NCBI RefSeq assembly: GCF_009827435.1 | Contig: NZ_WTYM01000058.1 | Location: 178,276-242,275 of the forward strand | Source: Croceibacterium salegens | GTDB lineage: Bacteria; Pseudomonadota; Alphaproteobacteria; Sphingomonadales; Sphingomonadaceae | DNA length: 64,000 nucleotides | Direction: 5' to 3' | In this document: in pieces, positions 1-64,000 of the stretch | Position numbering within the stretch: position 1 is the stretch's first letter | How the letters are laid out: each line of letters begins with the position of its first letter | Position numbers and translations under genes: made by a program | Notes under the pieces: model-generated | Database searches by the model: none | What the model was told of the DNA's origin: nothing | What the model saw: the letters and a program-made list of their open reading frames with translations, nothing else

Positions 1-252
1 TCAGTCAAGGCATCACCCCGCCCTGCACTCAACTCCTTAACTGCAAGTGCATTCGCTCGGATCCGACCATCAGGATCCGCACCCAACTCGGTTGGTGTGC
101 AAAGGGGCCAACACCTTGGTTTTAAGCAAAATTATCAAGAAGCAAACTCAGAAGAACAAGGGAACGTAGGTTTTGTGTGAGTCTTCCTGTGCACCATATG
201 TTTTCTCAAGATACTAGAAGCAAAGAGATATGACCCTCGTAATCCCCTTTCT
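1..252. other. Unassigned left edge, AT-richer than the rest
   Basis: No confident gene lies here. Positions about 115-250 are clearly richer in A and T than the rest of the window. On the minus strand one frame stays open from the window edge to about position 120. It could be the start of a gene read out of the window (possible TTG start near 95), but it has no recognisable motif or ribosome binding site. Two GGATCC copies lie 10 bases apart at 59-80. The stretch is downstream of the LysR gene. Confidence 0.3.
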
Positions 253-1152
253 CTATTCCGTCCGCGCAAGGTCGCCGAGCTTGCCCCTCATCCACGTCAG
301 CCCGGCGTCCTGCGAACGGGTGGCGTGATACTGGACCATTTCGCGCATCGGCATGATGGTGAAGGGCGGTTCGGCAATCGCGAGCGAGAGGCTCGGGGCC
401 ATCAGCCTGGCCAGGCGCTCGTGCATCAGTGCGATTCGGGCCGTTCCGTGCAGGAACTGCGGGACGAGGACGAAAGAGGGCGCGCGGATCTCGATCCGGC
501 GAGTGAGGCCTTGATGATCGAGCGCGCCCTCAATGAAGGTGTCGCGCCCGTCGATGGTGACCGCGACGTGCGGGGCTTCGGCGAACTGGGCCGGCGACAT
601 GGGCGATGCGAGCAATGGGTTGTCCTTGCAGCCGACAACGACGTGGCGTTCTTCGAACAGCAGGTCGGCCGGGTGGACCGGATCAAGGAATTCCAGCGGC
701 GTCAGGACGAGGTCGAATTCGCCCTTCGCCAACCGGTCAGGGGTGTCCTCGGTCGGCAGCGATATCTCGAAGCCGATCCCGGGAGCTTCGGTTTCGAGCA
801 GTCGCATGAGCGGCACCAGCAGGACGGTGGTGATGTAGTCCGACGCGGCAATGCGGAAGCGGCGCTGCGATGTCGCAGGATCGAAGCCGGTCCCGGCCGA
901 AATCAGGCTGCGGAGCGTCACGATAGCCTCGGACACCTTCGGGGCGAGGAGCATGGCGTTGGGCGTCGGTACCATCGTCCGGCCGGACTGGACGAGCAGG
1001 TCGTCCTGGAACGCCTCGCGCAATCGCTTGAGCGATGCGCTCATCGCCGATTGGGTGACGTGGAGCCGCTCCGCCGAGCGCGTAACGCTGCGTTCCTCGA
1101 GCAGGACGTTGAACGCGACGAGAAGGTTGAGATCGAAATTGTCGAGCCGCAT
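253..1152 (-). CDS. LysR-family transcriptional regulator (NodD/LinR-like)
   Basis: This 299-residue protein has the usual LysR length and layout. Its N-terminal winged helix-turn-helix is about residues 1-65, with the typical segments DLNLLVAFNVLLEERSVT and AERLHVTQSAMSASLKRLR. An effector-binding domain follows. The opening MRLDNFDLNLL resembles the NodD/LinR branch, which senses aromatic compounds. I chose the ATG at 1152 because the family consensus begins there; the frame runs further upstream but that part is low-complexity and overlaps the divergent gene. It is divergent from the aromatic-catabolism operon starting at 1251, so it is the likely activator or repressor of that operon. The inducer is unknown. 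Confidence 0.9.
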   Translation of the reverse strand: MRLDNFDLNLLVAFNVLLEERSVTRSAERLHVTQSAMSASLKRLREAFQDDLLVQSGRTMVPTPNAMLLAPKVSEAIVTLRSLISAGTGFDPATSQRRFRIAASDYITTVLLVPLMRLLETEAPGIGFEISLPTEDTPDRLAKGEFDLVLTPLEFLDPVHPADLLFEERHVVVGCKDNPLLASPMSPAQFAEAPHVAVTIDGRDTFIEGALDHQGLTRRIEIRAPSFVLVPQFLHGTARIALMHERLARLMAPSLSLAIAEPPFTIMPMREMVQYHATRSQDAGLTWMRGKLGDLARTE

Positions 1153-1178
1153 CCATCGATTCCATTTGTGGGAAACGA

Positions 1179-1195
1179 CCAATCCTAAAAATTGG
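1179..1195. promoter_or_regulatory. Inverted repeat in the lysR-divergent promoter
   Basis: CCAAT, seven bases, ATTGG forms a perfect 5-bp inverted repeat. It lies 27 bp from the LysR start and 56 bp from the divergent start. LysR regulators typically bind short dyads in such divergent promoters, so this is a candidate site, not a proven one. Confidence 0.4.
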
Positions 1196-1204
1196 ACTGC
1201 TTCG

Positions 1205-1221
1205 CAAGTGCGTGGCACTTG
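1205..1221. promoter_or_regulatory. 17-bp palindrome in the lysR-divergent promoter
   Basis: CAAGTGC-GTG-GCACTTG is a perfect 7-bp inverted repeat with a 3-bp centre. It lies 30 bp upstream of the start at 1251. Its position between the divergent genes suggests an operator, perhaps for the neighbouring LysR protein. Confidence 0.45.
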
Positions 1222-1250
1222 TCCTTCAAAGACAGCGCAAGAGGTGGGAG

Positions 1251-2243
1251 ATGATGGAGAGAACGCGCCTGCTGAGGACAGTGGCCGCATTGCTCGCGCT
1301 GGTCGCCCAGCCGGCGGTGGCGCAGGACGTGGCCGCGGCGCCGGTCGAACCGGCCAGCCTTTGGGTGACGCTCGGCACGCACGGCGGGCCAGTCCCCAAC
1401 GCCAATCGTTCGGAGCCGGCCAACCTCCTGCTCGTCGGCAAGGAGGCGTATCTCGTCGATGCCGGTGACGGTGCGGCAAACCAGCTGGCCAAGGCCGGAG
1501 TTGCGCTGCCTCGGCTCAATGCCATTTTCATCAGCCACCTCCATCCCGATCACACCGGCGGCCTTGCTGGTGTGCTGAGCCTGCGTTTTCAGACCGAGAC
1601 CCCGGGTGTCCTCACGGTTTATGGCCCGCCGGGAACGAAGGCTCTGGTCGACGGCATCGTCGCTTCGCTGGTTCCCGGGGGCGAGTCCGGCTACGGCGTG
1701 CCGGGCGAGCCGATCCACGATCCTCGCCCGGGCGTGCGCACGGTCGAATGGACCGGCGGCGAAACGGTGCAGGTCGGGTCGATGACCGTGCGCAACGCGG
1801 TCAACACCCACTACAGCTTCACGCCGGACAACCCGCAATACGGACGCTACGCCTCGCTTTCCTATCGTTTCGACCTGCCCGAGCGCTCGATCCTCTACAC
1901 CGGCGATACCGGGCCGAGCCCTGAGGTGGACGCGCTCGGCAAGGGCGTCGACATTCTGGTGGCCGAGATGATCGACCTCGACGGCCTGCTCGGCGCGATG
2001 GGTCCGCAGCGCGGCGATGCGCCGGGAGGTCCGCCGCCGATCATCATCCAGCACTTGCGGGATCACCACATCACGCCGCGACAAGTCGGCGAGATGGCCA
2101 GCGCGATGGAGGCGGGTCAGGTCGTGGTGACGCACCTAGTCGTCGGCAATGCCGGCCTGGACGATTTGCGCCGCTACGTCGCGGAGATTCACCAGGTCTA
2201 TGACGGACCGGTGACCATCGCCCGCGACCTCGACGGGTTCTGA
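1251..2243 (+). CDS. Exported metallo-beta-lactamase-fold hydrolase
   Basis: The protein (about 330 residues) has the zinc-binding motif of the metallo-beta-lactamase superfamily, HLHPDH at residues 96-101. Later metal-site candidates include the Asp in YTGDTGPS and the His in VVVTHLVVG. Residues 1-25 form a Sec-type signal peptide ending AVAQ, so it should act in the periplasm. The start at 1251 follows a purine-rich GAGGTGGGAG; the adjacent ATG at 1254 is equally possible. It is first in a tight aromatic-catabolism operon, with three bases between its stop and the next start. A role in hydrolysing a substrate ester, lactone or conjugate before uptake is plausible, but the substrate cannot be read from sequence. 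Confidence 0.82.
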   Translation: MMERTRLLRTVAALLALVAQPAVAQDVAAAPVEPASLWVTLGTHGGPVPNANRSEPANLLLVGKEAYLVDAGDGAANQLAKAGVALPRLNAIFISHLHPDHTGGLAGVLSLRFQTETPGVLTVYGPPGTKALVDGIVASLVPGGESGYGVPGEPIHDPRPGVRTVEWTGGETVQVGSMTVRNAVNTHYSFTPDNPQYGRYASLSYRFDLPERSILYTGDTGPSPEVDALGKGVDILVAEMIDLDGLLGAMGPQRGDAPGGPPPIIIQHLRDHHITPRQVGEMASAMEAGQVVVTHLVVGNAGLDDLRRYVAEIHQVYDGPVTIARDLDGF

Positions 2244-2246
2244 GCT

Positions 2247-3353
2247 ATGAAGGCATTGAACGTCCTCGTTATTGGCGGCGGCATCGGCGGGCTGACCGCC
2301 GCGATCGCGCTCGGCCGGGCCCGACATGCCGTGACCGTGATCGAGCGCGACCCGGAATGGACGGTCTACGGCGTCGGGATCATCCAGCAAGGCAACGTGC
2401 TGCGAGCCATGCAGCAGCTCGACATCCTCGACGCGTACCTCGATGCGGCGGTGGGCTTCGACGCGGTCGCTATCCATGCCCCCGACGGCACACAGGTCGC
2501 CCGGGTTCCCTCGAGGCCGCTGGTCGAGAATTGCCCGGCAAACGTCGGAATATCGCGGCCCGCGCTGCAAAAGGTCCTCGCCGACAAGGCGCGCGAAGCC
2601 GGGGCAGAGATCCGGCTCGGCGTAACGGCCGACGAACTCGCCAGCGATGCGACCGGTGTGAAGGTGCGCTTCTCCGACGGCCGCGAGCAGCGTTTCGACA
2701 TCGCGATCGGCGCCGACGGGATCCATTCGCAGACACGGGGCATGCTGTTTCCCGATGCTCCGCAGCCCGAATTTACCGGGCAATCGGTGTGGCGCTACAA
2801 CCTGCCGCGCCCGGCCGATCTCGACGCGCTGCACGTCTACAACGGGCCAATCGGAGCCGGTCTCGTGCCAATCAGCGATGCGCTGATGTACATGTACCTG
2901 ACCACGCCTGAGCCGGGCAATCCGCGCTATCCGGCCGACGGTCTCGCCGCGACGATGCGCGGCAAGGTGCCCGCGCCGCTGGTGGACCTCGCTGCGCTGA
3001 TTACCGACGATGCAGGGGTGGTTTACCGTCCGCTCGAAGCCGTGATGGTCGAGGGGCCGTGGCACAAGGGGGCCGTGGTCCTCCTCGGCGATGCGGTCCA
3101 TGCGACCACCCCGCACCTCGGGCAGGGCGCGGGGATGGCGATCGAGGACAGCATCGTGCTGTCCGAGGAGCTGGCCCGGGCCGAGACCCCCGAAGAGGCC
3201 TTCACCGCGTACCAGAACAGGCGAATGAAGCGCTGCAAATACATCGTCGAACGTTCTCTCGCGATCTGTTTCGGCCAATTGGGCAAGGGTCCGCCCGTCG
3301 ATAACGCTCAGGCGACCGCCGAGATGTCGCAAGTCGTCGCCCAACCAATCTGA
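2247..3353 (+). CDS. FAD-dependent aromatic hydroxylase (class A monooxygenase)
   Basis: This 368-residue flavoprotein monooxygenase resembles salicylate and 3-hydroxybenzoate hydroxylases. It shows the N-terminal Rossmann dinucleotide motif VIGGGIGGL (residues 8-16), the middle DG motif in GADGIHSQTR (about 155-164) and the C-terminal GD motif GDAVHATTPHLGQG (281-294), which binds the FAD ribityl chain. Such enzymes use NAD(P)H and oxygen to hydroxylate an aromatic ring in the cytoplasm. The extradiol dioxygenase directly downstream suggests that it makes a catechol- or hydroquinone-type substrate for ring cleavage. The exact aromatic substrate is unknown. Confidence 0.88.
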   Translation: MKALNVLVIGGGIGGLTAAIALGRARHAVTVIERDPEWTVYGVGIIQQGNVLRAMQQLDILDAYLDAAVGFDAVAIHAPDGTQVARVPSRPLVENCPANVGISRPALQKVLADKAREAGAEIRLGVTADELASDATGVKVRFSDGREQRFDIAIGADGIHSQTRGMLFPDAPQPEFTGQSVWRYNLPRPADLDALHVYNGPIGAGLVPISDALMYMYLTTPEPGNPRYPADGLAATMRGKVPAPLVDLAALITDDAGVVYRPLEAVMVEGPWHKGAVVLLGDAVHATTPHLGQGAGMAIEDSIVLSEELARAETPEEAFTAYQNRRMKRCKYIVERSLAICFGQLGKGPPVDNAQATAEMSQVVAQPI

Positions 3354-3362
3354 GGAGCATGC

Positions 3363-4265
3363 ATGAGCCGCGTCACTGACATTCGCTACGTCGGCTACGG
3401 AGTCGATGACTTCGAAACCGAGCGCGCGTTCTACACCGACGACTGGGGGCTGGTCGAAATCGCGGCGGCGGACGGCATGGCGTGGTTCAAGGCGCAGGGC
3501 GACGGCGAGCACCACGTCGTCCGGCTGCACCGCTCTGATGCCAACCATGTCGAGGTCATTGCCCTCGCCGCCGATACCCGCGGCGATGTCGATGCGCTCC
3601 ACGCCAAGGTCAGCCAAGCAGGCTGCAAGGTGGTCCATCCGCCGCTAGACCTCGATGCGCCGGGCGGAGGTTATGGCTTTCGCTTCTTCTCTCCCGACGG
3701 GCTGCCGTTCGAGATTTCCTCCGACGTGGCACGCGGCGACAAGCGCGAGATCGGGCGATGGGATGGTCTTCCCGTGCGCATCAGCCACATCGTTCTGCAT
3801 TCGCCCGACCACCACGCGGCGGTTGCATTCTTCACCGATGTGCTGGGCTTCAAGGTCTCCGACTGGCTCGGCGACTTCATGTGCTTCCTGCGCTGCAATT
3901 CTGCGCATCATCGGCTGGCGATCCTGCCCGGGCCGCCGTGCCTCAATCACGTAGCCTACGACATGGTCAGCGCCGACGGGATGCTTCGCGGCGTGTCGCA
4001 GCTCAAGCAGCACGGCATCGACATTCGCTGGGGTCCGGGCCGGCACACGGCGGGCGACAACACCTTCAGCTATTTCGTCACGCCCGGCGGCTTCGCGGTC
4101 GAGTACACCGCCGAACTCGAAGAGGTCGATTTCGAGACGCACGTCGCGCAGGTCCACGCACCCGGTCCGCGGATCATGGACCAATGGGGCATCGGCGTCG
4201 GCGGCCCGCAGACCATGCCGCACGCTACGCCCGACCCGCGCCTGTTCCAGCCGGCCGGAGTGTAA
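3363..4265 (+). CDS. Type I extradiol ring-cleavage dioxygenase (VOC fold)
   Basis: The protein (300 residues) has two vicinal-oxygen-chelate modules, the usual two-domain layout of type I extradiol dioxygenases. The second module carries the expected iron ligands: His-142 (RISHIVLHS), His-196 (CLNHVAYD) and Glu-247 (FAVEYTAEL). These enzymes use Fe(II) and oxygen to open a catecholic ring next to the hydroxyl pair. Only nine bases separate it from the hydroxylase before it, and the C-C hydrolase follows four bases later. The order therefore reads as hydroxylation, meta-cleavage, then hydrolysis. It is not close enough to a named enzyme for me to give a substrate. Confidence 0.88.
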   Translation: MSRVTDIRYVGYGVDDFETERAFYTDDWGLVEIAAADGMAWFKAQGDGEHHVVRLHRSDANHVEVIALAADTRGDVDALHAKVSQAGCKVVHPPLDLDAPGGGYGFRFFSPDGLPFEISSDVARGDKREIGRWDGLPVRISHIVLHSPDHHAAVAFFTDVLGFKVSDWLGDFMCFLRCNSAHHRLAILPGPPCLNHVAYDMVSADGMLRGVSQLKQHGIDIRWGPGRHTAGDNTFSYFVTPGGFAVEYTAELEEVDFETHVAQVHAPGPRIMDQWGIGVGGPQTMPHATPDPRLFQPAGV

Positions 4266-4269
4266 ACGC

Positions 4270-5424
4270 GTGGCGCTGTTCGAATACTTCCCGAACTACA
4301 TCTGGAACCTCTCGGTCGCCATGGCGCTCGAGAGCGGGGGGAAGATCGGCGAGATCGTGGACATGTGCGAGCCCATTCGCGAGGCGGCCGAACGCGGTGA
4401 CGCGGGCGCGCCGGACTTCATGCGGCAATGGGTCAGAGTGGCCGACAACCTGCTCGAACTGGCAGCCGAAGACGAGGAACGCGGGCGCGGCTTTTCCGCC
4501 TCGGACAAGCTGGAGCGCGCCTCGCTCTACCTGCTCGTCGCCGAACGCATGCAGCAGCAGGGCTCTTCGGGTCGCGAAGAGACCTATGCCAAGGCGCTGG
4601 CATCCTTCGAACGCTCGACAAGGCTCGGATTACTGGGCCGCGAGCGGGTGGAGATTCCCCTCGAGAAGGGAACGATGCCGGCGCTGTTCACCCGCGGGAT
4701 GGGCGAAGGTGCCCGTCCCGCGGTCGTCTATTGCAACGGCCTCGATAGCTGCAAGGAGCTGCTCTACTGGTCGCGCCTGCCCGAGGCGCTGGCGCGGCGC
4801 GGGATCTCCACCTTGTGCGTCGACCAGCCCGGCACGGGCGAGGCGATCCGGCTGCAGGGCCAGCCGGTCGATCCGCATTCGGAAAGCTGGGCCTCGAAAG
4901 CCGTCGACTGGCTCGAGGCGCAGCCCGAGGTGGATCCTGCGCGCATTGGCATGACCGGCATCTCGCTCGGCGGACACTTCGCCCCGCGCGCGGTCGCCTA
5001 CGAGCCGCGCTTCGTTAGCGGCGCGGTCTGGGGCGCCAACCACAACTGGCGCGAAGTGCAGGACAAGCGCATCCGGCGCGAGGGTGAGAACCCCGTGCCT
5101 CACTACTGGGCGCACGTGTTCTGGACCTTCGGCGCCAGCGATATGGAGGACTTCCTCGCGAAGTCGCAGGACATGAACCTCAACGGCCACATGGACCGCA
5201 TCCGCGTGCCCTTCCTCGTCACACACGGCGCGAGCGACCGCCAGATCAGCGTCGACTATGCCCACCAGGCCTACGAACAACTGGTCAATTCGCCGCGCCG
5301 CGAACTCAAGATCTTCACCACCCATGAAGGCGGGGTCGAGCACGTCGGGGCGGACAACATGTCCTATGGCCGCGACTACATCGCCGACTGGTTCGCCGAT
5401 ACGCTCGGAGGGCGCACGCAATGA
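4270..5424 (+). CDS. Alpha/beta hydrolase, likely carbon-carbon bond hydrolase
   Basis: The 384-residue protein has a helical N-terminal region of about 130 residues and an alpha/beta-hydrolase domain. The predicted catalytic triad is Ser-232 in GISLGG, Asp-323 in THGASDRQ and His-358 in GGVEHVG. This layout matches the family of 2,6-dihydroxypseudooxynicotine hydrolase and FrsA-like enzymes, some of which hydrolyse C-C bonds of acyl-aromatic or ring-fission compounds. It starts with GTG at 4270. Its end overlaps the GST gene by four bases (ATGA). Position after an extradiol dioxygenase supports a C-C hydrolase role, but an esterase activity cannot be excluded. Confidence 0.82.
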   Translation: MALFEYFPNYIWNLSVAMALESGGKIGEIVDMCEPIREAAERGDAGAPDFMRQWVRVADNLLELAAEDEERGRGFSASDKLERASLYLLVAERMQQQGSSGREETYAKALASFERSTRLGLLGRERVEIPLEKGTMPALFTRGMGEGARPAVVYCNGLDSCKELLYWSRLPEALARRGISTLCVDQPGTGEAIRLQGQPVDPHSESWASKAVDWLEAQPEVDPARIGMTGISLGGHFAPRAVAYEPRFVSGAVWGANHNWREVQDKRIRREGENPVPHYWAHVFWTFGASDMEDFLAKSQDMNLNGHMDRIRVPFLVTHGASDRQISVDYAHQAYEQLVNSPRRELKIFTTHEGGVEHVGADNMSYGRDYIADWFADTLGGRTQ

Positions 5425-6110
5425 TGAAGCTGTGGTTCGCGCCGAACACTTGCGCCCGGGTGACCCTGACTGCGCTCGAGGAAATCGGCGAGCCCTACGA
5501 CACCGCGCTCATCGCCTTCATGGCGGGCGAGCACCGCAAGCCCGAGTTCCTCGCGGTCAATCCCTCGGGCAAGGTCCCGGCGCTCGAAACGTCATACGGC
5601 ACGCTGGTGCAGAACGGCGCGATCCTCGAATACCTTGCCGAGACCCATCCCGATGCGCGACTGCTGCCCGCGGCGGGCGACGCGTTCGAACGCGCCGCGA
5701 TCCGCGCCGAACTCTACCGCTGTTCGGCCGACCTGCACCCGATCGTCACGCGCTTCGTAATCCCGCAGATGATGACGGCCAACGCCGACGGCGCTCCGCA
5801 TATTCGCGAGCAGGCGAGGGCCATGATGGAGTTCCAGCTCGCCCCGGTGGCCGCGCGGCTGGCGGCGAGCGAGTGGTACTTCGGCACCGAGTGGTCGGTG
5901 CTCGACGCCTACATCGCATGGATCTGGTTCCGCCTGACCGGATCGGGCTTCGACGCCGACAGCTTCCCGTCGATCCGTGACCACTACGCACGCGCCATGG
6001 CCCGTCCCTCGGCGCAGGCGGCGCTGACGCGCGAGGCCGAAGCCGAAAAGGAACTCGACGCGCGCGGGCTGCTGTTCCGCCCGCCGTTCGCCAAGGGAGA
6101 CAGGAAATGA
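5421..6110 (+). CDS. Glutathione S-transferase family protein
   Basis: This 229-residue protein has an N-terminal thioredoxin-like domain with the glutathione-contacting segments NPSGKVPALE (about 47-56) and NGAILEYLAE (about 65-74), then an all-helical C-terminal domain. In aromatic operons such enzymes often act as glutathione-dependent isomerases (maleylpyruvate or maleylacetoacetate isomerase type) or reduce thioether intermediates. Translation is coupled at both ends: its start overlaps the hydrolase stop, and its stop overlaps the cupin start. With an FAH-family gene two positions downstream, an isomerase role is attractive but unproven. Confidence 0.85.
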   Translation: MMKLWFAPNTCARVTLTALEEIGEPYDTALIAFMAGEHRKPEFLAVNPSGKVPALETSYGTLVQNGAILEYLAETHPDARLLPAAGDAFERAAIRAELYRCSADLHPIVTRFVIPQMMTANADGAPHIREQARAMMEFQLAPVAARLAASEWYFGTEWSVLDAYIAWIWFRLTGSGFDADSFPSIRDHYARAMARPSAQAALTREAEAEKELDARGLLFRPPFAKGDRK

Positions 6111-6679
6111 GCGAGACACCGGTTCGCCGGATCGTCACCGGACATGACGAACAGGGGCGTGCAGTCTTCCTTGAGGATGGACCGCCGCCGCGAGTCGTCC
6201 GGGTCGGCGGGGAGATCGGCCCGCTGTTCCACGAGGTCTGGAACACGCGCGAGACGCCGGCAATCATCGACCGCGCCTCGGGCGAACCGGCGGAAGAGGG
6301 TATACAGCTTGCCCCGCCGAAGAACGGAACGCGCATCCGCGTGCTCGACATCCCGCCCGAGGACGAGCGGCTGGCGGCGCTGTCGGTCGAACAGGTGAAG
6401 TCGCATTTCGCCGAGGTCGGGGCGGGGAATGCATCCTCGCACAGCGACGACGGCTCCTCGCGCCACCACATGATGCACCGGACCGAGACGATCGACTACG
6501 GCATCGTGCTGGAAGGCGAAGTCACGCTGATCCTCGATATCGGCGAGACGGTCGTGAAGGCCGGGGACATCGTGATCCAGCGCGGCACCAACCACGGCTG
6601 GGCCAATCGCTCGGGCAGGAACTGCCGCATCGCCTTCATTCTGATCGACGGCGAGTTCACCGAGGGCCTCGACGCGTGA
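6107..6679 (+). CDS. Cupin-domain protein
   Basis: The 190-residue protein contains a single beta-barrel cupin in its C-terminal half. The region VLEGEVTLILDIGETVVKAG is the first cupin motif and QRGTNHGWANRS the second, with a His that could bind metal. An additional His-rich stretch (SRHHMMHRTE) precedes it. Single-domain cupins next to ring-cleavage genes may act as isomerases or small dioxygenases, or may be sensors; the sequence does not decide. It overlaps both neighbours by four bases, so it is made with the rest of the catabolic operon. Confidence 0.75.
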   Translation: MSETPVRRIVTGHDEQGRAVFLEDGPPPRVVRVGGEIGPLFHEVWNTRETPAIIDRASGEPAEEGIQLAPPKNGTRIRVLDIPPEDERLAALSVEQVKSHFAEVGAGNASSHSDDGSSRHHMMHRTETIDYGIVLEGEVTLILDIGETVVKAGDIVIQRGTNHGWANRSGRNCRIAFILIDGEFTEGLDA

Positions 6680-7647
6680 GGCTGGCGACGCTCGACGACG
6701 GAACGCCCGACGGCCGCCTGGTGGTCGTCTCGTCCGGGGGCGAGCGGTGTCTCTACGCCGGTCCGCGCTGGCCCGGCCTGCTCGCAGCGATCGAGGACTG
6801 GGCGGTAGCCGAGGCCGACTTGCGTAATATCGCCACCCGCCTGGAAAATGGCGAGGGCATCGCGCTCGACCCCGACCGGCTCTGCGCCCCGCTGCCGCGC
6901 ACATGGCAGTGGCTCGACGGGTCGGCCTTCCTCACCCACGCCCGGCTTATGGAGGTCGCCTTTGCGACCGATCCGATCCCGCACGACCGGCCGTTGATGT
7001 ACCAGGGGATGTCCGACCGCTTTCTCGGCCCGACCGAAGACGCGCGCTTTCCGGGCGCGGAACACGGCATCGATTTCGAGGGCGAATTCGCCGTCGTGGT
7101 GGACCACGTGCCGATGGGGACGACGGCGGATGAGGCGATGCGCCACATCAAGCTGGTCCTGCAAGTCAACGACTGGTCGCTGCGCGCCCATGCCGTCCCC
7201 GAGATGAAGACGGGTTTCGGCTTCATCCTCGCCAAGCCGGCCTGCTCGGTCGCGCCGTTCGCCGTCACGCCCGATGCCCTGGGCGAGGGCTGGCACGACG
7301 GGCGAGTATGTCTCGACCTGCAGATCGACTGGAATGGCCAGCGCTTCGGCTCCGCCAACGGGCGCGAGATGTCGGTCGGGTTCCACGACCTCGTCGCCCA
7401 CGCCGCGCTGACCCGCGACCTCGCGGCAGGCACGATCGTCGGCTCGGGCACCGTCGCCAACGAAGGCTACGCCGAAGTCGGATCGAGCTGCATTTCGGAG
7501 CGCCGGGCGATCGAGATCATCGCCGGGGGCAAGCCCGATACGCCTTTCATGAGCCTTGGCGACCGGGTCCGGATGGAGGCGGTCGACGCCGCCGGGCACG
7601 CGCCGTTCGGGGCGATCGACCAGCGGGTGGTCGGCCCGGGCAACTAG
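6676..7647 (+). CDS. Fumarylacetoacetate hydrolase family protein
   Basis: The protein (323 residues) matches two-domain members of the FAH superfamily. The central and C-terminal parts hold the recognisable core: FEGEFAVVVD, VNDWSLRAH, a KTGFGFILAKPACSVAPF segment and GTVANEGYAEVGSSCISERR. Glu/Asp side chains in these segments bind Mg or Mn. Family members hydrolyse fumarylacetoacetate or fumarylpyruvate, or hydrate/decarboxylate meta-cleavage products. The GTG start at 6676 overlaps the cupin stop (GTGA). It is the last enzyme of the operon, so it probably handles the final ring-fission intermediate. Confidence 0.85.
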   Translation: MRLATLDDGTPDGRLVVVSSGGERCLYAGPRWPGLLAAIEDWAVAEADLRNIATRLENGEGIALDPDRLCAPLPRTWQWLDGSAFLTHARLMEVAFATDPIPHDRPLMYQGMSDRFLGPTEDARFPGAEHGIDFEGEFAVVVDHVPMGTTADEAMRHIKLVLQVNDWSLRAHAVPEMKTGFGFILAKPACSVAPFAVTPDALGEGWHDGRVCLDLQIDWNGQRFGSANGREMSVGFHDLVAHAALTRDLAAGTIVGSGTVANEGYAEVGSSCISERRAIEIIAGGKPDTPFMSLGDRVRMEAVDAAGHAPFGAIDQRVVGPGN

Positions 7648-7713
7648 GAACCATCGCCGGGCTGCTCCGCTGCAGGCAACCTCGGCCAAGGATGTCGCAG
7701 CGCGAAGGAGAGC

Positions 7714-8046
7714 ATGATGAAGAGATGGACCCTTGCCGTCGCCTTGGTGGCCGGCCTCGGCGTTACGGCGGCGTCGAGCACGGCGCTTGCCCAGGAAAGC
7801 GCGAAGCCCGCTGAAAAACGTCCCTATTCGGTCGATACGACGACGATCGGCACGCTGCTCGACGATCCCGAGGCAGCCGCGATCCTCAAGCGCCTGATTC
7901 CGACGGTCTACGAGAACGACATGTTCCAGACGATGGGCCGCCCCAACACCCTGCGCACGGCGCAACAGTACGAAAGCGCTGTGCTGACCGACGAAAAAAT
8001 GAAGGAAATCCAGGCCGAACTGGACAAGCTTCCGGCCAAGAAATAG
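7714..8046 (+). CDS. Small exported protein of unknown function
   Basis: This 110-residue protein starts after a good ribosome binding site (AAGGAG at 7705-7710, spacing 3 to the first of two ATG codons). Residues 1-27 are a clear Sec signal peptide ending STALAQ. The mature part has a motif order (TTTIGTLLDDPEAAAILKR, then LTDEKMKEIQAELDKL) that I recall from the C-terminal tails of several sphingomonad secreted hydrolases. Here it stands alone. It is 66 bases after the FAH gene and likely belongs to the same transcript. I cannot assign a function. Confidence 0.72.
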   Translation: MMKRWTLAVALVAGLGVTAASSTALAQESAKPAEKRPYSVDTTTIGTLLDDPEAAAILKRLIPTVYENDMFQTMGRPNTLRTAQQYESAVLTDEKMKEIQAELDKLPAKK

Positions 8047-8106
8047 CCGCCACGGGAGCGTCACCTCTGGTGCTCCAGCGGGATTCGACTGTCGTCCGAA
8101 CGCGCG

Positions 8107-8132
8107 CCGGTGAATGGTTAATGCCTCACCGG
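8107..8132. promoter_or_regulatory. Inverted repeat upstream of nasT
   Basis: CCGGTGA and TCACCGG form a perfect 7-bp inverted repeat separated by 12 bases. It lies 23 bp before the YTGC-N3-GCA box of nasT. It could be an operator or a stem in a transcript; no T-run follows, so it is not a typical terminator. Confidence 0.35.
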
Positions 8133-8155
8133 ATCGCATCTTGCGGAATTTTATG

Positions 8156-8166
8156 CTGCAGTGCAC
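8156..8166. promoter_or_regulatory. CTGC-N3-GCA box at the nasT start
   Basis: CTGCAGTGCAC lies directly before the nasT start. The same core TGCTGCARTGCA occurs before both nitrate leaders (9991 and 18889) and a related palindrome lies at 28376. Because the box ends only nine bases before the ATG at 8176, bound protein here would block transcription or start very near it. The binding protein is unknown. Confidence 0.5.
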
Positions 8167-8175
8167 AAACGCGGC

Positions 8176-8757
8176 ATGAAAGTCGCCGTCGTCGATGAAA
8201 GCGCTGCCCGTGCCTCGATCATCGTCGAGGGGCTGGCGGAGCTTGCCGGGTGCGAGCTTTTCGTCCTCACCGACCGCAGGGGCCTTCTCTCCGAAATCGA
8301 GAAGATCGCCCCCGATATCGTCCTGATCGACCTCGGCAACCCGTCGCGCGACGTCCTCGAGGAATACTTCGTCGTCAGCCGGGCGCTGGCCCGCCCGATC
8401 GCCATGTTCGTCGACGAGAGCGACGACGATGCGATCGCCGCCTCGATCGACGCCGGGGTCTCCGCCTACGTCGTCGACGGTCTCTCTGCCAACCGCATCC
8501 GGCCCCTGCTCGACCTTGCGGTGCGGCGCTTCAACGCCTTCGCCCGGCTCCAGACCGACCTTGCCGAGGCCAAGGGCAAGCTCGCCGAGCGCGACACGGT
8601 CGACCGGGCGAAGCGCATCCTGATGGACAGCAAGAAGGTGACCGAGCCCGAGGCCTATGGCGAGCTTCGCCGCAAGGCGATGTCGTCGAACAAGCGCATA
8701 TTCGAAATAGCGGAAGCCGTTGTAACGGCACACGAACTCATGGGGGGAGCGGAATGA
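8176..8757 (+). CDS. nasT: Nitrate-responsive antiterminator NasT (ANTAR domain)
   Basis: The protein (193 residues from the ATG at 8176) has a receiver-like N-terminal domain with the phosphoacceptor-position Asp-52 (IVLIDLGNP) and a coiled linker. The C-terminal ANTAR RNA-binding domain spans about residues 135-190, with DRAKRILMDSKKVTEPEAYGELRRKA. NasT proteins bind paired hairpins in nas leader mRNAs and prevent termination when nitrate is present. The next gene encodes its sensor partner NasS. An upstream GTG at 8161 would add five residues but falls inside the conserved box, so I prefer the ATG, although its ribosome binding site is weak. Its probable targets are the two leaders in this window. 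Confidence 0.92.
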   Translation: MKVAVVDESAARASIIVEGLAELAGCELFVLTDRRGLLSEIEKIAPDIVLIDLGNPSRDVLEEYFVVSRALARPIAMFVDESDDDAIAASIDAGVSAYVVDGLSANRIRPLLDLAVRRFNAFARLQTDLAEAKGKLAERDTVDRAKRILMDSKKVTEPEAYGELRRKAMSSNKRIFEIAEAVVTAHELMGGAE

Positions 8758-8770
8758 AGGGGCGGGCAAC

Positions 8771-9979
8771 GTGAGCGAGCAACTGACGATCGGCTTCCTG
8801 CCGCTGGTCGATGCGTGCCTGCCCATCCTGGCGCACGAGCATGGCTTCGCGAAGGAGGAAGGACTGCACCTGACCTTCGTGCGCGACGTCAGCTGGGCGA
8901 CGGTGCTCGACCGCTTGCTCTATGGGCACACCGACGCAGCGCACCTCGTCGCGCCGCTTGCAATCGCCACGACGCTGGGCAGGGGCCGCCCGGCCCAGCC
9001 GCTGTCCGCGCCTTTCGTCCTCGGGCTCAACGGCAATGCCGTGACGCTGTCGAGCGAGCTCGCGGCCAGGGTCGTCACTCCCGGCCTGTTCGGCGATCCC
9101 AGGGCGTGCGGCGAAGAGCTTCGGGTGGAAGCGGCTGCGGCGCTGGAGCGCGGCCGCAAGCTGCGCTTCGGCGTCGTGCACCGCTATTCGAGCCACAACT
9201 ACAAGCTGCGCTACTGGCTGGCAGCGAGCGGAATCAGGCCCGACGAGGACGTCGAGATCGTCACCGTTGCGCCGCCGTTCGTCGCCGATGCGCTGGGGAC
9301 GGGCGAGATCGACGGCGCCTGTGTCGGCGAGCCGTGGAACAGCGTCTGCGTGGAACGCGGCGTGGGTACGATCGTCCTCGCTACGGCGCAGATCTGGCGG
9401 CGCGGGGTGGAGAAGGTCCTGGCAATGCGCGAGCCGGTGCTCGAAGCCAAGCGGCCGCAGGTGGAAGCGCTGATCCGCGCCATGCGCAAGGCGGGCAGGC
9501 ACTTCATCAATTCGCAAACCTGGGACGACAGCGCCGAAATCCTGGCGCGCCCGGAGTACCTCGGCGCCGATGCCGCGCTGATCTACCGGTCGATCGCCGA
9601 CCGGCTGATCCTGACGCCCGGCGGCCGGCCGGTTCACTACCCCGACTTCATGTTCCAGCACAGCGAGGCGGCGAACTTCCCGTGGGTCAGCCAGGCGCAG
9701 TGGCTCTACTCGCAGATGGTCCGCTGGGACCACCTCGAATTCTCGTCCGAAGATGCCGAGACGGCCGCCCGCGTCTTCCGTCCTGACGTATACCGCAGTG
9801 CACTAAAAGGGACCGGCGATGCCTTGCCGGGGGCAAATTCCAAGGTCGAGGGCAGCCTCGACCAGCCGATGCAGGTGAGCACCCAGCAGGGCACCATCAC
9901 CTTGTCTCCCAATGCTTTTTTCGACGGAAGCAGTTTCGATCCGGCGCGCATCGAGGACTATCTGGACGGCCTGCCATAG
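8771..9979 (+). CDS. nasS: Cytoplasmic nitrate sensor NasS (NrtA-like)
   Basis: This 402-residue protein is homologous to the periplasmic nitrate-binding protein NrtA encoded just downstream. Shared segments include NGNAVTLSSE, SHNYKLRYWLAASGI and CVGEPWN. It has no signal peptide, so it should stay in the cytoplasm, as NasS does. In known NasS-NasT systems NasS holds NasT when nitrate is absent and releases it on nitrate binding. The GTG start at 8771 is 14 bases after the nasT stop, giving a nasTS operon. Presence of a cytosolic and an exported paralogue side by side supports the sensor assignment. Confidence 0.92.
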   Translation: MSEQLTIGFLPLVDACLPILAHEHGFAKEEGLHLTFVRDVSWATVLDRLLYGHTDAAHLVAPLAIATTLGRGRPAQPLSAPFVLGLNGNAVTLSSELAARVVTPGLFGDPRACGEELRVEAAAALERGRKLRFGVVHRYSSHNYKLRYWLAASGIRPDEDVEIVTVAPPFVADALGTGEIDGACVGEPWNSVCVERGVGTIVLATAQIWRRGVEKVLAMREPVLEAKRPQVEALIRAMRKAGRHFINSQTWDDSAEILARPEYLGADAALIYRSIADRLILTPGGRPVHYPDFMFQHSEAANFPWVSQAQWLYSQMVRWDHLEFSSEDAETAARVFRPDVYRSALKGTGDALPGANSKVEGSLDQPMQVSTQQGTITLSPNAFFDGSSFDPARIEDYLDGLP

Positions 9980-9990
9980 ACAAAAATCTA

Positions 9991-10199
9991 TGCTGCAATG
10001 CAAAAACCCCTTTACCGCGGCTGCCCGAATCAGTTATTTCCCTGCCTCGAACGGAGCGTCGCACCCGCTGATGGGTGATCACCCGGCCCTCCATTCTGTT
10101 TCAACATTGCGTGGCAACGTAGCCGCCCGATCTGACCCCCAAACGGGTCGAATCGAGGCGGTTTTTTGCGTTGTCCGCTCGAGACCGGAGTGACGAGCG
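9991..10199 (+). promoter_or_regulatory. NasT-responsive leader of the nrt operon
   Basis: This untranslated leader begins with the box TGCTGCAATGCAAAAA (CTGC-AAT-GCA core at 9993-10002). CGAATCAGTTA follows 33 bases after the box core. A hairpin at 10062-10077 (CACCC, loop GCTGAT, GGGTG) comes next, then the conserved GTGGCAACG at 10111 and an intrinsic terminator. All these elements recur at the same offsets in the leader at 18889. ANTAR proteins recognise hexaloop hairpins of this kind, so this is the expected NasT target for nrtA. The first loop base is G where A is usual. Confidence 0.85.
10123..10167 (+). terminator. Intrinsic terminator inside the nrt leader (attenuator)
   Basis: CCGCC at 10123-10127 pairs with GGCGG at 10157-10161. 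Internal pairs CGAT/ATCG and GACCC/GGGTC extend the stem, and six T residues follow. It stands 33 bp before the nrtA start, so transcription would stop before the operon unless NasT acts. Confidence 0.88.
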
Positions 10200-11639
10200 A
10201 TGACGGGATTTGGGGGATCGGCGGTTGGACGCAGGCAGGCCATCGCGGCGCTGGGGGCGGTCGCTTTCAGCCTGGCACTTGCCGGCTGCGGCAGCAGCAG
10301 CGACACCGGCACAAGCGGTGAAACCGTCGCCGCAGCGAACCTCGACGGGGCGATCGAAAAGCCCAATATCAAGCTCGGCTTCATCAAGCTCACCGACATG
10401 GCCCCGCTGGCCATCGCCAAGGAAAAGGGCTTCTTCGCCGAGGAAGGCCTCAACGTCGAACTCGAACCACAGGCCAACTGGAAGGTCCTGCTCGACGGGG
10501 TCATCGGCGGCCAGCTCGACGGCGCGCACATGCTCGCCGGGCAGCCGCTGGCGGCAACCATCGGCTACGGAACCAAGGCCGACCTCATCGCCCCGCTCAG
10601 CCTCGACCTCAACGGCAACGCGATCACGCTGTCCAACAAGGTCTGGGCGATGATCGAACCCGACCTGCCCAAGGAGGGGGGCAAGCCCGTCCACCCGATC
10701 TCCGCATCGCATCTCAAGCCGGTGGTCGCCAGCTACAAGCAGCAAGGCAAGCAGTTCAAGATGGGCATGGTCTTCCCGGTCAGCACCCACAACTACGAAC
10801 TGCGCTACTGGCTCGCCGCGGGCGGACTGAACCCGGGCTTCTACACCAATGGCGACGTCGCCGGCACGGTGGCCGCCGACGTGCCGCTCTCGGTCACTCC
10901 GCCGCCGCAGATGCCGGCGACGCTCGAGGCCGGTACGATCGACGGCTACTGCGTCGGCGAGCCGTGGAATCAGGCTGCTGTTCACAAGAAGATCGGCGTC
11001 CCGGTCATCACCGACGACGAGATCTGGCACGACAACCCCGAGAAGGTTTTTGGCCTGCGCAAGGACTTCGCCGAAAAGTATCCGGCGACCACCGCGGCGA
11101 TTCTGCGCGCGCTCATCAAGGCGCAGCAGTGGCTCGATGCCGACGGCGGCGCCAACCGGGCCGAGGCCGTCAAGATCCTCAGCCAGCCGAACTATGTCGG
11201 TGCCGACGCGGATGTGATCGCCGCGAGCATGACCGGCAAGTTCACCTTCGCGCCGGGCGACACACGCGACGCCAAGGGCTTCAACATCTTCTTCGACAAG
11301 TACGCCGGTTACCCGTTCTACTCCGACGCCGTCTGGTACCTCACCCAGATGCGCCGTTGGGGCCAGATCGCCGACGACAAGACCGACCAGTGGTATTTCG
11401 ACACCGCCAAGGCCGTCTATCGCCCGGACCTCTACCTCGCCGCCGCCAAGAAGCTGGTCGCCGATGGCGCCATCCCCGCCGCTTCGGTGCCCGAGACCGA
11501 CGGGTTCCGCGCCCCGCAGGGCGGCTTCATCGACGGTGTGACCTACGACGCCAAGGCGCCCAACGCTTACCTCGCCAAGTTCGCGATCGGCCTCAAGCAG
11601 GGCCAGCGCGTCACCGCCTCGGGCGTCAGCGGCAGCTGA
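10200..11639 (+). CDS. nrtA: Nitrate ABC transporter substrate-binding lipoprotein
   Basis: The protein (479 residues) is an NrtA/CynA-type periplasmic binding protein. Its N-terminus has twin arginines (GRRQAIAALGA, residues 10-20) and a lipobox LAGC with Cys-30, so it is probably a Tat-exported lipoprotein anchored on the outer face of the inner membrane. Family hallmarks include NGNAITLSNKVW, THNYELRYWLAAGGL and GYCVGEPWN. It would deliver nitrate (or nitrite; cyanate is a related possibility given cynS downstream) to NrtB. It is the first gene after the attenuated leader. Confidence 0.93.
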   Translation: MTGFGGSAVGRRQAIAALGAVAFSLALAGCGSSSDTGTSGETVAAANLDGAIEKPNIKLGFIKLTDMAPLAIAKEKGFFAEEGLNVELEPQANWKVLLDGVIGGQLDGAHMLAGQPLAATIGYGTKADLIAPLSLDLNGNAITLSNKVWAMIEPDLPKEGGKPVHPISASHLKPVVASYKQQGKQFKMGMVFPVSTHNYELRYWLAAGGLNPGFYTNGDVAGTVAADVPLSVTPPPQMPATLEAGTIDGYCVGEPWNQAAVHKKIGVPVITDDEIWHDNPEKVFGLRKDFAEKYPATTAAILRALIKAQQWLDADGGANRAEAVKILSQPNYVGADADVIAASMTGKFTFAPGDTRDAKGFNIFFDKYAGYPFYSDAVWYLTQMRRWGQIADDKTDQWYFDTAKAVYRPDLYLAAAKKLVADGAIPAASVPETDGFRAPQGGFIDGVTYDAKAPNAYLAKFAIGLKQGQRVTASGVSGS

Positions 11640-11668
11640 TGTCCGAGGGACTGGACAGGAGTTCTACC

Positions 11669-12724
11669 ATGGCAACCGCCTTTGCAGATTTGCAGCCCGA
11701 CGAGACCACGCCGCAGGTAACGGCAACGGTCCCAACCGGAGCTGCCCCGGTGCCCGAAACCGCGGCCACTCCGGCCAAGGGCAAAGCCAGTCCCGTAGCC
11801 GCAAGGATCGCCGGAATGGCCAAGGCCCTGGTCGCCCCGCTGATCGGGATCGCCGCCTTCCTGGCGCTCTGGGCCGTGTTGGCGCCGCAGGTCGATACCT
11901 CGCTCGGTGCCTTGCCGGGGCCGGTGGAAGTCGCCGAGCAGGGCAGTGCGCTTTACGACGAGTGGTCCGCCGCGAGGGAAGCCAAGGCGGAATTCTACGC
12001 CCAGCAGGATGCCAGCAACGCCGCGGCCATCGCCGCCGGAAATCCGGCCGGGGTGCGCGATTTCGAATATGCCGGGCCGCCGACATTCCTCGACCAGATC
12101 TTCACCTCGCTGAAGACGGTGGCGCTGGGCTTCGTGCTGGCGACGCTCGTGGCGGTGCCGATCGGCCTGGTCTGCGGCCTCTCGCCGCTGGTGAACGCCG
12201 CGATCAACCCGCTGGTGCAGATCATGAAGCCGGTCAGTCCGCTGGCCTGGCTGCCGATCGTGACGATGGTCATCTCGGCGATGATCACCAGCGCCGACCC
12301 GCTCCTGCCCAAGGCCTTCGTGATCTCGGCGCTGGTCGTCATGCTCTGTTCGCTCTGGCCGACGCTGATCAATACGGCGGTCGGCGCCAGCAGCATCGAC
12401 AAGGACCTGCTCAACGTCGGCCGCGTGCTCCGGCTCGGCTGGTTCGCCAAGCTGACGCGGCTGATCCTGCCGTCTTCGCTGCCCTACATCTTCACCGGCA
12501 TGCGCCTCTCGCTCGGCGTGGGTTGGATGGTGCTGATCGCAGCGGAAATGCTCGCCCAGAACCCCGGCCTCGGCAAGTTCGTGTGGGACGAGTTCCAGAA
12601 CGGATCGAGCCAGTCGCTCGCCCGCATCATGTTCGCGGTGGTCGTCATCGGCTTCATCGGCTTCGCGCTCGACCGGCTGATGATGTTCCTCCAGGCGCTC
12701 GCCTCCAAGAACCACACGGTGTGA
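11669..12724 (+). CDS. nrtB: Nitrate ABC transporter permease
   Basis: This 351-residue inner-membrane protein has a Pro/Ala-rich cytoplasmic N-terminus, a first hydrophobic segment at about 50-70, a periplasmic loop with many charged residues and then the permease core of about five membrane segments. The sequence EMLAQNPGLGKFVWDEFQNG corresponds to the cytoplasmic coupling loop of NrtB/SsuC-type permeases. The ATG at 11669 follows AGGAG. An alternative ATG at 11639, overlapping the nrtA stop, would add ten residues. It forms the channel for the substrate bound by NrtA, driven by the fused ATPase encoded next. Confidence 0.9.
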   Translation: MATAFADLQPDETTPQVTATVPTGAAPVPETAATPAKGKASPVAARIAGMAKALVAPLIGIAAFLALWAVLAPQVDTSLGALPGPVEVAEQGSALYDEWSAAREAKAEFYAQQDASNAAAIAAGNPAGVRDFEYAGPPTFLDQIFTSLKTVALGFVLATLVAVPIGLVCGLSPLVNAAINPLVQIMKPVSPLAWLPIVTMVISAMITSADPLLPKAFVISALVVMLCSLWPTLINTAVGASSIDKDLLNVGRVLRLGWFAKLTRLILPSSLPYIFTGMRLSLGVGWMVLIAAEMLAQNPGLGKFVWDEFQNGSSQSLARIMFAVVVIGFIGFALDRLMMFLQALASKNHTV

Positions 12725-12726
12725 CC

Positions 12727-14394
12727 ATGGACCAGCCGATCCTCTCGCTGCGCGGCGTCGCCAAGTCCTACGGGGACACCAATGTCCTCGACGGCATCGA
12801 TCTCGACGTGGCCGAAGGCGAATTCGTCGCCATCCTCGGCTTCTCGGGAGCGGGCAAGACCACGCTGATCAACGCCATCGCCGGGCTCGTCGCGCCCGAC
12901 GCGGGCGAGATCCTGCTAAAGGGCAAGGCGGTCAGCGAGCCGGGCAAGGACCGGGGGCTGGTGTTTCAGTCCTACTCGCTGTTCCCCTGGCTCACCGTGC
13001 AGCAGAACATCGCGCTGGCGGTCGATGCGGTTCACAGGGATCGCAGCCGGGCCGAGCGCGCCGCGCTGGTGAAGCAGAAGGTCGAACTGGTCGGGCTCGG
13101 CCACGCTATGGAACGCAAGCCGGCGCAGCTCTCCGGCGGGATGCGCCAGCGCGTGGCGGTCGCACGGGCCCTCGCCATGGAGCCGGAAATCCTGCTCATG
13201 GACGAGCCGCTCTCGGCGCTCGACGCGCTGACCCGCGCCAAGCTGCAGGACGAGATCGAGCGCATCCGCAAGGAGGAAGGGCGGACCATCGTCCTCGTCA
13301 CGAACGATGTCGATGAAGCGCTTCTTCTTGCCGATCGGGTCGCTGTTCTGACGCCGGCGCCCGCTGCAACGATAGGTCAGGTGTTCGACGTCGACGTCGC
13401 CCGGCCGCGCGACCGCGAAGCCGTCAACGACGACCTCCATTTCCAGGCGCTGCGCAAGCGCATCGTCTCCTATCTCGGCTCGCTCAACGCCGAGGCGGGA
13501 ACGGTCGGCGAAAGTTCGGTCGACCTGCCCAACGTCACCCCGCTAGACCTTGCGCCGCCGCCCCAGGCCTACCGCGAGGCGGCACAAAGCGCGGTCACGG
13601 ATCGCTATCTCGAGTTCTTCAAGCTCGACAAGGTCTACCCGACGCCGATTGGGCCGCTGAAGGTCGTCGAGGACTTCAACCTGCTGATGGACAGGGGTGA
13701 GTTCGTCTCGCTGATCGGCCACTCGGGTTGCGGCAAGTCGACCGTGCTGACCATGGCAGCCGGCCTCAACGAGATCAGCGGCGGGGGCATCGTGCTCGAC
13801 AACCGCGAGATCGACATCGCCGGGCCGGACAAGGCGGTGGTCTTCCAGGCCCCGAGCCTGATGCCCTGGCTGACAGCGCGGCAGAACGTCGCGCTTGGCG
13901 TCGAGCGGGTCTATCCGCACGCCTCGAAGGCCGAGCGCCGCGACATCGTCGATTACTACCTCGACCGGGTCGGGCTGGGCGACGCGAAGGAGCGGATGGC
14001 GGCGGAAATGTCGAACGGCATGCGCCAGCGCGTCGGCATCGCCCGTGCCTTCGCCCTGTCGCCGCGGCTGCTGCTGCTCGACGAACCCTTCGGCATGCTC
14101 GACAGCCTGACCCGCTGGGACCTGCAGGACGTGCTGGTCGAGACCTGGAACCGCACCAAGGTCACCGCGATCATGGTCACCCACGACGTTGACGAAGCGA
14201 TCCTGCTGGCTGACCGGGTCGTGATGATGACCAACGGGCCGAACGCCACGATCGGCAAGATTCTTAAGGTTGACCTGCCGCGTCCGCGCGACCGCAAGGC
14301 GTTGCTCGACCATCCGAAGTTCTACCAATACCGGCAGGAGGTCCTGCACTTCCTGGCGGAATACGATCACGGTCCGTCGGCTAAGGCCGCCTGA
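12727..14394 (+). CDS. Fused double ABC ATPase of the nitrate transporter
   Basis: This 555-residue protein carries two complete ABC nucleotide-binding domains in one chain, equivalent to NrtC plus NrtD. Domain 1 (about 1-250) has Walker A GFSGAGKTT (38-46), signature LSGGM (135-139) and Walker B ending Glu-160, but Asn-193 (VTNDVDEA) where the H-loop His is expected. Domain 2 (about 290-550) has Walker A GHSGCGKST (331-339), a modified signature MSNGM (428-432), Walker B Glu-453 and a normal His-486 (VTHDVDEA). It begins three bases after the nrtB stop. The departures in the two halves would place both changes at the same ATP site. Confidence 0.92.
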   Translation: MDQPILSLRGVAKSYGDTNVLDGIDLDVAEGEFVAILGFSGAGKTTLINAIAGLVAPDAGEILLKGKAVSEPGKDRGLVFQSYSLFPWLTVQQNIALAVDAVHRDRSRAERAALVKQKVELVGLGHAMERKPAQLSGGMRQRVAVARALAMEPEILLMDEPLSALDALTRAKLQDEIERIRKEEGRTIVLVTNDVDEALLLADRVAVLTPAPAATIGQVFDVDVARPRDREAVNDDLHFQALRKRIVSYLGSLNAEAGTVGESSVDLPNVTPLDLAPPPQAYREAAQSAVTDRYLEFFKLDKVYPTPIGPLKVVEDFNLLMDRGEFVSLIGHSGCGKSTVLTMAAGLNEISGGGIVLDNREIDIAGPDKAVVFQAPSLMPWLTARQNVALGVERVYPHASKAERRDIVDYYLDRVGLGDAKERMAAEMSNGMRQRVGIARAFALSPRLLLLDEPFGMLDSLTRWDLQDVLVETWNRTKVTAIMVTHDVDEAILLADRVVMMTNGPNATIGKILKVDLPRPRDRKALLDHPKFYQYRQEVLHFLAEYDHGPSAKAA

Positions 14395-14448
14395 CGCTCT
14401 GGGAGGGGCCGGGGCGGCAGAGGGGCCGTACCCGCGAAAACGACATCG

Positions 14449-14461
14449 CCGGATTATCCGG
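14449..14461. promoter_or_regulatory. 13-bp palindrome in the nrtCD-porin gap
   Basis: CCGGAT-T-ATCCGG is a perfect palindrome in the 142-bp gap before the porin gene. It may be an operator or a short mRNA stem. The rest of the gap is G-rich and shows no clear promoter or terminator. Confidence 0.3.
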
Positions 14462-14536
14462 TTCCAACGGCGGGCAATGGCGCTCGCTTCTTGCCGAGGA
14501 GGCCCAGGAGGGTCTCCCGAACAGGGATCTGCGCCA

Positions 14537-15745
14537 ATGAAAATCGCCTTCAGCCTGCTTGCCGCCACAGCGACCGTCGCCTTCGCCACCCCGGCTTTTG
14601 CCAAGGACGGGGACCCGGTCGAGATCGCCGACGACGTCACCCTCGACCTGACGCTCGATGCGCGCCTGCGCTACGAAACGGTCGATCAGGCGAGCGCCGT
14701 CAACGATGCCGAGGCGCTGACCCTGCGCCTACGTTTCGGCGGATCGATCAAGGTCTCGAACTTCTCGGTCCTCGCCGAAGCGGAAACCACTCGCGCCTTC
14801 CAGTCGGACTACAACGACACCCTGCCGTTCAATGGACTGGAGCCGTTCCCGATCGTCGCCGACCCGGAGAGTTTCGAGCTCAACCGCGCGCAAGTCTCGT
14901 GGATGAAGGACGGCACCGGCGTCACGATCGGCCGCCAGCGCATCATCCTCGACAATGCCCGTTTCGTCGGCAACGTCGGCTGGCGGCAGAACGAGCAGAC
15001 CTTCGACGCCGTGCGCGGGCAGGCGAAGATCGGGCCGGTCACGCTCGATGCGACCTATTCGGATTCGCAGCGCACGATTTTCGGCGCCGATAGCCCGAAC
15101 GAGCATTTCGACGGCGACATCGTGCTGCTCAACGCCGGGGCCAAGGTCGACATCCTCGACATCAAGGCCTTCGCTTACCTGATCGACTACGACACCCGGC
15201 TCGCCTTCTCGAGCCAGACTTACGGCGTGCTCGCCAAGGCGGCGATCCCGATAGGCAGCTTCAAGCTCAACGCTACGGCGAGCTATGCCAGCCAGTCGGA
15301 CTATGGCGCCAACCCGGTCAGCTACACGACCGACTATTTCAACGCCGAGCTCGGCGGTACGCTGGCCGGCATCACGCTCGGCGCGGGCTACGAGGAGCTT
15401 GGCAGCGATGGCGTCGCCTCGTTCCAGACCCCGCTCGCCACGCTCCATGCCTTCAACGGCTGGGCCGACCTGTTCCTGACCACCCCCGCCGCGGGCCTGC
15501 GCGACTACTACGCCAAGGCGGGCACGGCGGTGAAGGTGAAAGGCCTGACCGTCTTCAATGCGGCGGTGGTCTACCATCAGTTCGACAGCGCCTTTGGCGG
15601 TCTCGACTACGGCAGCGAGTGGGACGCCTCGTTCGGCTTCAAGGTCGGTCCGGTCGCCCTGCTGGCGAAGTACGCGGACTTCAACTCCAGCGGGTTCGCA
15701 TCCGACACGCAAAAATTCTGGCTCCAAGCCGAATACAGCTTCTGA
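14537..15745 (+). CDS. Alginate_exp-type outer-membrane porin
   Basis: The protein (402 residues) starts with a Sec signal peptide (residues 1-22, ending PAFAKD). It then shows alternating amphipathic strands and ends in aromatic EYSF, the C-terminal Phe typical of outer-membrane barrels. Its pattern fits the alginate-export (AlgE-like) porin family. Placed between the nitrate ABC transporter and the nitrite channel, it most likely lets nitrate or nitrite cross the outer membrane. Transport specificity cannot be told from the sequence. Confidence 0.85.
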   Translation: MKIAFSLLAATATVAFATPAFAKDGDPVEIADDVTLDLTLDARLRYETVDQASAVNDAEALTLRLRFGGSIKVSNFSVLAEAETTRAFQSDYNDTLPFNGLEPFPIVADPESFELNRAQVSWMKDGTGVTIGRQRIILDNARFVGNVGWRQNEQTFDAVRGQAKIGPVTLDATYSDSQRTIFGADSPNEHFDGDIVLLNAGAKVDILDIKAFAYLIDYDTRLAFSSQTYGVLAKAAIPIGSFKLNATASYASQSDYGANPVSYTTDYFNAELGGTLAGITLGAGYEELGSDGVASFQTPLATLHAFNGWADLFLTTPAAGLRDYYAKAGTAVKVKGLTVFNAAVVYHQFDSAFGGLDYGSEWDASFGFKVGPVALLAKYADFNSSGFASDTQKFWLQAEYSF

Positions 15746-15760
15746 GAAAGGGGAATCATC

Positions 15761-16591
15761 ATGGCATATCTTGCGCCTAGCGAATTTGTTTCGAAGCTCG
15801 TCGATGCGGGCGAATCCAAGATCTTCATGTCGACCAAGGACACGCTGATCCGCGCGTACATGGCCGGCGCGACACTGGCCCTGGCGGCGGCCTTTGCCGT
15901 CACGATCAACGTCCAGACCGGCCAGCCGCTGGCCGGCGCGGTGCTGTTCCCAGTCGGTTTCTGCCTGCTCTACCTGCTGGGGTACGACCTGCTTACCGGC
16001 GTCTTCGTGCTGTGCCCGCTGGCGGTGTGGGACAAACGTCCCGGCTGCACCTGGGGCGGGGTCCTGCGCAACTGGGGGCTGGTGTTCGTCGGCAACTTCG
16101 CCGGGGCGCTGACCACGGCGGTGATGATGGCGATCTACTTCACCTATGGTTTCCAGACCGAACCGAGCGAAGTCGGCGCCAAGCTGGCCGGTATCGGCGT
16201 CGCCCGTACGCTCGGTTACGAGCAGTACGGCTGGGCCGGCTGGATGACGATCTTCGTGCGCGGCATGCTGTGCAACTGGATGGTTTCGACCGGTGTCGTG
16301 GGCGCGCAGGTCTCGACCAGCGTCTCGGGCAAGGTCCTCGCCATGTGGATGCCGATCATGCTGTTCTTCTACATGGTCTTCGAGCACTCGATCGTGAACA
16401 TGTTCCTGTTCCCGACGGCGCTGATGATGGGCGGCGGCTTCACCATCGGCGACTACTTCTGGTGGAACGAAATCCCGACCGTTCTCGGCAACCTGGTCGG
16501 CGGCGTCACCTTCACCGGGCTGATGCTCTATTCGACGCACTACAAGACCTCGAAGAGCCGCAAGCCGGCGGCCCTCAAGGTCACGGCCTGA
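15761..16591 (+). CDS. nirC: Formate/nitrite transporter family channel
   Basis: This 276-residue protein has the six-helix architecture of the FNT family. Recognisable features are the first membrane segment AGATLALAAAFAVTI, the internal repeat RGMLCNWMVSTGVV and the fifth-helix region FFYMVFEHSIVNMFLFP, whose His lies in the pore in FocA/NirC. It likely moves nitrite across the inner membrane, either importing it or preventing its build-up. It lies 15 bases after the porin stop, within the nrt operon. Confidence 0.92.
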   Translation: MAYLAPSEFVSKLVDAGESKIFMSTKDTLIRAYMAGATLALAAAFAVTINVQTGQPLAGAVLFPVGFCLLYLLGYDLLTGVFVLCPLAVWDKRPGCTWGGVLRNWGLVFVGNFAGALTTAVMMAIYFTYGFQTEPSEVGAKLAGIGVARTLGYEQYGWAGWMTIFVRGMLCNWMVSTGVVGAQVSTSVSGKVLAMWMPIMLFFYMVFEHSIVNMFLFPTALMMGGGFTIGDYFWWNEIPTVLGNLVGGVTFTGLMLYSTHYKTSKSRKPAALKVTA

Positions 16592-16646
16592 ACGAGGCAG
16601 GAGGAAGGGCGGCCGGCGATGAACCGGCCGCCCGCCACCCGGCATC

Positions 16647-18407
16647 ATGGCGGCACTGCCAACACCTTCGGCGAGAAGTGCATCCGGGGGGACGAGCACC
16701 CTCCGGATCACGCTCGACCAGTACTCCACCGCCGGGACCAAGGCGGAGAACCAGGACTTTCACGGCGCGCTCGAGCCCGAGGGCGCGCTGCTTGCCACCA
16801 AGGGCATCGCCGTTGCGCTGGCCGACGGGATCAGCACCAGCAAGCTCGGCGCGGCCGCGGCGGAAACCGCGGTGAAGACCTTCCTCACGGACTACTTCTG
16901 CACCTCCGAAGGCTGGTCGGTACAGACCTCGGCCGAGCGAGTGATCGCGGCGACCAACAGCTGGATGTACGCGCAAAACCGCGGGACCTTCGGCGGCCCG
17001 CCGCAGGAGAGCGAGCGCGAGCGGGGGTTGGTCTGCACACTGTCCGCGCTCGTCCTCAAATCGCGCACCGCGCATGTCTTCCACGTCGGCGATGCGCGCG
17101 TCGCGCTCGTCCGGCTGGGTCGGCTCGAGCCGCTCACCGAGGCGCACCGCGTCGATCTGGGAGGCGGCGACAGCTATCTCGGCCGCGCGCTCGGCGTGAA
17201 CCGCAACGTCGAGATCGACTACCGCTCGGTCCGCCTCGAACCCGGCGACACATTCGTCCTGACCACCGACGGGGTACACGAATACCTGCCGGATGCCGCC
17301 CTGCTGCGCCTGCTCGGCGACGGGGCCGAGGCGATCGCCCGCGCGGCCCTCGACGCGGGGAACGGCGACAACCTCACGGTGCAGGTCGTCACCGTCGAGG
17401 ACTTGCCCGCCGGAGAGATCGGCGATCTTCTCGGGGCCGACGCCGCGCTGCCGCCCGCACCGCAACTGCGGCCGGGCGACAGCTTCGCCGGGTACGAGGT
17501 ATTGCGCGAACTCCACGCTGGAAGCCGCAGCCACGTCTATCTCGTGCGTGACGAAGCGGATGGCCGCAAAGTCGCGCTCAAGGTGCCCTCGACCGAGCAT
17601 GGCCAGCAGGCCGCCCGGCTGCAGGAACTGCTCCTCGAAGAATGGGTCATGCGCCGGCTCGATCACCCGTCGCTGCTTTCCGCGCCGCCGCAACGCCGCG
17701 CACGCAGCCACGCTTTCGGCGTCGCGGACTACATCGTCGGGCAGAGCCTGCGCCAGTGGATGCTCGATCGCGGGCCGGCTGATCTCGAACCCGCGCGCGC
17801 CATCGTCCGCCAGGTCGCGGCGGGGCTGCAGGCGATGCACCGGCGCGAGATGGTCCACCGCGACCTGAGGCCGCACAACATCATGATCGACCCCAACGGC
17901 GTGGTGCGGATCATCGATTTCGGATCGGTCCAGGTCGCCGGGCTCGACGAACTGGCCCCGGGCCTCGCCGGCGAGGCGGCCTTTGCCGGGACCATGCAAT
18001 ACAGCGCGCCGGAAGTGTACCTGGGCGAGCCCGCGACCCGGCAGAGCGACTTCTATTCGCTCGGAGTCATCGCCTACCAGCTGCTGACCGGCGACCTGCC
18101 CTACGGTCCGCGCGTGGCCAATGCGACGACGCCGCAGGCCCAGCGCAAGCTGCGCTACGTCCCCGCCACGGAACGCAATCCGGAAGTGCCGGACTGGGTG
18201 GACGCGGCGCTGGCCAAGGCCGTCGCCGTCGATCCCCGCAAGCGCTACGAGGAACTGAGCGAGTTCGTCTACGACATCGCCAATCCCAACAAGTCGCTCG
18301 CCAACCCGGAGCCGCGGCCGCTGCTGCAGCGCGATCCGCTGCGCCTGTGGCAGGCGATTGCAGCCCTGCTCGCCATCGCCCTGATCGTTTCCCTGCTCAC
18401 CCGATGA
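16647..18407 (+). CDS. Bifunctional PP2C phosphatase / Ser-Thr protein kinase
   Basis: This 586-residue protein joins two opposing activities. Residues about 20-250 are a PP2C phosphatase with metal-ligand segments ENQDFHG (34-40), ADGIS (59-63), GDAR (148-151), TTDGVH (206-211) and GDNLTV (240-245). Residues about 282-530 are a protein kinase with Lys-312 (VALK), catalytic HRD at 404-406 (VHRDLRPHN) and DFG at 424-426. A hydrophobic segment at about 565-583 anchors the C-terminus in the membrane, with both domains in the cytoplasm. Similar fusions occur in other proteobacterial nitrate-assimilation clusters, but their targets are unknown. It is between nirC and cynS. Confidence 0.9.
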   Translation: MAALPTPSARSASGGTSTLRITLDQYSTAGTKAENQDFHGALEPEGALLATKGIAVALADGISTSKLGAAAAETAVKTFLTDYFCTSEGWSVQTSAERVIAATNSWMYAQNRGTFGGPPQESERERGLVCTLSALVLKSRTAHVFHVGDARVALVRLGRLEPLTEAHRVDLGGGDSYLGRALGVNRNVEIDYRSVRLEPGDTFVLTTDGVHEYLPDAALLRLLGDGAEAIARAALDAGNGDNLTVQVVTVEDLPAGEIGDLLGADAALPPAPQLRPGDSFAGYEVLRELHAGSRSHVYLVRDEADGRKVALKVPSTEHGQQAARLQELLLEEWVMRRLDHPSLLSAPPQRRARSHAFGVADYIVGQSLRQWMLDRGPADLEPARAIVRQVAAGLQAMHRREMVHRDLRPHNIMIDPNGVVRIIDFGSVQVAGLDELAPGLAGEAAFAGTMQYSAPEVYLGEPATRQSDFYSLGVIAYQLLTGDLPYGPRVANATTPQAQRKLRYVPATERNPEVPDWVDAALAKAVAVDPRKRYEELSEFVYDIANPNKSLANPEPRPLLQRDPLRLWQAIAALLAIALIVSLLTR

Positions 18408-18421
18408 AAGGACCGCCCGCC

Positions 18422-18865
18422 ATGATGACCAAACAGGATGTAACCACGATGATCCGCGCGGCGAAGCGCGAGAGCGGCAAGACCTGGGCCGAGATTTCCG
18501 CGGCGACGGGATTGAGCGAGGTGTTCGTGACCTCCGCCTGTCTCGGCATGAACAGCCTCCTGCCCGATGCGGCGGCCAAGGTGGTCGAGTTCCTCGGCCT
18601 GCCCGCCGAGGCGGCCACGGTCCTTGCCGAGTTTCCGACCAAGCAGTTCGACAAGACCGTCCCGACCGACCCCTGCATTTACCGTTGGTACGAGATCACC
18701 GGCGTCTTCGGCGAGGCGTTCAAGGAGCTGGTGCAGGAGAAGTTCGGCGACGGCATCATGAGCGCGATCGATTTCGACATGGAAATCGAACGGGTTGCGC
18801 ACGAGAAGGGAGACCGGGTGCAGGTCGTGATGAGGGGCAAGTTCCTGCCCTACAAGAGCTGGTAG
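18422..18865 (+). CDS. cynS: Cyanate hydratase (cyanase)
   Basis: The 147-residue protein matches cyanase in length and layout: an N-terminal helical HTH-like domain and the C-terminal catalytic dimerisation domain. The segments IYRWYEI (with the catalytic Arg and Glu) and KFGDGIMSAIDF (with the catalytic Ser) are characteristic. It converts cyanate and bicarbonate to ammonia and CO2, giving another nitrogen source or removing toxic cyanate. The ATG at 18422 has AAGGA upstream; an ATG at 18404 overlapping the kinase stop is an alternative. It ends the nrt operon, just before the second leader. Confidence 0.94.
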   Translation: MMTKQDVTTMIRAAKRESGKTWAEISAATGLSEVFVTSACLGMNSLLPDAAAKVVEFLGLPAEAATVLAEFPTKQFDKTVPTDPCIYRWYEITGVFGEAFKELVQEKFGDGIMSAIDFDMEIERVAHEKGDRVQVVMRGKFLPYKSW

Positions 18866-18888
18866 GATCGCAAGGGGCGGCAAGTGTT

Positions 18889-19081
18889 GCTGCAGTGCAA
18901 AAAAGGCTTGCCGCCAAGTAGTCGAATCGGTTAAAAACCGACCCACAGGAAGTGCGCCCGTCCATCGGCGGACGATCAGGCCCTTCCGCTCAAACCAGTT
19001 ACAGAACGTGGCAACGACGCCGCCAGTCCAACCGGACCTGGCGGTTTTTTTTGCGTGCGTTCGCGACAAGGGACTTGAACG
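18889..19081 (+). promoter_or_regulatory. NasT-responsive leader of the nir-nas operon
   Basis: The leader opens with TGCTGCAGTGCAAAAA (CTGC-AGT-GCA core 18890-18899), followed by CGAATCGGTTA 33 bases after the core. A hairpin at 18959-18974 (CGTCC, loop ATCGGC, GGACG) has A at loop position 1 and G at position 4, the known ANTAR signature. A second stem at 18995-19011 (CCAGT, loop TACAGA, ACgTGG with one bulge) leads into GTGGCAACG at 19008 and the terminator. Offsets of box, first hairpin, GTGGCAACG and terminator equal those in the nrt leader. This predicts joint control by NasT. Confidence 0.9.
19020..19052 (+). terminator. Intrinsic terminator inside the nirB leader (attenuator)
   Basis: CCGCCAG-TCC pairs with GGA-C-CTGGCGG around the loop AACC, with one bulged base. 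Eight T residues follow at 19045-19052. It lies 29 bp before nirB and would shut the operon off in the absence of antitermination. Confidence 0.92.
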
Positions 19082-21562
19082 ATGAACGCCCAGACCAGGA
19101 TCGATCCGCCAAAACGCGAAAGGCTCGTGGTGATCGGCAACGGCATGGCCGGCTGCCGTGCGGTGGAGGAAGTGCTCGAGCGCGATCCCGGCCGCTTCGA
19201 TATCGTGATCTTCGGCGCCGAACCGCGGGTCAACTACAACAGGATCATGCTCTCCCCGGTGCTAGCCGGCGAAAAGACGTTCGACGAGATCGTCATCAAC
19301 ACCGCCGAATGGTACGCCGAAAACGGCATCGAGCTCGTCAGCGGCGATCCGGTCGAACACATCGACCGCGAGACAATGTCGGTAATCAGCCGCTCGGGCC
19401 GGGTCGAACCCTACGACCGGCTGCTGATAGCGACCGGTTCCGATCCGTTCATCATTCCCATTCCCGGCAACGACTTTCCGGGCGTCGTTACCTTTCGCGA
19501 TCTCGACGATGTCGACCGGATGCTCGCCGCCGCGGAACTCGGCGGCGATGCTGTGGTGATCGGCGGTGGCCTGCTGGGGCTGGAGGCGGCGCATGGCCTC
19601 TCCCTGCGAGGAATGAAGGTCACCGTCGTTCATCTCATGCCGACCTTGATGGAGCGGCAGCTCGACGAGGCCGCCGGCTACCTGCTGCGGCAGGAACTGG
19701 AGAGCCGCGGGCAGACCATCCTGACCAGCGCTAACACCCGGGTGATCCACGGGATCGAGGGCCGCGTCGCCGGGATCGAGCTCGAGGACGGGACGCGGGT
19801 CAAGGCCGACATCGTGGTCATGGCGGCAGGCATCAAGCCCTCGATCACGCTGGCCAAGGCCGCGGGGCTCGAATGCGAGCGCGGCATCATGGTGGACGAC
19901 CACATGGTCACCTCCGACCCCGCCATCCTTGCGGTCGGCGAATGCGTCCAGCACCGCGGCCTGTGCTACGGCCTCGTCGCCCCGCTGTGGGAGATGTGCC
20001 GGGCACTGGCCGATTATTTGACCGACGCGCCCACCGGCTACCTCGGCTCGGTCACATCGACCAAGCTCAAGGTGAGCGGCATCGACCTGTTTTCGGCCGG
20101 CGACTTCTCCGGCGGCGCGGACTGCGAGGACATCGTAATGCGCGACGCCGCGCGCGGGGTCTACAAGCGCGTGGTCGTGAAGGGCGACAAGGTCGTCGGC
20201 GCGGTGCTCTACGGCGATACCGCGGACGGCAACTGGTATTTCGACCTCCTCAAGAAGGAGGAGGACATTTCCGACATTCGCGAGGCGCTGATCTTCGGAC
20301 AGGCCTTCGCCGCCGGGGGCGCGCTCGCGGACCCTAATGCCGCCGTTGCCGCTCTTTCGGACGACGCAGAAATCTGCGGCTGCAACGGCGTTTCCAAGGG
20401 CAAGGTCGTCCAGTGCATCGTTGGCGGGGCGCACAGCCTCGATGCGGTGCGCTCGCAGTGCAAGGCCTCGGGCAGCTGCGGCAGCTGCACCAACCTGGTC
20501 GAGAGCTTGCTGGCGATCACGCTCGGCGGCGAGGTGCAGACCGGGCCGAAGACGATGTGCAAGTGCACGAGCTTCACGCATGACGACGTCCGCCGCAACA
20601 TCGTGGAGAAGCAACTCAAGCTGATCCCCGAGGTGATGCAGGAACTGCACTGGACCACCCCGGACGGCTGCTCCTCGTGCCGCCCGGCGCTCAACTACTA
20701 CCTGCTGTGCGCCTGGCCCGGCGAATACCAGGACGACGAGAAGAGCCGCTTTGTCAACGAGCGGCTCCACGCCAACATCCAGAAGGACGGCACCTATTCG
20801 GTCGTGCCGCGCTTCTTCGGAGGGATCACCAATCCCACCGAACTGCGCGCGATCGCCGACGTGGTCGAGAAGTACGATGCGCCGATGGTCAAGGTGACCG
20901 GCGGCCAGCGGCTCGACATCTTCGGCATCAGGAAGGAGGACCTGCCCGCCGTCTGGGCCGACCTCAACGCGGCCGGCCTCGTCTCGGGCCATGCCTACGG
21001 CAAGGCGCTGCGCACGGTGAAGACCTGCGTGGGCAGCGAATGGTGCCGCTTCGGCACTCAGGATTCGACCGGCCTGGGAGTCAAGCTCGAGCACCTGACC
21101 TGGGGCAGCTACATGCCGCACAAGTTCAAGATGGCGGTCAGCGGCTGCCCGCGCAATTGCGCCGAGGCTACGATCAAGGACTTCGGCGTGATCTGCGTCG
21201 ACAGCGGTTACGAACTGCACGTCGGCGGCAACGGCGGCATCCACCTGCGCGGCACCGACCTGCTGTGCAAGGTCGAGACCGAGGAGGAGGCGATGGAGAC
21301 CTGCATCGCTTTCATCCAGCTCTACCGCGAAACCGGCCACTATCTCGAACGCACCGCCCCCTGGCTCGAACGCAAGGGGCTCGACTGGATCAAGGCACAG
21401 CTGTTCGACGATCCCGGTTCGATCCCCGAACTCGCCGCCCGGTTCCGGCTGTCGCAGAAGTTCTGGCAGGTCGATCCCTGGGCGCGCCGCGCCGGGGGCG
21501 CCCACCGCAACCTGCACAGCCACCTCGCCGAAATCCGCCCGCTTGCCATGGAGAATGCATGA
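19082..21562 (+). CDS. nirB: Assimilatory nitrite reductase large subunit
   Basis: This 826-residue enzyme reduces nitrite to ammonium with NAD(P)H in the cytoplasm. Domains in order are an N-terminal FAD/NAD-binding region (GNGMAG near residue 19; second Rossmann VIGGGLLGLEAA near 160), a BFD-type [2Fe-2S] region (CGCNG and CGSC) and the C-terminal siroheme/[4Fe-4S] domain with paired motifs CVGSEWC and CPRNCAE. A length of about 830 residues is normal. It is the first gene behind the second NasT-type leader. Its last bases overlap the start of nirD. Confidence 0.96.
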   Translation: MNAQTRIDPPKRERLVVIGNGMAGCRAVEEVLERDPGRFDIVIFGAEPRVNYNRIMLSPVLAGEKTFDEIVINTAEWYAENGIELVSGDPVEHIDRETMSVISRSGRVEPYDRLLIATGSDPFIIPIPGNDFPGVVTFRDLDDVDRMLAAAELGGDAVVIGGGLLGLEAAHGLSLRGMKVTVVHLMPTLMERQLDEAAGYLLRQELESRGQTILTSANTRVIHGIEGRVAGIELEDGTRVKADIVVMAAGIKPSITLAKAAGLECERGIMVDDHMVTSDPAILAVGECVQHRGLCYGLVAPLWEMCRALADYLTDAPTGYLGSVTSTKLKVSGIDLFSAGDFSGGADCEDIVMRDAARGVYKRVVVKGDKVVGAVLYGDTADGNWYFDLLKKEEDISDIREALIFGQAFAAGGALADPNAAVAALSDDAEICGCNGVSKGKVVQCIVGGAHSLDAVRSQCKASGSCGSCTNLVESLLAITLGGEVQTGPKTMCKCTSFTHDDVRRNIVEKQLKLIPEVMQELHWTTPDGCSSCRPALNYYLLCAWPGEYQDDEKSRFVNERLHANIQKDGTYSVVPRFFGGITNPTELRAIADVVEKYDAPMVKVTGGQRLDIFGIRKEDLPAVWADLNAAGLVSGHAYGKALRTVKTCVGSEWCRFGTQDSTGLGVKLEHLTWGSYMPHKFKMAVSGCPRNCAEATIKDFGVICVDSGYELHVGGNGGIHLRGTDLLCKVETEEEAMETCIAFIQLYRETGHYLERTAPWLERKGLDWIKAQLFDDPGSIPELAARFRLSQKFWQVDPWARRAGGAHRNLHSHLAEIRPLAMENA

Positions 21563-21948
21563 TGTCCGAAGCCTATGGCGCCTGGCTCGACATCGGTCCT
21601 ACCACGCAGATCGAACCCGGGTCGGCGCGGACGCTGCCGGTCGCCGGCGGTGACGAGATCGCGGTGTTCCACACGATGCGAGGCGAATTCTACGCGCTGG
21701 TCAACAAGTGCCCGCACAAGCAGGGTCCGCTCAGCCAGGGCATCGTTCACGGCGACAGCGTGTCCTGCCCGCTGCACAACTGGCGCATCTCGCTCAAGAC
21801 CGGCGAGGCGCTGGGCGACGACAAGGGCTGTACCCCGACCATCCCGCTCAAGGTCGACAGCGGGAGGCTGTTCCTGCTGCGCGAGGCGGTCGTCCCGGGA
21901 CGAGCCCCGGGAAAAGCACTGCCCCTCACGTCGGCACTGGCAGCGTGA
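21559..21948 (+). CDS. nirD: Nitrite reductase small subunit (Rieske-type)
   Basis: The 129-residue protein is a Rieske-fold subunit with the typical cysteine/histidine pairs CPHKQG and CPLHNW, so a [2Fe-2S] cluster is likely (some NirD proteins lack it). It works with NirB in nitrite reduction. The start ATGATG overlaps the nirB stop; either ATG at 21559 or 21562 may be used. A C-terminal extension of about 15 residues (PGRAPGKALPLTSALAA) follows the core fold. Confidence 0.94.
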   Translation: MMSEAYGAWLDIGPTTQIEPGSARTLPVAGGDEIAVFHTMRGEFYALVNKCPHKQGPLSQGIVHGDSVSCPLHNWRISLKTGEALGDDKGCTPTIPLKVDSGRLFLLREAVVPGRAPGKALPLTSALAA

Positions 21949-21957
21949 GGGGCTGAG

Positions 21958-24531
21958 TTGAAAAGCATCCGGACCACCTGCGCTTATTGCGGCGTCGGCT
22001 GCGGGATCGCGGCCACGGTCACGGGCGAGCGCGCGGTGAGCATTGCCGGGGATCCGGACCATCCGGCGAACGAGGGGCAGCTCTGCTCCAAGGGCACCTA
22101 CCTCGGCGAGACGGTCGGGCTAGAGGGGCGGCTGCTCGATCCGATGATCGGCGAGCGCGAAACCGAGTGGAATGAAGCGCTTGATCTGGTCGCCAAACGT
22201 TTGAAGGACACCGTGGAACAGCACGGCCCCGACAGCGTCGCGTTCTACCTTTCGGGCCAGTTGCTGACCGAGGACTATTACGTCGCCAACAAGCTCGCCA
22301 AAGGCTTCATCGGCACGGCCAACGTCGACACCAATTCTCGGCTGTGCATGGCCAGCGCGGTCGCCGCGCATGTGCGGGCGTTCGGCGAAGACGTCGTGCC
22401 GTGCACCTATGACGACCTCGACAGCGCCGACCTGATCATCCTGGTGGGATCGAACACCGCCTGGTGCCACCCGATCGTCTGGCGGCGGATCGAGCGCGCC
22501 CGCGAGCGGCGCGGAGCCAAGCTGGTAGTGATCGACCCGCGCCGAACCGAGACCGCCGAGCTGGCCGACCTGCATGTCCAGATCGCCCCCGACGGCGATG
22601 TCCCGCTGTTCAACGCCCTGCTGCGGACGATGAAGCACAGCGGCTACGTCGACGAGAAGTACCTACGCGCGCGCTGCTCGGTGCCCGAGGGATTCTGGGA
22701 CCAGCTCGAAGACCAGCCAGGCATCCCCCAGGAAACCTTCCGCGAATTCGCCGCCATGGTCGCGACCAACCCGCGCATGGTCACGCTCTTCAGCCAGGGT
22801 GCGAACCAGTCGGCTGGCGGGACCGACAAGGGCAACGCGATCATCAACCTCCACCTCTCGCTCGGCCGGATCAACCGCGAGGGGATGGGGCCGTTCAGCA
22901 TTACCGGCCAGCCCAACGCCATGGGCGGCCGCGAGGTCGGCGGGCTGTCCAACATGCTCGCCTGCCACCTCGGTTTCTCGGAGGCGGAGCGCACGGATGT
23001 GGCGCGCTTCTGGCAAGCTCCCGCGTTGTGCTCGGGGCCGGGCCTGAAGGCCGTCGATCTGTTCCGCGCCATTGACGAGGGGCGCATCAAGTTCGTCTGG
23101 ATCATGGCCACCAACCCGGCGGTTTCGATGCCCGACGCGGCCTTCGTGCGGGAGGCCCTGCGCAAGTGCCCGACGGTGGTTGTGTCCGACGTGATCGCCG
23201 ATACCGACACCGCGCTCCTCGCCGACATCCGCCTCCCGGCGCTCGGCTGGGGCGAGAAGGACGGGACGGTCACCAACTCCGAACGCTGCATCAGCCGCCA
23301 GCGCGCGCTGTTCCCGCCGCCGGGCTCGGTGCGGGCCGACTGGCAGATCGTCTGCGATGTGGCGGCAAGGCTCGGCTTTGGCAGCGCCTTCGCTTTCCAG
23401 AGCACGGCCGAAGTCTTCCGCGAATACGCCGCCATGACGGCGCTCGCCGGGGAGCACGGCAAACTGCTCGACCTGACCGACTGGGCGGATTGCAGCGAGT
23501 TCGAATACGCCGCGATGCGTCCGTTCCGCTGGGGCGGAGCCCACCCGCTGAAGCGCCGCTATCCGACGCCCTACGGAAAGGCGCGGTTGGTTTCGGTGTC
23601 TTCAACTCCACCGGCGCCTGCGCAACCCGCCCTGCCGCTGCGCCTCAATACCGGCCGATATCGCGACCACTGGCACACCATGACCCGCACCGCGCTCAGC
23701 GCGAAGCTCTCGATGCACCGCCGAGAGGCGCTGGTGGAGGTCCACCCTGAAGACGGCGCAACCTACGGCCTCGAACAGAGCGGACTGGCGAGAGTTGCAA
23801 CCGCGAGGGGCGAGGCGATCTATCGTGTCTCGCTGACCGAGGCCCAGCGCCAGGGCGAGATCTTCGTCCCGATGCACTGGAGCGACCTGACCGCCAGCTC
23901 GGCGCGCACCGGATTGCTGGTTGAACCGATCGTGGACCCGCATTCGGGCCAGCCGGCCTTCAAGAACGTCGCCGCGTCGATCGCCCCGGTCCACCCGGAC
24001 TGGCGCGCTTTTCTCGTCACGCGCGACCCGGTCCGGCCTGAGGCCGACTACTGGTCCCGGGCAAAGATCAACGGTGGCTGGCTCCACGAAATCGCTGGAA
24101 GCGGCGAACTAGATGCCGACGCCCTCCTGCCCGCCGGGCCGCGCCGCGAAGCCAGCGACCCAAAGCGAGGGATGCTTCGCCTCGTCGTAACCGATCGGGA
24201 CGGCGGCCTTGCCGCTGCGCTCTACGTCACGCGCAACGGGCAACTCCCCGACCGCGACTGGATCGTGCGGCAATTCGCCGCTCCGGACGCCGGCACGACG
24301 GAGCTTCTCGCCGGAAGGCCCGCCGCCGCCCCGGCGGAGCGCGGCAACCTCGTCTGCGTCTGCTTCGACGTCGGCGAATGCGACATCATGAAAGCCCTCG
24401 AAGAAGGGGCCGAAACGGTGAAGGACGTCAGCTCGGCGACCCGGGCAGGCACCAATTGCGGATCGTGCCGCACGATCATCGCGGGGATGTTGAAACGCAA
24501 GAAACAGAGCAGCCTGGAGCCCGTATCATGA
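21958..24531 (+). CDS. nasA: Assimilatory nitrate reductase catalytic subunit
   Basis: This 857-residue molybdoenzyme reduces nitrate to nitrite in the cytoplasm. The N-terminal [4Fe-4S] ligands are Cys-8, Cys-11, Cys-15 and Cys-43. The molybdopterin oxidoreductase domains follow (for example NSRLCMASAVAA and SITGQPNAMGGREVGG), then the molydopterin dinucleotide-binding domain (about 560-680). A C-terminal BFD-type [2Fe-2S] module (CVCFDVGECD, NCGSC) is typical of NasA and could accept electrons. It has a TTG start at 21958, ten bases after nirD, preceded by GAGGGG. The stop overlaps the globin start by four bases. Confidence 0.95.
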   Translation: MKSIRTTCAYCGVGCGIAATVTGERAVSIAGDPDHPANEGQLCSKGTYLGETVGLEGRLLDPMIGERETEWNEALDLVAKRLKDTVEQHGPDSVAFYLSGQLLTEDYYVANKLAKGFIGTANVDTNSRLCMASAVAAHVRAFGEDVVPCTYDDLDSADLIILVGSNTAWCHPIVWRRIERARERRGAKLVVIDPRRTETAELADLHVQIAPDGDVPLFNALLRTMKHSGYVDEKYLRARCSVPEGFWDQLEDQPGIPQETFREFAAMVATNPRMVTLFSQGANQSAGGTDKGNAIINLHLSLGRINREGMGPFSITGQPNAMGGREVGGLSNMLACHLGFSEAERTDVARFWQAPALCSGPGLKAVDLFRAIDEGRIKFVWIMATNPAVSMPDAAFVREALRKCPTVVVSDVIADTDTALLADIRLPALGWGEKDGTVTNSERCISRQRALFPPPGSVRADWQIVCDVAARLGFGSAFAFQSTAEVFREYAAMTALAGEHGKLLDLTDWADCSEFEYAAMRPFRWGGAHPLKRRYPTPYGKARLVSVSSTPPAPAQPALPLRLNTGRYRDHWHTMTRTALSAKLSMHRREALVEVHPEDGATYGLEQSGLARVATARGEAIYRVSLTEAQRQGEIFVPMHWSDLTASSARTGLLVEPIVDPHSGQPAFKNVAASIAPVHPDWRAFLVTRDPVRPEADYWSRAKINGGWLHEIAGSGELDADALLPAGPRREASDPKRGMLRLVVTDRDGGLAAALYVTRNGQLPDRDWIVRQFAAPDAGTTELLAGRPAAAPAERGNLVCVCFDVGECDIMKALEEGAETVKDVSSATRAGTNCGSCRTIIAGMLKRKKQSSLEPVS

Positions 24532-24944
24532 ACCCGGAAAGCATTGCCCTCGTCCAGCAGAGTTTCGCCAAGGTCGCCCCGATTGCGCCGCAGGCGGCCG
24601 ACATATTCTATGGCCGCCTGTTCGAGGTCGCCCCGCAGGTGCGCGCCATGTTTCCCGACGACATGGCCGAGCAGAAGCGCAAGCTGATGACCACCCTCGG
24701 CGTCGTGGTGAACGGCCTGACCCGGCTCGACGATATCCTGCCCGCGGTGCGGAGCCTTGCGCGAAAGCATGTCTCCTACGGCGCGGTGCCGGCGCACTAC
24801 GGCATGGTCGGGGAAACCCTGCTCTTCACCCTCGAGACCGGACTGGGCGAAGAGTGGTCGGCGGACCTGCATGACGCATGGACCGAAGCCTATACGATCC
24901 TGTCGACGGCCATGATCGAGGCCGCGGAAAGCGCGGACCAATGA
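24528..24944 (+). CDS. Single-domain globin
   Basis: The 138-residue protein is a bacterial single-domain haemoglobin of the Vitreoscilla/flavohaemoglobin type. His-81 in ARKHVSYGAV is the proximal haem ligand, and the CD-corner Phe is in VRAMFPDDM. It has no reductase domain, so it is not a flavohaemoglobin. It overlaps nasA and the next gene by four bases each. In a nitrate operon it might remove nitric oxide formed from nitrite, or protect the reductases; it could also carry electrons or oxygen. These roles are inferred from context. Confidence 0.88.
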   Translation: MNPESIALVQQSFAKVAPIAPQAADIFYGRLFEVAPQVRAMFPDDMAEQKRKLMTTLGVVVNGLTRLDDILPAVRSLARKHVSYGAVPAHYGMVGETLLFTLETGLGEEWSADLHDAWTEAYTILSTAMIEAAESADQ

Positions 24945-25753
24945 TCGCTCCGGGCGAAGTCTGGCTGGTCGGCGCGGGGCCGGGCGATCCCGACCTGCTG
25001 ACGCGCAAGGCCGAGAAGCTCCTGCGGGCGGCCAGCGTGGTCTTCTACGATGCGCTGGTCGGGCCGGGCGTGCTCGACCTCGTGCCCGCCGGGACACGGC
25101 TGGTTCCGGTCGGCAAGCGCTCGGGTCGCCATTCTAAGGACCAGAAATCGATCGATGCCCTGCTGGTCGAGGCGGCGCTGGCAGGCGAGCGGGTCGTGCG
25201 CCTCAAGGGTGGAGATCCGTCGATCTTCGGCCGGGCCGACGAGGAACTCGAAGCCTGCCGGACGCACGGCATCGCCGTCAGCGTTTGCCCGGGGATCACG
25301 GCAGCAAGCGCCGCCGCCGCCTCGCTCGGCAAGTCGCTCACCCTGCGCGGCCTCGCCCGCCGTCTGACCTTCGTCACCGCGCATACCCGCAACGGCAAGG
25401 CGCCCGCGCTCGACTGGCAAGCGCTGGCCGATCCCGAAGCGACGTTGGCGGTGTACATGGGCAAGGCTTCGGCTCCCGAGGTTGCCGCGGGCCTGATTCA
25501 AGGCGGGTTGCCGCCCGATACGCCGGTCGCGCTCGTCGAAAACGCCAGCCTCGAAGACGAGCGGCAGTTCCACACCCGCCTCGACCTCCTGCCGATCGCG
25601 GCAAGGTCCGCACTGGGCGAAGGGCCGGCCCTGCTCCTTATCGGCCAGGCGATGCGCCGGGATAATTCCGGGGATGCCGCCCGCGGAGCGGTTACCGAAA
25701 ACGACATCCCGGCTTGTGCTGGCGAGCCCCAAGGCTATCAGTTTCGGAGATAA
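24941..25753 (+). CDS. cobA: Uroporphyrinogen-III C-methyltransferase (SUMT)
   Basis: The protein (270 residues) is a SAM-dependent tetrapyrrole methylase. Diagnostic segments are VGAGPGDPDLLTRKA (residues 9-23), VVRLKGGDPSIFGRADEE and CPGITAASAAAA. It makes precorrin-2, the precursor of sirohaem, which NirB needs. It is the single-domain form, without the CysG oxidase/ferrochelatase part, so these steps must be encoded elsewhere. The ATG overlaps the globin stop, so cofactor supply is coupled to the reductases. Confidence 0.93.
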   Translation: MIAPGEVWLVGAGPGDPDLLTRKAEKLLRAASVVFYDALVGPGVLDLVPAGTRLVPVGKRSGRHSKDQKSIDALLVEAALAGERVVRLKGGDPSIFGRADEELEACRTHGIAVSVCPGITAASAAAASLGKSLTLRGLARRLTFVTAHTRNGKAPALDWQALADPEATLAVYMGKASAPEVAAGLIQGGLPPDTPVALVENASLEDERQFHTRLDLLPIAARSALGEGPALLLIGQAMRRDNSGDAARGAVTENDIPACAGEPQGYQFRR

Positions 25754-25819
25754 ATCGCGGGGTCGGGTACTGGTCCTGCTCGTCGCGCCCGATGGCGCAA
25801 ATGGGGATGAGGACCTGAT

Positions 25820-26737
25820 ATGCCGCAGGCAGCGCGCCTTGCCGGAATCGAGCTGGGCGGCACCAAGGCCATCGCGGTCCTCTCCGACGGCGAGCAGATC
25901 ATCTCCAGCCACACAGTCCCTACTGGCGCGCCGGGCGAGACACTCGGCGCGCTGAACGAACACCTCCGCCGCTGGCACGACCAGCAGCCTCTCGCCGGCA
26001 TCGGGATCGCCAGTTTTGGCCCGGTGGCGCTCGCCCCGGCCCATGCGGACTTCGGGCACATCCTCGATACCACCAAGCCCGGATGGCGCGGGGCGGGCGT
26101 CGTGCCGCTGCTGATGCAGGGCATCGATTGCCCGTTCCGCATCGACACCGACGTCAACGCCGCGGCGCTGGCGGAGTACCGGCGAGGCGCCGCGCAGGGC
26201 TGCGACAGCGTCTGCTACATCACCATCGGCACGGGCATCGGCGGCGGCCTGCTCGTCGGCGGCCAGCCGGTCCACGGGGCATTGCACCCCGAGCTCGGCC
26301 ACCTCAAGTTGCGCCGCGTTGAGGGCGACACCTTTGCCGGGGCCTGCAGCTTCCACGGCGACTGCATCGAGGGACTGGCAAGCGGTCCCGCCCTTGCCGC
26401 GCGCTTCGGCATGCCGGGTGAGGCCATTCCGGGCGACCATCCGGGCTGGGCCAATGTCGCCGCCGATCTCGGGCAGCTGGCGGCGGCGGTCCTCGTGGCG
26501 ATTTCGGCCGACAAGATCGTGTTCGGCGGCAGCGTCTCGCTGCAGCGGCCGTACCTGCTTCCGCTGGTCCGGGAGGAAGCCGTTCGAAGCGTCGGCGGGT
26601 ACCTCCCGCACGTCAACGCTGAGACCATCCGCGACCTGATCGTCTTTGCCGCGCTCGGCAATCAGGCCGGGCCGATGGGGGCCATCGAGCTGGCTCTCAT
26701 GGCGAGCCTATCCGGCGACCCGGCCCAAGAAGGCTGA
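25820..26737 (+). CDS. ROK-family sugar kinase, likely fructokinase
   Basis: The protein (305 residues) shows the ROK phosphate-binding motif LGGTKAIAV (about 12-20), catalytic Asp in DVNAAALAEYR and the adenosine segment GTGIGGGLLVGG. The zinc-binding motif HPELGHLKL followed by CSFHGDCIEGLASG is typical of fructokinase/mannokinase-type members. It would phosphorylate free fructose, mannose or glucose with ATP. It starts 66 bases after the SUMT gene and its 3' end overlaps the convergent alpha-glucosidase gene by 30 bases. Released sugars from that enzyme or from uptake are possible substrates. Confidence 0.88.
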   Translation: MPQAARLAGIELGGTKAIAVLSDGEQIISSHTVPTGAPGETLGALNEHLRRWHDQQPLAGIGIASFGPVALAPAHADFGHILDTTKPGWRGAGVVPLLMQGIDCPFRIDTDVNAAALAEYRRGAAQGCDSVCYITIGTGIGGGLLVGGQPVHGALHPELGHLKLRRVEGDTFAGACSFHGDCIEGLASGPALAARFGMPGEAIPGDHPGWANVAADLGQLAAAVLVAISADKIVFGGSVSLQRPYLLPLVREEAVRSVGGYLPHVNAETIRDLIVFAALGNQAGPMGAIELALMASLSGDPAQEG

Positions 26738-28315
26738 ATATCCGGGTAGAGAGGTGGTCGTCGCGCCGCCGACCGCCGCGAGCTGCGCGGTTCCGGCAGG
26801 AGCGCTGAAGGCAGCATCCTCGCGGCCGAGGTTGAACGCGCAGATCACCGTCGAACCACCGTAGGTGCGGATGAAGGACAGCACCTGTCCCTTTGCCTCG
26901 GCCAGCTCAAAATCGCCGAGGCGCAGTTCGGGCGACTGGCGTCGCACGGCGAGCAGGTGTCGGGTCTGTTCGAGCATCGATCCTGCATCGCCCTGCTGGA
27001 GGCCCACGGATCGGTGCAGGTTGGCGGCCCCGAACGGCAGCCACGGCGTGCCGGTGGTGAAGCCCCCGAGCAACGTATCCTCCCACGGGAAGGGAGTGCG
27101 CACACCGTCGCGGCTCAGTGTCATCGGCCAGTTGGCGATCGCCTCGGGGTCCTGCAGCAGTTCGAAGGGAATCTCGTCCTGTTCGAGACCCAGTTCCTCG
27201 CCCTGGTAGATGATCGGGTTGCCGCGCAGGCACAGCAGCAGCGCCATCTTGACCGGGGCGAAGCGGTCCATGTCCTCGGGCGCGGGCCAACGCGATACGG
27301 CGCGCGGCGCGTCGTGGTTCTCGAAGGCCCAGCTCGGCCAGCCTTCGCCGGGTTCGCCGGGCCATTCGGCCATGGCATCTGCCACCAGCTTCGGCGTGAG
27401 TTCGGGCGAGTAGAGGAAGTCGAAGCCGTAGGCGCTGTTGAGCCGGTGTTCGCCCGCAGTGTAGGCCTTCATTTCCGCCAGCGAATTGTCGCCGCCGATC
27501 TCGGCCATGGTGAACACCGCATCGTAGCTGTCGGCCACCCTGCGGATTCTTTCGACGAAGCCGAGCATTTCCGGCTGCGACTGGCTGTGGAGCCTGACCT
27601 GGAAATCGAACGGTCGCGTGCGACGCTTGCCGGGTTTGGCCGGGGCGGGCGGATTGTTGCGCAACTGCCGGTCGACCATCGCGTGGTTGAGGGCATCGAG
27701 CCGGAAGCCGTCGACCCCGCGATCGAACCAGAACCTCGCGACGTCGCACAGGACGTCCTGCACCGCCTCGCAATGCAGGTTGAGCTGCGGCTGCTCCTTG
27801 AGGAAGGTGTGCAGGTAGTACTGCCCGCGCCGCGCGTCCCAGGTCCATGCCGGGCCGCCGAACACCGACTGCCAGTTGTTGGGCGGGGTGCCGTCCTTCT
27901 TCGGATCGGCCCAGACATACCAGTCGGCCTTGTCGCTGTCGGTCGCGGCGCGGCTTTCGGCGAACCACGGATGCAGGTCGGAGCTGTGGGCATAGACCTG
28001 GTCGATCAGCACCTTGAGGCCGAACTCGTGAGCTCGGGCGACCAGCGCATCGAAGTCCGCCAGCGTGCCGAACACCGGGTCGACGCCGCAAAAGTCGGAA
28101 ATGTCGTAACCGAAATCGCGCATCGGCGAGGGGAAGAACGGCGAAATCCAGATCGCGTCCGCCCCGAGGTCGGCGATGTGCGGCAGGCGGCGGGTAATGC
28201 CGGGCAGGTCGCCGATCCCGTCGCCGTCGCTGTCCTGGAAACTGCGCGGATAGATCTGGTAGATCGCTGCCCCGCGCCACCATGGCGAAAGTGCAGCGGC
28301 ATCGGCGGAAGCCAT
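26708..28315 (-). CDS. GH13 alpha-glucosidase / oligosaccharide hydrolase
   Basis: This 535-residue GH13 enzyme has the four conserved regions of the family. Region II is DGFRLDALNHAMVD with the nucleophile Asp, region III is VFTMAEIGG with the acid Glu, and region IV is AFENHDAPR with the stabilising Asp. It has no signal peptide and should act in the cytoplasm on short alpha-glucans such as maltose, maltodextrin or isomaltose. The ATG at 28315 begins MASADAAALSPWWR, the normal family N-terminus. It is divergent from glgP, with a PhaR-like palindrome in between, which suggests joint control with glycogen metabolism. Confidence 0.9.
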   Translation of the reverse strand: MASADAAALSPWWRGAAIYQIYPRSFQDSDGDGIGDLPGITRRLPHIADLGADAIWISPFFPSPMRDFGYDISDFCGVDPVFGTLADFDALVARAHEFGLKVLIDQVYAHSSDLHPWFAESRAATDSDKADWYVWADPKKDGTPPNNWQSVFGGPAWTWDARRGQYYLHTFLKEQPQLNLHCEAVQDVLCDVARFWFDRGVDGFRLDALNHAMVDRQLRNNPPAPAKPGKRRTRPFDFQVRLHSQSQPEMLGFVERIRRVADSYDAVFTMAEIGGDNSLAEMKAYTAGEHRLNSAYGFDFLYSPELTPKLVADAMAEWPGEPGEGWPSWAFENHDAPRAVSRWPAPEDMDRFAPVKMALLLCLRGNPIIYQGEELGLEQDEIPFELLQDPEAIANWPMTLSRDGVRTPFPWEDTLLGGFTTGTPWLPFGAANLHRSVGLQQGDAGSMLEQTRHLLAVRRQSPELRLGDFELAEAKGQVLSFIRTYGGSTVICAFNLGREDAAFSAPAGTAQLAAVGGATTTSLPGYSAFLGRVAG

Positions 28316-28375
28316 GGCCCATCCTCGAAACTTGCGCGGCCACGATAACAGCAATCGCGGATAGCGGAAGCGTAT

Positions 28376-28390
28376 TGCTGCATCGCAGCA
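28376..28390. promoter_or_regulatory. Perfect palindrome TGCTGCATCGCAGCA (PhaR-like box)
   Basis: TGCTGC-ATC-GCAGCA matches CTGCN3GCAG, the operator reported for PhaR/AniA-type carbon-storage regulators. It lies 60 bp upstream of the alpha-glucosidase start and 187 bp upstream of glgP. It is the most symmetric of the related boxes in the window. Which protein binds is inference. Confidence 0.55.
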
Positions 28391-28577
28391 TTTTTTCTCT
28401 CCGGGGCGTCCGCGGCGCTTGTCGTTTGCTGGCGGCGCGCTTACCAATCGGGAGTTGCGCCGGCGGCCGGCGCGGCGGCGGCTACGGATATCCGAAGCCA
28501 GCAACAGGCCGTTGTTCACGGGAGAGGACCGCAACCGGCGCGGCATCATGCGCGTGCGGTCTTTAGGAGCGTGGCCC

Positions 28578-30988
<2,411 letters not shown>

Positions 30989-30992
<4 letters not shown>

Positions 30993-33154
30993 GGCCACCC
31001 AAGTCGGCAATCGAAGCTCTGCTGGCTGGCACTCACGCCGATCCGTTTTCATTATTGGGGACGCACGCGGGTCCCGAGGGTACGTTCGCACGTGCCATGC
31101 TTCCGGGTGCGGAGGAAGCGACGGCTTACAGCCTGAAAGGCGGCGCACTTGGCAAGCTCGAGAGGGTGGACTCGCGCGGACTGTTCGAAGGGCCGATCAA
31201 GGGCAATCCGCGGCCGGTCAAGTATCGCTGCAAGGCCGGCAAGCACTCCTGGTGGTCGACCGATGCCTACAGCTTCGGTCCGGTGCTTGGCCCGGTCGAC
31301 GACCTGCTGATCGCGCAAGGCACGCATTTCCGCCTGTTCGACAAGATGGGCGCGCACCTGATCGAGCACGAGGGTGCCGACGGCGTGCATTTCGCGGTCT
31401 GGGCGCCCAATGCGCAGGCCGTCAGCGTGGTCGGCGATTTCAACGACTGGGATCCGGCACGCCATCAGATGCGCCGCCGCACCGACATCGGCGTGTGGGA
31501 GATCTTCATCCCCGGCATCGGAGAATGGCGCGCCTACAAATACCGGATCATCGGTCCCGACGGCAAAGCCGTGCCGCTCAAGGCCGACCCCTTTGCCTTT
31601 GCCAGCGAATTGAGGCCCAAGACCGCCTCGCTAACCGCGCGCCCGGCAAAGACCGACTGGGGCGACGAGGCGCACCGGGCGCATTGGGCCAGTGTCGATC
31701 CGCGCCGTGAGGCAATCTCGATCTACGAAGTGCATCCCGGATCGTGGCAGAGGAACGAGCATGGCTGGTTCCTCACCTGGGACGAACTGGCCGAGCGGCT
31801 CGTCCCGCATGTCGTCGAGATGGGCTTCACCCACATCGAATTCCTGCCGGTGTCGGAGCACCCTTACGATCCGAGCTGGGGCTACCAGACCACCGGCCTC
31901 TACGCCCCGAGTTCGCGCTTCGGTGGACCCGACGGCTTCGCCCGCTTCGTCGATGGGGCGCACCGGGCGGGCATCTCGGTGCTGATCGACTGGGTCCCGG
32001 CGCATTTCCCGACCGACGAGCACGGCCTCGCCCGTTTCGACGGCACCGCGCTTTACGAGCACGAGGACCCCAAGCTCGGCTTCCACCCCGACTGGAACAC
32101 CGCGATCTACAACTTCGGCCGACGCGAGGTCGCCGCTTTCCTCGTCAACAATGCGCTGTTCTGGGCCGAGCGCTACCACATCGACGGGCTGCGCGTGGAT
32201 GCCGTCGCCTCGATGCTCTACCGCGACTATTCGCGCGAAGCCGGCGAATGGGTGCCCAACGAGCACGGCGGGCGTGAGAACTGGGAGGCGGTCGAGTTCC
32301 TGCGCGCGACCAATCGCGCCGTCTATGGCCAGCACCCGGGCTGCCTGACGATGGCCGAGGAGAGCACCGCCTGGCCGGGCGTGACCCTGCCGGTCTACGA
32401 CGATGGCCCGCGCACCTCGCTCGGCTTCGGCTTCAAGTGGAACATGGGCTTCATGCACGATACGCTGAAGTACATGGCGCGCGACCCGGTGCACCGGAAG
32501 TTCCACCACGACGACATCACCTTCGGCCTGATGTACGCGTTCAGCGAAAACTTCGTCCTCCCGCTGAGCCACGACGAGGTGGTCCACGGCAAGGGCAGCC
32601 TGCTCGGCAAGATGAGCGGCGACGACTGGCAGAAGTTCGCCAACCTGCGCGCGTACTATGGGCTGATGTGGGGCTATCCCGGCAAGAAGCTGCTGTTCAT
32701 GGGGCAGGAGTTCGCCCAGCGCCGCGAATGGGCCGAGGACCGGGCGCTCGACTGGGAGCTGTGCGATGCGCCCGCGCACGACGGAGTGCGCAAGCTCGTG
32801 CGCGACCTCAACCACCTCTACCGCGCCAAACCCGCGCTGCACGCCCGCGATTGCGAGGGCGAGGGCTTCGAGTGGCTGGTGGCGGACGATGCGCAGGCGT
32901 CGGTCTTCGCCTGGCTGCGCAAATGCCCGGGACAGCCGCCGGTCGCTGTGGTCTGCAACATGACCCCGATGACGCACGGCTGCTATGCATTGCGCCTGCC
33001 GCTCGACGGATACTGGGCCGAGGTGATTAACACCGATGCGCTGGCCTACGGCGGTAGCGGACAGGGTAACCTCGGCCATATCGAGGTAAGGGATGGGGTT
33101 GCATTCGCCATTTTGCCGCCGCTGGCGACGGTCATGTTCGAGTTCACTGGATAG
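30989..33154 (+). CDS. glgB: 1,4-alpha-glucan branching enzyme
   Basis: This 721-residue protein makes alpha-1,6 branches in glycogen. It has an N-terminal extension module, a CBM48 domain ([20 protein letters not shown], about 131-150) and a GH13 catalytic domain. Catalytic segments are [16 protein letters not shown] (nucleophile Asp), [12 protein letters not shown] (acid Glu) and [15 protein letters not shown]. The GTG start overlaps the glgP stop, indicating translational coupling. Confidence 0.95.
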
Positions 33155-33171
33155 GTTGCAGGAAACGGCCG

Positions 33172-34431
33172 ATGAGAGACTCCTATTCACAGCCCCTGGC
33201 CCGCGACGCTATGGCCTATGTCCTTGCCGGGGGGCGCGGCAGCCGCCTCAAGGAACTGACCGACAACCGCGCCAAGCCGGCGGTCTATTTCGGCGGCGTC
33301 TCGCGCATCGTCGACTTCGCGCTGTCGAACGCGATCAACTCGGGCATTCGGCGCATCGGTGTCGCCACGCAGTACAAGGCGCATTCGCTTATCCGCCACA
33401 TGCAGCGGGCGTGGAATTTCATGCGCCCCGAACGCAACGAAAGCTTCGATATCCTGCCCGCGAGCCAGCGCGTTTCGGAGACGCAGTGGTACGAGGGCAC
33501 TGCCGACGCCGTGTACCAGAACATCGACATCATCGCCGTGCACGCACCGAAGTACATGGTCATCCTTGCCGGGGACCACGTCTACAAGATGGATTACGAG
33601 CTGATGCTGCGCCAGCACGTCGCAAGCGGTGCGGACGTCACCGTCGGCTGCCTCGTGGTGCCGCGGGAGGAGGCCTCGGGCTTCGGGGTCATGCACGTCG
33701 ACGAGCAGGACCGAATTACCGCCTTCGTCGAGAAGCCCGCCGACCCGCCGGGCATCCCCGGCGATCCGGACATGGCGCTCGCCAGCATGGGTATCTACGT
33801 GTTCGAGACGGCGTTCCTGTTCGAGCAGCTCAGGCGCGATGCCGCCGATCCCAATTCGCGGCGCGATTTCGGCGGCGACATAGTCCCCTACATCGTCAAG
33901 CACGGGAAGGCGCAGGCGCACCGCTTCACCCAGTCCTGCGTGCGCGCGGCGGAGGAAATCGAGGAATACTGGCGCGACGTCGGCACGGTCGATGCCTACT
34001 TCGAGGCCAATCTCGACCTCACCGACGTGGTCCCCAAGCTCAACCTCTACGACCGCGACTGGCCGATCTGGACCGACCAGATCGTCGCCGCCCCGGCCAA
34101 GTTCGTGCATGACGAACATGGCCGACGCGGCATGGCGATCTCCTCGCTGATTTCGCAGGATTGCATCGTCTCGGGCTCGGTGGCGAAGAGCAGCCTGCTG
34201 TTCACCGGGGTCAAGATGGGCAGCTTCTCGAGCGTCGAGCGGGCGGTGATCCTGCCTTATTGCAACATCGGCCGTTCGGCGCGGCTGAAGAACGTGATCC
34301 TAGATTCCGGTGTGCGCATCCCCGAAGGCATGGTGGTCGGCGAGGATCCGGTGCTCGACGCCAAGCGTTTCCGCCGCACCGAGAAGGGTATCTGCCTGAT
34401 AACCAAGGACATGATCGCCAAGCTGGGATGA
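33172..34431 (+). CDS. glgC: Glucose-1-phosphate adenylyltransferase
   Basis: This 419-residue ADP-glucose pyrophosphorylase catalyses the committed step of glycogen synthesis. The N-terminal nucleotidyltransferase motif is [32 protein letters not shown] holds the metal-site Asp, and FVEKP binds the sugar phosphate. The C-terminal third is a left-handed beta-helix with hexapeptide-like repeats. It starts 17 bases after glgB, and its stop overlaps the glgA start. Confidence 0.95.
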
Positions 34432-35873
34432 GCCTCAAGGTTCTCTCGGTCGCCTCCGAGGCGGTGCCGCTGGTCAAGACCGGCGGGCTGGCCGATGTTG
34501 TCGGGGCTCTGCCCGCGGCGCTGGCCGGGGAGGGAGTCGAGATGACGACCCTGATTCCAGGCTATCCGCAGGTGATTGAAGCGCTTGATAAGCCGCGAAG
34601 AGTGTCTGTTTTCGACTCCTTGCTCGGCGAACCGGCGCGTGTTCTGTCGGCAAAGTTCCACGACGGGCGCAAGCTGCTGGTGCTCGATGCCCCGGCCTAC
34701 TTCGCCCGCTTCGGCGGGCCCTATGGCGATGCGGCGGGCGTCGACTACGGCGACAACTGGCGCCGCTTCGCTGCGCTCGGTCTGGCGGCGGCCCGGCTCG
34801 CCGGGGTCGACGGCAAGCAGCGCTTCGACCTTGTCCACGCGCACGACTGGCAGGCGGCGATGGCCTGCGTCTACCTGCGCTTCGGTGGCCGCCCGGTGCC
34901 GAGCGTGCTGACGATCCACAACATGGCCTTCCAGGGCTACTTCGGCGGCGAGGTCTTTGCGCGGCTCGGGCTGCCCGACGCGGCGTGGACGATGGACGGC
35001 GTCGAGTTCCACGGTGGCGTCGGCATGCTCAAGGGCGGGATGGTCTGCGCCGATGCGATCACCACGGTCAGCCCGACTTACGCGCGCGAAATACACACGG
35101 CCCGCTTCGGCATGGGGCTCGACGGCGTGGTCCGCGCCCGCACGCACCTCGTCGAGGGCATCCTCAACGGCATCGACAAGGCCGAATGGAACCCGGCCGC
35201 CGACCCGCACCTCGCCGCGCCCTACAATGCCGGCCACCTCGGCAATCGCAAGGCCAACAAGCGCGCGGTCGAGAAGGCGTTCGACCTCGACAAGGACGAC
35301 GGGCCGCTGTTCGTGGTGATCAGCCGCCTGACCTGGCAGAAGGGCATCGACGTCCTGCTCGAAGTCATCGACCATCTCGTCGGGCTCGGCGGACGGCTGG
35401 CGCTGCTCGGCTCGGGCGAACCGGGGCTCGAACAGGGGCTGACGGAAGCGGCGGAACGCCATCCGGGCCGCGTCGGCCTCAGGTTCGCCTACGACGAGCC
35501 GCTCTCGCACCTGATGCAGGGCGGCGGCGATGCGATCCTCGTCCCCTCGCGGTTCGAGCCGTGCGGGCTGACCCAGCTCTATGGCCTCGCCTACGGCTGC
35601 GTGCCCGTGGTCGCGCGGACCGGCGGCCTGGCCGATACGGTCATCGACGCCAACCCGGCGGCAGTCGCCGAGGGCGGGGCGACCGGGATCGTCTTCTCCG
35701 AGGCCACATACGACGAATTCTCGCTCGCCATCACCCGGGCGATCCGCCTCTACGGTGACAAGGCGGAATGGCGCCGGCTGCAGCGCAGCGGGATGCGCGC
35801 CGATTTCGGCTGGGGGGCGAGCGCCCATGCCTATGCGGACCTCTACCGTCGGCTGCTGGGGCGCAACCGGTGA
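34428..35873 (+). CDS. glgA: Glycogen synthase (ADP-glucose)
   Basis: The protein (481 residues) is a GT5 synthase that extends alpha-1,4-glucan from ADP-glucose. Hallmarks are the N-terminal [16 protein letters not shown] (the KxGGL motif, about residues 17-32), HDWQAAM and the C-terminal [17 protein letters not shown] with the catalytic Glu. The ATG at 34428 overlaps the glgC stop. Length and layout are normal for GlgA. Confidence 0.95.
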
Positions 35874-37672
35874 CGATGCTGCCGGGCGTCCGGGTCACGC
35901 CCGATGCGACGACCTTCGTCGTCCGCGCTCCCGCCGCGGCCGCGGTCACGCTGTGCCTGTCGAAGCGCCACGGCAAGCACGAGGCGCTTGTGGCGATGGA
36001 GCGGCATGGCGACAGCTGGGTGACCGTGGTTCCGCGCGACTGCACCGGCGAATGCTATGGCTACCGCGCCGACGGTGAATGGGCGCCCGATCGCGGATTG
36101 TGGTTCGACCCGGCGAAGTTCCTTGTCGATCCCTACGCCATCGAGCTCGACCGGTGCTTCGTGCAGGACTCCGCGCTCGGCGAGTTCGGGGCCGATACCG
36201 CGGACCTCGTCCCGCGGGCCGTGGTCACCGGCCCGCTGCACGAAGCCATCGTCGATGCGCCGCTGCTGCCGCGCGGTGGGCTGGTCTACGAGCTCAACGT
36301 CCGGGGCTTCACCGAACTCCATCCCGATGTGCCCAAGGGGCAGCGCGGCACAGTCGCGGCGCTAGCGCATCCGGCGGTCATCGAGCATTTGAAGAAGCTG
36401 CACGTCCACGCCGTAGAGCTCATGCCGGTCACCGCATGCATCGACGAACGCCATCTGCCGCCGCTCGGGCTGGCGAACAGCTGGGGTTACAACCCGGTCG
36501 CGATGATGGCTCTCGATCCCGGTCTGTGCCCCGGCGGGGTGGCGGAACTGCGCGAGACGGTGACTTCGCTGCATGCCGCGGGGATCGGGGTGATCCTCGA
36601 CCTCGTGCTCAATCACAGCGGGGAGAGCGACATCCACGGCGGCGTGCTGTCGCTGCGCGGCCTCGACGATACGAGCTACGCGAAGGAGCCGGATGGCCGA
36701 ATGGTCAACGCCACCGGCACCGGCAACACGCTCGACTTCGCGCAGGCCCACGTGCGGCAGCTGGCGCTCGACACGCTGCGCCACTTCGTGCGCCACTGCG
36801 GCGTCGATGGCTTCCGCTTCGACCTCGCCCCGGTGCTGGCGCGCGGTCCGGCCTTCGATCGTCACGCGCCCATCTTCGCCGAGATCGCCGCCGATCCGCT
36901 GCTCGCCGACCGGGTTCTCATCGCCGAACCGTGGGACATCGGCCCGGGCGGCTACCGGCTCGGCATGTTCCCGCCGAACTGGCTCGAATGGAACGATCGT
37001 TACCGCGACGACGTGCGCCGCTTCTGGCGCGGAGATGCCGCCATCGGCGAGCTGGCGATGCGCGTCGCCGGCTCGTCCGACGTGTTCGGCGACGACTGCC
37101 GCAGCGTGAATTTCCTCGCCGCGCACGATGGCTTCACGCTAGCCGACGTCGTCGCCTACGAACACCGCCACAACCTCGCCAACGGCGAGGAGAACCGCGA
37201 CGGACACCACGAGAACTTCAGCTGGAACAACGGCGTGGAGGGGCCGAGCGGCGATCCGCACATCGCCGCGGCGCGCGCCAACGACCTGCGCGCCATGCTC
37301 GGCACGCTGTTCGCCTCGACCGGGACAATCATGCTAACCGCGGGCGATGAATTCGGGCGCAGCCAGCAGGGCAACAACAACGCCTATTGCCAGCACATGC
37401 CGATCGACTGGGAAGGCCGCGACCGCGAGCTGGAGGACCATGTCGCCCACCTCTCGGCCCGCCGTGCGGCACACCTCGACCTGTTCCATGCCTTTCCCGA
37501 CGACGGCCAATGGCGCGGCCCGGACGGCCGGGAACTGCGCGCGTGGGACTGGGAATCGACGGCAACGAGCGGCTTCTCGTTCCGGCTGGGCGAGTGGGAA
37601 GGCGGGGTCGCGATTTCGATCGACCGCCGCCTTCGCTCCGTCACCTGGCGCGCGCCAGGCGATCAGCTGTAA
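35870..37672 (+). CDS. glgX: Glycogen debranching enzyme
   Basis: The 600-residue protein is a GlgX-type GH13 isoamylase that removes alpha-1,6 branches left by phosphorylase. It has an N-terminal CBM48-like domain and a catalytic domain with LVYELNVRGFTELH, VILDLVLNHSGE, DGFRFDLAPVLAR (nucleophile), LIAEPWDIGPGGY (acid) and NFLAAHDGFTLAD. It is shorter than many GlgX proteins because the C-terminal beta-domain is abbreviated. The GTG at 35870 overlaps the glgA stop; an ATG two codons later is possible. Its 3' end overlaps a convergent membrane-protein gene by ten bases. Confidence 0.92.
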   Translation: MTMLPGVRVTPDATTFVVRAPAAAAVTLCLSKRHGKHEALVAMERHGDSWVTVVPRDCTGECYGYRADGEWAPDRGLWFDPAKFLVDPYAIELDRCFVQDSALGEFGADTADLVPRAVVTGPLHEAIVDAPLLPRGGLVYELNVRGFTELHPDVPKGQRGTVAALAHPAVIEHLKKLHVHAVELMPVTACIDERHLPPLGLANSWGYNPVAMMALDPGLCPGGVAELRETVTSLHAAGIGVILDLVLNHSGESDIHGGVLSLRGLDDTSYAKEPDGRMVNATGTGNTLDFAQAHVRQLALDTLRHFVRHCGVDGFRFDLAPVLARGPAFDRHAPIFAEIAADPLLADRVLIAEPWDIGPGGYRLGMFPPNWLEWNDRYRDDVRRFWRGDAAIGELAMRVAGSSDVFGDDCRSVNFLAAHDGFTLADVVAYEHRHNLANGEENRDGHHENFSWNNGVEGPSGDPHIAAARANDLRAMLGTLFASTGTIMLTAGDEFGRSQQGNNNAYCQHMPIDWEGRDRELEDHVAHLSARRAAHLDLFHAFPDDGQWRGPDGRELRAWDWESTATSGFSFRLGEWEGGVAISIDRRLRSVTWRAPGDQL

Positions 37673-38172
37673 TAGACCCCCAGCGTGAAGCCGACGATGC
37701 GCCCGCACAGCGGGATGAGCATCCACAATACCAGCGAAACCACGCCCGAGACCTTGGCCGCCATGGGAATGGCATGGCCCGGCTGACCCCACTCGTCGAC
37801 GCCCTGCGAGAGCACGCGGTGGAAGATCGCCATGTTGACGCCGGCGAGCGCCATCAGGCCCATCTTCCACAGGAAGAAGGGGTTGGCCATGTAGGTCGCC
37901 GCCTTGCTGACGAACAGCAGCGTGCCGGTCACCAGCGCCAGGACGAAGGCGCCCCACACCAGCGGCACGGTGTCGCGCTCCATCGCCACGACCGACTTGC
38001 CGCGCGAGGTCAGGCCAAGCAGCCTGAGGTCCATGGCGGCGATCACGCCGACGACGGTGACCAGCGCGATCACGTGGACGGTTTCGATAGTCGGGAACCA
38101 CCATTCGGATTCGGCGATGCCGAGGCCGAGCGAAGAGTTCTGGACGTTTTCCCAGATGGTCGGATTTGCCAT
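37663..38172 (-). CDS. Small four-helix membrane protein (DUF6644-like)
   Basis: The 169-residue protein has four strong hydrophobic segments at about 28-53, 70-92, 103-122 and 137-165. His residues sit in or next to the first (ETVHVIALV) and third (NMAIFHRVL) segments and could bind haem, but no known motif proves it. The gene is 13 bases downstream of a related membrane-protein gene. I recall similar pairs annotated as DUF6644, with no biochemical role. The FNR-type box upstream of the pair suggests a link with low oxygen. Confidence 0.7.
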   Translation of the reverse strand: MANPTIWENVQNSSLGLGIAESEWWFPTIETVHVIALVTVVGVIAAMDLRLLGLTSRGKSVVAMERDTVPLVWGAFVLALVTGTLLFVSKAATYMANPFFLWKMGLMALAGVNMAIFHRVLSQGVDEWGQPGHAIPMAAKVSGVVSLVLWMLIPLCGRIVGFTLGVYYS

Positions 38173-38185
38173 TTTCGTATTCCCC

Positions 38186-38722
38186 CTAGACCGGCGCGTA
38201 GGCGATCCACCGCCCGCCCATGATCACCGCGCACCACAGCAGGGTCAGGACGACCGCGCCGACCTTGAGCGCTCCCGTAGCTTCCAAGGCCGCTGCACCG
38301 GCGCGCATCTGCACACGGACCGCCCGCTGGAAGACCAGGCTGGCGGTGATGGCGATCACGAGGAAACTCATCTTTATCCAGAAGATCGCGTTGACCATGT
38401 TGCGCACCGGTTCGCTGATCAGCAGCACCACGCCGGTGGCGATCAGGAAGGCCGCGGCCCACCAGCTCCACGGCACGAAACGGCGATAGGCCGCCTCGAT
38501 CCCCTGGTCCTTGCCGGTGAAGCCCCAGATGCGCATGTTGAGCATCAGCACGCTGGAAAACAGCACCGCGATGGCGAGGATGTGCAGCGTCTGGAATCCC
38601 GGGATCGCCAGGAAGTGGCTCTGCAGCCAGATCGCGAATGGCCAGTCGGTCACCCACAGCGAAAATTCGACCAGCTGCGTGCCGCGCAGCCTTTCGGTCA
38701 TCTCGAACAGCCATTCTCCCAT
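38186..38722 (-). CDS. Small multi-helix membrane protein (DUF6644-like)
   Basis: This 178-residue protein has about four membrane segments: SHFLAIPGFQTLHILAIAVL, WWAAAFLIATGVVLLIS, IFWIKMSFLVIAITASLVF and VGAVVLTLLWCAVIMGG. His residues precede and lie in the first segment. It is distantly similar to the downstream 169-residue protein in layout (His in helix 1, WKM/WIKM before helix 3), so the two may form a complex. The start at 38722 (MGEWLFEMTE) follows GGGGAATACG. No function is known to me. Confidence 0.7.
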   Translation of the reverse strand: MGEWLFEMTERLRGTQLVEFSLWVTDWPFAIWLQSHFLAIPGFQTLHILAIAVLFSSVLMLNMRIWGFTGKDQGIEAAYRRFVPWSWWAAAFLIATGVVLLISEPVRNMVNAIFWIKMSFLVIAITASLVFQRAVRVQMRAGAAALEATGALKVGAVVLTLLWCAVIMGGRWIAYAPV

Positions 38723-38805
38723 CGTATTCCCCTCTTTGAGGCACAAGGCCGGATTGCCTCCGGTCGGCGACGGAGGTCGGATGGCGCATTTCGCGCAAAT
38801 TGACT

Positions 38806-38819
38806 TTGACCGGAATCAA
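38806..38819. promoter_or_regulatory. FNR/FixK-type box between membrane pair and ligAB
   Basis: TTGAC-CGGA-ATCAA matches the FNR/FixK dyad TTGAT-N4-ATCAA except for one base. It lies 84 bp upstream of the minus-strand membrane pair and 91 bp upstream of ligA, so it could serve either. A perfect dyad of the same type precedes ccoN at 49490, and an FNR gene is in the window. Confidence 0.6.
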
Positions 38820-38909
38820 TTGGCAGTGCCGCCGGCGATTTTGACCTCGGACAATGAAGTGTTGGCCGGTCAGGGGCATTGGTCGAGCATCAACAAGGGA
38901 GACATTGCG

Positions 38910-39314
38910 ATGCTTGCCTTTGCCCAGTCCGATGCGGCCGGAAAGCGCGTCATCCCCGGCACCCCGGTGTTCGACGGCGACAGCGCGCAGGCCGGATTTG
39001 CCCTCAATGCGATGTGCTATTCGTTCAACTCCAAGGCGAACCGCGATGCCTTCGCCGCCGACGAGGAAGGCTACATGGCCCGCTTCGACCTCACCGAGCC
39101 GCAAAAGCAGGCGGTGCGTGCACGCGACGTTCCGGCAATGGTCGCGGCGGGAGGCAACGTCTACTACCTCGCCAAGCTGGCGGGGATCTTCGGCCTCAAC
39201 GTGCAGGATCTCGGCGCGCTTCAGACCGGCATGGCGCTCGACGACTTCAAGGCGGCTCTTATGGTCCACGCGGTAACCGAGCGGCGCGTGAATGCGCGGG
39301 AGCTGGTGTCGTGA
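38910..39314 (+). CDS. ligA: LigA-type extradiol dioxygenase alpha subunit
   Basis: The protein (134 residues) matches the small alpha subunit of protocatechuate 4,5-dioxygenase. Shared segments are IPGTPVFDG (family IPGTRVF), AGFALNAMCYSFNSKANRDAFAADEEGY and GGNVYYLAKL. The alpha subunit caps the active site of the beta subunit. The ATG at 38910 follows AAGGGAGAC; an open frame continues upstream but lacks family similarity. Its stop overlaps the GTG of ligB. No other protocatechuate meta-cleavage gene (ligC, ligI, ligJ, ligK) is in the window, so the substrate could be protocatechuate, gallate or a relative. Confidence 0.85.
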   Translation: MLAFAQSDAAGKRVIPGTPVFDGDSAQAGFALNAMCYSFNSKANRDAFAADEEGYMARFDLTEPQKQAVRARDVPAMVAAGGNVYYLAKLAGIFGLNVQDLGALQTGMALDDFKAALMVHAVTERRVNARELVS

Positions 39315-40162
39315 GCGAAGTCGTCGGCGGCATCTTCACCAGCCACGTGCCCGGCATCGGCGGCGCCATCACCAAGGGCCTGCAGCACGACCCGTACTGG
39401 AAGCCGTTCTTCGACGGTTTCGGGCCGATCCATGCCTTCCTGCAACGCGAGAAGCCCGATGTCGCGGTGGTCTTCTACAACGACCACGGATTGAACTTCT
39501 TCCTCGACAAGATGCCGACTTTCGCGGTCGGCGCGGCTCCCGACTACCGCCACGAGGACGAGGGCTGGGGTATCGCCTTCGACCGCCCGATGCCCGGCTA
39601 TCCGGACCTGTCGTGGCACATCATCGAATCGATCGTTAACGACGAATTCGACCCGGTGACCTGCCAGACGATGACCGTCGACCATGCCGTCGCCGTGCCG
39701 TTCGAACTCGCCTGGCCCGATGGCGACTTCCCGGTCAAACTGGTGCCGGTCGCCATCAACACGGTGCAGCACCCGCTGCCCAGTCCGAAGCGCTGCTACG
39801 ACCTCGGAAAGGCCGTTGGCCGGGCGCTGGAAAGCTGGGACCGGGACGAGAAGATCGTGATTTTCGGCACCGGCGGCCTCTCGCACCAGCTCGAAGGCGG
39901 CCGCGCCGGGCACATAAACGTCGACTACGACAAGTTCTGCCTGCGCAACCTCGCACCCGATCCGGAGGCGCTGCTGCAACACGATACGCTCGACATCGTC
40001 GAACTGGCGGGCAGCCAGGGGGTCGAGATCCTCAACTGGATCGCCGCGCGCGGGGCGCTGCGCGGATCGGTGCGCGAACTGGCGAGCAACTATCACGTGC
40101 CCATTTCCAACACCGCTGCGGCCACCGTTCTGCTCGAGAACCGGGAAAAGGTCCGCGCGTGA
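39311..40162 (+). CDS. ligB: LigB-type extradiol dioxygenase catalytic subunit
   Basis: This 283-residue type II extradiol dioxygenase is clearly related to LigB of protocatechuate 4,5-dioxygenase. The iron ligands are predicted as His-12 (TSHVPG), His-59 (YNDHG) and Glu-239 (GSQGVEILNW), with the catalytic base His-192 (GGLSHQLEG). Further family segments are EGWG, PDLSWHI and PISNTA. It uses Fe(II) and oxygen to open a catecholic acid ring beside the hydroxyls. It is translationally coupled to ligA and followed by a strong terminator, so ligAB is a two-gene unit. Confidence 0.9.
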   Translation: MSEVVGGIFTSHVPGIGGAITKGLQHDPYWKPFFDGFGPIHAFLQREKPDVAVVFYNDHGLNFFLDKMPTFAVGAAPDYRHEDEGWGIAFDRPMPGYPDLSWHIIESIVNDEFDPVTCQTMTVDHAVAVPFELAWPDGDFPVKLVPVAINTVQHPLPSPKRCYDLGKAVGRALESWDRDEKIVIFGTGGLSHQLEGGRAGHINVDYDKFCLRNLAPDPEALLQHDTLDIVELAGSQGVEILNWIAARGALRGSVRELASNYHVPISNTAAATVLLENREKVRA

Positions 40163-40183
40163 GTTCCGCCGCGAGGTGGGGTG

Positions 40184-40224
40184 GGGGAGGCTGCACCGGC
40201 AAACCGCAGCCTCCCTCATTTTTT
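40184..40224 (+). terminator. Intrinsic terminator after ligB
   Basis: GGGAGGCTGC (40185-40194) pairs with GCAGCCTCCC (40206-40215) around an 11-base loop. Six T residues follow at 40219-40224. It ends the ligAB transcript before the convergent hemN gene. Confidence 0.88.
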
Positions 40225-40234
40225 CGCAGTCATT

Positions 40235-41584
40235 TCAGACCGCAGAACTGAAGCGCCGAGCGGAATCCTGCCGGTAGGGATCGAACGCTGCGGCGATCGA
40301 GCGGGCATAGGGCAGCGCGTGGCCGGCGATGACCAGCGAGCCGTTGTCGAAGCGGCACAGGCCCGGTTCGAGATAGGGCCGCAGCCGCTGGTGCACGCTC
40401 GCCGCCGTGGCCGGATCGATCCGGGCGCGGCCGCGGCACAACAGTTCCTCGATAATCGCCCCGCGGCGCCGGTCCTCGACGCTGCGCCGCTTGCCGAGGG
40501 CGGTGGTGAGCTGTCCCTGCGAGAGCATCATGCGATAGCGTCCGGCATTCTTTTCGTTCTGCGCCAGCAGCGTCGGGAAGCTGCTGATGGCCGAGGCGCC
40601 GAGTCCGATCAGGACCGGGGCCTGGTCGTCGGTGAAGCCCTGGAAATTGCGCCTGAGTGTGCCGCTGGTTGCGGCCTGTGCCAGTGGATCTCCCGGTAGC
40701 GCGAAGTGGTCGAAACCGACCGCCTGGTAGCCCGCGGTCAGCAGTTGCTGGTACCCGGCCGCGGCCATGCCGAAGCGTGCCTCCTGGGGTGGCAGGGCGC
40801 TGGCGTCGATCCGCCGCTGGCGCGGCAGCAGGTGCGGCACGTGGGCATAGCCGAACAGCGCGATGCGGTCGGCGGAATAGGCGCTGGCCAGCGCCAGCGT
40901 TTCGGCAAGGTCGGCCTGCGACTGCCCGGGCAGTCCGTACATGAGGTCGAAATTGAGCGAGGTGATCCCGGCATCGCGCAGCACGCGCACACCGGAATCG
41001 ATCATGCACAACGGCTGCACTCGCCCGATCGTTTCCTGCAGGCGTGGGGCGAAGGTCTGCACGCCGAAGCTGGCGTGGGTCGCGCCGATGCCGCGCAGCA
41101 CGTCGCCCCAGGCCTCGCCCAGCGTGCGAGGGTCGAGCTCGATCGAGACCAACGGGTCGTGCAGGGGCAGAGCGATGACCAGCGCCTCGAACAGCCGCAC
41201 CATGTCGACTGGGGAGATGGCGTTGGGACTGCCGCCGCCGAAGGCGATGCGACGTATGCGCGTGCTGGCCGGCAGCTGCGTCGCGACCAGCTCGATTTCG
41301 CGGTGCAGGGCCTCGAGATAGCTCGCCAGCCGCTGCGCCTTGTTCGCCGCGGCGGTGTTGCAGCCGCAGTACCAGCAGATCTTCTCGCAGAACGGAATGT
41401 GGACATAAATCGAGACGTCGCCCGTTGCGGTCGATATCGCCTCGGCAAGGTCCTCGGGGCCGACGTCGGCCGCAAACTCGGCTGCCGTCGGGAAACTGGT
41501 GTACCGCGGGACCGGTGTCGCCAGCAGGTCGGGATGATAGGGCCACATGCGAGCCTGCATCGCAGCAGGCCGGGGCGAGTTCAT
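40235..41584 (-). CDS. hemN: Oxygen-independent coproporphyrinogen III dehydrogenase
   Basis: The 449-residue radical-SAM enzyme converts coproporphyrinogen III to protoporphyrinogen IX without oxygen. The cluster motif is CEKICWYCGC, with CxxxCxxC binding [4Fe-4S] and a fourth nearby Cys as in true HemN. Other HemN segments are SIYVHIPFC, AFGGGSPNAI and NFDLMYGLPGQ. It is the last gene of the cco operon and overlaps the preceding 75-residue gene by four bases. It supplies haem for the cbb3 oxidase when oxygen is low. Confidence 0.93.
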   Translation of the reverse strand: MNSPRPAAMQARMWPYHPDLLATPVPRYTSFPTAAEFAADVGPEDLAEAISTATGDVSIYVHIPFCEKICWYCGCNTAAANKAQRLASYLEALHREIELVATQLPASTRIRRIAFGGGSPNAISPVDMVRLFEALVIALPLHDPLVSIELDPRTLGEAWGDVLRGIGATHASFGVQTFAPRLQETIGRVQPLCMIDSGVRVLRDAGITSLNFDLMYGLPGQSQADLAETLALASAYSADRIALFGYAHVPHLLPRQRRIDASALPPQEARFGMAAAGYQQLLTAGYQAVGFDHFALPGDPLAQAATSGTLRRNFQGFTDDQAPVLIGLGASAISSFPTLLAQNEKNAGRYRMMLSQGQLTTALGKRRSVEDRRRGAIIEELLCRGRARIDPATAASVHQRLRPYLEPGLCRFDNGSLVIAGHALPYARSIAAAFDPYRQDSARRFSSAV

Positions 41585-41808
41585 TGCGCCGGGTCAAACC
41601 GCTTTCGTTTCTCGCCGGTGCGGCAGCCTTTTTCGACGCAGCACGGCTGGGTTCCGGGCAGGGGAGCCTGCCGTCCGGGGACCAGTATCATCAGCGAACC
41701 GCCATTGCACAGCGCCAGGCTAAGGCTGTGTTCGCCCGCCTCGATCGTGCCGACCATTGCCGGGACTATCGCCAGCGCCGCGAACAGGCCGGATAGCGGC
41801 CCGCTCAT
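41581..41808 (-). CDS. Small conserved-position protein between ccoS and hemN
   Basis: This 75-residue gene fills the space between ccoS and hemN exactly and overlaps each by four bases (ATGA), strong evidence that it is translated. The N-terminus GPLSGLFAALAIVPAMVGTIEAG is a hydrophobic segment that may be a signal or membrane anchor. The C-terminal part is short and basic with Cys residues (CCVEKGC). It could be a small membrane or metal-related accessory of cbb3 assembly; I do not recognise a family. Confidence 0.7.
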   Translation of the reverse strand: MSGPLSGLFAALAIVPAMVGTIEAGEHSLSLALCNGGSLMILVPGRQAPLPGTQPCCVEKGCRTGEKRKRFDPAQ

Positions 41809-41954
41809 GCCTCGTCCTCCTCGTCGAGCAGGATGCGTGCCGCGGACCCGTCGGGATCGTCGAACTGGCCGTTCCGCAACGCCCAAAAGAACGCCGCCAG
41901 CCCAAGCAGGCCGAGGCCGAGCGCGACGGGGATGAGGAAGGCGAGGACGGTCAT
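41805..41954 (-). CDS. ccoS: cbb3 oxidase maturation protein CcoS
   Basis: The 49-residue protein has one membrane helix (VLAFLIPVALGLGLLGLAAFFWAL) followed by NGQFDDPDGSAARIL, the typical CcoS tail. CcoS is needed for haem and copper insertion into the cbb3 oxidase. It overlaps ccoI and the next small gene by four bases each. Confidence 0.9.
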   Translation of the reverse strand: MTVLAFLIPVALGLGLLGLAAFFWALRNGQFDDPDGSAARILLDEEDEA

Positions 41955-44068
41955 TTCGCTGCCCGCACTAGGCGCAGCGAATTGCCGACCACGATCAGCG
42001 AACTGAGCGACATGGCCGCTGCGGCGATCAGCGGGGTGACCAGACCGGCGATCGCCAGCGGCACCGCGATCAGGTTGTAGGCAATCGCCAGCGCGAAATT
42101 CTGCTTCACAATCCGCATCGTCGAGCGCGCCGCACCGACCGCGCGCGGCACGCTGAGCAGCGTATCCTGCATGAACACGAGGTCCGAAGCCTGCAGCCCG
42201 ACTTCGCTCGCCGCACCCGGGGCCATCGAGACGCTCGCCGTCGCCAGCGCCGGGCCGTCGTTGAGCCCGTCGCCGACCATCAGAACGTGCGCCCCGTTGT
42301 GCCTGAGGCTGGTGATGACCTGCTGCTTGTCGAGCGGCGTCGCCGCGGCCTGGGCGGTCAGGCCGGTGGCCCGCGCCACGTCCCTCACCGCGCCGACGTT
42401 GTCGCCCGAAATGATCGAGCTGGTAACGCCCATGGCCCTGAGGCGTTCGAGCGCCGCCGCTGTGTCGGGACGCAGGCGGTCGGCACAGGGGATCAGCTGG
42501 GTCGGCCGGCCGGAGATGTCGAGCGCGACCGCGGTTCCGGCAGCCGATTCGGGGCGGCGCACGGCGACCCTGGCGCCGTCATGCACGGCAAAGACCCCGA
42601 AACCGGCCTCCTCGCGCACGTCGGTCAACGTGGCAGCCTTGTGTCCCCGTGCCGCCAGCTCCCGGGCCAGCGCGCGCGAAAGCGGATGCTTCGAGTGCGA
42701 GGCGAGCGCGAGGGCGATCTCGGCTGCGTCCGCCGGCAGCGCGTCGAGCACCGCCGGGTCGGGCAGCGCCTCGCCCATGGTCAGCGTCCCGGTCTTGTCG
42801 AACAGCGCGCGGTCCGTGGCGGCCAACCGCTCCAGCGCCGATCCGTCCTTGACCATGATCCCGGCGCGCATCAGCGCCCCGCTGGCAACGACCTGCGCCA
42901 CCGGCACGGCGAGGCCCAACGCGCAGGGGCAGGTGATGATCAGCACTGCCACGCCAATGACCAGTGCCTTGTACAGGCTCGCACCAGCGAGCAGCCAGCC
43001 AATCACCGTGGCCGCGGCAAGCGTGTGCACGACCGGGGCATAGAGCCGCGCGGCGCGGTCGGCGATGCGCACGTACTTGCTACGGTCCTGCGTGCTCGCT
43101 TCCATCAGCCGGGCGATCTCGGCAAGCGCCGTGTCCTGCCCGGCGTGACTGACGCGCACGTCGACCGGGGCATCGAGGTTGAGCGTACCGGCAAGCACCG
43201 TGTCGCCTTGCTGTGCGGGGACGGGCGCGCTTTCGCCGGTCAGCAGCGACTGGTCGAAACGGCTTGCGCCAGTGACGATGGTGCCATCTGCCGCGAGCCG
43301 CTCGCCCGCAGGCACGCGCATCGTCATTCCCGGCGAGAGCGCCGCGGCGTCAAGCCATTCGAGCTTGCCGCCCTCGCGCAGCACGGTCGCGCCGCGCGCG
43401 GCCTGGCCCAGCAGGGCATCGACCCCGGCGCGCGCCCGGTCGCGCATCATCGCGTCGAGGACCCGGCCGGCGAGCAAGAAGGTCAGCAGCATCAGCGCGC
43501 CGTCGAACCAGGCGTGCCCGCCGCCCGCGATGACTTCGTAGAAGCTGAGCCCGGTGGCGAGGATCACGCCTATGGAAATCGGCACGTCCATGTTGGTCGT
43601 GCCGCGGCGCACCGCCTTCCACGCCGATGCGAAGAACGGCCGGCCCGCATAGATCACCGCCGGGATGGCAATCAGCGTGCTGATCCACTCGAACATCGAG
43701 CGGGTGCTGCCCTCGGCGCCCGACCAGACGCTCACCGACAGCAGCATGACGTTCATCGCCGCGAAGCCGGCCACCGCCAGCGGGGCGAGCAATGGGCGGG
43801 CGGCGGACAGGTGCCGCTCCGGAAGCTCGCGGCGCGGCTTGGCTTCGAAACCGGCCGCTTCCAGCGCAAGAACCAGCGCATGGTCGTCGAGCGACGAGGC
43901 GTGCGTCACCGTGACCGAGCGCGCCGTCAGGTTGGCCCGCGCTCCTGTCACGCCAGGCAGCTCGCCCAGTGCCTGCTCGACCTTGCCCATGCACCCGGCG
44001 CAATGCATTCCCGGCACTACCAGCATGGTCTGACCGGTCGCTTCGGGAAGGATGGGCCGGGTGGCCAT
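41951..44068 (-). CDS. ccoI: Copper-exporting P-type ATPase for cbb3 assembly
   Basis: This 705-residue CcoI/FixI P1B-type ATPase supplies copper for the cbb3 oxidase. It has an N-terminal heavy-metal domain GMHCAGC (Cys-23, Cys-26), about eight membrane helices, the TGES actuator loop (LLTGESAPV), the metal-site motif CPC in ITCPCALGLAVP, the phosphorylation motif DKTGTLTMGE and the hinge GDGLNDGPAL. The ATG at 44068 shares its A with the ccoH stop (TAATG), so an upstream in-frame ATG is unlikely to be used. Confidence 0.94.
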   Translation of the reverse strand: MATRPILPEATGQTMLVVPGMHCAGCMGKVEQALGELPGVTGARANLTARSVTVTHASSLDDHALVLALEAAGFEAKPRRELPERHLSAARPLLAPLAVAGFAAMNVMLLSVSVWSGAEGSTRSMFEWISTLIAIPAVIYAGRPFFASAWKAVRRGTTNMDVPISIGVILATGLSFYEVIAGGGHAWFDGALMLLTFLLAGRVLDAMMRDRARAGVDALLGQAARGATVLREGGKLEWLDAAALSPGMTMRVPAGERLAADGTIVTGASRFDQSLLTGESAPVPAQQGDTVLAGTLNLDAPVDVRVSHAGQDTALAEIARLMEASTQDRSKYVRIADRAARLYAPVVHTLAAATVIGWLLAGASLYKALVIGVAVLIITCPCALGLAVPVAQVVASGALMRAGIMVKDGSALERLAATDRALFDKTGTLTMGEALPDPAVLDALPADAAEIALALASHSKHPLSRALARELAARGHKAATLTDVREEAGFGVFAVHDGARVAVRRPESAAGTAVALDISGRPTQLIPCADRLRPDTAAALERLRAMGVTSSIISGDNVGAVRDVARATGLTAQAAATPLDKQQVITSLRHNGAHVLMVGDGLNDGPALATASVSMAPGAASEVGLQASDLVFMQDTLLSVPRAVGAARSTMRIVKQNFALAIAYNLIAVPLAIAGLVTPLIAAAAMSLSSLIVVGNSLRLVRAAK

Positions 44069-44514
44069 TAGAGCTGCTTCTCGGCGCGCCACTGGTGGGC
44101 ACCACCTCTTGCCGAAAGGCGGATCGTCCAGCGCCCGGCGGGCAGCACCTCGCGCGAGACATAGCGGCCTCCACCGAGGGAAGCGAAGCTCAGCATGGCA
44201 TCGGGCAGGCGTCCGAGCGGATGGCGGGCCTCGGCGTTCAGCACGATGCCGTCCGGCGCGCCGTTGAATGCGACCGTGACATGCCCGGCCGCGTCGCGTC
44301 CCACGTTCGCCTTCCAGCCCAGGGCGCGTTCGTCCTTCGCCTCGTCGAGCCAGCCGTTGAACTCCTGGCTGGCGACATAGGAATTCTCCACCACCACGCC
44401 GCCGAAGGTCGAACTGGCATAGTGCGCCATGGTAAAGTTGACCGTCATGACGATCCCGAAGAACGCCACCAGGATGGCGGTCATGTGCCAGCCGTTAAAC
44501 GCCTTGCCCGTCAT
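44068..44514 (-). CDS. ccoH: cbb3 oxidase accessory protein CcoH/FixH
   Basis: The 148-residue protein has one N-terminal membrane helix (MTAILVAFFGIVMTVNFTMA) and a periplasmic domain of the FixH family. The motif VVENSYVASQEFNGWLDEAKDERALGW is characteristic. It stabilises cbb3 subunits during assembly. It overlaps ccoG by four bases and ccoI by one. Confidence 0.9.
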   Translation of the reverse strand: MTGKAFNGWHMTAILVAFFGIVMTVNFTMAHYASSTFGGVVVENSYVASQEFNGWLDEAKDERALGWKANVGRDAAGHVTVAFNGAPDGIVLNAEARHPLGRLPDAMLSFASLGGGRYVSREVLPAGRWTIRLSARGGAHQWRAEKQL

Positions 44515-45953
44515 TCACTTGCTCCCGGTCCGCTGAACGTCACCTTTGCCGTATCGGTCTCCGTCTGCGCGTCGAGCGTCGTGAGATTGAACGCGAACGA
44601 CTGTCCGCCGGTCCCCGGTGGGGCGGCGATGTAGAGCCGCAGCGGCTCGGTCGCATCAGCGGGAATCGTGCTTTCGATCTCTCTCGCGGCTCTGTCTCGG
44701 CTGGTCGTGCTGCTCCACATCGCCGCGCCCGGCAGGCCTTCCAGTTCGATCTTCATCCGGCGCGGCGCGGTGCTCATGTTGCGGATCTTCACAGTGAAGG
44801 AATTGCGCACGCTGCCGTCGCTCAGCAGCATGAAAGGCGGATTGCGGTCGGGCGCGGCGGAAATGTCGATGCGGTTGCGGGTGCCGAGCGCGAACAGCAT
44901 GGCGAGGCCAATCGCCGACCAGATGCCGAAGTAGACCAGCGTGCGCGGGCGCAGCAGCGCCTTCCACACCGGGCGCGGCGGCTCGCCGGCGATCTCGCGC
45001 CGGGCGTCCTCGAGCGTGACGTAGTCGATCAGCCCGCGCGGGCGGCCGACTTCGGCCATCGTGCGGTCGCAGGCATCGATGCACAGCGCGCAGGTGATGC
45101 AGCCGATCTGGGGCCCTTCGCGGATGTCGATGCCCGTCGGACAGACCGCCACGCAGAGGTTGCAATCGATGCAGTCGCCGAACTTGTCCGGCTCCTTCTT
45201 CGACTTCTTGAGGCTGCCGCGCGGTTCGCCGCGCCAGTCCTTGTAGGTCACGGTGAGCGACTTCTCGTCCATCATCGCGCTCTGGATGCGCGGCCAGGGG
45301 CACATGTAGATGCACACCTGCTCGCGCATGAAGCCGCCGAGCGTGACCGTGGTCAGGGTGAGGATCGCGACGGTGACGTAGGCGACCGGGGCCGCCTCAC
45401 CGCGCCAGAAATCGTGGACCAGCGTCGGGGCGTCGGCGAAGTACATGATCCACGCGCCGCCCGTCCAGAAGCCGATCACCAGGTAGATGGCCCACTTGAA
45501 GACGCGGCGTGTGACCTTGCCCCAGGTCCAAGGCGCGGCGTCGAGCTTCATGCGCGCGTTGCGGTCACCGTCGACGAAGCGGTCGACGTGCTGGAATAGG
45601 TCGGTCCACACCGTCTGCGGGCAGGAATAGCCGCACCACGCCCGGCCGACCGCGCTGGTGACGAGGAACAGCCCGATCCCGGCCATGATCAGGAGGCCGG
45701 CGACGAAGTAGAACTCCTGGGGCCAGATCTCGATGCCGAACATGTAGAAGCGGCGGTGGGCGAGATCGACCAGCACCGCCTGGTCGGGCGCGTAAGGGCC
45801 GCGGTCCCAGCGGATCCACGGGGTGCCGTAATAGATGCCCAGCGTGACCGCCATGACCAGCCACTTGAAGCGGCGGAACGGGCCGTCGATGCGCTTGTTA
45901 TGGACCGCGCGGCGCGGCTCGTAGAGGCTTTTCGATGGGCTAAGGTTGTTCAT
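44511..45953 (-). CDS. ccoG: cbb3 oxidase accessory ferredoxin protein CcoG/FixG
   Basis: The 480-residue membrane protein has several N-terminal helices, a NosR/FixG-type region with GYSCPQTVWTDLF and a double ferredoxin domain. The two [4Fe-4S] motifs are CIDCNLCVAVCP and CITCALCIDACD. A C-terminal periplasmic Ig-like domain follows. CcoG is proposed to reduce copper for insertion into the oxidase. I start it at 45953 (MNNLSPSKSLYEPRRAV); it overlaps the end of ccoP by 14 bases. Confidence 0.93.
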   Translation of the reverse strand: MNNLSPSKSLYEPRRAVHNKRIDGPFRRFKWLVMAVTLGIYYGTPWIRWDRGPYAPDQAVLVDLAHRRFYMFGIEIWPQEFYFVAGLLIMAGIGLFLVTSAVGRAWCGYSCPQTVWTDLFQHVDRFVDGDRNARMKLDAAPWTWGKVTRRVFKWAIYLVIGFWTGGAWIMYFADAPTLVHDFWRGEAAPVAYVTVAILTLTTVTLGGFMREQVCIYMCPWPRIQSAMMDEKSLTVTYKDWRGEPRGSLKKSKKEPDKFGDCIDCNLCVAVCPTGIDIREGPQIGCITCALCIDACDRTMAEVGRPRGLIDYVTLEDARREIAGEPPRPVWKALLRPRTLVYFGIWSAIGLAMLFALGTRNRIDISAAPDRNPPFMLLSDGSVRNSFTVKIRNMSTAPRRMKIELEGLPGAAMWSSTTSRDRAAREIESTIPADATEPLRLYIAAPPGTGGQSFAFNLTTLDAQTETDTAKVTFSGPGASE

Positions 45954-46845
45954 CTGCCGCTTCCGCCGGGGCATCGGCGATCTCTGCGAAGTCTTCACCG
46001 CCCCCCAGCGAATGGACATAAGCCGCCAGCATCCTGATCGTCACCGGATCGAGACGCCCCTGCCATGCCGGCATTACCCCGTGGCGCGGATGGCGGACCT
46101 GCTGCACCACCTGTGCCTTGGTTCCGCCGTAAAGCCAGATCGCGTCAGCGAGGTCGGGCGCGCCGAATTGGCGCAGGCCCTTGCCGTCGGCACCGTGGCA
46201 CACCGCGCAGTTGTCGGCGAAGACCTGGGCTCCGGCGGCGTTCGCCTGGCCCTTGCCGCTGAGGCTCAGGACGTAGTCGGCGACCTGCGAGACCTGTCCC
46301 GGCTCGAGGATGTCGGCGAAGGCCGGCATCTGGCTGGTGCGGGTGGCGTCGTCGCCCGGCTGGCGGATGCCGTGCTGCAGGGTCTGTTCGATCTCCGGCA
46401 GGCTGCCGCCCCACAGCCAGTCGTCGTCGTTGAGGTTGGGATAGCCCTCGCTGCCCGCCGCGCCCGATCCGTGGCACTGCACGCAGTTGACGAGGAACGC
46501 GGCGCGGCCTCCGGACACCGCCTGACTCATCAGGTCGGGATTGGCCGCAAGTTGCTGGATGTCGAGCCCTGCAATTTGTTGGTGAATGCCGGCCTGCGCT
46601 GCGGCGGCGGCCTTCGTGTCCTTGTCGAGCTGCCCGCGGCTGGTCCAGCCGATCACGCCCTCGGTGCCGTGCGAAAGCAGCGGGATCGCCGGGTAGGCGA
46701 TGACGTAGCCGATGGCGAAGACCACGGTCAGGTAGAAGGTCCACAGCCACCAGCGCGGCAGCGGGGTGTTGAGCTCCTCGATGCCATCCCACTCGTGGCC
46801 GACGGTCTCGGTGCCGGTCGGCTCGTCGATCCTCTTACTCGCCAT
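45940..46845 (-). CDS. ccoP: cbb3 oxidase dihaem cytochrome c subunit
   Basis: This 301-residue subunit has an N-terminal membrane anchor (about 33-52) and two cytochrome c domains in the periplasm. The haem motifs are CVQCH (121-125) and CAVCH (212-216). It passes electrons from soluble cytochromes to CcoO and the catalytic subunit. The start overlaps ccoQ by 11 bases. Confidence 0.94.
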   Translation of the reverse strand: MASKRIDEPTGTETVGHEWDGIEELNTPLPRWWLWTFYLTVVFAIGYVIAYPAIPLLSHGTEGVIGWTSRGQLDKDTKAAAAAQAGIHQQIAGLDIQQLAANPDLMSQAVSGGRAAFLVNCVQCHGSGAAGSEGYPNLNDDDWLWGGSLPEIEQTLQHGIRQPGDDATRTSQMPAFADILEPGQVSQVADYVLSLSGKGQANAAGAQVFADNCAVCHGADGKGLRQFGAPDLADAIWLYGGTKAQVVQQVRHPRHGVMPAWQGRLDPVTIRMLAAYVHSLGGGEDFAEIADAPAEAADEQP

Positions 46846-47008
46846 CGTCGGTGTCCTCGAAGATCATGTTGGCGGCGTCGTGATTGCGGTTGCGGGCGCC
46901 GGGTCGGAACGGCCACAGCACCAGCGCAAGGAAGACCACCACCATCCCGGCGAGCACGTAACTGTCGGCGATGTGGCGCAGGAAATCGTAGGTCGAATGC
47001 GTGCTCAT
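46835..47008 (-). CDS. ccoQ: cbb3 oxidase small subunit CcoQ
   Basis: The 57-residue protein has one membrane helix ([18 protein letters not shown]) followed by [23 protein letters not shown], the normal CcoQ layout. It stabilises the oxidase complex. It starts inside the ccoO stop (four-base overlap) and ends in the ccoP start. Confidence 0.92.
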
Positions 47009-47769
47009 CGGCCGGTCTCCTTCGCAAGGTCTTCCTGCGCGGCGGCGGCGTTCACGTCGACCAGCGTGCCGAGCATCTGCAGGTAGGCGACCAGCGCATC
47101 CATCTCGGTCAGCCGCGCCGGGTCGCCGTCGTAGTCGCGTTGCTGCGCCTTGGGGTACCGGGTGGCGAGGTCGCCGGTATCGGCATCCGGATTGGCCTGC
47201 GCCTTGAGGTCGGCCTGCGCGTTCTTGACGTCCTCTTCGCTGTAGGGGACGCCCACACGCAGCAGTGCCGTGAGGCGCGCGGAGGCGTCTTCGGTCTCGA
47301 GCTCGTTTTCCCTGAGGAAGCCGTACTTCGGCATAACGCTCTCGGGCACGACAGACTGCGGGTCAGTCAGGTGCTGGACGTGCCAGTCGTCGGAATAACG
47401 CCCGCCGACCCGCGCGAGGTCCGGCCCGGTGCGTTTCGAGCCCCACTGGAAGGGATGGTCGTACATGCTCTCGGCGGCGAGGCTGTAGTGGCCGTAGCGC
47501 TCGACCTCGTCGCGGAACGGGCGGATCATCTGGCTGTGGCAGACGTAGCAGCCCTCGCGCACGTAGATGTCGCGCCCGGCCTGCTCGAGCGGGGTGTAGG
47601 GCCGCATGCCCTCGACCTTCTCGATGGTGTTGTCGATCCAGAACAGCGGGGCGATCTCGACGATGCCGCCGATGGCGACGACGACCAGCGAGAACGCTGC
47701 CATCAGGGTGACGTTGCGTTCGAGGCGCGCATGGCCGGTGACGGTGGTTTCGACGTCGGGAGTGCTCAT
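47005..47769 (-). CDS. ccoO: cbb3 oxidase monohaem cytochrome c subunit
   Basis: The 254-residue protein has an N-terminal anchor ([21 protein letters not shown]) and one haem motif CYVCH at 74-78. The sequences [25 protein letters not shown] and [18 protein letters not shown] are typical of FixO/CcoO, the latter holding the segment that precedes the Met ligand. It transfers electrons from CcoP to CcoN. Confidence 0.95.
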
Positions 47770-47781
47770 CGTCCTGGGCTC

Positions 47782-49437
47782 CTACTCGGCCGGAACCGCG
47801 ACGATCGGGCGGTCCTTCACTGGGTCGTATACGGGGGTGGACATCGGCGCTTCACTGCGCAGCTTGCCGAGGATCGTGGCCCAGACGTTGACCACCATGA
47901 CGACGGCACCGGCGAGATAGAGCAACCCGCCGAAGGCACGCAGCGCGAACATCGGGTGCAGCGCGGCAACGGTTTCGGCGAAGGAGTTCACGAGGTAGCC
48001 GTCGGCGCCGTATTCGCGCCACATCAGGCCCTGGGTGACGCCCGCCACCCACATGCTCGCGGCGTAGAAGACGATGCCGATCGTCGCGAGCCAGAAGTGC
48101 CAGTTGACCATGCGCAAGCTGTAGAGCCGCTCGCGCTGCCACAGGCGGGGCACGAGGAAATAGACGCAGGCGAAGGTGATCATCCCGTTCCAGCCAAGCG
48201 CGCCGGAATGGACGTGGCCGATGGTCCAGTCGGTGTAGTGCGACAGGCTGTTGACGCTCTTGATCGACAGCATCGGCCCTTCGAACGTGCTCATGCCGTA
48301 GAAGGCGAGCGCCATCACCATCATGCGGATGATCGGGTCGGTGCGGACCTTGTCCCACGCGCCGTTGAGCGTCATCAGCCCGTTGATCATGCCGCCCCAG
48401 CTCGGCATCCACAGCATGATCGAGAAGACCATGCCCAGCGTCTGCGCCCAGTCGGGCAGCGCGGTGTAGAGCAGGTGGTGCGGGCCGGCCCAGATGTAGA
48501 GAAAGATCAGCGACCAGAAGTGGATGATCGACAGGCGGTAGCTGTAGACCGGCCGCTCGGCTTGCTTGGGCACGAAGTAGTACATCATCGCCAGGAACCC
48601 GGCGGTGAGGAAGAAGCCGACCGCGTTGTGGCCGTACCACCACTGCACCAGCGCCCCCTGCACCCCGCCGAACAGTGGGTAGGACTTCGAGCCCAGCAGG
48701 CTCACCGGCATGTCGAGGTTGTTGACCACGTGGAGCATGGCCACGGTGATGATGAAGGCGAGGTAGAACCAGTTGGCGACGTAGATGTGCGGTTCCGACC
48801 GCTTGAGGATCGTGCCGACGAAGACGGCGAGGTAGGCGAGCCAGACGATCGTCAGCCACCAGTCGACGTACCATTCGGGCTCGGCGTATTCCTTCGACTG
48901 CGAGATGCCGAGCAGATAGCCGGTCGCCGCCAGCGCGATGAACAGCTGGTAGCCCCAGAACACGAACCGGGCGAGCGAGGGGAAGGCGAGCCGCGCGCGG
49001 CAGGTGCGCTGCACCACGTAATAGCTTGTGGCGATCAACGCGTTGCCGCCGAAGGCGAAGATCACCGCGCTGGTGTGCAGCGGGCGGAGGCGGCCGAAGT
49101 TGAGGTAGGGCTCGAGGTTGAGCCAGGGCCAGGTCAGCTGCAAGGCGATGAACAGCCCGGCGAGGAAGCCCGCCATGCCCCAGAAGACCGTGGCGATCAC
49201 GCCCCAGCGGATCGGATCGTCATCGTACTTCGAAGGGTCTATCGGCATTCGCAGCACGCCGCGCGCAATGGCCTCGTAATCCGCCTGAGAAACGGTCAGC
49301 CACAGACACAGTCCCGCCGCGAGGCAGACGATGACCATGTGCGTGGCGAAGCCGGAATCCGCTGCCGTGGCGGCCGCGAGAAGTGTCAGCACCATGATGG
49401 CGAACCATATCCCGGCGCGCGTGACGACTCGTTCCAT
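47782..49437 (-). CDS. ccoN: cbb3-type cytochrome c oxidase catalytic subunit
   Basis: This 551-residue subunit I of the cbb3 oxidase has about 12-14 membrane helices and the haem and copper ligand histidines in [36 protein letters not shown] and [19 protein letters not shown]. It reduces oxygen to water with high oxygen affinity and pumps protons. A near-perfect ribosome binding site (AGGAGG) precedes the ATG at 49437. A perfect FNR/FixK box lies 53-66 bp upstream, so expression should rise when oxygen falls. Confidence 0.95.
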
Positions 49438-49489
49438 CGGTACCTCCTGTTGTGGCGGAGGCTATGCCTGTGCGAGCGGGCGCTCAACC

Positions 49490-49503
49490 TTGACGTGGGT
49501 CAA
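49490..49503 (-). promoter_or_regulatory. FNR/FixK box upstream of ccoN
   Basis: TTGAC-GTGG-GTCAA is a perfectly symmetric FNR-family dyad. Its centre is about 60 bp from the ccoN start, compatible with activation from near -41. The FNR gene ends 81 bp further upstream in the same orientation. Confidence 0.88.
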
Positions 49504-49583
49504 ATATTCGTTGCGCGATCGCGAAATTTTCGTGCGAAAGTTTGGAGGCCGCGCTGCCAGTGCCCACCGGCTTGCGCTCAAGA

Positions 49584-50282
49584 TCAGCCGGCGCTGGCTT
49601 CCAGCGCCTGACGGTCGAGGATTTCGACGGCGCGGCGGTTCGGCAGTCCGATCACCCCATCGCGCTTGAGCCGCGTCATCTGGCGGCTGACGGTCTCGAT
49701 CGTCAGGCCGAGGATGTCGCCGATCTGCTGGCGCGAGAACGGCAGGTCGAAGCGGTCGAGCGGTTTGTCGCCCGGCGCCTCGCAGCCCGGTTCGACCAGC
49801 CGCGAGGACATTTCGAGCAGGAAGGTCGCGACCTTCTCCTCGGCGCTCTTGCGGGCGAGCAGCAGCATCCAGTCGCGCGTGCGGTCGAGTTCGGCGAGCG
49901 TACGGCGAAGCAGTTTCTGTTCGAGCGCCGGGTGCTCACCGGCGAAACGGTCGAAGTCCTTGCGCGCGAAGAGGCAGACGCGGGCATCGGTCAGCGCGGT
50001 GACCGAGTGGCTGGTGCGCGCACCGAACGGGCGGCCGATGAAGTCCGACGGATAGGCGACGCCGACGATCTGCTCGCGCCCGTCTTCGGTCCCGGTCGAG
50101 AGCTTGAGCATGCCCTCGATCACGTTGGCGACGAGGACCGATTCCTCGCCTTCCCAGATCAGCGCTTCACCCGCTTCGAGATTGCGCCGGCGGCCGATGC
50201 CGTTGAGCGCCTCGACTTCCTTGGAATCGAGAACTGCGCAGATCGCCCGGTTCCGCACAACGCAGGTATCGCAAGAAGACAT
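49584..50282 (-). CDS. fnrL: FNR-type oxygen-sensing transcriptional regulator
   Basis: The 232-residue Crp/Fnr-family regulator has the cysteine set expected for an oxygen-labile [4Fe-4S] cluster: Cys-4, Cys-7, Cys-15 and internal Cys-103. A cyclic-nucleotide-like sensory domain and a dimer helix precede the helix-turn-helix, where E-T-V-S-R (TIETVSRQMTRLKRDG) carries the FNR-type ExxSR recognition pattern. It would activate genes with TTGAY-N4-RTCAA boxes, including ccoN and possibly the 38806 site. A FixK protein without cluster is less likely because the cysteines are present. Confidence 0.92.
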   Translation of the reverse strand: MSSCDTCVVRNRAICAVLDSKEVEALNGIGRRRNLEAGEALIWEGEESVLVANVIEGMLKLSTGTEDGREQIVGVAYPSDFIGRPFGARTSHSVTALTDARVCLFARKDFDRFAGEHPALEQKLLRRTLAELDRTRDWMLLLARKSAEEKVATFLLEMSSRLVEPGCEAPGDKPLDRFDLPFSRQQIGDILGLTIETVSRQMTRLKRDGVIGLPNRRAVEILDRQALEASAG

Positions 50283-50334
50283 TTCGGTTACCTACCAGCA
50301 GGCGGGGACGCCGCAAAGCACGATCGCGGTAGCG

Positions 50335-51066
50335 TCAGCCGAGCGCCGCCAGCGCGTCGAACACTGTCTTGGCGAGCTCGGGCCGGCAGATCAGCAGGTC
50401 GGGCATGTAGGTGTCGCGCTGATTATAGACGAGCGGGCTGGAGTCGATCCGGCTGGCGTGGAGGCCGTGCGCGAGGGCCACGGCGGCAGGCGCACAGCTG
50501 TCCCATTCGAACTGTCCGCCCGAATGCAGGTAGATGTCGGCCTCGCCGCGGACGATGGCCATGGCCTTGGCCCCGGCGCTGCCCATCGGCACCAGCTCCG
50601 CGCCGAGCGCCTCGGCCACCGCGACCGCCTCGGCGGCGGGGCGTGTGCGGCTGACGACCATGCGCAGCTTTTCGGGCGTGGGCGGAACGATGATGGGCGC
50701 ATCGGTCCGCAAGACCTCACCGAGGCCGGGCAGGGCGACCGCGCCGATCGTCGGCACGCCATTGATAGCGAGCGCGACGTGCACCGCCCAGTCAGTGCGC
50801 TCCTCGCCGTATTCGCGGGTGCCGTCGACCGGATCGACGATCCACACGCGCTCCTTGCCCAGCCGTTCCTCGGTGTCCTTGCTCTCTTCGGACAGCAGGC
50901 CGTCGTCGGGCCGCTGCGCGCGCAGGGCGTGGACGAGGAACTGGTTCGCCGTCTGGTCGCCCGCCGTGCCGAGCGCCTTTCCTTCGAACATGCCGCTCTC
51001 GCGCACCGCAACCAGGATGCGTCCGGCGGTTTCCGCCAGGTGCGCGGCGAGTTCGGCGTCGTTCAT
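50335..51066 (-). CDS. cysQ: 3'(2'),5'-bisphosphate nucleotidase CysQ
   Basis: This 243-residue protein belongs to the inositol-monophosphatase fold. Metal-binding motifs are EESKD (about 60-64), WIVDPVDGTREY and, near the C-terminus, WDSCAPAAVALAHG. CysQ hydrolyses 3'-phosphoadenosine-5'-phosphate formed during sulfate assimilation. It follows cysNC and cysD in the same orientation, separated from cysNC by a 118-bp gap holding an inverted-repeat element. The start at 51066 (MNDAELAAHLAE) is preferred because the upstream codons belong to that repeat. Confidence 0.9.
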   Translation of the reverse strand: MNDAELAAHLAETAGRILVAVRESGMFEGKALGTAGDQTANQFLVHALRAQRPDDGLLSEESKDTEERLGKERVWIVDPVDGTREYGEERTDWAVHVALAINGVPTIGAVALPGLGEVLRTDAPIIVPPTPEKLRMVVSRTRPAAEAVAVAEALGAELVPMGSAGAKAMAIVRGEADIYLHSGGQFEWDSCAPAAVALAHGLHASRIDSSPLVYNQRDTYMPDLLICRPELAKTVFDALAALG

Positions 51067-51077
51067 CACTTGCCTTT

Positions 51078-51168
51078 CGTCATTGCGAGCGGTGAAGCCG
51101 CGCGGCAATCCAGGGCGTCATCACACTGGACTCAGGATTGCTTCGTCGCTGCGCTCCTCGCAATGACG
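51078..51168. repeat. 91-bp intergenic inverted-repeat element (MITE/REP-like)
   Basis: The element has 12-bp perfect terminal inverted repeats: CGTCATTGCGAG at 51078-51089 and CTCGCAATGACG at 51157-51168. Inner parts also pair (GCAATCC with GGATTGC, GAAGC with GCTTC), so the whole can fold as a long hairpin. I recall similar sequences as dispersed intergenic repeats in alphaproteobacterial genomes. Only one copy is in this window. It separates cysQ from cysNC and could affect mRNA stability. Confidence 0.8.
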
Positions 51169-51184
51169 AAGCGGAAAAGAAACA

Positions 51185-53101
51185 TCATTTCAGCGGCAGC
51201 AACTGGTCGACGATGTGCTGCGCGGCCTCCTCGACGCTCATTTCGACCGTGTTGACCACGATATCCGGCTTTTCCGGCACTTCGTAGGGGCTGTCGATCC
51301 CGGTGAAGTTCTTAAGTTCGCCCGAGCGGGCCTTCTTGTACAGCCCCTTTACGTCGCGCGCCTCGGCCACTTCGAGCGGGGTATCGACGAAGATCTCCAC
51401 GAACTCGCCCTCCGGCAGCATGTCGCGCACCATCTGCCGCTCGGCGCGGAACGGACTGATAAAGGCGGTCATGACGATCAGGCCCGCATCGACCATCAGC
51501 TTGGCCACTTCGCCGACGCGGCGGATGTTCTCGATCCGGTCGGCCTCGGTGAAGCCGAGGTCCTTGTTGAGCCCGTGGCGCACGTTGTCGCCGTCGAGCA
51601 GGAAGGTGTGGCGGTTCATCAAGGCGAGCCTCTTCTCGACCTCGTTGGCAATGGTCGACTTGCCCGAGCCGGAAAGGCCGGTGAACCACAGCAGCCTGGG
51701 CGTCTGGTTCTTCATTATCGCGTGGCTCTCGCGGGTCACGTCGGTCGGCTGCCAGTGGACGTTCTGGCTGCGTCGCAGGCTGAAGTTGAGCATCCCGGCG
51801 GCGACGGTGGCGTTGGTTATCTTGTCGACCAGGATGAAGCCGCCGAGCGTGCGGTTGTCGGTGTAGGGCTCGAACACGATCGGCTTGTCTGTCAGCACTT
51901 CGGCTACGCCGATCTGGTTGAGTTCGAGCGTCTTCGCCGCGAGGTGTTCGAGGCTGTTGACGTCGATCTCGTACTTCGGCGCCTGCACCGTTGCCGAGAC
52001 GGTCTGCGTCGCCAGCTTGAGCCAGTAGCTGCGCCCGACGTGGAGCGCCTCGTCGGCCATCCACACTATCGTCGCCTCGAACTGGTCGGCGACCTGCGGC
52101 GGGTTGTCGGATACGGAAATCACGTTGCCGCGCGAGCAGTCGATCTCGTCGGCGAAGGTCAGCGTGAGCGACTGGCCGGCGACTCCCTCGTCGAGCTCGC
52201 CGTCGAAGGTGACGATGCTCTTGACGGTGCTGGTCTTGCCCGAGGGCAGCACGCGCACCGCGTCGCCCGGCTTGATCGATCCGGTGGCGATCAGGCCGGA
52301 GAAGCCGCGGAAGTCGAGGTTGGGGCGGTTGACCCACTGCACCGGCATGCGGAACGGCTTGTTGCGGTCGACCGCCGAACGGACTTCGACCGTCTCGAGG
52401 TGATCGATGAGGCTTGGGCCTTCGTACCACGGGGTGTTGGCGCTCGGCGCGGTGGTGATATTGTCGCCCTTGAAGCCGGAAATGGGGAGGGCGGTGAAGC
52501 TCTCGATGCCGATTTCCTTGGCGAACCCGGCATAGTCGGCGACGATCTTGTCGAAGACCTCCTGCGAGTAGTCGACGAGGTCCATCTTGTTCACCGCCAG
52601 CACGATGTTCCGGATGCCGATCAGGTGGCACAGGAAGCTGTGGCGGCGGGTCTGGACGAGCACGCCCTTGCGCGCGTCGATCAGGATCACCGCGAGGTCG
52701 GCGGTCGATGCGCCGGTGACCATGTTGCGGGTGTACTGCTCGTGGCCCGGACAGTCGGCGACGATGAACTTGCGCCTTTCGGTGTTGAAGAAGCGATAAG
52801 CGACATCGATGGTGATGCCCTGCTCGCGCTCGGCGGCGAGGCCGTCGACCAGCAGCGCGAAGTCGATTTCCTGGCCCTGCGTGCCGACCTTCTTCGAATC
52901 GTCCTCGAGCGCGGCCAGCTGGTCCTCGAAGATCATCTTCGAATCGTAGAGCAGGCGGCCGATCAGCGTGGACTTGCCGTCGTCGACGCTGCCACAGGTG
53001 ATGAAGCGCAGCATCGTCTTGTGCTGGTGCTGGTCGAGGTACGCGTCGATGTCCTCGGCGATGAGGGCTTCGGTTTTGTAGATGACGTCCTGGTCGGCCA
53101 T
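51185..53101 (-). CDS. cysNC: Fused sulfate adenylyltransferase subunit 1 / APS kinase
   Basis: This 638-residue protein is a CysN-CysC fusion. Residues 1 to about 455 are the GTPase subunit of ATP sulfurylase, with G1 GSVDDGKST (37-45), [12 protein letters not shown] and NKMDLVDY. From about 462 comes adenylylsulfate kinase with Walker [10 protein letters not shown] and [16 protein letters not shown]. Together with CysD it activates sulfate to APS and then PAPS. Such fusions occur in many proteobacteria. The start shares a base with the cysD stop, so the subunits are made together. Confidence 0.95.
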
Positions 53102-54021
53102 CAGAAGTAGCCCTCCTGCTTCTTCTTCTCCATGCCGGCGCCGCCGGCGTCCTTGTCGATCACGCGGCCCTGCCGCTCGCTGGTGGTGGTGAGCAGGGTT
53201 TCCTGCACCACGTCGCTGAGCGTCGCCGCCTCGCTCTCCACCGCACCGGTCAGCGGGAAGCAGCCGAGCGTGCGGAAGCGGACCGAGCGTTCGGTGATGT
53301 CCGGGCGATAGCCGAGCACGCTTTCGAGCCGCTCGATATCGTCGGCCATCAGCAGCTGGCCGTCATGCACGAAGGTCGGTCGCTTGGCGGCGAAGTAGAG
53401 CGGGACGATCTCGATCCCCTCGGCCATGATGTATTGCCAGATGTCGAGTTCGGTCCAGTTGCTGATCGGGAAGATGCGGATGCTCTCCCCCTTGTTCTTC
53501 TTGGCGTTGTAGAGGTTCCACAGCTCGGGGCGCTGGTTCTTCGGGTCCCAGCCGTGGCTGGCGGTGCGGAAGCTGAAGATGCGCTCCTTGGCGCGGCTCT
53601 TTTCCTCGTCGCGCCGGGCGCCGCCGAAGGCCGCGTCAAAACCGTACTTGGTCAACGCCTGCTTGAGCCCCTCGGTCTTCCACATGTCGGTGTGCAGCGG
53701 GCCGTGGTCGAACGGGTTGATCCCGCGCTCCTTGGCCTCCTCGTTGTGGTAGACGAGCAGGTCCATGCCGCTCTCGCGCGCCATCTTGTCGCGCAGCGCG
53801 TACATGTCCTTGAACTTCCACGTGGTGTCGACGTGGAGCAGCGGGAAGGGCGGCGGCGAGGGGTAAAAGGCCTTGCGCGCCAGGTGCAGCATGACGGCGC
53901 TGTCCTTGCCGACCGAATAGAGCATCACCGGCTTGTCCGCCTCGGCGACGACTTCGCGCATGATGTGGATCGCCTCGGCTTCGAGGCGCTGGAGGTGAGT
54001 CAGGGTCGCAGTCTCGCTCAT
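53101..54021 (-). CDS. cysD: Sulfate adenylyltransferase subunit 2
   Basis: The protein (about 306 residues) is the PP-loop ATP-binding subunit of ATP sulfurylase, with [17 protein letters not shown] as the PP-loop and [17 protein letters not shown] and [13 protein letters not shown] as conserved parts. It forms APS from sulfate and ATP, with energy from the CysN GTPase. I start it at 54021 ([20 protein letters not shown]); an ATG four codons upstream is possible. A 16-bp palindrome lies upstream between this gene and the divergent LuxR gene. Confidence 0.94.
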
Positions 54022-54055
54022 GGCTCCGGGCATAGTCCTGTCGGTTCGCTATGGA

Positions 54056-54071
54056 CCTCCCATATGGGAGG
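54056..54071. promoter_or_regulatory. 16-bp perfect palindrome between cysD and luxR-type gene
   Basis: CCTCCCATATGGGAGG is fully symmetric. It is 35 bp upstream of the cysD start and 16 bp upstream of the LuxR-family start. Its symmetry and position suggest an operator, possibly for the LuxR-family protein itself. Confidence 0.55.
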
Positions 54072-54087
54072 GATTATGGCCTGATAC

Positions 54088-55113
54088 ATGCGCTTTCCGG
54101 CCCTCGGCGAGACAGATCTTCTTGTGCCGCTGCATGACGGGCTGTTCGAGCAGCCGATGTGGCGCACCTTCCTCGCCCGCCTCGCCGCGGTCTGCGAAGT
54201 GCCGTTCGCAGGGCTGGTCCTGACCCCGCCGCACGCCGCGCACGGGCTGGTGCTGGCCCACGGAGATGCCCCCGCCGGTGCGATCGAGGCGGTCGATACG
54301 AGCGGGACGGCGCTGCGCGAGAATCGCAGCTATGCCGCGAGCGAATTCGAGGGCGCCATCGCCGGGGACCTGCGCGCGGTGCGGGTGCGCGAGGAAAGCG
54401 GGATCGACGCGGTGCTCACGGTCGCAGGGCCCGGCGCATTGCCCGCTGCCGCCGGAAGCCTCCTCGCCGCGCTCGCACCGCACCTGCGCGTCGCCTTGCG
54501 CGTCTTTGCCGCCCTGGAGCGCGAGCGGGCGCGTTCGGTCATGAGCGACGACGCGGTGAGGCGGATGAACTTCGGGTGGATCGCCATCGACGGGAAGTGC
54601 CGCATCGTCGACCTCGATCCGCAAGCCGAGCGGGTGCTGCAACAGTCGGGCCTCCTGCGCTGCGGCAGCTACGACCGCCTCACCCCTGCCAATCCCGCTG
54701 TCGACCGCGAACTGACCGCGCTGGCCCGCCGGTTCGCCGCCTCACCCGATGAGCGCCCGCGCGCGATCAACCTCAGCCACGACCCGTGGATCGACCTTCT
54801 CGTCTCCCCGCTCAGGGTCGATACGCTGTCCGGCGGATCGCAGGCGGTCGCGGCCGTTTACCTGCGCGGCGACCGCACCTCGCTCGCCGACCGCCACGAG
54901 CAGCTCGCCGACCTGTTCCAGCTCACCCCGAGCGAAGCGCGGCTCGCCTGGTCGATGGCACAGGGCATGAGCATATCCGAGGCCGCCGCCGCGCATGGCC
55001 TGACCATCGAGACCGCGCGCAATTACTCGAAAAAGATCTACGCCAAGACCGGCGCGCGCGGGCAGGCCGACCTCGTGCGGCACATCCTGACCAGCGTGCT
55101 CGCCCTCGCCTGA
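54088..55113 (+). CDS. LuxR-family helix-turn-helix regulator
   Basis: The 341-residue protein has a long N-terminal region without clear catalytic motif (a PAS- or GAF-like sensor is possible at about 130-250) and a C-terminal LuxR helix-turn-helix at about 275-335. The HTH reads LTPSEARLAWSMAQGMSISEAAAAHGLTIETARNYSKKIYAKTGA in pieces that match the family. It lacks a receiver domain and an obvious autoinducer-binding motif. It is divergent from cysD and 106 bp upstream of mmsA in the same direction, so it may control the valine-catabolism genes or itself. Confidence 0.82.
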   Translation: MRFPALGETDLLVPLHDGLFEQPMWRTFLARLAAVCEVPFAGLVLTPPHAAHGLVLAHGDAPAGAIEAVDTSGTALRENRSYAASEFEGAIAGDLRAVRVREESGIDAVLTVAGPGALPAAAGSLLAALAPHLRVALRVFAALERERARSVMSDDAVRRMNFGWIAIDGKCRIVDLDPQAERVLQQSGLLRCGSYDRLTPANPAVDRELTALARRFAASPDERPRAINLSHDPWIDLLVSPLRVDTLSGGSQAVAAVYLRGDRTSLADRHEQLADLFQLTPSEARLAWSMAQGMSISEAAAAHGLTIETARNYSKKIYAKTGARGQADLVRHILTSVLALA

Positions 55114-55219
55114 CGATACCGATAGGCGTAGGGGGACGTTCGTTCACCGAGGGAGACCTTGCAAAGCGCACCGCGCTCATGCAGGGCGCAAGAAAAATAG
55201 TTTCACCTGAAAGGAGTGC

Positions 55220-56725
55220 ATGATCCTCATGCGCCAGATCGACCATTTCATAGTCGGCGGTACCGGCAGCGCGCCGGCCCGCACCCACAAGGTCTTCGAC
55301 CCCAACAGCGGCGCGGTGCAGGCCGAAGTCGCGCTCGGCGATGCCGCGTTGCTCGACCGCGCCGTGGCGACCGCGAAGCAGGTCCAGCCCGGCTGGGCGG
55401 CAACCAATCCGCAGAAGCGCGCCCGCGTGATGTTCAGGTTCAAGGAGCTGATCGAGGCCAACATGGAAGACCTCGCCCGGCTGCTGTCGAGCGAGCATGG
55501 CAAGGTCATCGACGACGCCAAGGGCGACGTCCAGCGCGGGCTCGAAGTGATCGAATACGCCTGCGGCATCCCGCAGGTCCTCAAGGGCGAGTACACCCAG
55601 GGCGCGGGCCCGGGCATCGACGTCTATTCGATGCGCCAGCCGCTCGGCATCGGCGCGGGCATCACCCCGTTCAACTTCCCGGCGATGATCCCGATGTGGA
55701 TGTTCGGCATGGCCATCGCGGCGGGCAACGCCTTCATCCTCAAGCCCTCCGAGCGCGATCCCAGCGTGCCGGTGCGCCTCGCCGAACTGTTCCTCGAGGC
55801 CGGTGCGCCCGAGGGGCTGCTGCAGGTGGTCCACGGCGACAAGGAAATGGTCGACGCCATCCTCGACCACCCTGACATCGCCGCGGTCAGCTTCGTCGGC
55901 TCGTCCGACATCGCCCACTACGTCTACGAACGCGGCGTGCGTGCGGGCAAGCGCGTGCAGGCGATGGGCGGGGCCAAGAACCACGGCATCGTCATGCCCG
56001 ACGCCGACCTCGACATGGTGGTGGGCGACCTCGCCGGTGCGGCCTTCGGTAGCGCCGGCGAGCGCTGCATGGCGCTGCCCGTGGTGGTCCCGGTCGGCGA
56101 GGACACGGCGGAGCGGCTCAAGGCCAAGCTCATTCCCGCAATCAACGCGCTGCGCGTCGGTGTCTCGACCGATCCCGAAGCGCATTACGGCCCGGTGGTC
56201 ACCGCCGAGCACAAACAGCGGATCGAGGACTGGATCGCCACCGCCGAGAAGGAAGGCGGCGAGATCGTCATCGACGGGCGCGGCTTCACCCTGCAGGGGC
56301 ACGAGGACGGCTTCTTCGTCGGCCCGACCCTGATCGACCACGTCACCCCCGACATGGCGAGCTACCACAACGAGATCTTCGGCCCCGTCCTGCAGATCGT
56401 GCGGGCAAAGGACTTCGAGGAAGCGCTGCGCTTGCCCAGCGAGCACCAGTACGGCAACGGCGTCGCCATCTTCACCCGCAGCGGCCACGCCGCGCGCGAA
56501 TTTGCCACCCGGGTCAACGTCGGCATGGTCGGCGTGAACGTGCCGATCCCCGTCCCGGTCAGCTATCACAGCTTCGGCGGCTGGAAGCGCTCGGGCTTCG
56601 GCGACACCGACCAGTACGGCACGGAGGGACTCAAGTTCTGGACCAAGCTCAAGAAGGTCACCCAGCGCTGGCCCGACGGCGGCGGTGACGGCTCCAACGC
56701 CTTCGTGATACCGACGATGGGATGA
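55220..56725 (+). CDS. mmsA: Methylmalonate-semialdehyde dehydrogenase (acylating)
   Basis: This 501-residue aldehyde dehydrogenase belongs to the CoA-acylating MmsA/IolA branch. Catalytic Cys-283 is in GSAGERCMALPV; cofactor segments include GITPFNFPAMIP and FILKPSERDP. It converts methylmalonate semialdehyde and CoA to propionyl-CoA in valine degradation. AAGGAG precedes the start; the ATG at 55220 is very close to it and the ATG at 55229 rather far, so either is possible. The downstream hydratase and mmsB support the pathway. Confidence 0.94.
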   Translation: MILMRQIDHFIVGGTGSAPARTHKVFDPNSGAVQAEVALGDAALLDRAVATAKQVQPGWAATNPQKRARVMFRFKELIEANMEDLARLLSSEHGKVIDDAKGDVQRGLEVIEYACGIPQVLKGEYTQGAGPGIDVYSMRQPLGIGAGITPFNFPAMIPMWMFGMAIAAGNAFILKPSERDPSVPVRLAELFLEAGAPEGLLQVVHGDKEMVDAILDHPDIAAVSFVGSSDIAHYVYERGVRAGKRVQAMGGAKNHGIVMPDADLDMVVGDLAGAAFGSAGERCMALPVVVPVGEDTAERLKAKLIPAINALRVGVSTDPEAHYGPVVTAEHKQRIEDWIATAEKEGGEIVIDGRGFTLQGHEDGFFVGPTLIDHVTPDMASYHNEIFGPVLQIVRAKDFEEALRLPSEHQYGNGVAIFTRSGHAAREFATRVNVGMVGVNVPIPVPVSYHSFGGWKRSGFGDTDQYGTEGLKFWTKLKKVTQRWPDGGGDGSNAFVIPTMG

Positions 56726-57660
56726 TGCTTCGCGCGCTCTTTGCTTTGCTGGCTGCGGCCTGTCTCGCTGCCTGCGCTACCGTGCCCGAAGGGCCCAAGC
56801 GCATCGCGCTGACCTTCGACGACGTACCGCGCAATCCGGGCGCCTTCCTGTCCGAGGATGAACGGACCGAACGCCTGATCGACGGCCTGCGGCAGGCAGG
56901 CGTCGGGCAGGCCGCGTTCTTCGTCACCACCGGCAACCTCGCCAAGACCACCGGCGGGGCGGAGCGGATCGCGCGCTACGAAGCTGCAGGCCATGTGCTT
57001 GGCAATCACACCTTCAGCCACCCGCACCTGTCGCAGGTGAGCGCCGAGGCTTTCCTTGACGACGTGGACAAGGCGGCCGAATGGCTCGCCCCGCATGCGA
57101 GCAGCCGCCCGTGGATGCGTTTCCCCTATCTCGACGAGGGCCGTGAGGACCGGACGAAGCGCGAGGCGGTGCGCGCCGGGCTCGCCGCGCGCGGCCTGTC
57201 GAACGGCGTGGTGACGGTCGACGCGAGCGACTGGAAGTACGACGACCTCGCGATTGCGGCCAAAGCCGCCGGTGAGCCGATGGACATGAATGCCCTGCGC
57301 GACCTGTGGGTCGAGAGCCATGTGGACGCGGCCGAATTCTACGACGACCTCGCGCGCAAGTCCCTGGGCCGGTCCCCGGCACACATCCTATTGATGCACG
57401 AGACGGACCTTTCGGCGCTGTTCGTCGCCGATCTCGTCGCCGCGCTCAGGGCCAGGGGCTGGGAAGTCATCACCGCCGACGAGGCCTTCGCCGACCCGCT
57501 CGCCGCGATGCTGCCCGATGTGGCGAGCGCGCAGGGGACCATCACCGAAATGGTCGCATGGGAACGCGGCTTTCCCGCGCCGCGATGGTATGCGCGCAAC
57601 AGCGAGACGCTCGCGACCGCGGAGTTCGACCGCCGGGTTCTGAAGAAGGAAGGCAAATGA
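56722..57660 (+). CDS. Polysaccharide deacetylase-like lipoprotein
   Basis: The 312-residue protein has a lipoprotein-type signal ([14 protein letters not shown], lipobox Cys-18). Its NodB-type deacetylase fold carries the metal/catalytic motifs TFDD (31-34) and NHTFSH (95-100), and SHILLMH-like segment [10 protein letters not shown] near the end. It should be anchored in the envelope and remove acetyl groups from a glycan or another N-acetyl/ester substrate. It overlaps mmsA by four bases and the enoyl-CoA hydratase by three, which is odd because it has no role in valine breakdown. Confidence 0.85.
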
Positions 57661-58439
57661 GCTACGAAACCATTCTCGTCGAAACCCGCGGTGCGGTGAC
57701 GCTCATCACGCTCAACCGGCCGCAGGCGCTCAACGCGCTCAACAGCAAGGTGCTGGCCGAGCTGATCGACGCTTTCGCCGCCTACGAGGCCGACCACACC
57801 CAGCTCTGCGCGGTGCTGACCGGCAGCGGCGAGAAGGCCTTTGCCGCCGGGGCGGACATCAAGGAGATGGCCGACAAGCCGGCGGTCGATTTCTACCTCG
57901 AGGATCACTTCTCCGGCTGGCAGTCCGACCTCGTGAAGCGGACCCGCAAGCCGTGGATCGCCGCGGTCAACGGCTTCGCGCTGGGCGGCGGGTGCGAGCT
58001 GGCGATGATGGCCGACTTCATCATCGCCGCCGACAGCGCCAAGTTCGGCCAGCCCGAAATCAAGCTCGGCGTCGCGCCCGGCATGGGCGGCAGCCAGCGG
58101 CTGACCCGCGCGGTCGGCAAGGCCAAGGCGATGGAGATGTGCCTCACCGGGCGGATGATGGACGCCGGGGAGGCCGAGCGTTCGAGCCTCGTCGCCCGCG
58201 TCGTGCCGCTCGCCGACCTGCTCGAAGATGCACTGAAGACCGCCGAGACGATCGCGTCGATGCCGCCGATGGCCGCGATCGCCAACAAGGAGATGGTCAA
58301 CGCCGCCTACGAGACGACGCTCGAACAGGGCCTGCTGTTCGAACGCCGCCTGTTCCAGGTCCTCGCCGCGAGCGAGGACAAGGCGGAGGGCATGAAGGCC
58401 TTCGTCGAGAAGCGACCGGGTGTGTGGAAGGGGCGGTGA
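57657..58439 (+). CDS. Enoyl-CoA hydratase
   Basis: The 260-residue crotonase-fold enzyme shows the oxyanion segment [13 protein letters not shown] (about 62-74) and [15 protein letters not shown] (about 106-120), followed by two catalytic Glu positions in [17 protein letters not shown]. This fits short-chain enoyl-CoA hydratase. In this operon it would hydrate methacrylyl-CoA to 3-hydroxyisobutyryl-CoA, upstream of MmsB. The start overlaps the deacetylase stop. Confidence 0.93.
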
Positions 58440-58684
58440 ACCTCATTCCGGACGGCATCCTTCCCCTTGCGCTTATCGGCGGAGGAATGGCGGTCATTTG
58501 GTTGTCGGTGGAAGCACTGACCGGGATCAAGGGCGGACTACATTCGCTTGTCCACCGCTTGCTGTCGTTCGGAGTCGTTGATGGCAATCCGCGTCGAACC
58601 CAATTGGCCCGCTACGAAGGCGTGTTCGAATTGTTGGCCGGGATATTGATGGTAATCGCGGGCTTCGCCCGCATGGGAGTGTGA
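58436..58684 (+). CDS. Small two-helix membrane protein
   Basis: This 82-residue gene starts with GTG at 58436, overlapping the hydratase stop by four bases, and ends one base before mmsB. Two hydrophobic segments are seen: [21 protein letters not shown] and [19 protein letters not shown]. No family is recognised. Its tight placement implies it is expressed with mmsA-ech-mmsB; it may be a small inner-membrane protein. Confidence 0.7.
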
Positions 58685-58685
58685 A

Positions 58686-59555
58686 ATGAAAATCGCCTTC
58701 ATCGGCCTCGGCAACATGGGCGGCGGGATGGCCGCTAACCTCGTCAAGGAAGGGCACGCGGTGCGCGCGTTCGACCTTGCGAATGAAGCGCTCGATGCGG
58801 CCCGGAACAACGGCTGCGAAACGTTCGCTTCGGTGCGCGAAGCGGTCGAGGGCGTCGATGCGGTCGTCTCGATGCTGCCCAACGGCGGAATCGTGAAATC
58901 GGTCTTCACGTCGGACGTGATCGGCACCGCGCCCACCGACGCCATCCTGATCGATTGCTCGACCATCGACGTCGCCACCGCGCGCGAGGTCGAGCAACTG
59001 GCAGCCGATGCCGGTTACGCGATGGTCGATGCCCCGGTCTCGGGCGGCATCGCCGCGGCCAATGCCGGCACGCTGACCTTCATGGTCGGCGGCAGCGACG
59101 AGGGGTTCGAGCGGGCGAAGGCCGTTCTCGAAGGCATGGGCAAGGCGGTGATCCACGCCGGCGGCGCGGGGGCGGGGCAGGCGGCCAAGATCTGCAACAA
59201 CATGATGCTCGGCATCCACATGATCGGCACCTGCGAGGCCTTCACCATGGCGCAGCGGCTCGGGCTCGACCCGAAGGTGTTTTACGACATCGCCTCGGTC
59301 TCCTCGGGCCAGTCGTGGTCGGTGACGAGCTATTGCCCGCTTCCCGGCGTCGGCCCGACCACACCGGCGGACAACGGCTACAAGGGCGGTTTCGCCGCCG
59401 GGCTGATGCTCAAGGACCTGAGGCTGGCGATGGAAGCGGCGGAAACCGCCGGGGTGGACGCTCAGATGGGCCGCCACGCGCGCGAACTCTACGAAGCCTT
59501 CGACGCCGCCGGCAACGGCGGCCGCGACTTCTCGGCGATCATCGAGACGCTGTAA
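58686..59555 (+). CDS. mmsB: 3-hydroxyisobutyrate dehydrogenase
   Basis: The 289-residue protein has the Rossmann motif GLGNMGGGMA (residues 7-16), the substrate-binding DAPVSGGIAAANAGTL and the catalytic Lys in GAGQAAKICNNM. It oxidises 3-hydroxyisobutyrate to methylmalonate semialdehyde with NAD, the step before MmsA. Length and motifs are normal for the family. A hairpin including its stop codon ends the operon. Confidence 0.94.
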   Translation: MKIAFIGLGNMGGGMAANLVKEGHAVRAFDLANEALDAARNNGCETFASVREAVEGVDAVVSMLPNGGIVKSVFTSDVIGTAPTDAILIDCSTIDVATAREVEQLAADAGYAMVDAPVSGGIAAANAGTLTFMVGGSDEGFERAKAVLEGMGKAVIHAGGAGAGQAAKICNNMMLGIHMIGTCEAFTMAQRLGLDPKVFYDIASVSSGQSWSVTSYCPLPGVGPTTPADNGYKGGFAAGLMLKDLRLAMEAAETAGVDAQMGRHARELYEAFDAAGNGGRDFSAIIETL

Positions 59556-59580
59556 TTCCTCCCCGTGTCGGGGAGGAATT
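59554..59580 (+). terminator. Hairpin at the mmsB 3' end
   Basis: AATTCCTCCCCG and CGGGGAGGAATT form a perfect 12-bp stem with a 3-base loop, including the last bases of the mmsB stop. Only a short T stretch follows, so it may stabilise mRNA as well as terminate. Confidence 0.7.
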
Positions 59581-59686
59581 TGCTGTCCTACAAGCCCTTG
59601 GTTGTGCTTGGGTCGCCCGATGGAGATTCGGCGGTCAGGCTTGAGGAAATCGGACCAGTTTGCGGCAACCCGGAGTTTTACCCCAA

Positions 59687-59704
59687 GACACTGTCAACAG
59701 TGTC
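59687..59704. promoter_or_regulatory. 18-bp palindrome in the mmsB-manA gap (TetR-operator-like)
   Basis: GACACTGT-CA-ACAGTGTC is a perfect 8-bp inverted repeat with a 2-bp centre. On the minus strand it includes TTGACA-like -35 sequences. It resembles TetR-family operators, but both flanking genes converge on this gap, so it has no obvious gene to control. The rest of the 164-bp gap shows nothing else recognisable besides the hairpin at 59554. Confidence 0.45.
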
Positions 59705-59719
59705 AAGCGCATGTAAACC

Positions 59720-60523
59720 TCAAGCCATGGGCTGGGCGATGAGGCAGGTGCCGTCTTCGGCGAATTCGACCGCGTCGATCTCACGGGCCAGCGCGCATTG
59801 GCCGGGCGATACGGTCTCGCCTTCGACCGTGACTTCGCCCTCGCGCGGGATCACCAGCAAGGGGCCGCGGTAGCGCGCCGAGATCGCCGGGTCGGGACCA
59901 CCGGCAAGCTGGTCGAGCCGGAACCAGGGCCCGTCGACCAGTCCGACATCCGAGCCGTGCCCGACGTAGTTCTTCAGGCTGGCCGGATAGGGCTCGCCCT
60001 TCGCCACCGCCACGCCTTCGTCGAGGTGCAGATCGCGCGGGCGGCCGTAGTCGTAGAGGCGGTAGGTGATGTCCGAGTTCTGCTGGACCTCAATGATCGA
60101 GCAGCCCGGGCCGATGGCGTGGACGGTGCCCGCCGGGATGTAGAAGAAGTCGCCGGCACTGACTTCGTGCCAGGTCAGCAGGTCCTCGATGCTGCCGTCG
60201 AGCGCGGCGGCGCGCATTTCGTCGGGGCCCAGTTCACGGTCGAAGCCGATGCCGAGCGTCGCGCCCGGTTCGGCGTCGATCACCAGCCAGCATTCCTCCT
60301 TGCCCTGCCTGCCGATGCCCATCGCCTCGGTCTGCGCGTCGGACGGGTGGCACTGGACCGAGAGCTTTTCGCTGGTGAAAAGGTACTTCACCAGCAGGCC
60401 GGAAAGCTCGGGCGGCGGCACAAACCAGATCTCGCCGATCCGCTGGCCGTGCGGCGCGGTGAACGGGGCGGGCAGGTCGGTTCGGCCCCAGGGTTTCTCG
60501 ACGGTCTTGGTCTCGAGCAACAT
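59720..60523 (-). CDS. manA: Class I mannose-6-phosphate isomerase
   Basis: The 267-residue protein has the cupin-type fold of class I phosphomannose isomerase. Zinc-ligand segments are VQCHPSDAQTEAMG and EECWLVIDAEPGA, and FFYIPAGTVHAIG carries another metal-binding His. It interconverts mannose-6-phosphate and fructose-6-phosphate. It is of the short bacterial type, without the long C-terminal domain. It is 9 bases downstream of the Old Yellow Enzyme gene on the same strand, though no functional link is evident. Confidence 0.9.
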   Translation of the reverse strand: MLLETKTVEKPWGRTDLPAPFTAPHGQRIGEIWFVPPPELSGLLVKYLFTSEKLSVQCHPSDAQTEAMGIGRQGKEECWLVIDAEPGATLGIGFDRELGPDEMRAAALDGSIEDLLTWHEVSAGDFFYIPAGTVHAIGPGCSIIEVQQNSDITYRLYDYGRPRDLHLDEGVAVAKGEPYPASLKNYVGHGSDVGLVDGPWFRLDQLAGGPDPAISARYRGPLLVIPREGEVTVEGETVSPGQCALAREIDAVEFAEDGTCLIAQPMA

Positions 60524-60532
60524 CGCCCGGCC

Positions 60533-61660
60533 TTACCCCGCGTGGGCTTCCTCGACAATCGAGGTGTCCCACTCGAGCTTGCCGAGATCGGCACGGGTGA
60601 AGGTGCGGATGGCGGCGTAGTCGCGCGCCTCGATCTTCTTCACGAAGTCGGGGTCGCCGATCAGCGCCCGGCCGACCGCGACGAGGTCGAACTCGCCAGC
60701 CGCCAGTCGCGTTTCAAGGTCCTCGATCGCCTCGCCGACCCGCGCACCGGGATCGCGGCCTTCCATGAACACCGTCATCACGTCGGTATCGAGCCCGACG
60801 CTGCCGACGGTGATGGTGGGGAGGCCGCCGAGGGTCTTGACCCAGCCGGCAAGGTTGCGGCCGTCGCCGTCCCACTCGGGCTCCCAGAAGCGCCGGGTCG
60901 AGCAGTGCAGGACGTCGACCCCGGCCTCGCGCAGCATGGTGGCGAGCGTTTCCAGTTCGGCGCAGTCGGCGGCGACCCTGGCGTCGTAGTCGACCTCCTT
61001 CCACTGGCTGAAGCGCAGCGAGATGACGAAGTCGGGGCCGCACTCGGCGCGGATGGCGCGGACGATTTCAGCCGGGAAGCGCGCCCGGTCGGCAATGGCG
61101 GGGCCGCCGTAGCCGTCGTCGCGGACGTTGGAGCCGTGCCAGAGGAACTGGTCGAGCAGGTAGCCGTGCGCGGCGTGGACCTCGACCCCGGCAGCGCCGA
61201 TGTCCTGCGCGACCATGGCCGAACGGACGAAGCCTTCGCCGATTTCCTCCATCTCGGCGCGGGTCATGGCCCGGCCGCTGTCCTTCTTCGGCGAGGCCTT
61301 GCCCGAGGGGCTGAGCGCCTGTCCGTCGGTCCGCAGCGCGCCCTCGTGCCACAGCTGCAGCAGCATCTCCCCGCCCTCGCGGCGCACCGCATCGACGCAG
61401 CCCTGCCAGGCCGAGGCGGTCTTGGCGTTGATGTGCGCCGAGGTCGGCTGCACGGTCGAGGAGGGATGGTCGATCGCCGCGCTCTCGCCGATGATCAGCG
61501 GCACGCCCCCGGCTGCGCGGCGGGCGTAGTAGGCGGCCAGCTCGGGCTTGGGCGCACCCGCCTCGCACATCCCGCGCTGCATCGCCGGCATCACGAAGCG
61601 GTTGGCCAGCATGAGCGGGCCGAGCCGGAACGGCGTGAACAGCGGCGAGGGTCCAGTCAT
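60533..61660 (-). CDS. NADH:flavin oxidoreductase (Old Yellow Enzyme family)
   Basis: The 375-residue FMN-binding TIM barrel shows the OYE/2,4-dienoyl-CoA reductase-type N-terminus (PLFTPFRLGPLMLANRFVMPAM), GVEVHAAHGYLLDQFLW near the active site and a C-terminal phosphate-binding segment VAVGRALIGDPDFVKK. It lacks the iron-sulfur C-terminal extension of 2,4-dienoyl-CoA reductase, so it is an OYE-type ene-reductase. Substrates could be unsaturated carbonyl or aromatic-derived compounds. Confidence 0.9.
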   Translation of the reverse strand: MTGPSPLFTPFRLGPLMLANRFVMPAMQRGMCEAGAPKPELAAYYARRAAGGVPLIIGESAAIDHPSSTVQPTSAHINAKTASAWQGCVDAVRREGGEMLLQLWHEGALRTDGQALSPSGKASPKKDSGRAMTRAEMEEIGEGFVRSAMVAQDIGAAGVEVHAAHGYLLDQFLWHGSNVRDDGYGGPAIADRARFPAEIVRAIRAECGPDFVISLRFSQWKEVDYDARVAADCAELETLATMLREAGVDVLHCSTRRFWEPEWDGDGRNLAGWVKTLGGLPTITVGSVGLDTDVMTVFMEGRDPGARVGEAIEDLETRLAAGEFDLVAVGRALIGDPDFVKKIEARDYAAIRTFTRADLGKLEWDTSIVEEAHAG

Positions 61661-61701
61661 TGCGGCTTTCCTACACGAGAGGCAGCGGCCATACTCGCCT
61701 G

Positions 61702-62520
61702 ATGGAACTCGACTATCAAGCCTACGAAGCGCTGTTCAACACCGGCGACGATGCCGCGCTGGTCGAGCGCTTTTTCGCGACCGATTGCCGCATGGTCAGC
61801 GCCAACGGCGTGCGCGAGGGGGCGGACGGGCTGCTCGCGTTCCTCACCTGGGCGCACGACGGCGTGCGCGAGGTCATGCGCCCGCAGACCGTGCTGAGCC
61901 GCGACGGTCTGCTGTTCGCCGAGGTCGACATGGACTTCCACGCCAGCAAGCACCGGCCTGACTTCCCGTTCGGCGAGTTGTTCCCCGGCGACCTCGTGAC
62001 GGTGAAGTTCTTCGTCACCTATACGCTGAATGCCGACGGCAAGATCGCCGAGCTCAAGTCGATGACCTGGCCGCCAGAGCATGGCGTGACCAAGCTGCCG
62101 CGGCTGGGCACCCACCCGAGCCAGCAGGCGGCTTTCCAGGCCTATTCGGCGGCCTTCTCCGGCGCCGAGTTCGAGCACTTCCCGCAGTTCTACACCGACG
62201 ACGTCACGCTGCACCTGACCAGCTCGGTCGGCGACGTGGTCGGCAAGCAGGGCATCATCGACTTCTACAGGCCGATGTTCGCCAAGGTGCGCGAAACGGT
62301 CATCCCCGAGCACCTCGAATTCACCGACGGCAAGATCGTCTACGACGCCGTAAGCCGCTTCACTGCGGTCGAGGATGCACCCGATTTCGTGGTCGGCCCG
62401 CTCAAGCAAGGCGAGTTCTACGATGTGCCGGTGCGGGTGGTTTACCAGCTGCGCGACGGGCTGATCTGCGACATCCACGTCACCCGCCGCGGCGAGCGGA
62501 CTTTCGGCGGCAATGCCTGA
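61702..62520 (+). CDS. Tandem NTF2-like (SnoaL-type) protein
   Basis: The 272-residue protein appears to hold two NTF2-fold domains. The first covers about 1-140 (YEALFNTGDDAALVERFFATDCRM...), the second about 145-270 (YSAAFSGAEFEHFPQFYTDDVTLHL...), each with the usual hydrophobic strand pattern. Single NTF2-like proteins often act as isomerases, dehydratases or ligand-binding proteins; a tandem form might make its own dimer-like core. It is divergent from the Old Yellow Enzyme gene. I start it at ATG 61702, since the upstream codons fall in the promoter region. Confidence 0.75.
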   Translation: MELDYQAYEALFNTGDDAALVERFFATDCRMVSANGVREGADGLLAFLTWAHDGVREVMRPQTVLSRDGLLFAEVDMDFHASKHRPDFPFGELFPGDLVTVKFFVTYTLNADGKIAELKSMTWPPEHGVTKLPRLGTHPSQQAAFQAYSAAFSGAEFEHFPQFYTDDVTLHLTSSVGDVVGKQGIIDFYRPMFAKVRETVIPEHLEFTDGKIVYDAVSRFTAVEDAPDFVVGPLKQGEFYDVPVRVVYQLRDGLICDIHVTRRGERTFGGNA

Positions 62521-62534
62521 GCTTCCAAACTATT

Positions 62535-62559
62535 TTGCAGTGCAGCTATTGCATTGCAA
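62535..62559. promoter_or_regulatory. Two YTGC-N3-GCA palindromes before the TauE-type gene
   Basis: TTGC-AGT-GCAG (62535-62545) and TTGC-ATT-GCAA (62549-62559) lie side by side, 46-70 bp upstream of the likely GTG start at 62605. They match the pattern of boxes at 8156, 9993, 18890 and 28376. The pair spacing of 14 bp would suit cooperative binding. Confidence 0.5.
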
Positions 62560-62604
62560 CATTTTGACTGGACGGAAGAACCCGGCGCTATAGGATGGCG
62601 ATCC

Positions 62605-63426
62605 GTGGGCCAAACCGGATCGTTCCTGCTGCCGCTCGCCGCGCTACTCGCGGCAGGGGCGGGGGCGGGTTTCGCCGGGGGACTTTTCGGGATCGGCGGC
62701 GGGTTCGTGGTGGTGCCCGCGCTGATGCTGATCCTGCCGCTGCTCGGCACCGAACCGGATCAGCTGACCCATGTCGCGGTCGGCACTTCGCTCGCCTCGA
62801 TCATCTTCACGTCGATCCGCTCGGTAAACGCGCATGCCCGCCGCGGTGCGGTGGATTTCGAGCTGCTCAGGACCTGGGCGCCATGGGTCGTGATCGGCAC
62901 GGTGCTGGGCACCTGGGTCGCGGACATGATCTCGAGCGCGACGCTGGCGATCATATTCGGCGTCGGAGTGCTGCTGTTCGCGGTGCATTTCCTCACGCCG
63001 GCCCTGCATGACCGGCGTGTCGCCGCGGCCATGCCGGACGGCACGACCCGCGCCGGGTTGGCCGGTGGTCTCGGGCTGCTCTCGGCCCTGCTCGGCATCG
63101 GCGGGGGGACGATCACCACGGTGGTGATGACCATGTGCGGCGCGCCGATTCACCGCGCCATCGGCACCGCCTCGGGCATGGGGGCGATCATCGCCTTTCC
63201 GGGGGCGGTCGGGTTCATGGTCATCGGCTTCATGGCGCCGGGGCTGCCGTGGGGTTCGGTCGGCTACGTCAACCTGCCCGCGGCGCTGGCAATCATCGTC
63301 ACCTCGGTGCTCGTCGCCCCGCTTGGGGTCGCCGCCGCGCACAAGCTCAGCGCGCCGCTGCTGCGAACCGTTTTCGGATTCTACCTGATCTTCGTGGGCA
63401 TCACGATGATCGCCAACGGCCAGTGA
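62605..63426 (+). CDS. TauE/SafE-family membrane permease
   Basis: The 273-residue protein has about eight membrane helices in two repeats. Each repeat carries a Gly-rich signature: GLFGIGGGFVVVPALML near the N-terminus and ALLGIGGGTITTVVM in the middle, typical of TauE/SafE (DUF81) anion permeases. Family members export or import sulfite, sulfoacetate, taurine-derived anions and others. The GTG at 62605 follows AGGA; an upstream TTG at 62554 would overlap the palindromes and is less likely. Its substrate is not evident from neighbours. Confidence 0.88.
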   Translation: MGQTGSFLLPLAALLAAGAGAGFAGGLFGIGGGFVVVPALMLILPLLGTEPDQLTHVAVGTSLASIIFTSIRSVNAHARRGAVDFELLRTWAPWVVIGTVLGTWVADMISSATLAIIFGVGVLLFAVHFLTPALHDRRVAAAMPDGTTRAGLAGGLGLLSALLGIGGGTITTVVMTMCGAPIHRAIGTASGMGAIIAFPGAVGFMVIGFMAPGLPWGSVGYVNLPAALAIIVTSVLVAPLGVAAAHKLSAPLLRTVFGFYLIFVGITMIANGQ

Positions 63427-63440
63427 AGGGAGACCACGCC

Positions 63441-64000
63441 ATGCAAATCAACCGCAGGAACTTCATCGCCGGAACCGCCGTGGCGGGCACCGTTGCCGTC
63501 GCCGCGCAGGGGGTGTTTGGCAAGGACGCGCCGCAGCCGGTATTCGGCCCCAACAGCGGACAGGCGCTGCTCAGCCGGAACGAAAACCCCTACGGGCCCG
63601 CGCCGAGCGCGCTGCAGGCGATCACCGATACCGCGACCAAGGGCTGCTACTATTCCGACAAGGGCGTGGCTAAGCTGCGCGACATGATCGCCGAGCGCCA
63701 CATGGTCGCGCCCGAGCAGGTCGTGATCGGCGAAGGCTCGACCGAGATTCTCTCCGCCATCGCGCTAGCCTGGGGCGCCAAGGGCACGATCGTCTGTCCT
63801 TCGCTGTTCTGGGACACCACGGTGCAATACGGGGAGCGGCAGGGTGCCAAGGCGATCCGCGTCCCGCTGGCCGGAGACATGGACGTCGATCTCGCCGGCA
63901 TGGCCGCGGCGGTCGATGACAGCGTCTCGCTGGTCCACATCTGCAACCCCAACAACCCCACCGCAATGCTGATCGACCCGGCAAAGATGCGCGCCTTCGC
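63441..64000 (+). CDS. Tat-exported histidinol-phosphate-aminotransferase-like enzyme (partial)
   Basis: This gene starts at ATG 63441 after GAAGGGAGA and runs off the window; 186 codons are seen. The N-terminus NRRNFIAGTAVAGTVAVAAQG is a twin-arginine signal, so the enzyme should be exported folded with its cofactor. The next part is a fold-type I aminotransferase of the HisC branch: SRNENPYGP, ACxYSDKG-like CYYSDKGVAKLR and HICNPNNPT, the last near the cofactor-binding Asn. The PLP lysine lies beyond the window. A periplasmic aminotransferase is unusual; its substrate is unknown. Confidence 0.88.
   Translation, partial: MQINRRNFIAGTAVAGTVAVAAQGVFGKDAPQPVFGPNSGQALLSRNENPYGPAPSALQAITDTATKGCYYSDKGVAKLRDMIAERHMVAPEQVVIGEGSTEILSAIALAWGAKGTIVCPSLFWDTTVQYGERQGAKAIRVPLAGDMDVDLAGMAAAVDDSVSLVHICNPNNPTAMLIDPAKMRAF

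Follow-up and report, generated by a model that had tools for sequence, protein, structure and literature searches.

The window, a 64,000-nucleotide stretch of the Croceibacterium salegens genome, carries two nitrate leaders, one ahead of an nrtA-like gene and the other ahead of nirB (Table 1), and we consider it quite probable that both are best explained as two-input control units, in which a PhaR-like box and promoter act on the DNA and antitermination by NasT acts on the RNA. PhaR is a polyhydroxybutyrate-sensing regulator. NasT, which is related to EutV, NasR, AmiR and Rv1626 chains, accounts for the only ANTAR profile match in the whole genome, and its gene adjoins the targets. Nitrate ABC permease-like and ATPase families come after the nrtA-like gene. 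The functional assignment of nasS leans on excerpts of the NasS literature (PMC3795266).

Table 1. Genes, DNA elements and RNA elements of the window (z, fold z)
Feature	Position	Strand	Details
PhaR-like box, nasT	8154..8168	+	TGCTGCAGTGCACAA; full fit to TGCRNYGCASMA
nasT	8176..8757	+	receiver-like N-terminus and ANTAR domain (PF03861, E 8e-17); probable RNA-binding antiterminator
nasS	8771..9979	+	NrtA-like (PF13379); adjoins nasT; probable nitrate/nitrite sensor holding NasT
PhaR-like box, nrtA promoter	9991..10006	+	starts TGCTGCAATGCAAAAA; core TGCAATGCA at 9994-10002
Predicted sigma-70-like promoter, nrtA	10011..10040	+	-35 TTTACC 10011-10016; GAATC 10027-10031; -10 TATTTC 10035-10040
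P0, nrtA leader	10049..10096	+	extended hairpin with P1 at its tip; z 0.04
P1, nrtA leader	10062..10077	+	hexaloop CACCC[GCTGAT]GGGTG; first loop base G, not A
P2, nrtA leader	10111..10126	+	hexaloop GTGGC[AACGTA]GCCGC; includes GTGGCAACG
Intrinsic terminator, nrtA leader	10122..10167	+	z -3.98; 5' arm common to P2
nrtA-like gene	10200..11639	+	nitrate ABC transporter binding protein (PF13379); opens transport operon
PhaR-like box, nirB promoter	18888..18903	+	starts TGCTGCAGTGCAAAAA; core TGCAGTGCA at 18891-18899
Predicted promoter, nirB	18908..18937	+	-35 TTGCCG 18908-18913; GAATC 18924-18928; -10 TAAAAA 18932-18937
P0, nirB leader	18948..18987	+	extended hairpin with P1 at its tip; z -1.60
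P1, nirB leader	18959..18974	+	hexaloop CGTCC[ATCGGC]GGACG; A1 and G4
P2, nirB leader	19008..19023	+	hexaloop GTGGC[AACGAC]GCCGC
Intrinsic terminator, nirB leader	19019..19052	+	z -2.64; 5' arm common to P2; simple scan lists a terminator-like site inside
nirB	19082..21562	+	nitrite reductase large subunit (TIGR02374, E 1.1e-280); opens reductase operon

The leader RNAs and the proposed NasT regulon

Each window leader has a pair of hairpins, P1 and P2, whose stems are at least 3 bp long and whose loops hold six bases, with a linker of 33 nt between them. The GTGGCAACG box makes up the 5' half of P2, a hexaloop hairpin whose 3' arm doubles as the 5' arm of the terminator; because this observed overlap gives the two structures a common arm, P2 would exclude the terminator. 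A simple terminator scan did not list the nrtA-leader terminator. The P2 loop has A1 and G4 in both leaders, a combination which the leader finder required in the sets from relatives and distant members, while the motif TGGCAA.G is invariant in 18 nirB leaders (that of the window and 17 chosen by a box-like 15-mer and not on P2). Distant members carry compensatory P2 stems (GUGGC/GCCGC, AUGGC/GCCAU, ACAGC/GCUGU and AAGGC/GCCUU). In the P1 loop, G4 is present in both window leaders and A1 only in that of nirB; G1, as at nrtA, occurs in 13 of the 75 P1 loops of relatives, in a search that demanded G4 and accepted either A or G as the first base, with a preference for A.

Both sides change in four of the five pairs of the P1 stem, and the covariation score of P1 and P2 together is 0.295, compared with 0.106 for shuffles (reached in 0 of 500), for a structure derived from these same sequences. 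This analysis, the covariance model R1 and those of P0, P1 and linker divergence used 24 of 37 rows, with linkers of 28-37 nt and G036 excluded; in this set P1 was placed by hand in one G066 and one G069 leader, and G033nir was retained although misaligned at P1. Across the 24 leaders the extended hairpin P0 gives a Stouffer z of -4.46 (nrtA -0.42, nirB -1.93) against shuffles preserving base composition and not dinucleotides, and in two of the 24 the flanks pair with each other less often than in shuffles; the nrtA P0 stretch of the window itself folds no better than shuffles. A second A1/G4 hairpin within the linker, nearer to P2, was found in none of the 24 linkers (0.9 expected).

In the C. 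salegens genome the model matches at E<=0.05 are the two leaders only, and at E<=1e-6 it matches 22 of 40 genomes with nas genes and none of 79 without, 15 of these 22 having supplied training sequences; the searches ran with Infernal's stricter filters, which lose weak matches. Rfam gave no match in the window at gathering score and, at E<=5 in the nrtA leader only, a single F6 match due to chance. The P2-terminator architecture was recognized in 95 leaders from 56 of the 80 loci of named relatives and went undetected in the other 24, mostly of Sphingopyxis and Sphingomonas. The match in architecture between the two window leaders exceeds chance. With one ANTAR gene, two model hits and this arrangement of hexaloops and terminator, the two-target NasT regulon proposed by the first-pass annotation is supported. 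That the leaders simply end in constitutive terminators, such as one belonging to nasS, and that their hairpins have no partner protein would suit the nrtA box beginning 11 nt after nasS; we nevertheless hold this to be very improbable, as P1 covaries, the overlap of P2 and terminator recurs at nirB, which is preceded by an unrelated gene, and strong model matches track the nas genes.

Probable operator and promoter DNA ahead of the leaders

The two leaders were described as sharing a 16-base start, and they do, with TGCTGCAATGCAAAAA at 9991 and TGCTGCAGTGCAAAAA at 18888 (one base before the position first given, 18889). A third copy of its 12-mer TGCTGCAGTGCA, previously overlooked, lies at 8154, 22 nt 5' of the nasT ATG (8176). 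All three contain the core TGCRNYGCA (at 8157, 9994 and 18891), which is also the core of the published PhaR consensus in the available text of PMC6201568 and PMC12542648; the nasT box fits the full Bradyrhizobium consensus, and the nrtA and nirB boxes end in AAA where that consensus has SMA. Given the match to the PhaR core, the recurrence before nasT and the position upstream of a sigma-70-like promoter, the 16-mer is probably not RNA and reads as operator DNA. The element CGAATCRGTTA continues into the predicted -10 and reads as promoter DNA; that it and the 16-mer form part of the RNA leader is not supported. Transcription would start at ~10047 for nrtA and ~18944 for nirB. These promoter calls rest on a logo built from 69 relatives; a simple consensus promoter scan found none at either leader, and the GG-N10-GC signature of a sigma-54 site is absent by eye.

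The box is widely conserved. It accompanies 84 of the 95 leaders, and its core lies upstream of nasT in 55 of the 80 named loci, for 0.106 expected per 240 nt. In an earlier set, from which one false G013 hit was removed and to which leaders from L162 and L163 were added, 27 of 38 leaders had it (1.3 expected). PhaR itself (PF07879) is encoded here, as it is by 114 of 119 members of the family. In C. salegens the same box is found upstream of the phasin gene that follows phaC, ~200 nt upstream of a ppdK-like gene, and also at genes with no known link to PhaR; in S. meliloti, PhaR binds ppdK according to the available part of PMC12542648. The loss of PhaR across genomes weakly tests it as the binder: the PhaR-less genus g25 has few boxes (5 and 4 hits versus 1 and 1 for the control), and some genomes with PhaR have few as well (box versus control, 12 versus 12 in G044, 11 versus 5 in G053 and 23 versus 14 in G043). 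The nirB box occurs in 14 of 29 genomes with nas genes, many of which lack a box though nearly all have PhaR. A different factor, such as a nitrogen regulator, might bind the box, given that nasT, nrtA and nirB are all nitrogen genes and that NtrC acts on nasT in Paracoccus (PMC5424462, in excerpt). We judge this unlikely: on visual comparison the NtrC site of the same excerpt, YGCMN4TTN2TRGCA, differs from the box, and the box is the PhaR core found here at phasin and ppdK-like genes. Both PhaR as the bound factor and the sign of its action are what we infer.

The CGAATC within the promoter might instead be a CcrM-methylated GcrA site tying the nitrate genes to the cell cycle. The genome has a gcrA gene, and GANTC occurs within 25-42 nt of the box in 69 of the 84 boxed leaders, in every one at 32-36 nt; its G, A, T and C were set by selection, and the preceding C, the inner A and the following TA were not. 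We find this reading improbable, since A occupies the third position in 67 of the 69, which is thus not free, 15 of the 84 have no GANTC at that place, and CGAATCA and CGAATCG mismatch the Caulobacter extended site YGAKTCK, a preference not found in Brevundimonas subvibrioides (both from the accessible part of PMC7987155).

Spacing among the elements

Counted from the CTGC core (9993 and 18890), CGAATCAGTTA and CGAATCGGTTA both lie at +33, a hairpin of 5 bp with a 6-nt loop at +69 to +84, and GTGGCAACG at +118, just as first annotated, whereas the sequence between the elements has diverged (ungapped identity 64/130 over the first 130 nt). The terminator stems agree in part: the 5' arm GCCGCC is at +129 in both (previously +130), but the 3' arms differ (+164 versus +150), and the promoter-to-terminator length is therefore equal only as far as the 5' arm.

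From this equality the first-pass annotation had proposed that exact length, and with it timing or folding of the transcript, is under selection. The box-to-P2 distance is indeed kept narrowly: it measures 117.0 nt, with sd 3.8 (3.76), in 75 single-box leaders and has an sd of 3.60 in all 84 (the box nearest 117 being used where there are two), and falls within 114-121 nt in 75 of the 84 and in 67 of the 75. Selection on the whole length is, however, a rather unlikely account. Of the 32 loci in which both leaders are boxed, just 4 have identical offsets (4 of 24 counting single-box leaders); 14% of random pairs of relatives' leaders are identical, a comparison in which the G218 value of 83 looks spurious. 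Segment lengths do not compensate one another (rho +0.28 in 66 of the 95 leaders, whose spreads are too small since they were cut to linkers of 28-40 nt and offsets of 101-129 nt). Variable offsets in related genomes, named beforehand as speaking against exact conservation, were found, with distant members at 73-155 nt and five of them with linkers of only 15-17 nt. The tightest interval is that from box to GANTC (sd 0.87 in 53 leaders of the same trimmed set), which is promoter geometry on the DNA.

The proposed switch and known systems

In the unit that we favour, a PhaR-like box would sit ~49 nt upstream of the predicted start at a fixed distance from a sigma-70-like promoter; because this distance is fixed, PhaR is likely to modulate initiation at both genes as well as at nasT, where the box lies beside the start codon. 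The transcript would start just ahead of the long hairpin bearing P1 at its tip, and ~33 nt past P1 either P2 or the terminator could form, as alternatives with a common GCCGC arm. Without nitrate, NasT would be held by NasS and the terminator would form; with nitrate, NasT would be freed and bind P1 and P2, so that P2 precludes the terminator and transcription runs on into the transport and reductase operons.

The switch type itself is known, being classic ANTAR antitermination. In the available portions of PMC3369931 and PMC8934654, the eut leaders bound by EutV likewise have two hexaloops with G4, mostly A1 and a C:G closing pair, a P2 arm common to the terminator and an ANTAR protein with a receiver-like domain. 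Their linker, however, is 5-12 nt and its lengthening abolishes antitermination, so that most leaders here (30-36 nt) are beyond EutV tolerance; here, moreover, P1 caps a longer hairpin, the nrtA P1 has G1 (mutation of A1 weakened EutV induction, PMC3369931, in excerpt), and the sensor is NasS and not a histidine kinase. Since the 2012 definition of the ANTAR motif permits a variable linker, 33 nt counts against an EutV-like geometry and not against family membership. The Klebsiella oxytoca NasR/nasF leader (PMC7496416) resembles ours as a nitrate-operon leader with a two-hairpin motif and read-through upon nitrate, but NasR itself senses nitrate, whereas here sensor and antiterminator are separate proteins.

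The NasS-NasT systems of Paracoccus denitrificans, in which NasT binds the nasA leader RNA, and Bradyrhizobium diazoefficiens have the same two proteins, hairpins in the leaders of nas genes and an alphaproteobacterial host; the accessible text of PMC3795266, PMC5424462 and PMC6759348 describes neither a PhaR box nor a fixed 33-nt linker for them, and places an NtrC site at Paracoccus nasT. The PhaR regulon in excerpts of PMC6201568, PMC12542648 and PMC10888616 has the same core and includes sites at genes for phasin and ppdK; for Bradyrhizobium these excerpts report changes in nirK and nap, and nasT, nrtA and nirB are not named as targets.

What looks new is the PhaR-like box at most leaders and the long-linker form. 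We give about an even chance to the broader proposal that in the Sphingomonadaceae PhaR exerts direct control over NasT and over the transport of nitrate and the reduction of nitrite/nitrate, in series with antitermination, through leaders whose geometry (P1 on a tall hairpin, ~33 nt to P2) is barred by the EutV hand-over model. With PhaR in series with NasT, nitrate assimilation would depend on two signals, one of carbon reserves acting at the promoter and one of nitrate acting in the leader. If our reading is right, linkers of 30-36 nt, seen in 71 of the 83 leaders with a P1 call, challenge the short-linker rule drawn from EutV and, if the proposal is true, carbon storage as PHB and nitrate assimilation would be directly wired together through three promoters simultaneously, across a large group of bacteria from the environment.

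Probable antitermination leaders of the nitrate cluster

In this 3.6 Mb genome the nitrate cluster begins with nasT, nasS, the first leader, nrtA, nrtB, nrtCD and a porin gene, continues with a formate/nitrite transporter, a PP2C-phosphatase/Ser-Thr-kinase fusion and cyanase, and ends with the second leader, nirB, nirD, a molybdopterin nitrate reductase and cobA. The names nirD and cobA are presumed from position; nirD had no Pfam match in the search of the window proteins. The kinase fusion is a member of the cluster, and the cyanase gene, in the transport half, lies directly 5' of the nirB leader.

Coordinates of the features in the window
Feature	Position	Strand
nrtA leader, start of box	9991	
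P1 loop of nrtA leader	10067-10072	
PP2C-phosphatase/Ser-Thr-kinase fusion	16647-18407	
Cyanase gene	18347-18865	
nirB leader, start of box	18888	
Palindromic PhaR-like box TGCTGCATCGCAGCA	28376-28390	
Glycogen-phosphorylase-like ORF	from 28419	plus
Alpha-amylase-like gene		minus

Re-reading both leaders placed the elements of the first-pass annotation correctly within one base. In each, the hairpin at +69 from the CTGC core (P1) has five base pairs under a six-base loop. Further along, the conserved GTGGCAACG runs on into a second hexaloop hairpin (P2), GUGGC-AACGNN-GCCGC, whose 3' arm is also the 5' arm of the terminator. Together the two hairpins are the ANTAR dual-hexaloop motif, where either P2 or the terminator can form but not both (PMC3369931). 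In an alignment of 24 leaders P1 covaries, 97.1% of the cells of P1 and P2 together are paired, and both-side changes occupy 25 cells versus 7.0 in shuffles (0 of 500 reach it). P2 is invariant there, as expected because its arm has two partners, and its arms change in step among distant members. C:G closes P1 in 23/24 and P2 in 24/24 leaders, the pair preferred in NasR SELEX (PMC7496416). Anatomy and homology thus make ANTAR antitermination at these leaders highly probable.

The proposal of a two-target NasT/ANTAR regulon is supported: the genome holds one ANTAR match, and the covariance model R1, built from 24 leaders with both window leaders among them, finds under stricter filters those two leaders only at E<=0.05 (E 1.8e-24 and 8.7e-22).

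Predicted promoter and PhaR-like box

Relatives aligned on GANTC (n=69) show CTT(G/T), an 18-nt spacer and then the TA of a -10 element. CGAATCRGTTA, previously assigned to the RNA leader, therefore reads as promoter, with its end lying in the -10, and the transcript should start about 50 nt past the CTGC core, just 5' of P1. A simple promoter scan called none at the nrtA and nirB leaders.

The 16-mer first taken as the start of both leaders contains TGCRNYGCA, the core of the published PhaR consensus (TGCRNYGCASMA in Bradyrhizobium, PMC6201568; NYGCRNYGCRN with AT-rich arms in S. meliloti, PMC12542648). A third 12-mer copy lies 22 nt 5' of nasT. The motif extends beyond the nitrate cluster, TGCTGCANTGCA with <=1 mismatch occurring 111 times in the genome versus 42 for the backward control. 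Other boxes stand 5' of the phasin gene that follows phaC, about 200 nt 5' of a ppdK-like gene, and at genes without known PhaR link. A perfect palindromic copy occupies a divergent intergenic region between genes whose translations look alpha-amylase-like and glycogen-phosphorylase-like, and suggests carbon-storage control there too.

Our survey detected 95 leaders, from 56 of 80 named relatives' loci, and 84 of the 95 carry the box; it precedes nasT in 55/80 loci versus 0.106 expected per 240 nt. Since the 24 loci in which no leader was detected are mostly Sphingopyxis and Sphingomonas, the box figure applies to the wider clade of the window, with Erythrobacter, Altererythrobacter, Novosphingobium and kin. 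The box is rarer in a broader family set (nasT 19/39, after nasS 18/39, nirB 14/29).

That the box is bound by PhaR we regard with moderate confidence. In a PhaR-less genus the 12-mer TGCTGCRNYGCA gives 5 and 4 hits where the control gives 1 and 1, some PhaR-positive genomes also being low. G017, in which no PhaR was found, has 18 versus 6 for the control, and its nas promoters are without box. Two genomes without PhaR match still have high counts, 48 versus 4 and 30 versus 5, but their assemblies are in 660 and 360 contigs, respectively. In the library searched, no paper linking PhaR to nitrate assimilation or nasT was found.

Spacing and the long linker

The exact promoter-to-terminator spacing claimed for the two leaders did not hold among relatives: offsets are identical in 4/32 loci with two boxed leaders, range over 73-155 where remoter members still show the box and span 79-171 in nirB leaders, so exact identity falls. 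What remains is a narrow range, tightest within the promoter. Box to P2 measures 117.0 nt (sd 3.8, range 95-124) in 75 single-box leaders; in the trimmed set (66/95 leaders), box to GANTC is 33.8 nt (sd 0.87, n=53), the linker between P1 and P2 33.0 nt (sd 1.46) and P2 to terminator arm 44.0 nt (sd 3.98). Untrimmed, the linker is 30-36 nt in 71/83 leaders, some longer values probably being wrong P1 calls. The lengths of the two RNA segments correlate positively (rho 0.28 in the trimmed set, 0.44 in another calculation), so they do not compensate to keep total length.

Both window leaders have a 33-nt linker, whereas EutV leaders have 5-12 nt; there, 14 nt drastically lowered induction and an extra 20 nt abolished antitermination in vitro (PMC3369931 and PMC8934654). 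P1 flanks tend to pair (Stouffer z -4.46 in 24 related leaders, composition-only shuffles), and P1 may therefore top a taller hairpin, leaving less unpaired RNA before P2. In predicted folds of the two window leaders this stretch is about 14 and 20 nt. The nrtA P1 loop has G, not A, at base 1, as do 13/75 relatives' leaders. A at this base is important in EutV (PMC3369931) and NasR, and NasT may bind more weakly at nrtA than at nirB.

Distribution of the leader form

Under stricter filters, R1 at E<=1e-6 matched 22 of 40 family genomes with NasS/NirB and 0 of 79 without; 15 of the 22 gave training sequences and 7 did not. Weak matches mean little, since at a loose E<=0.05 69/119 family genomes have one. 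At E<=1e-4, 22/196 order genomes matched, every one within the family, and 4/190 class genomes, one outside it; under these filters the long-linker form is clade-specific. Some relatives have extra leaders, lying 5' of an apparent formate/nitrite transporter and PP2C-kinase (L163), 5' of a cobA-like gene (L165) and about 1.8 kb 5' of an MFS transporter (L162). At L163, in G013, the ORF behind this third ANTAR leader and the probable transporter resembles the PP2C-kinase fusion. Compact ANTAR leaders with 15-17 nt linkers occur in distant relatives (loci L029, L101, L107, L129 and L030), and in all but one of these five the P2 stem differs, being of the CAGC/GCTG type; two geometries therefore exist within one family.
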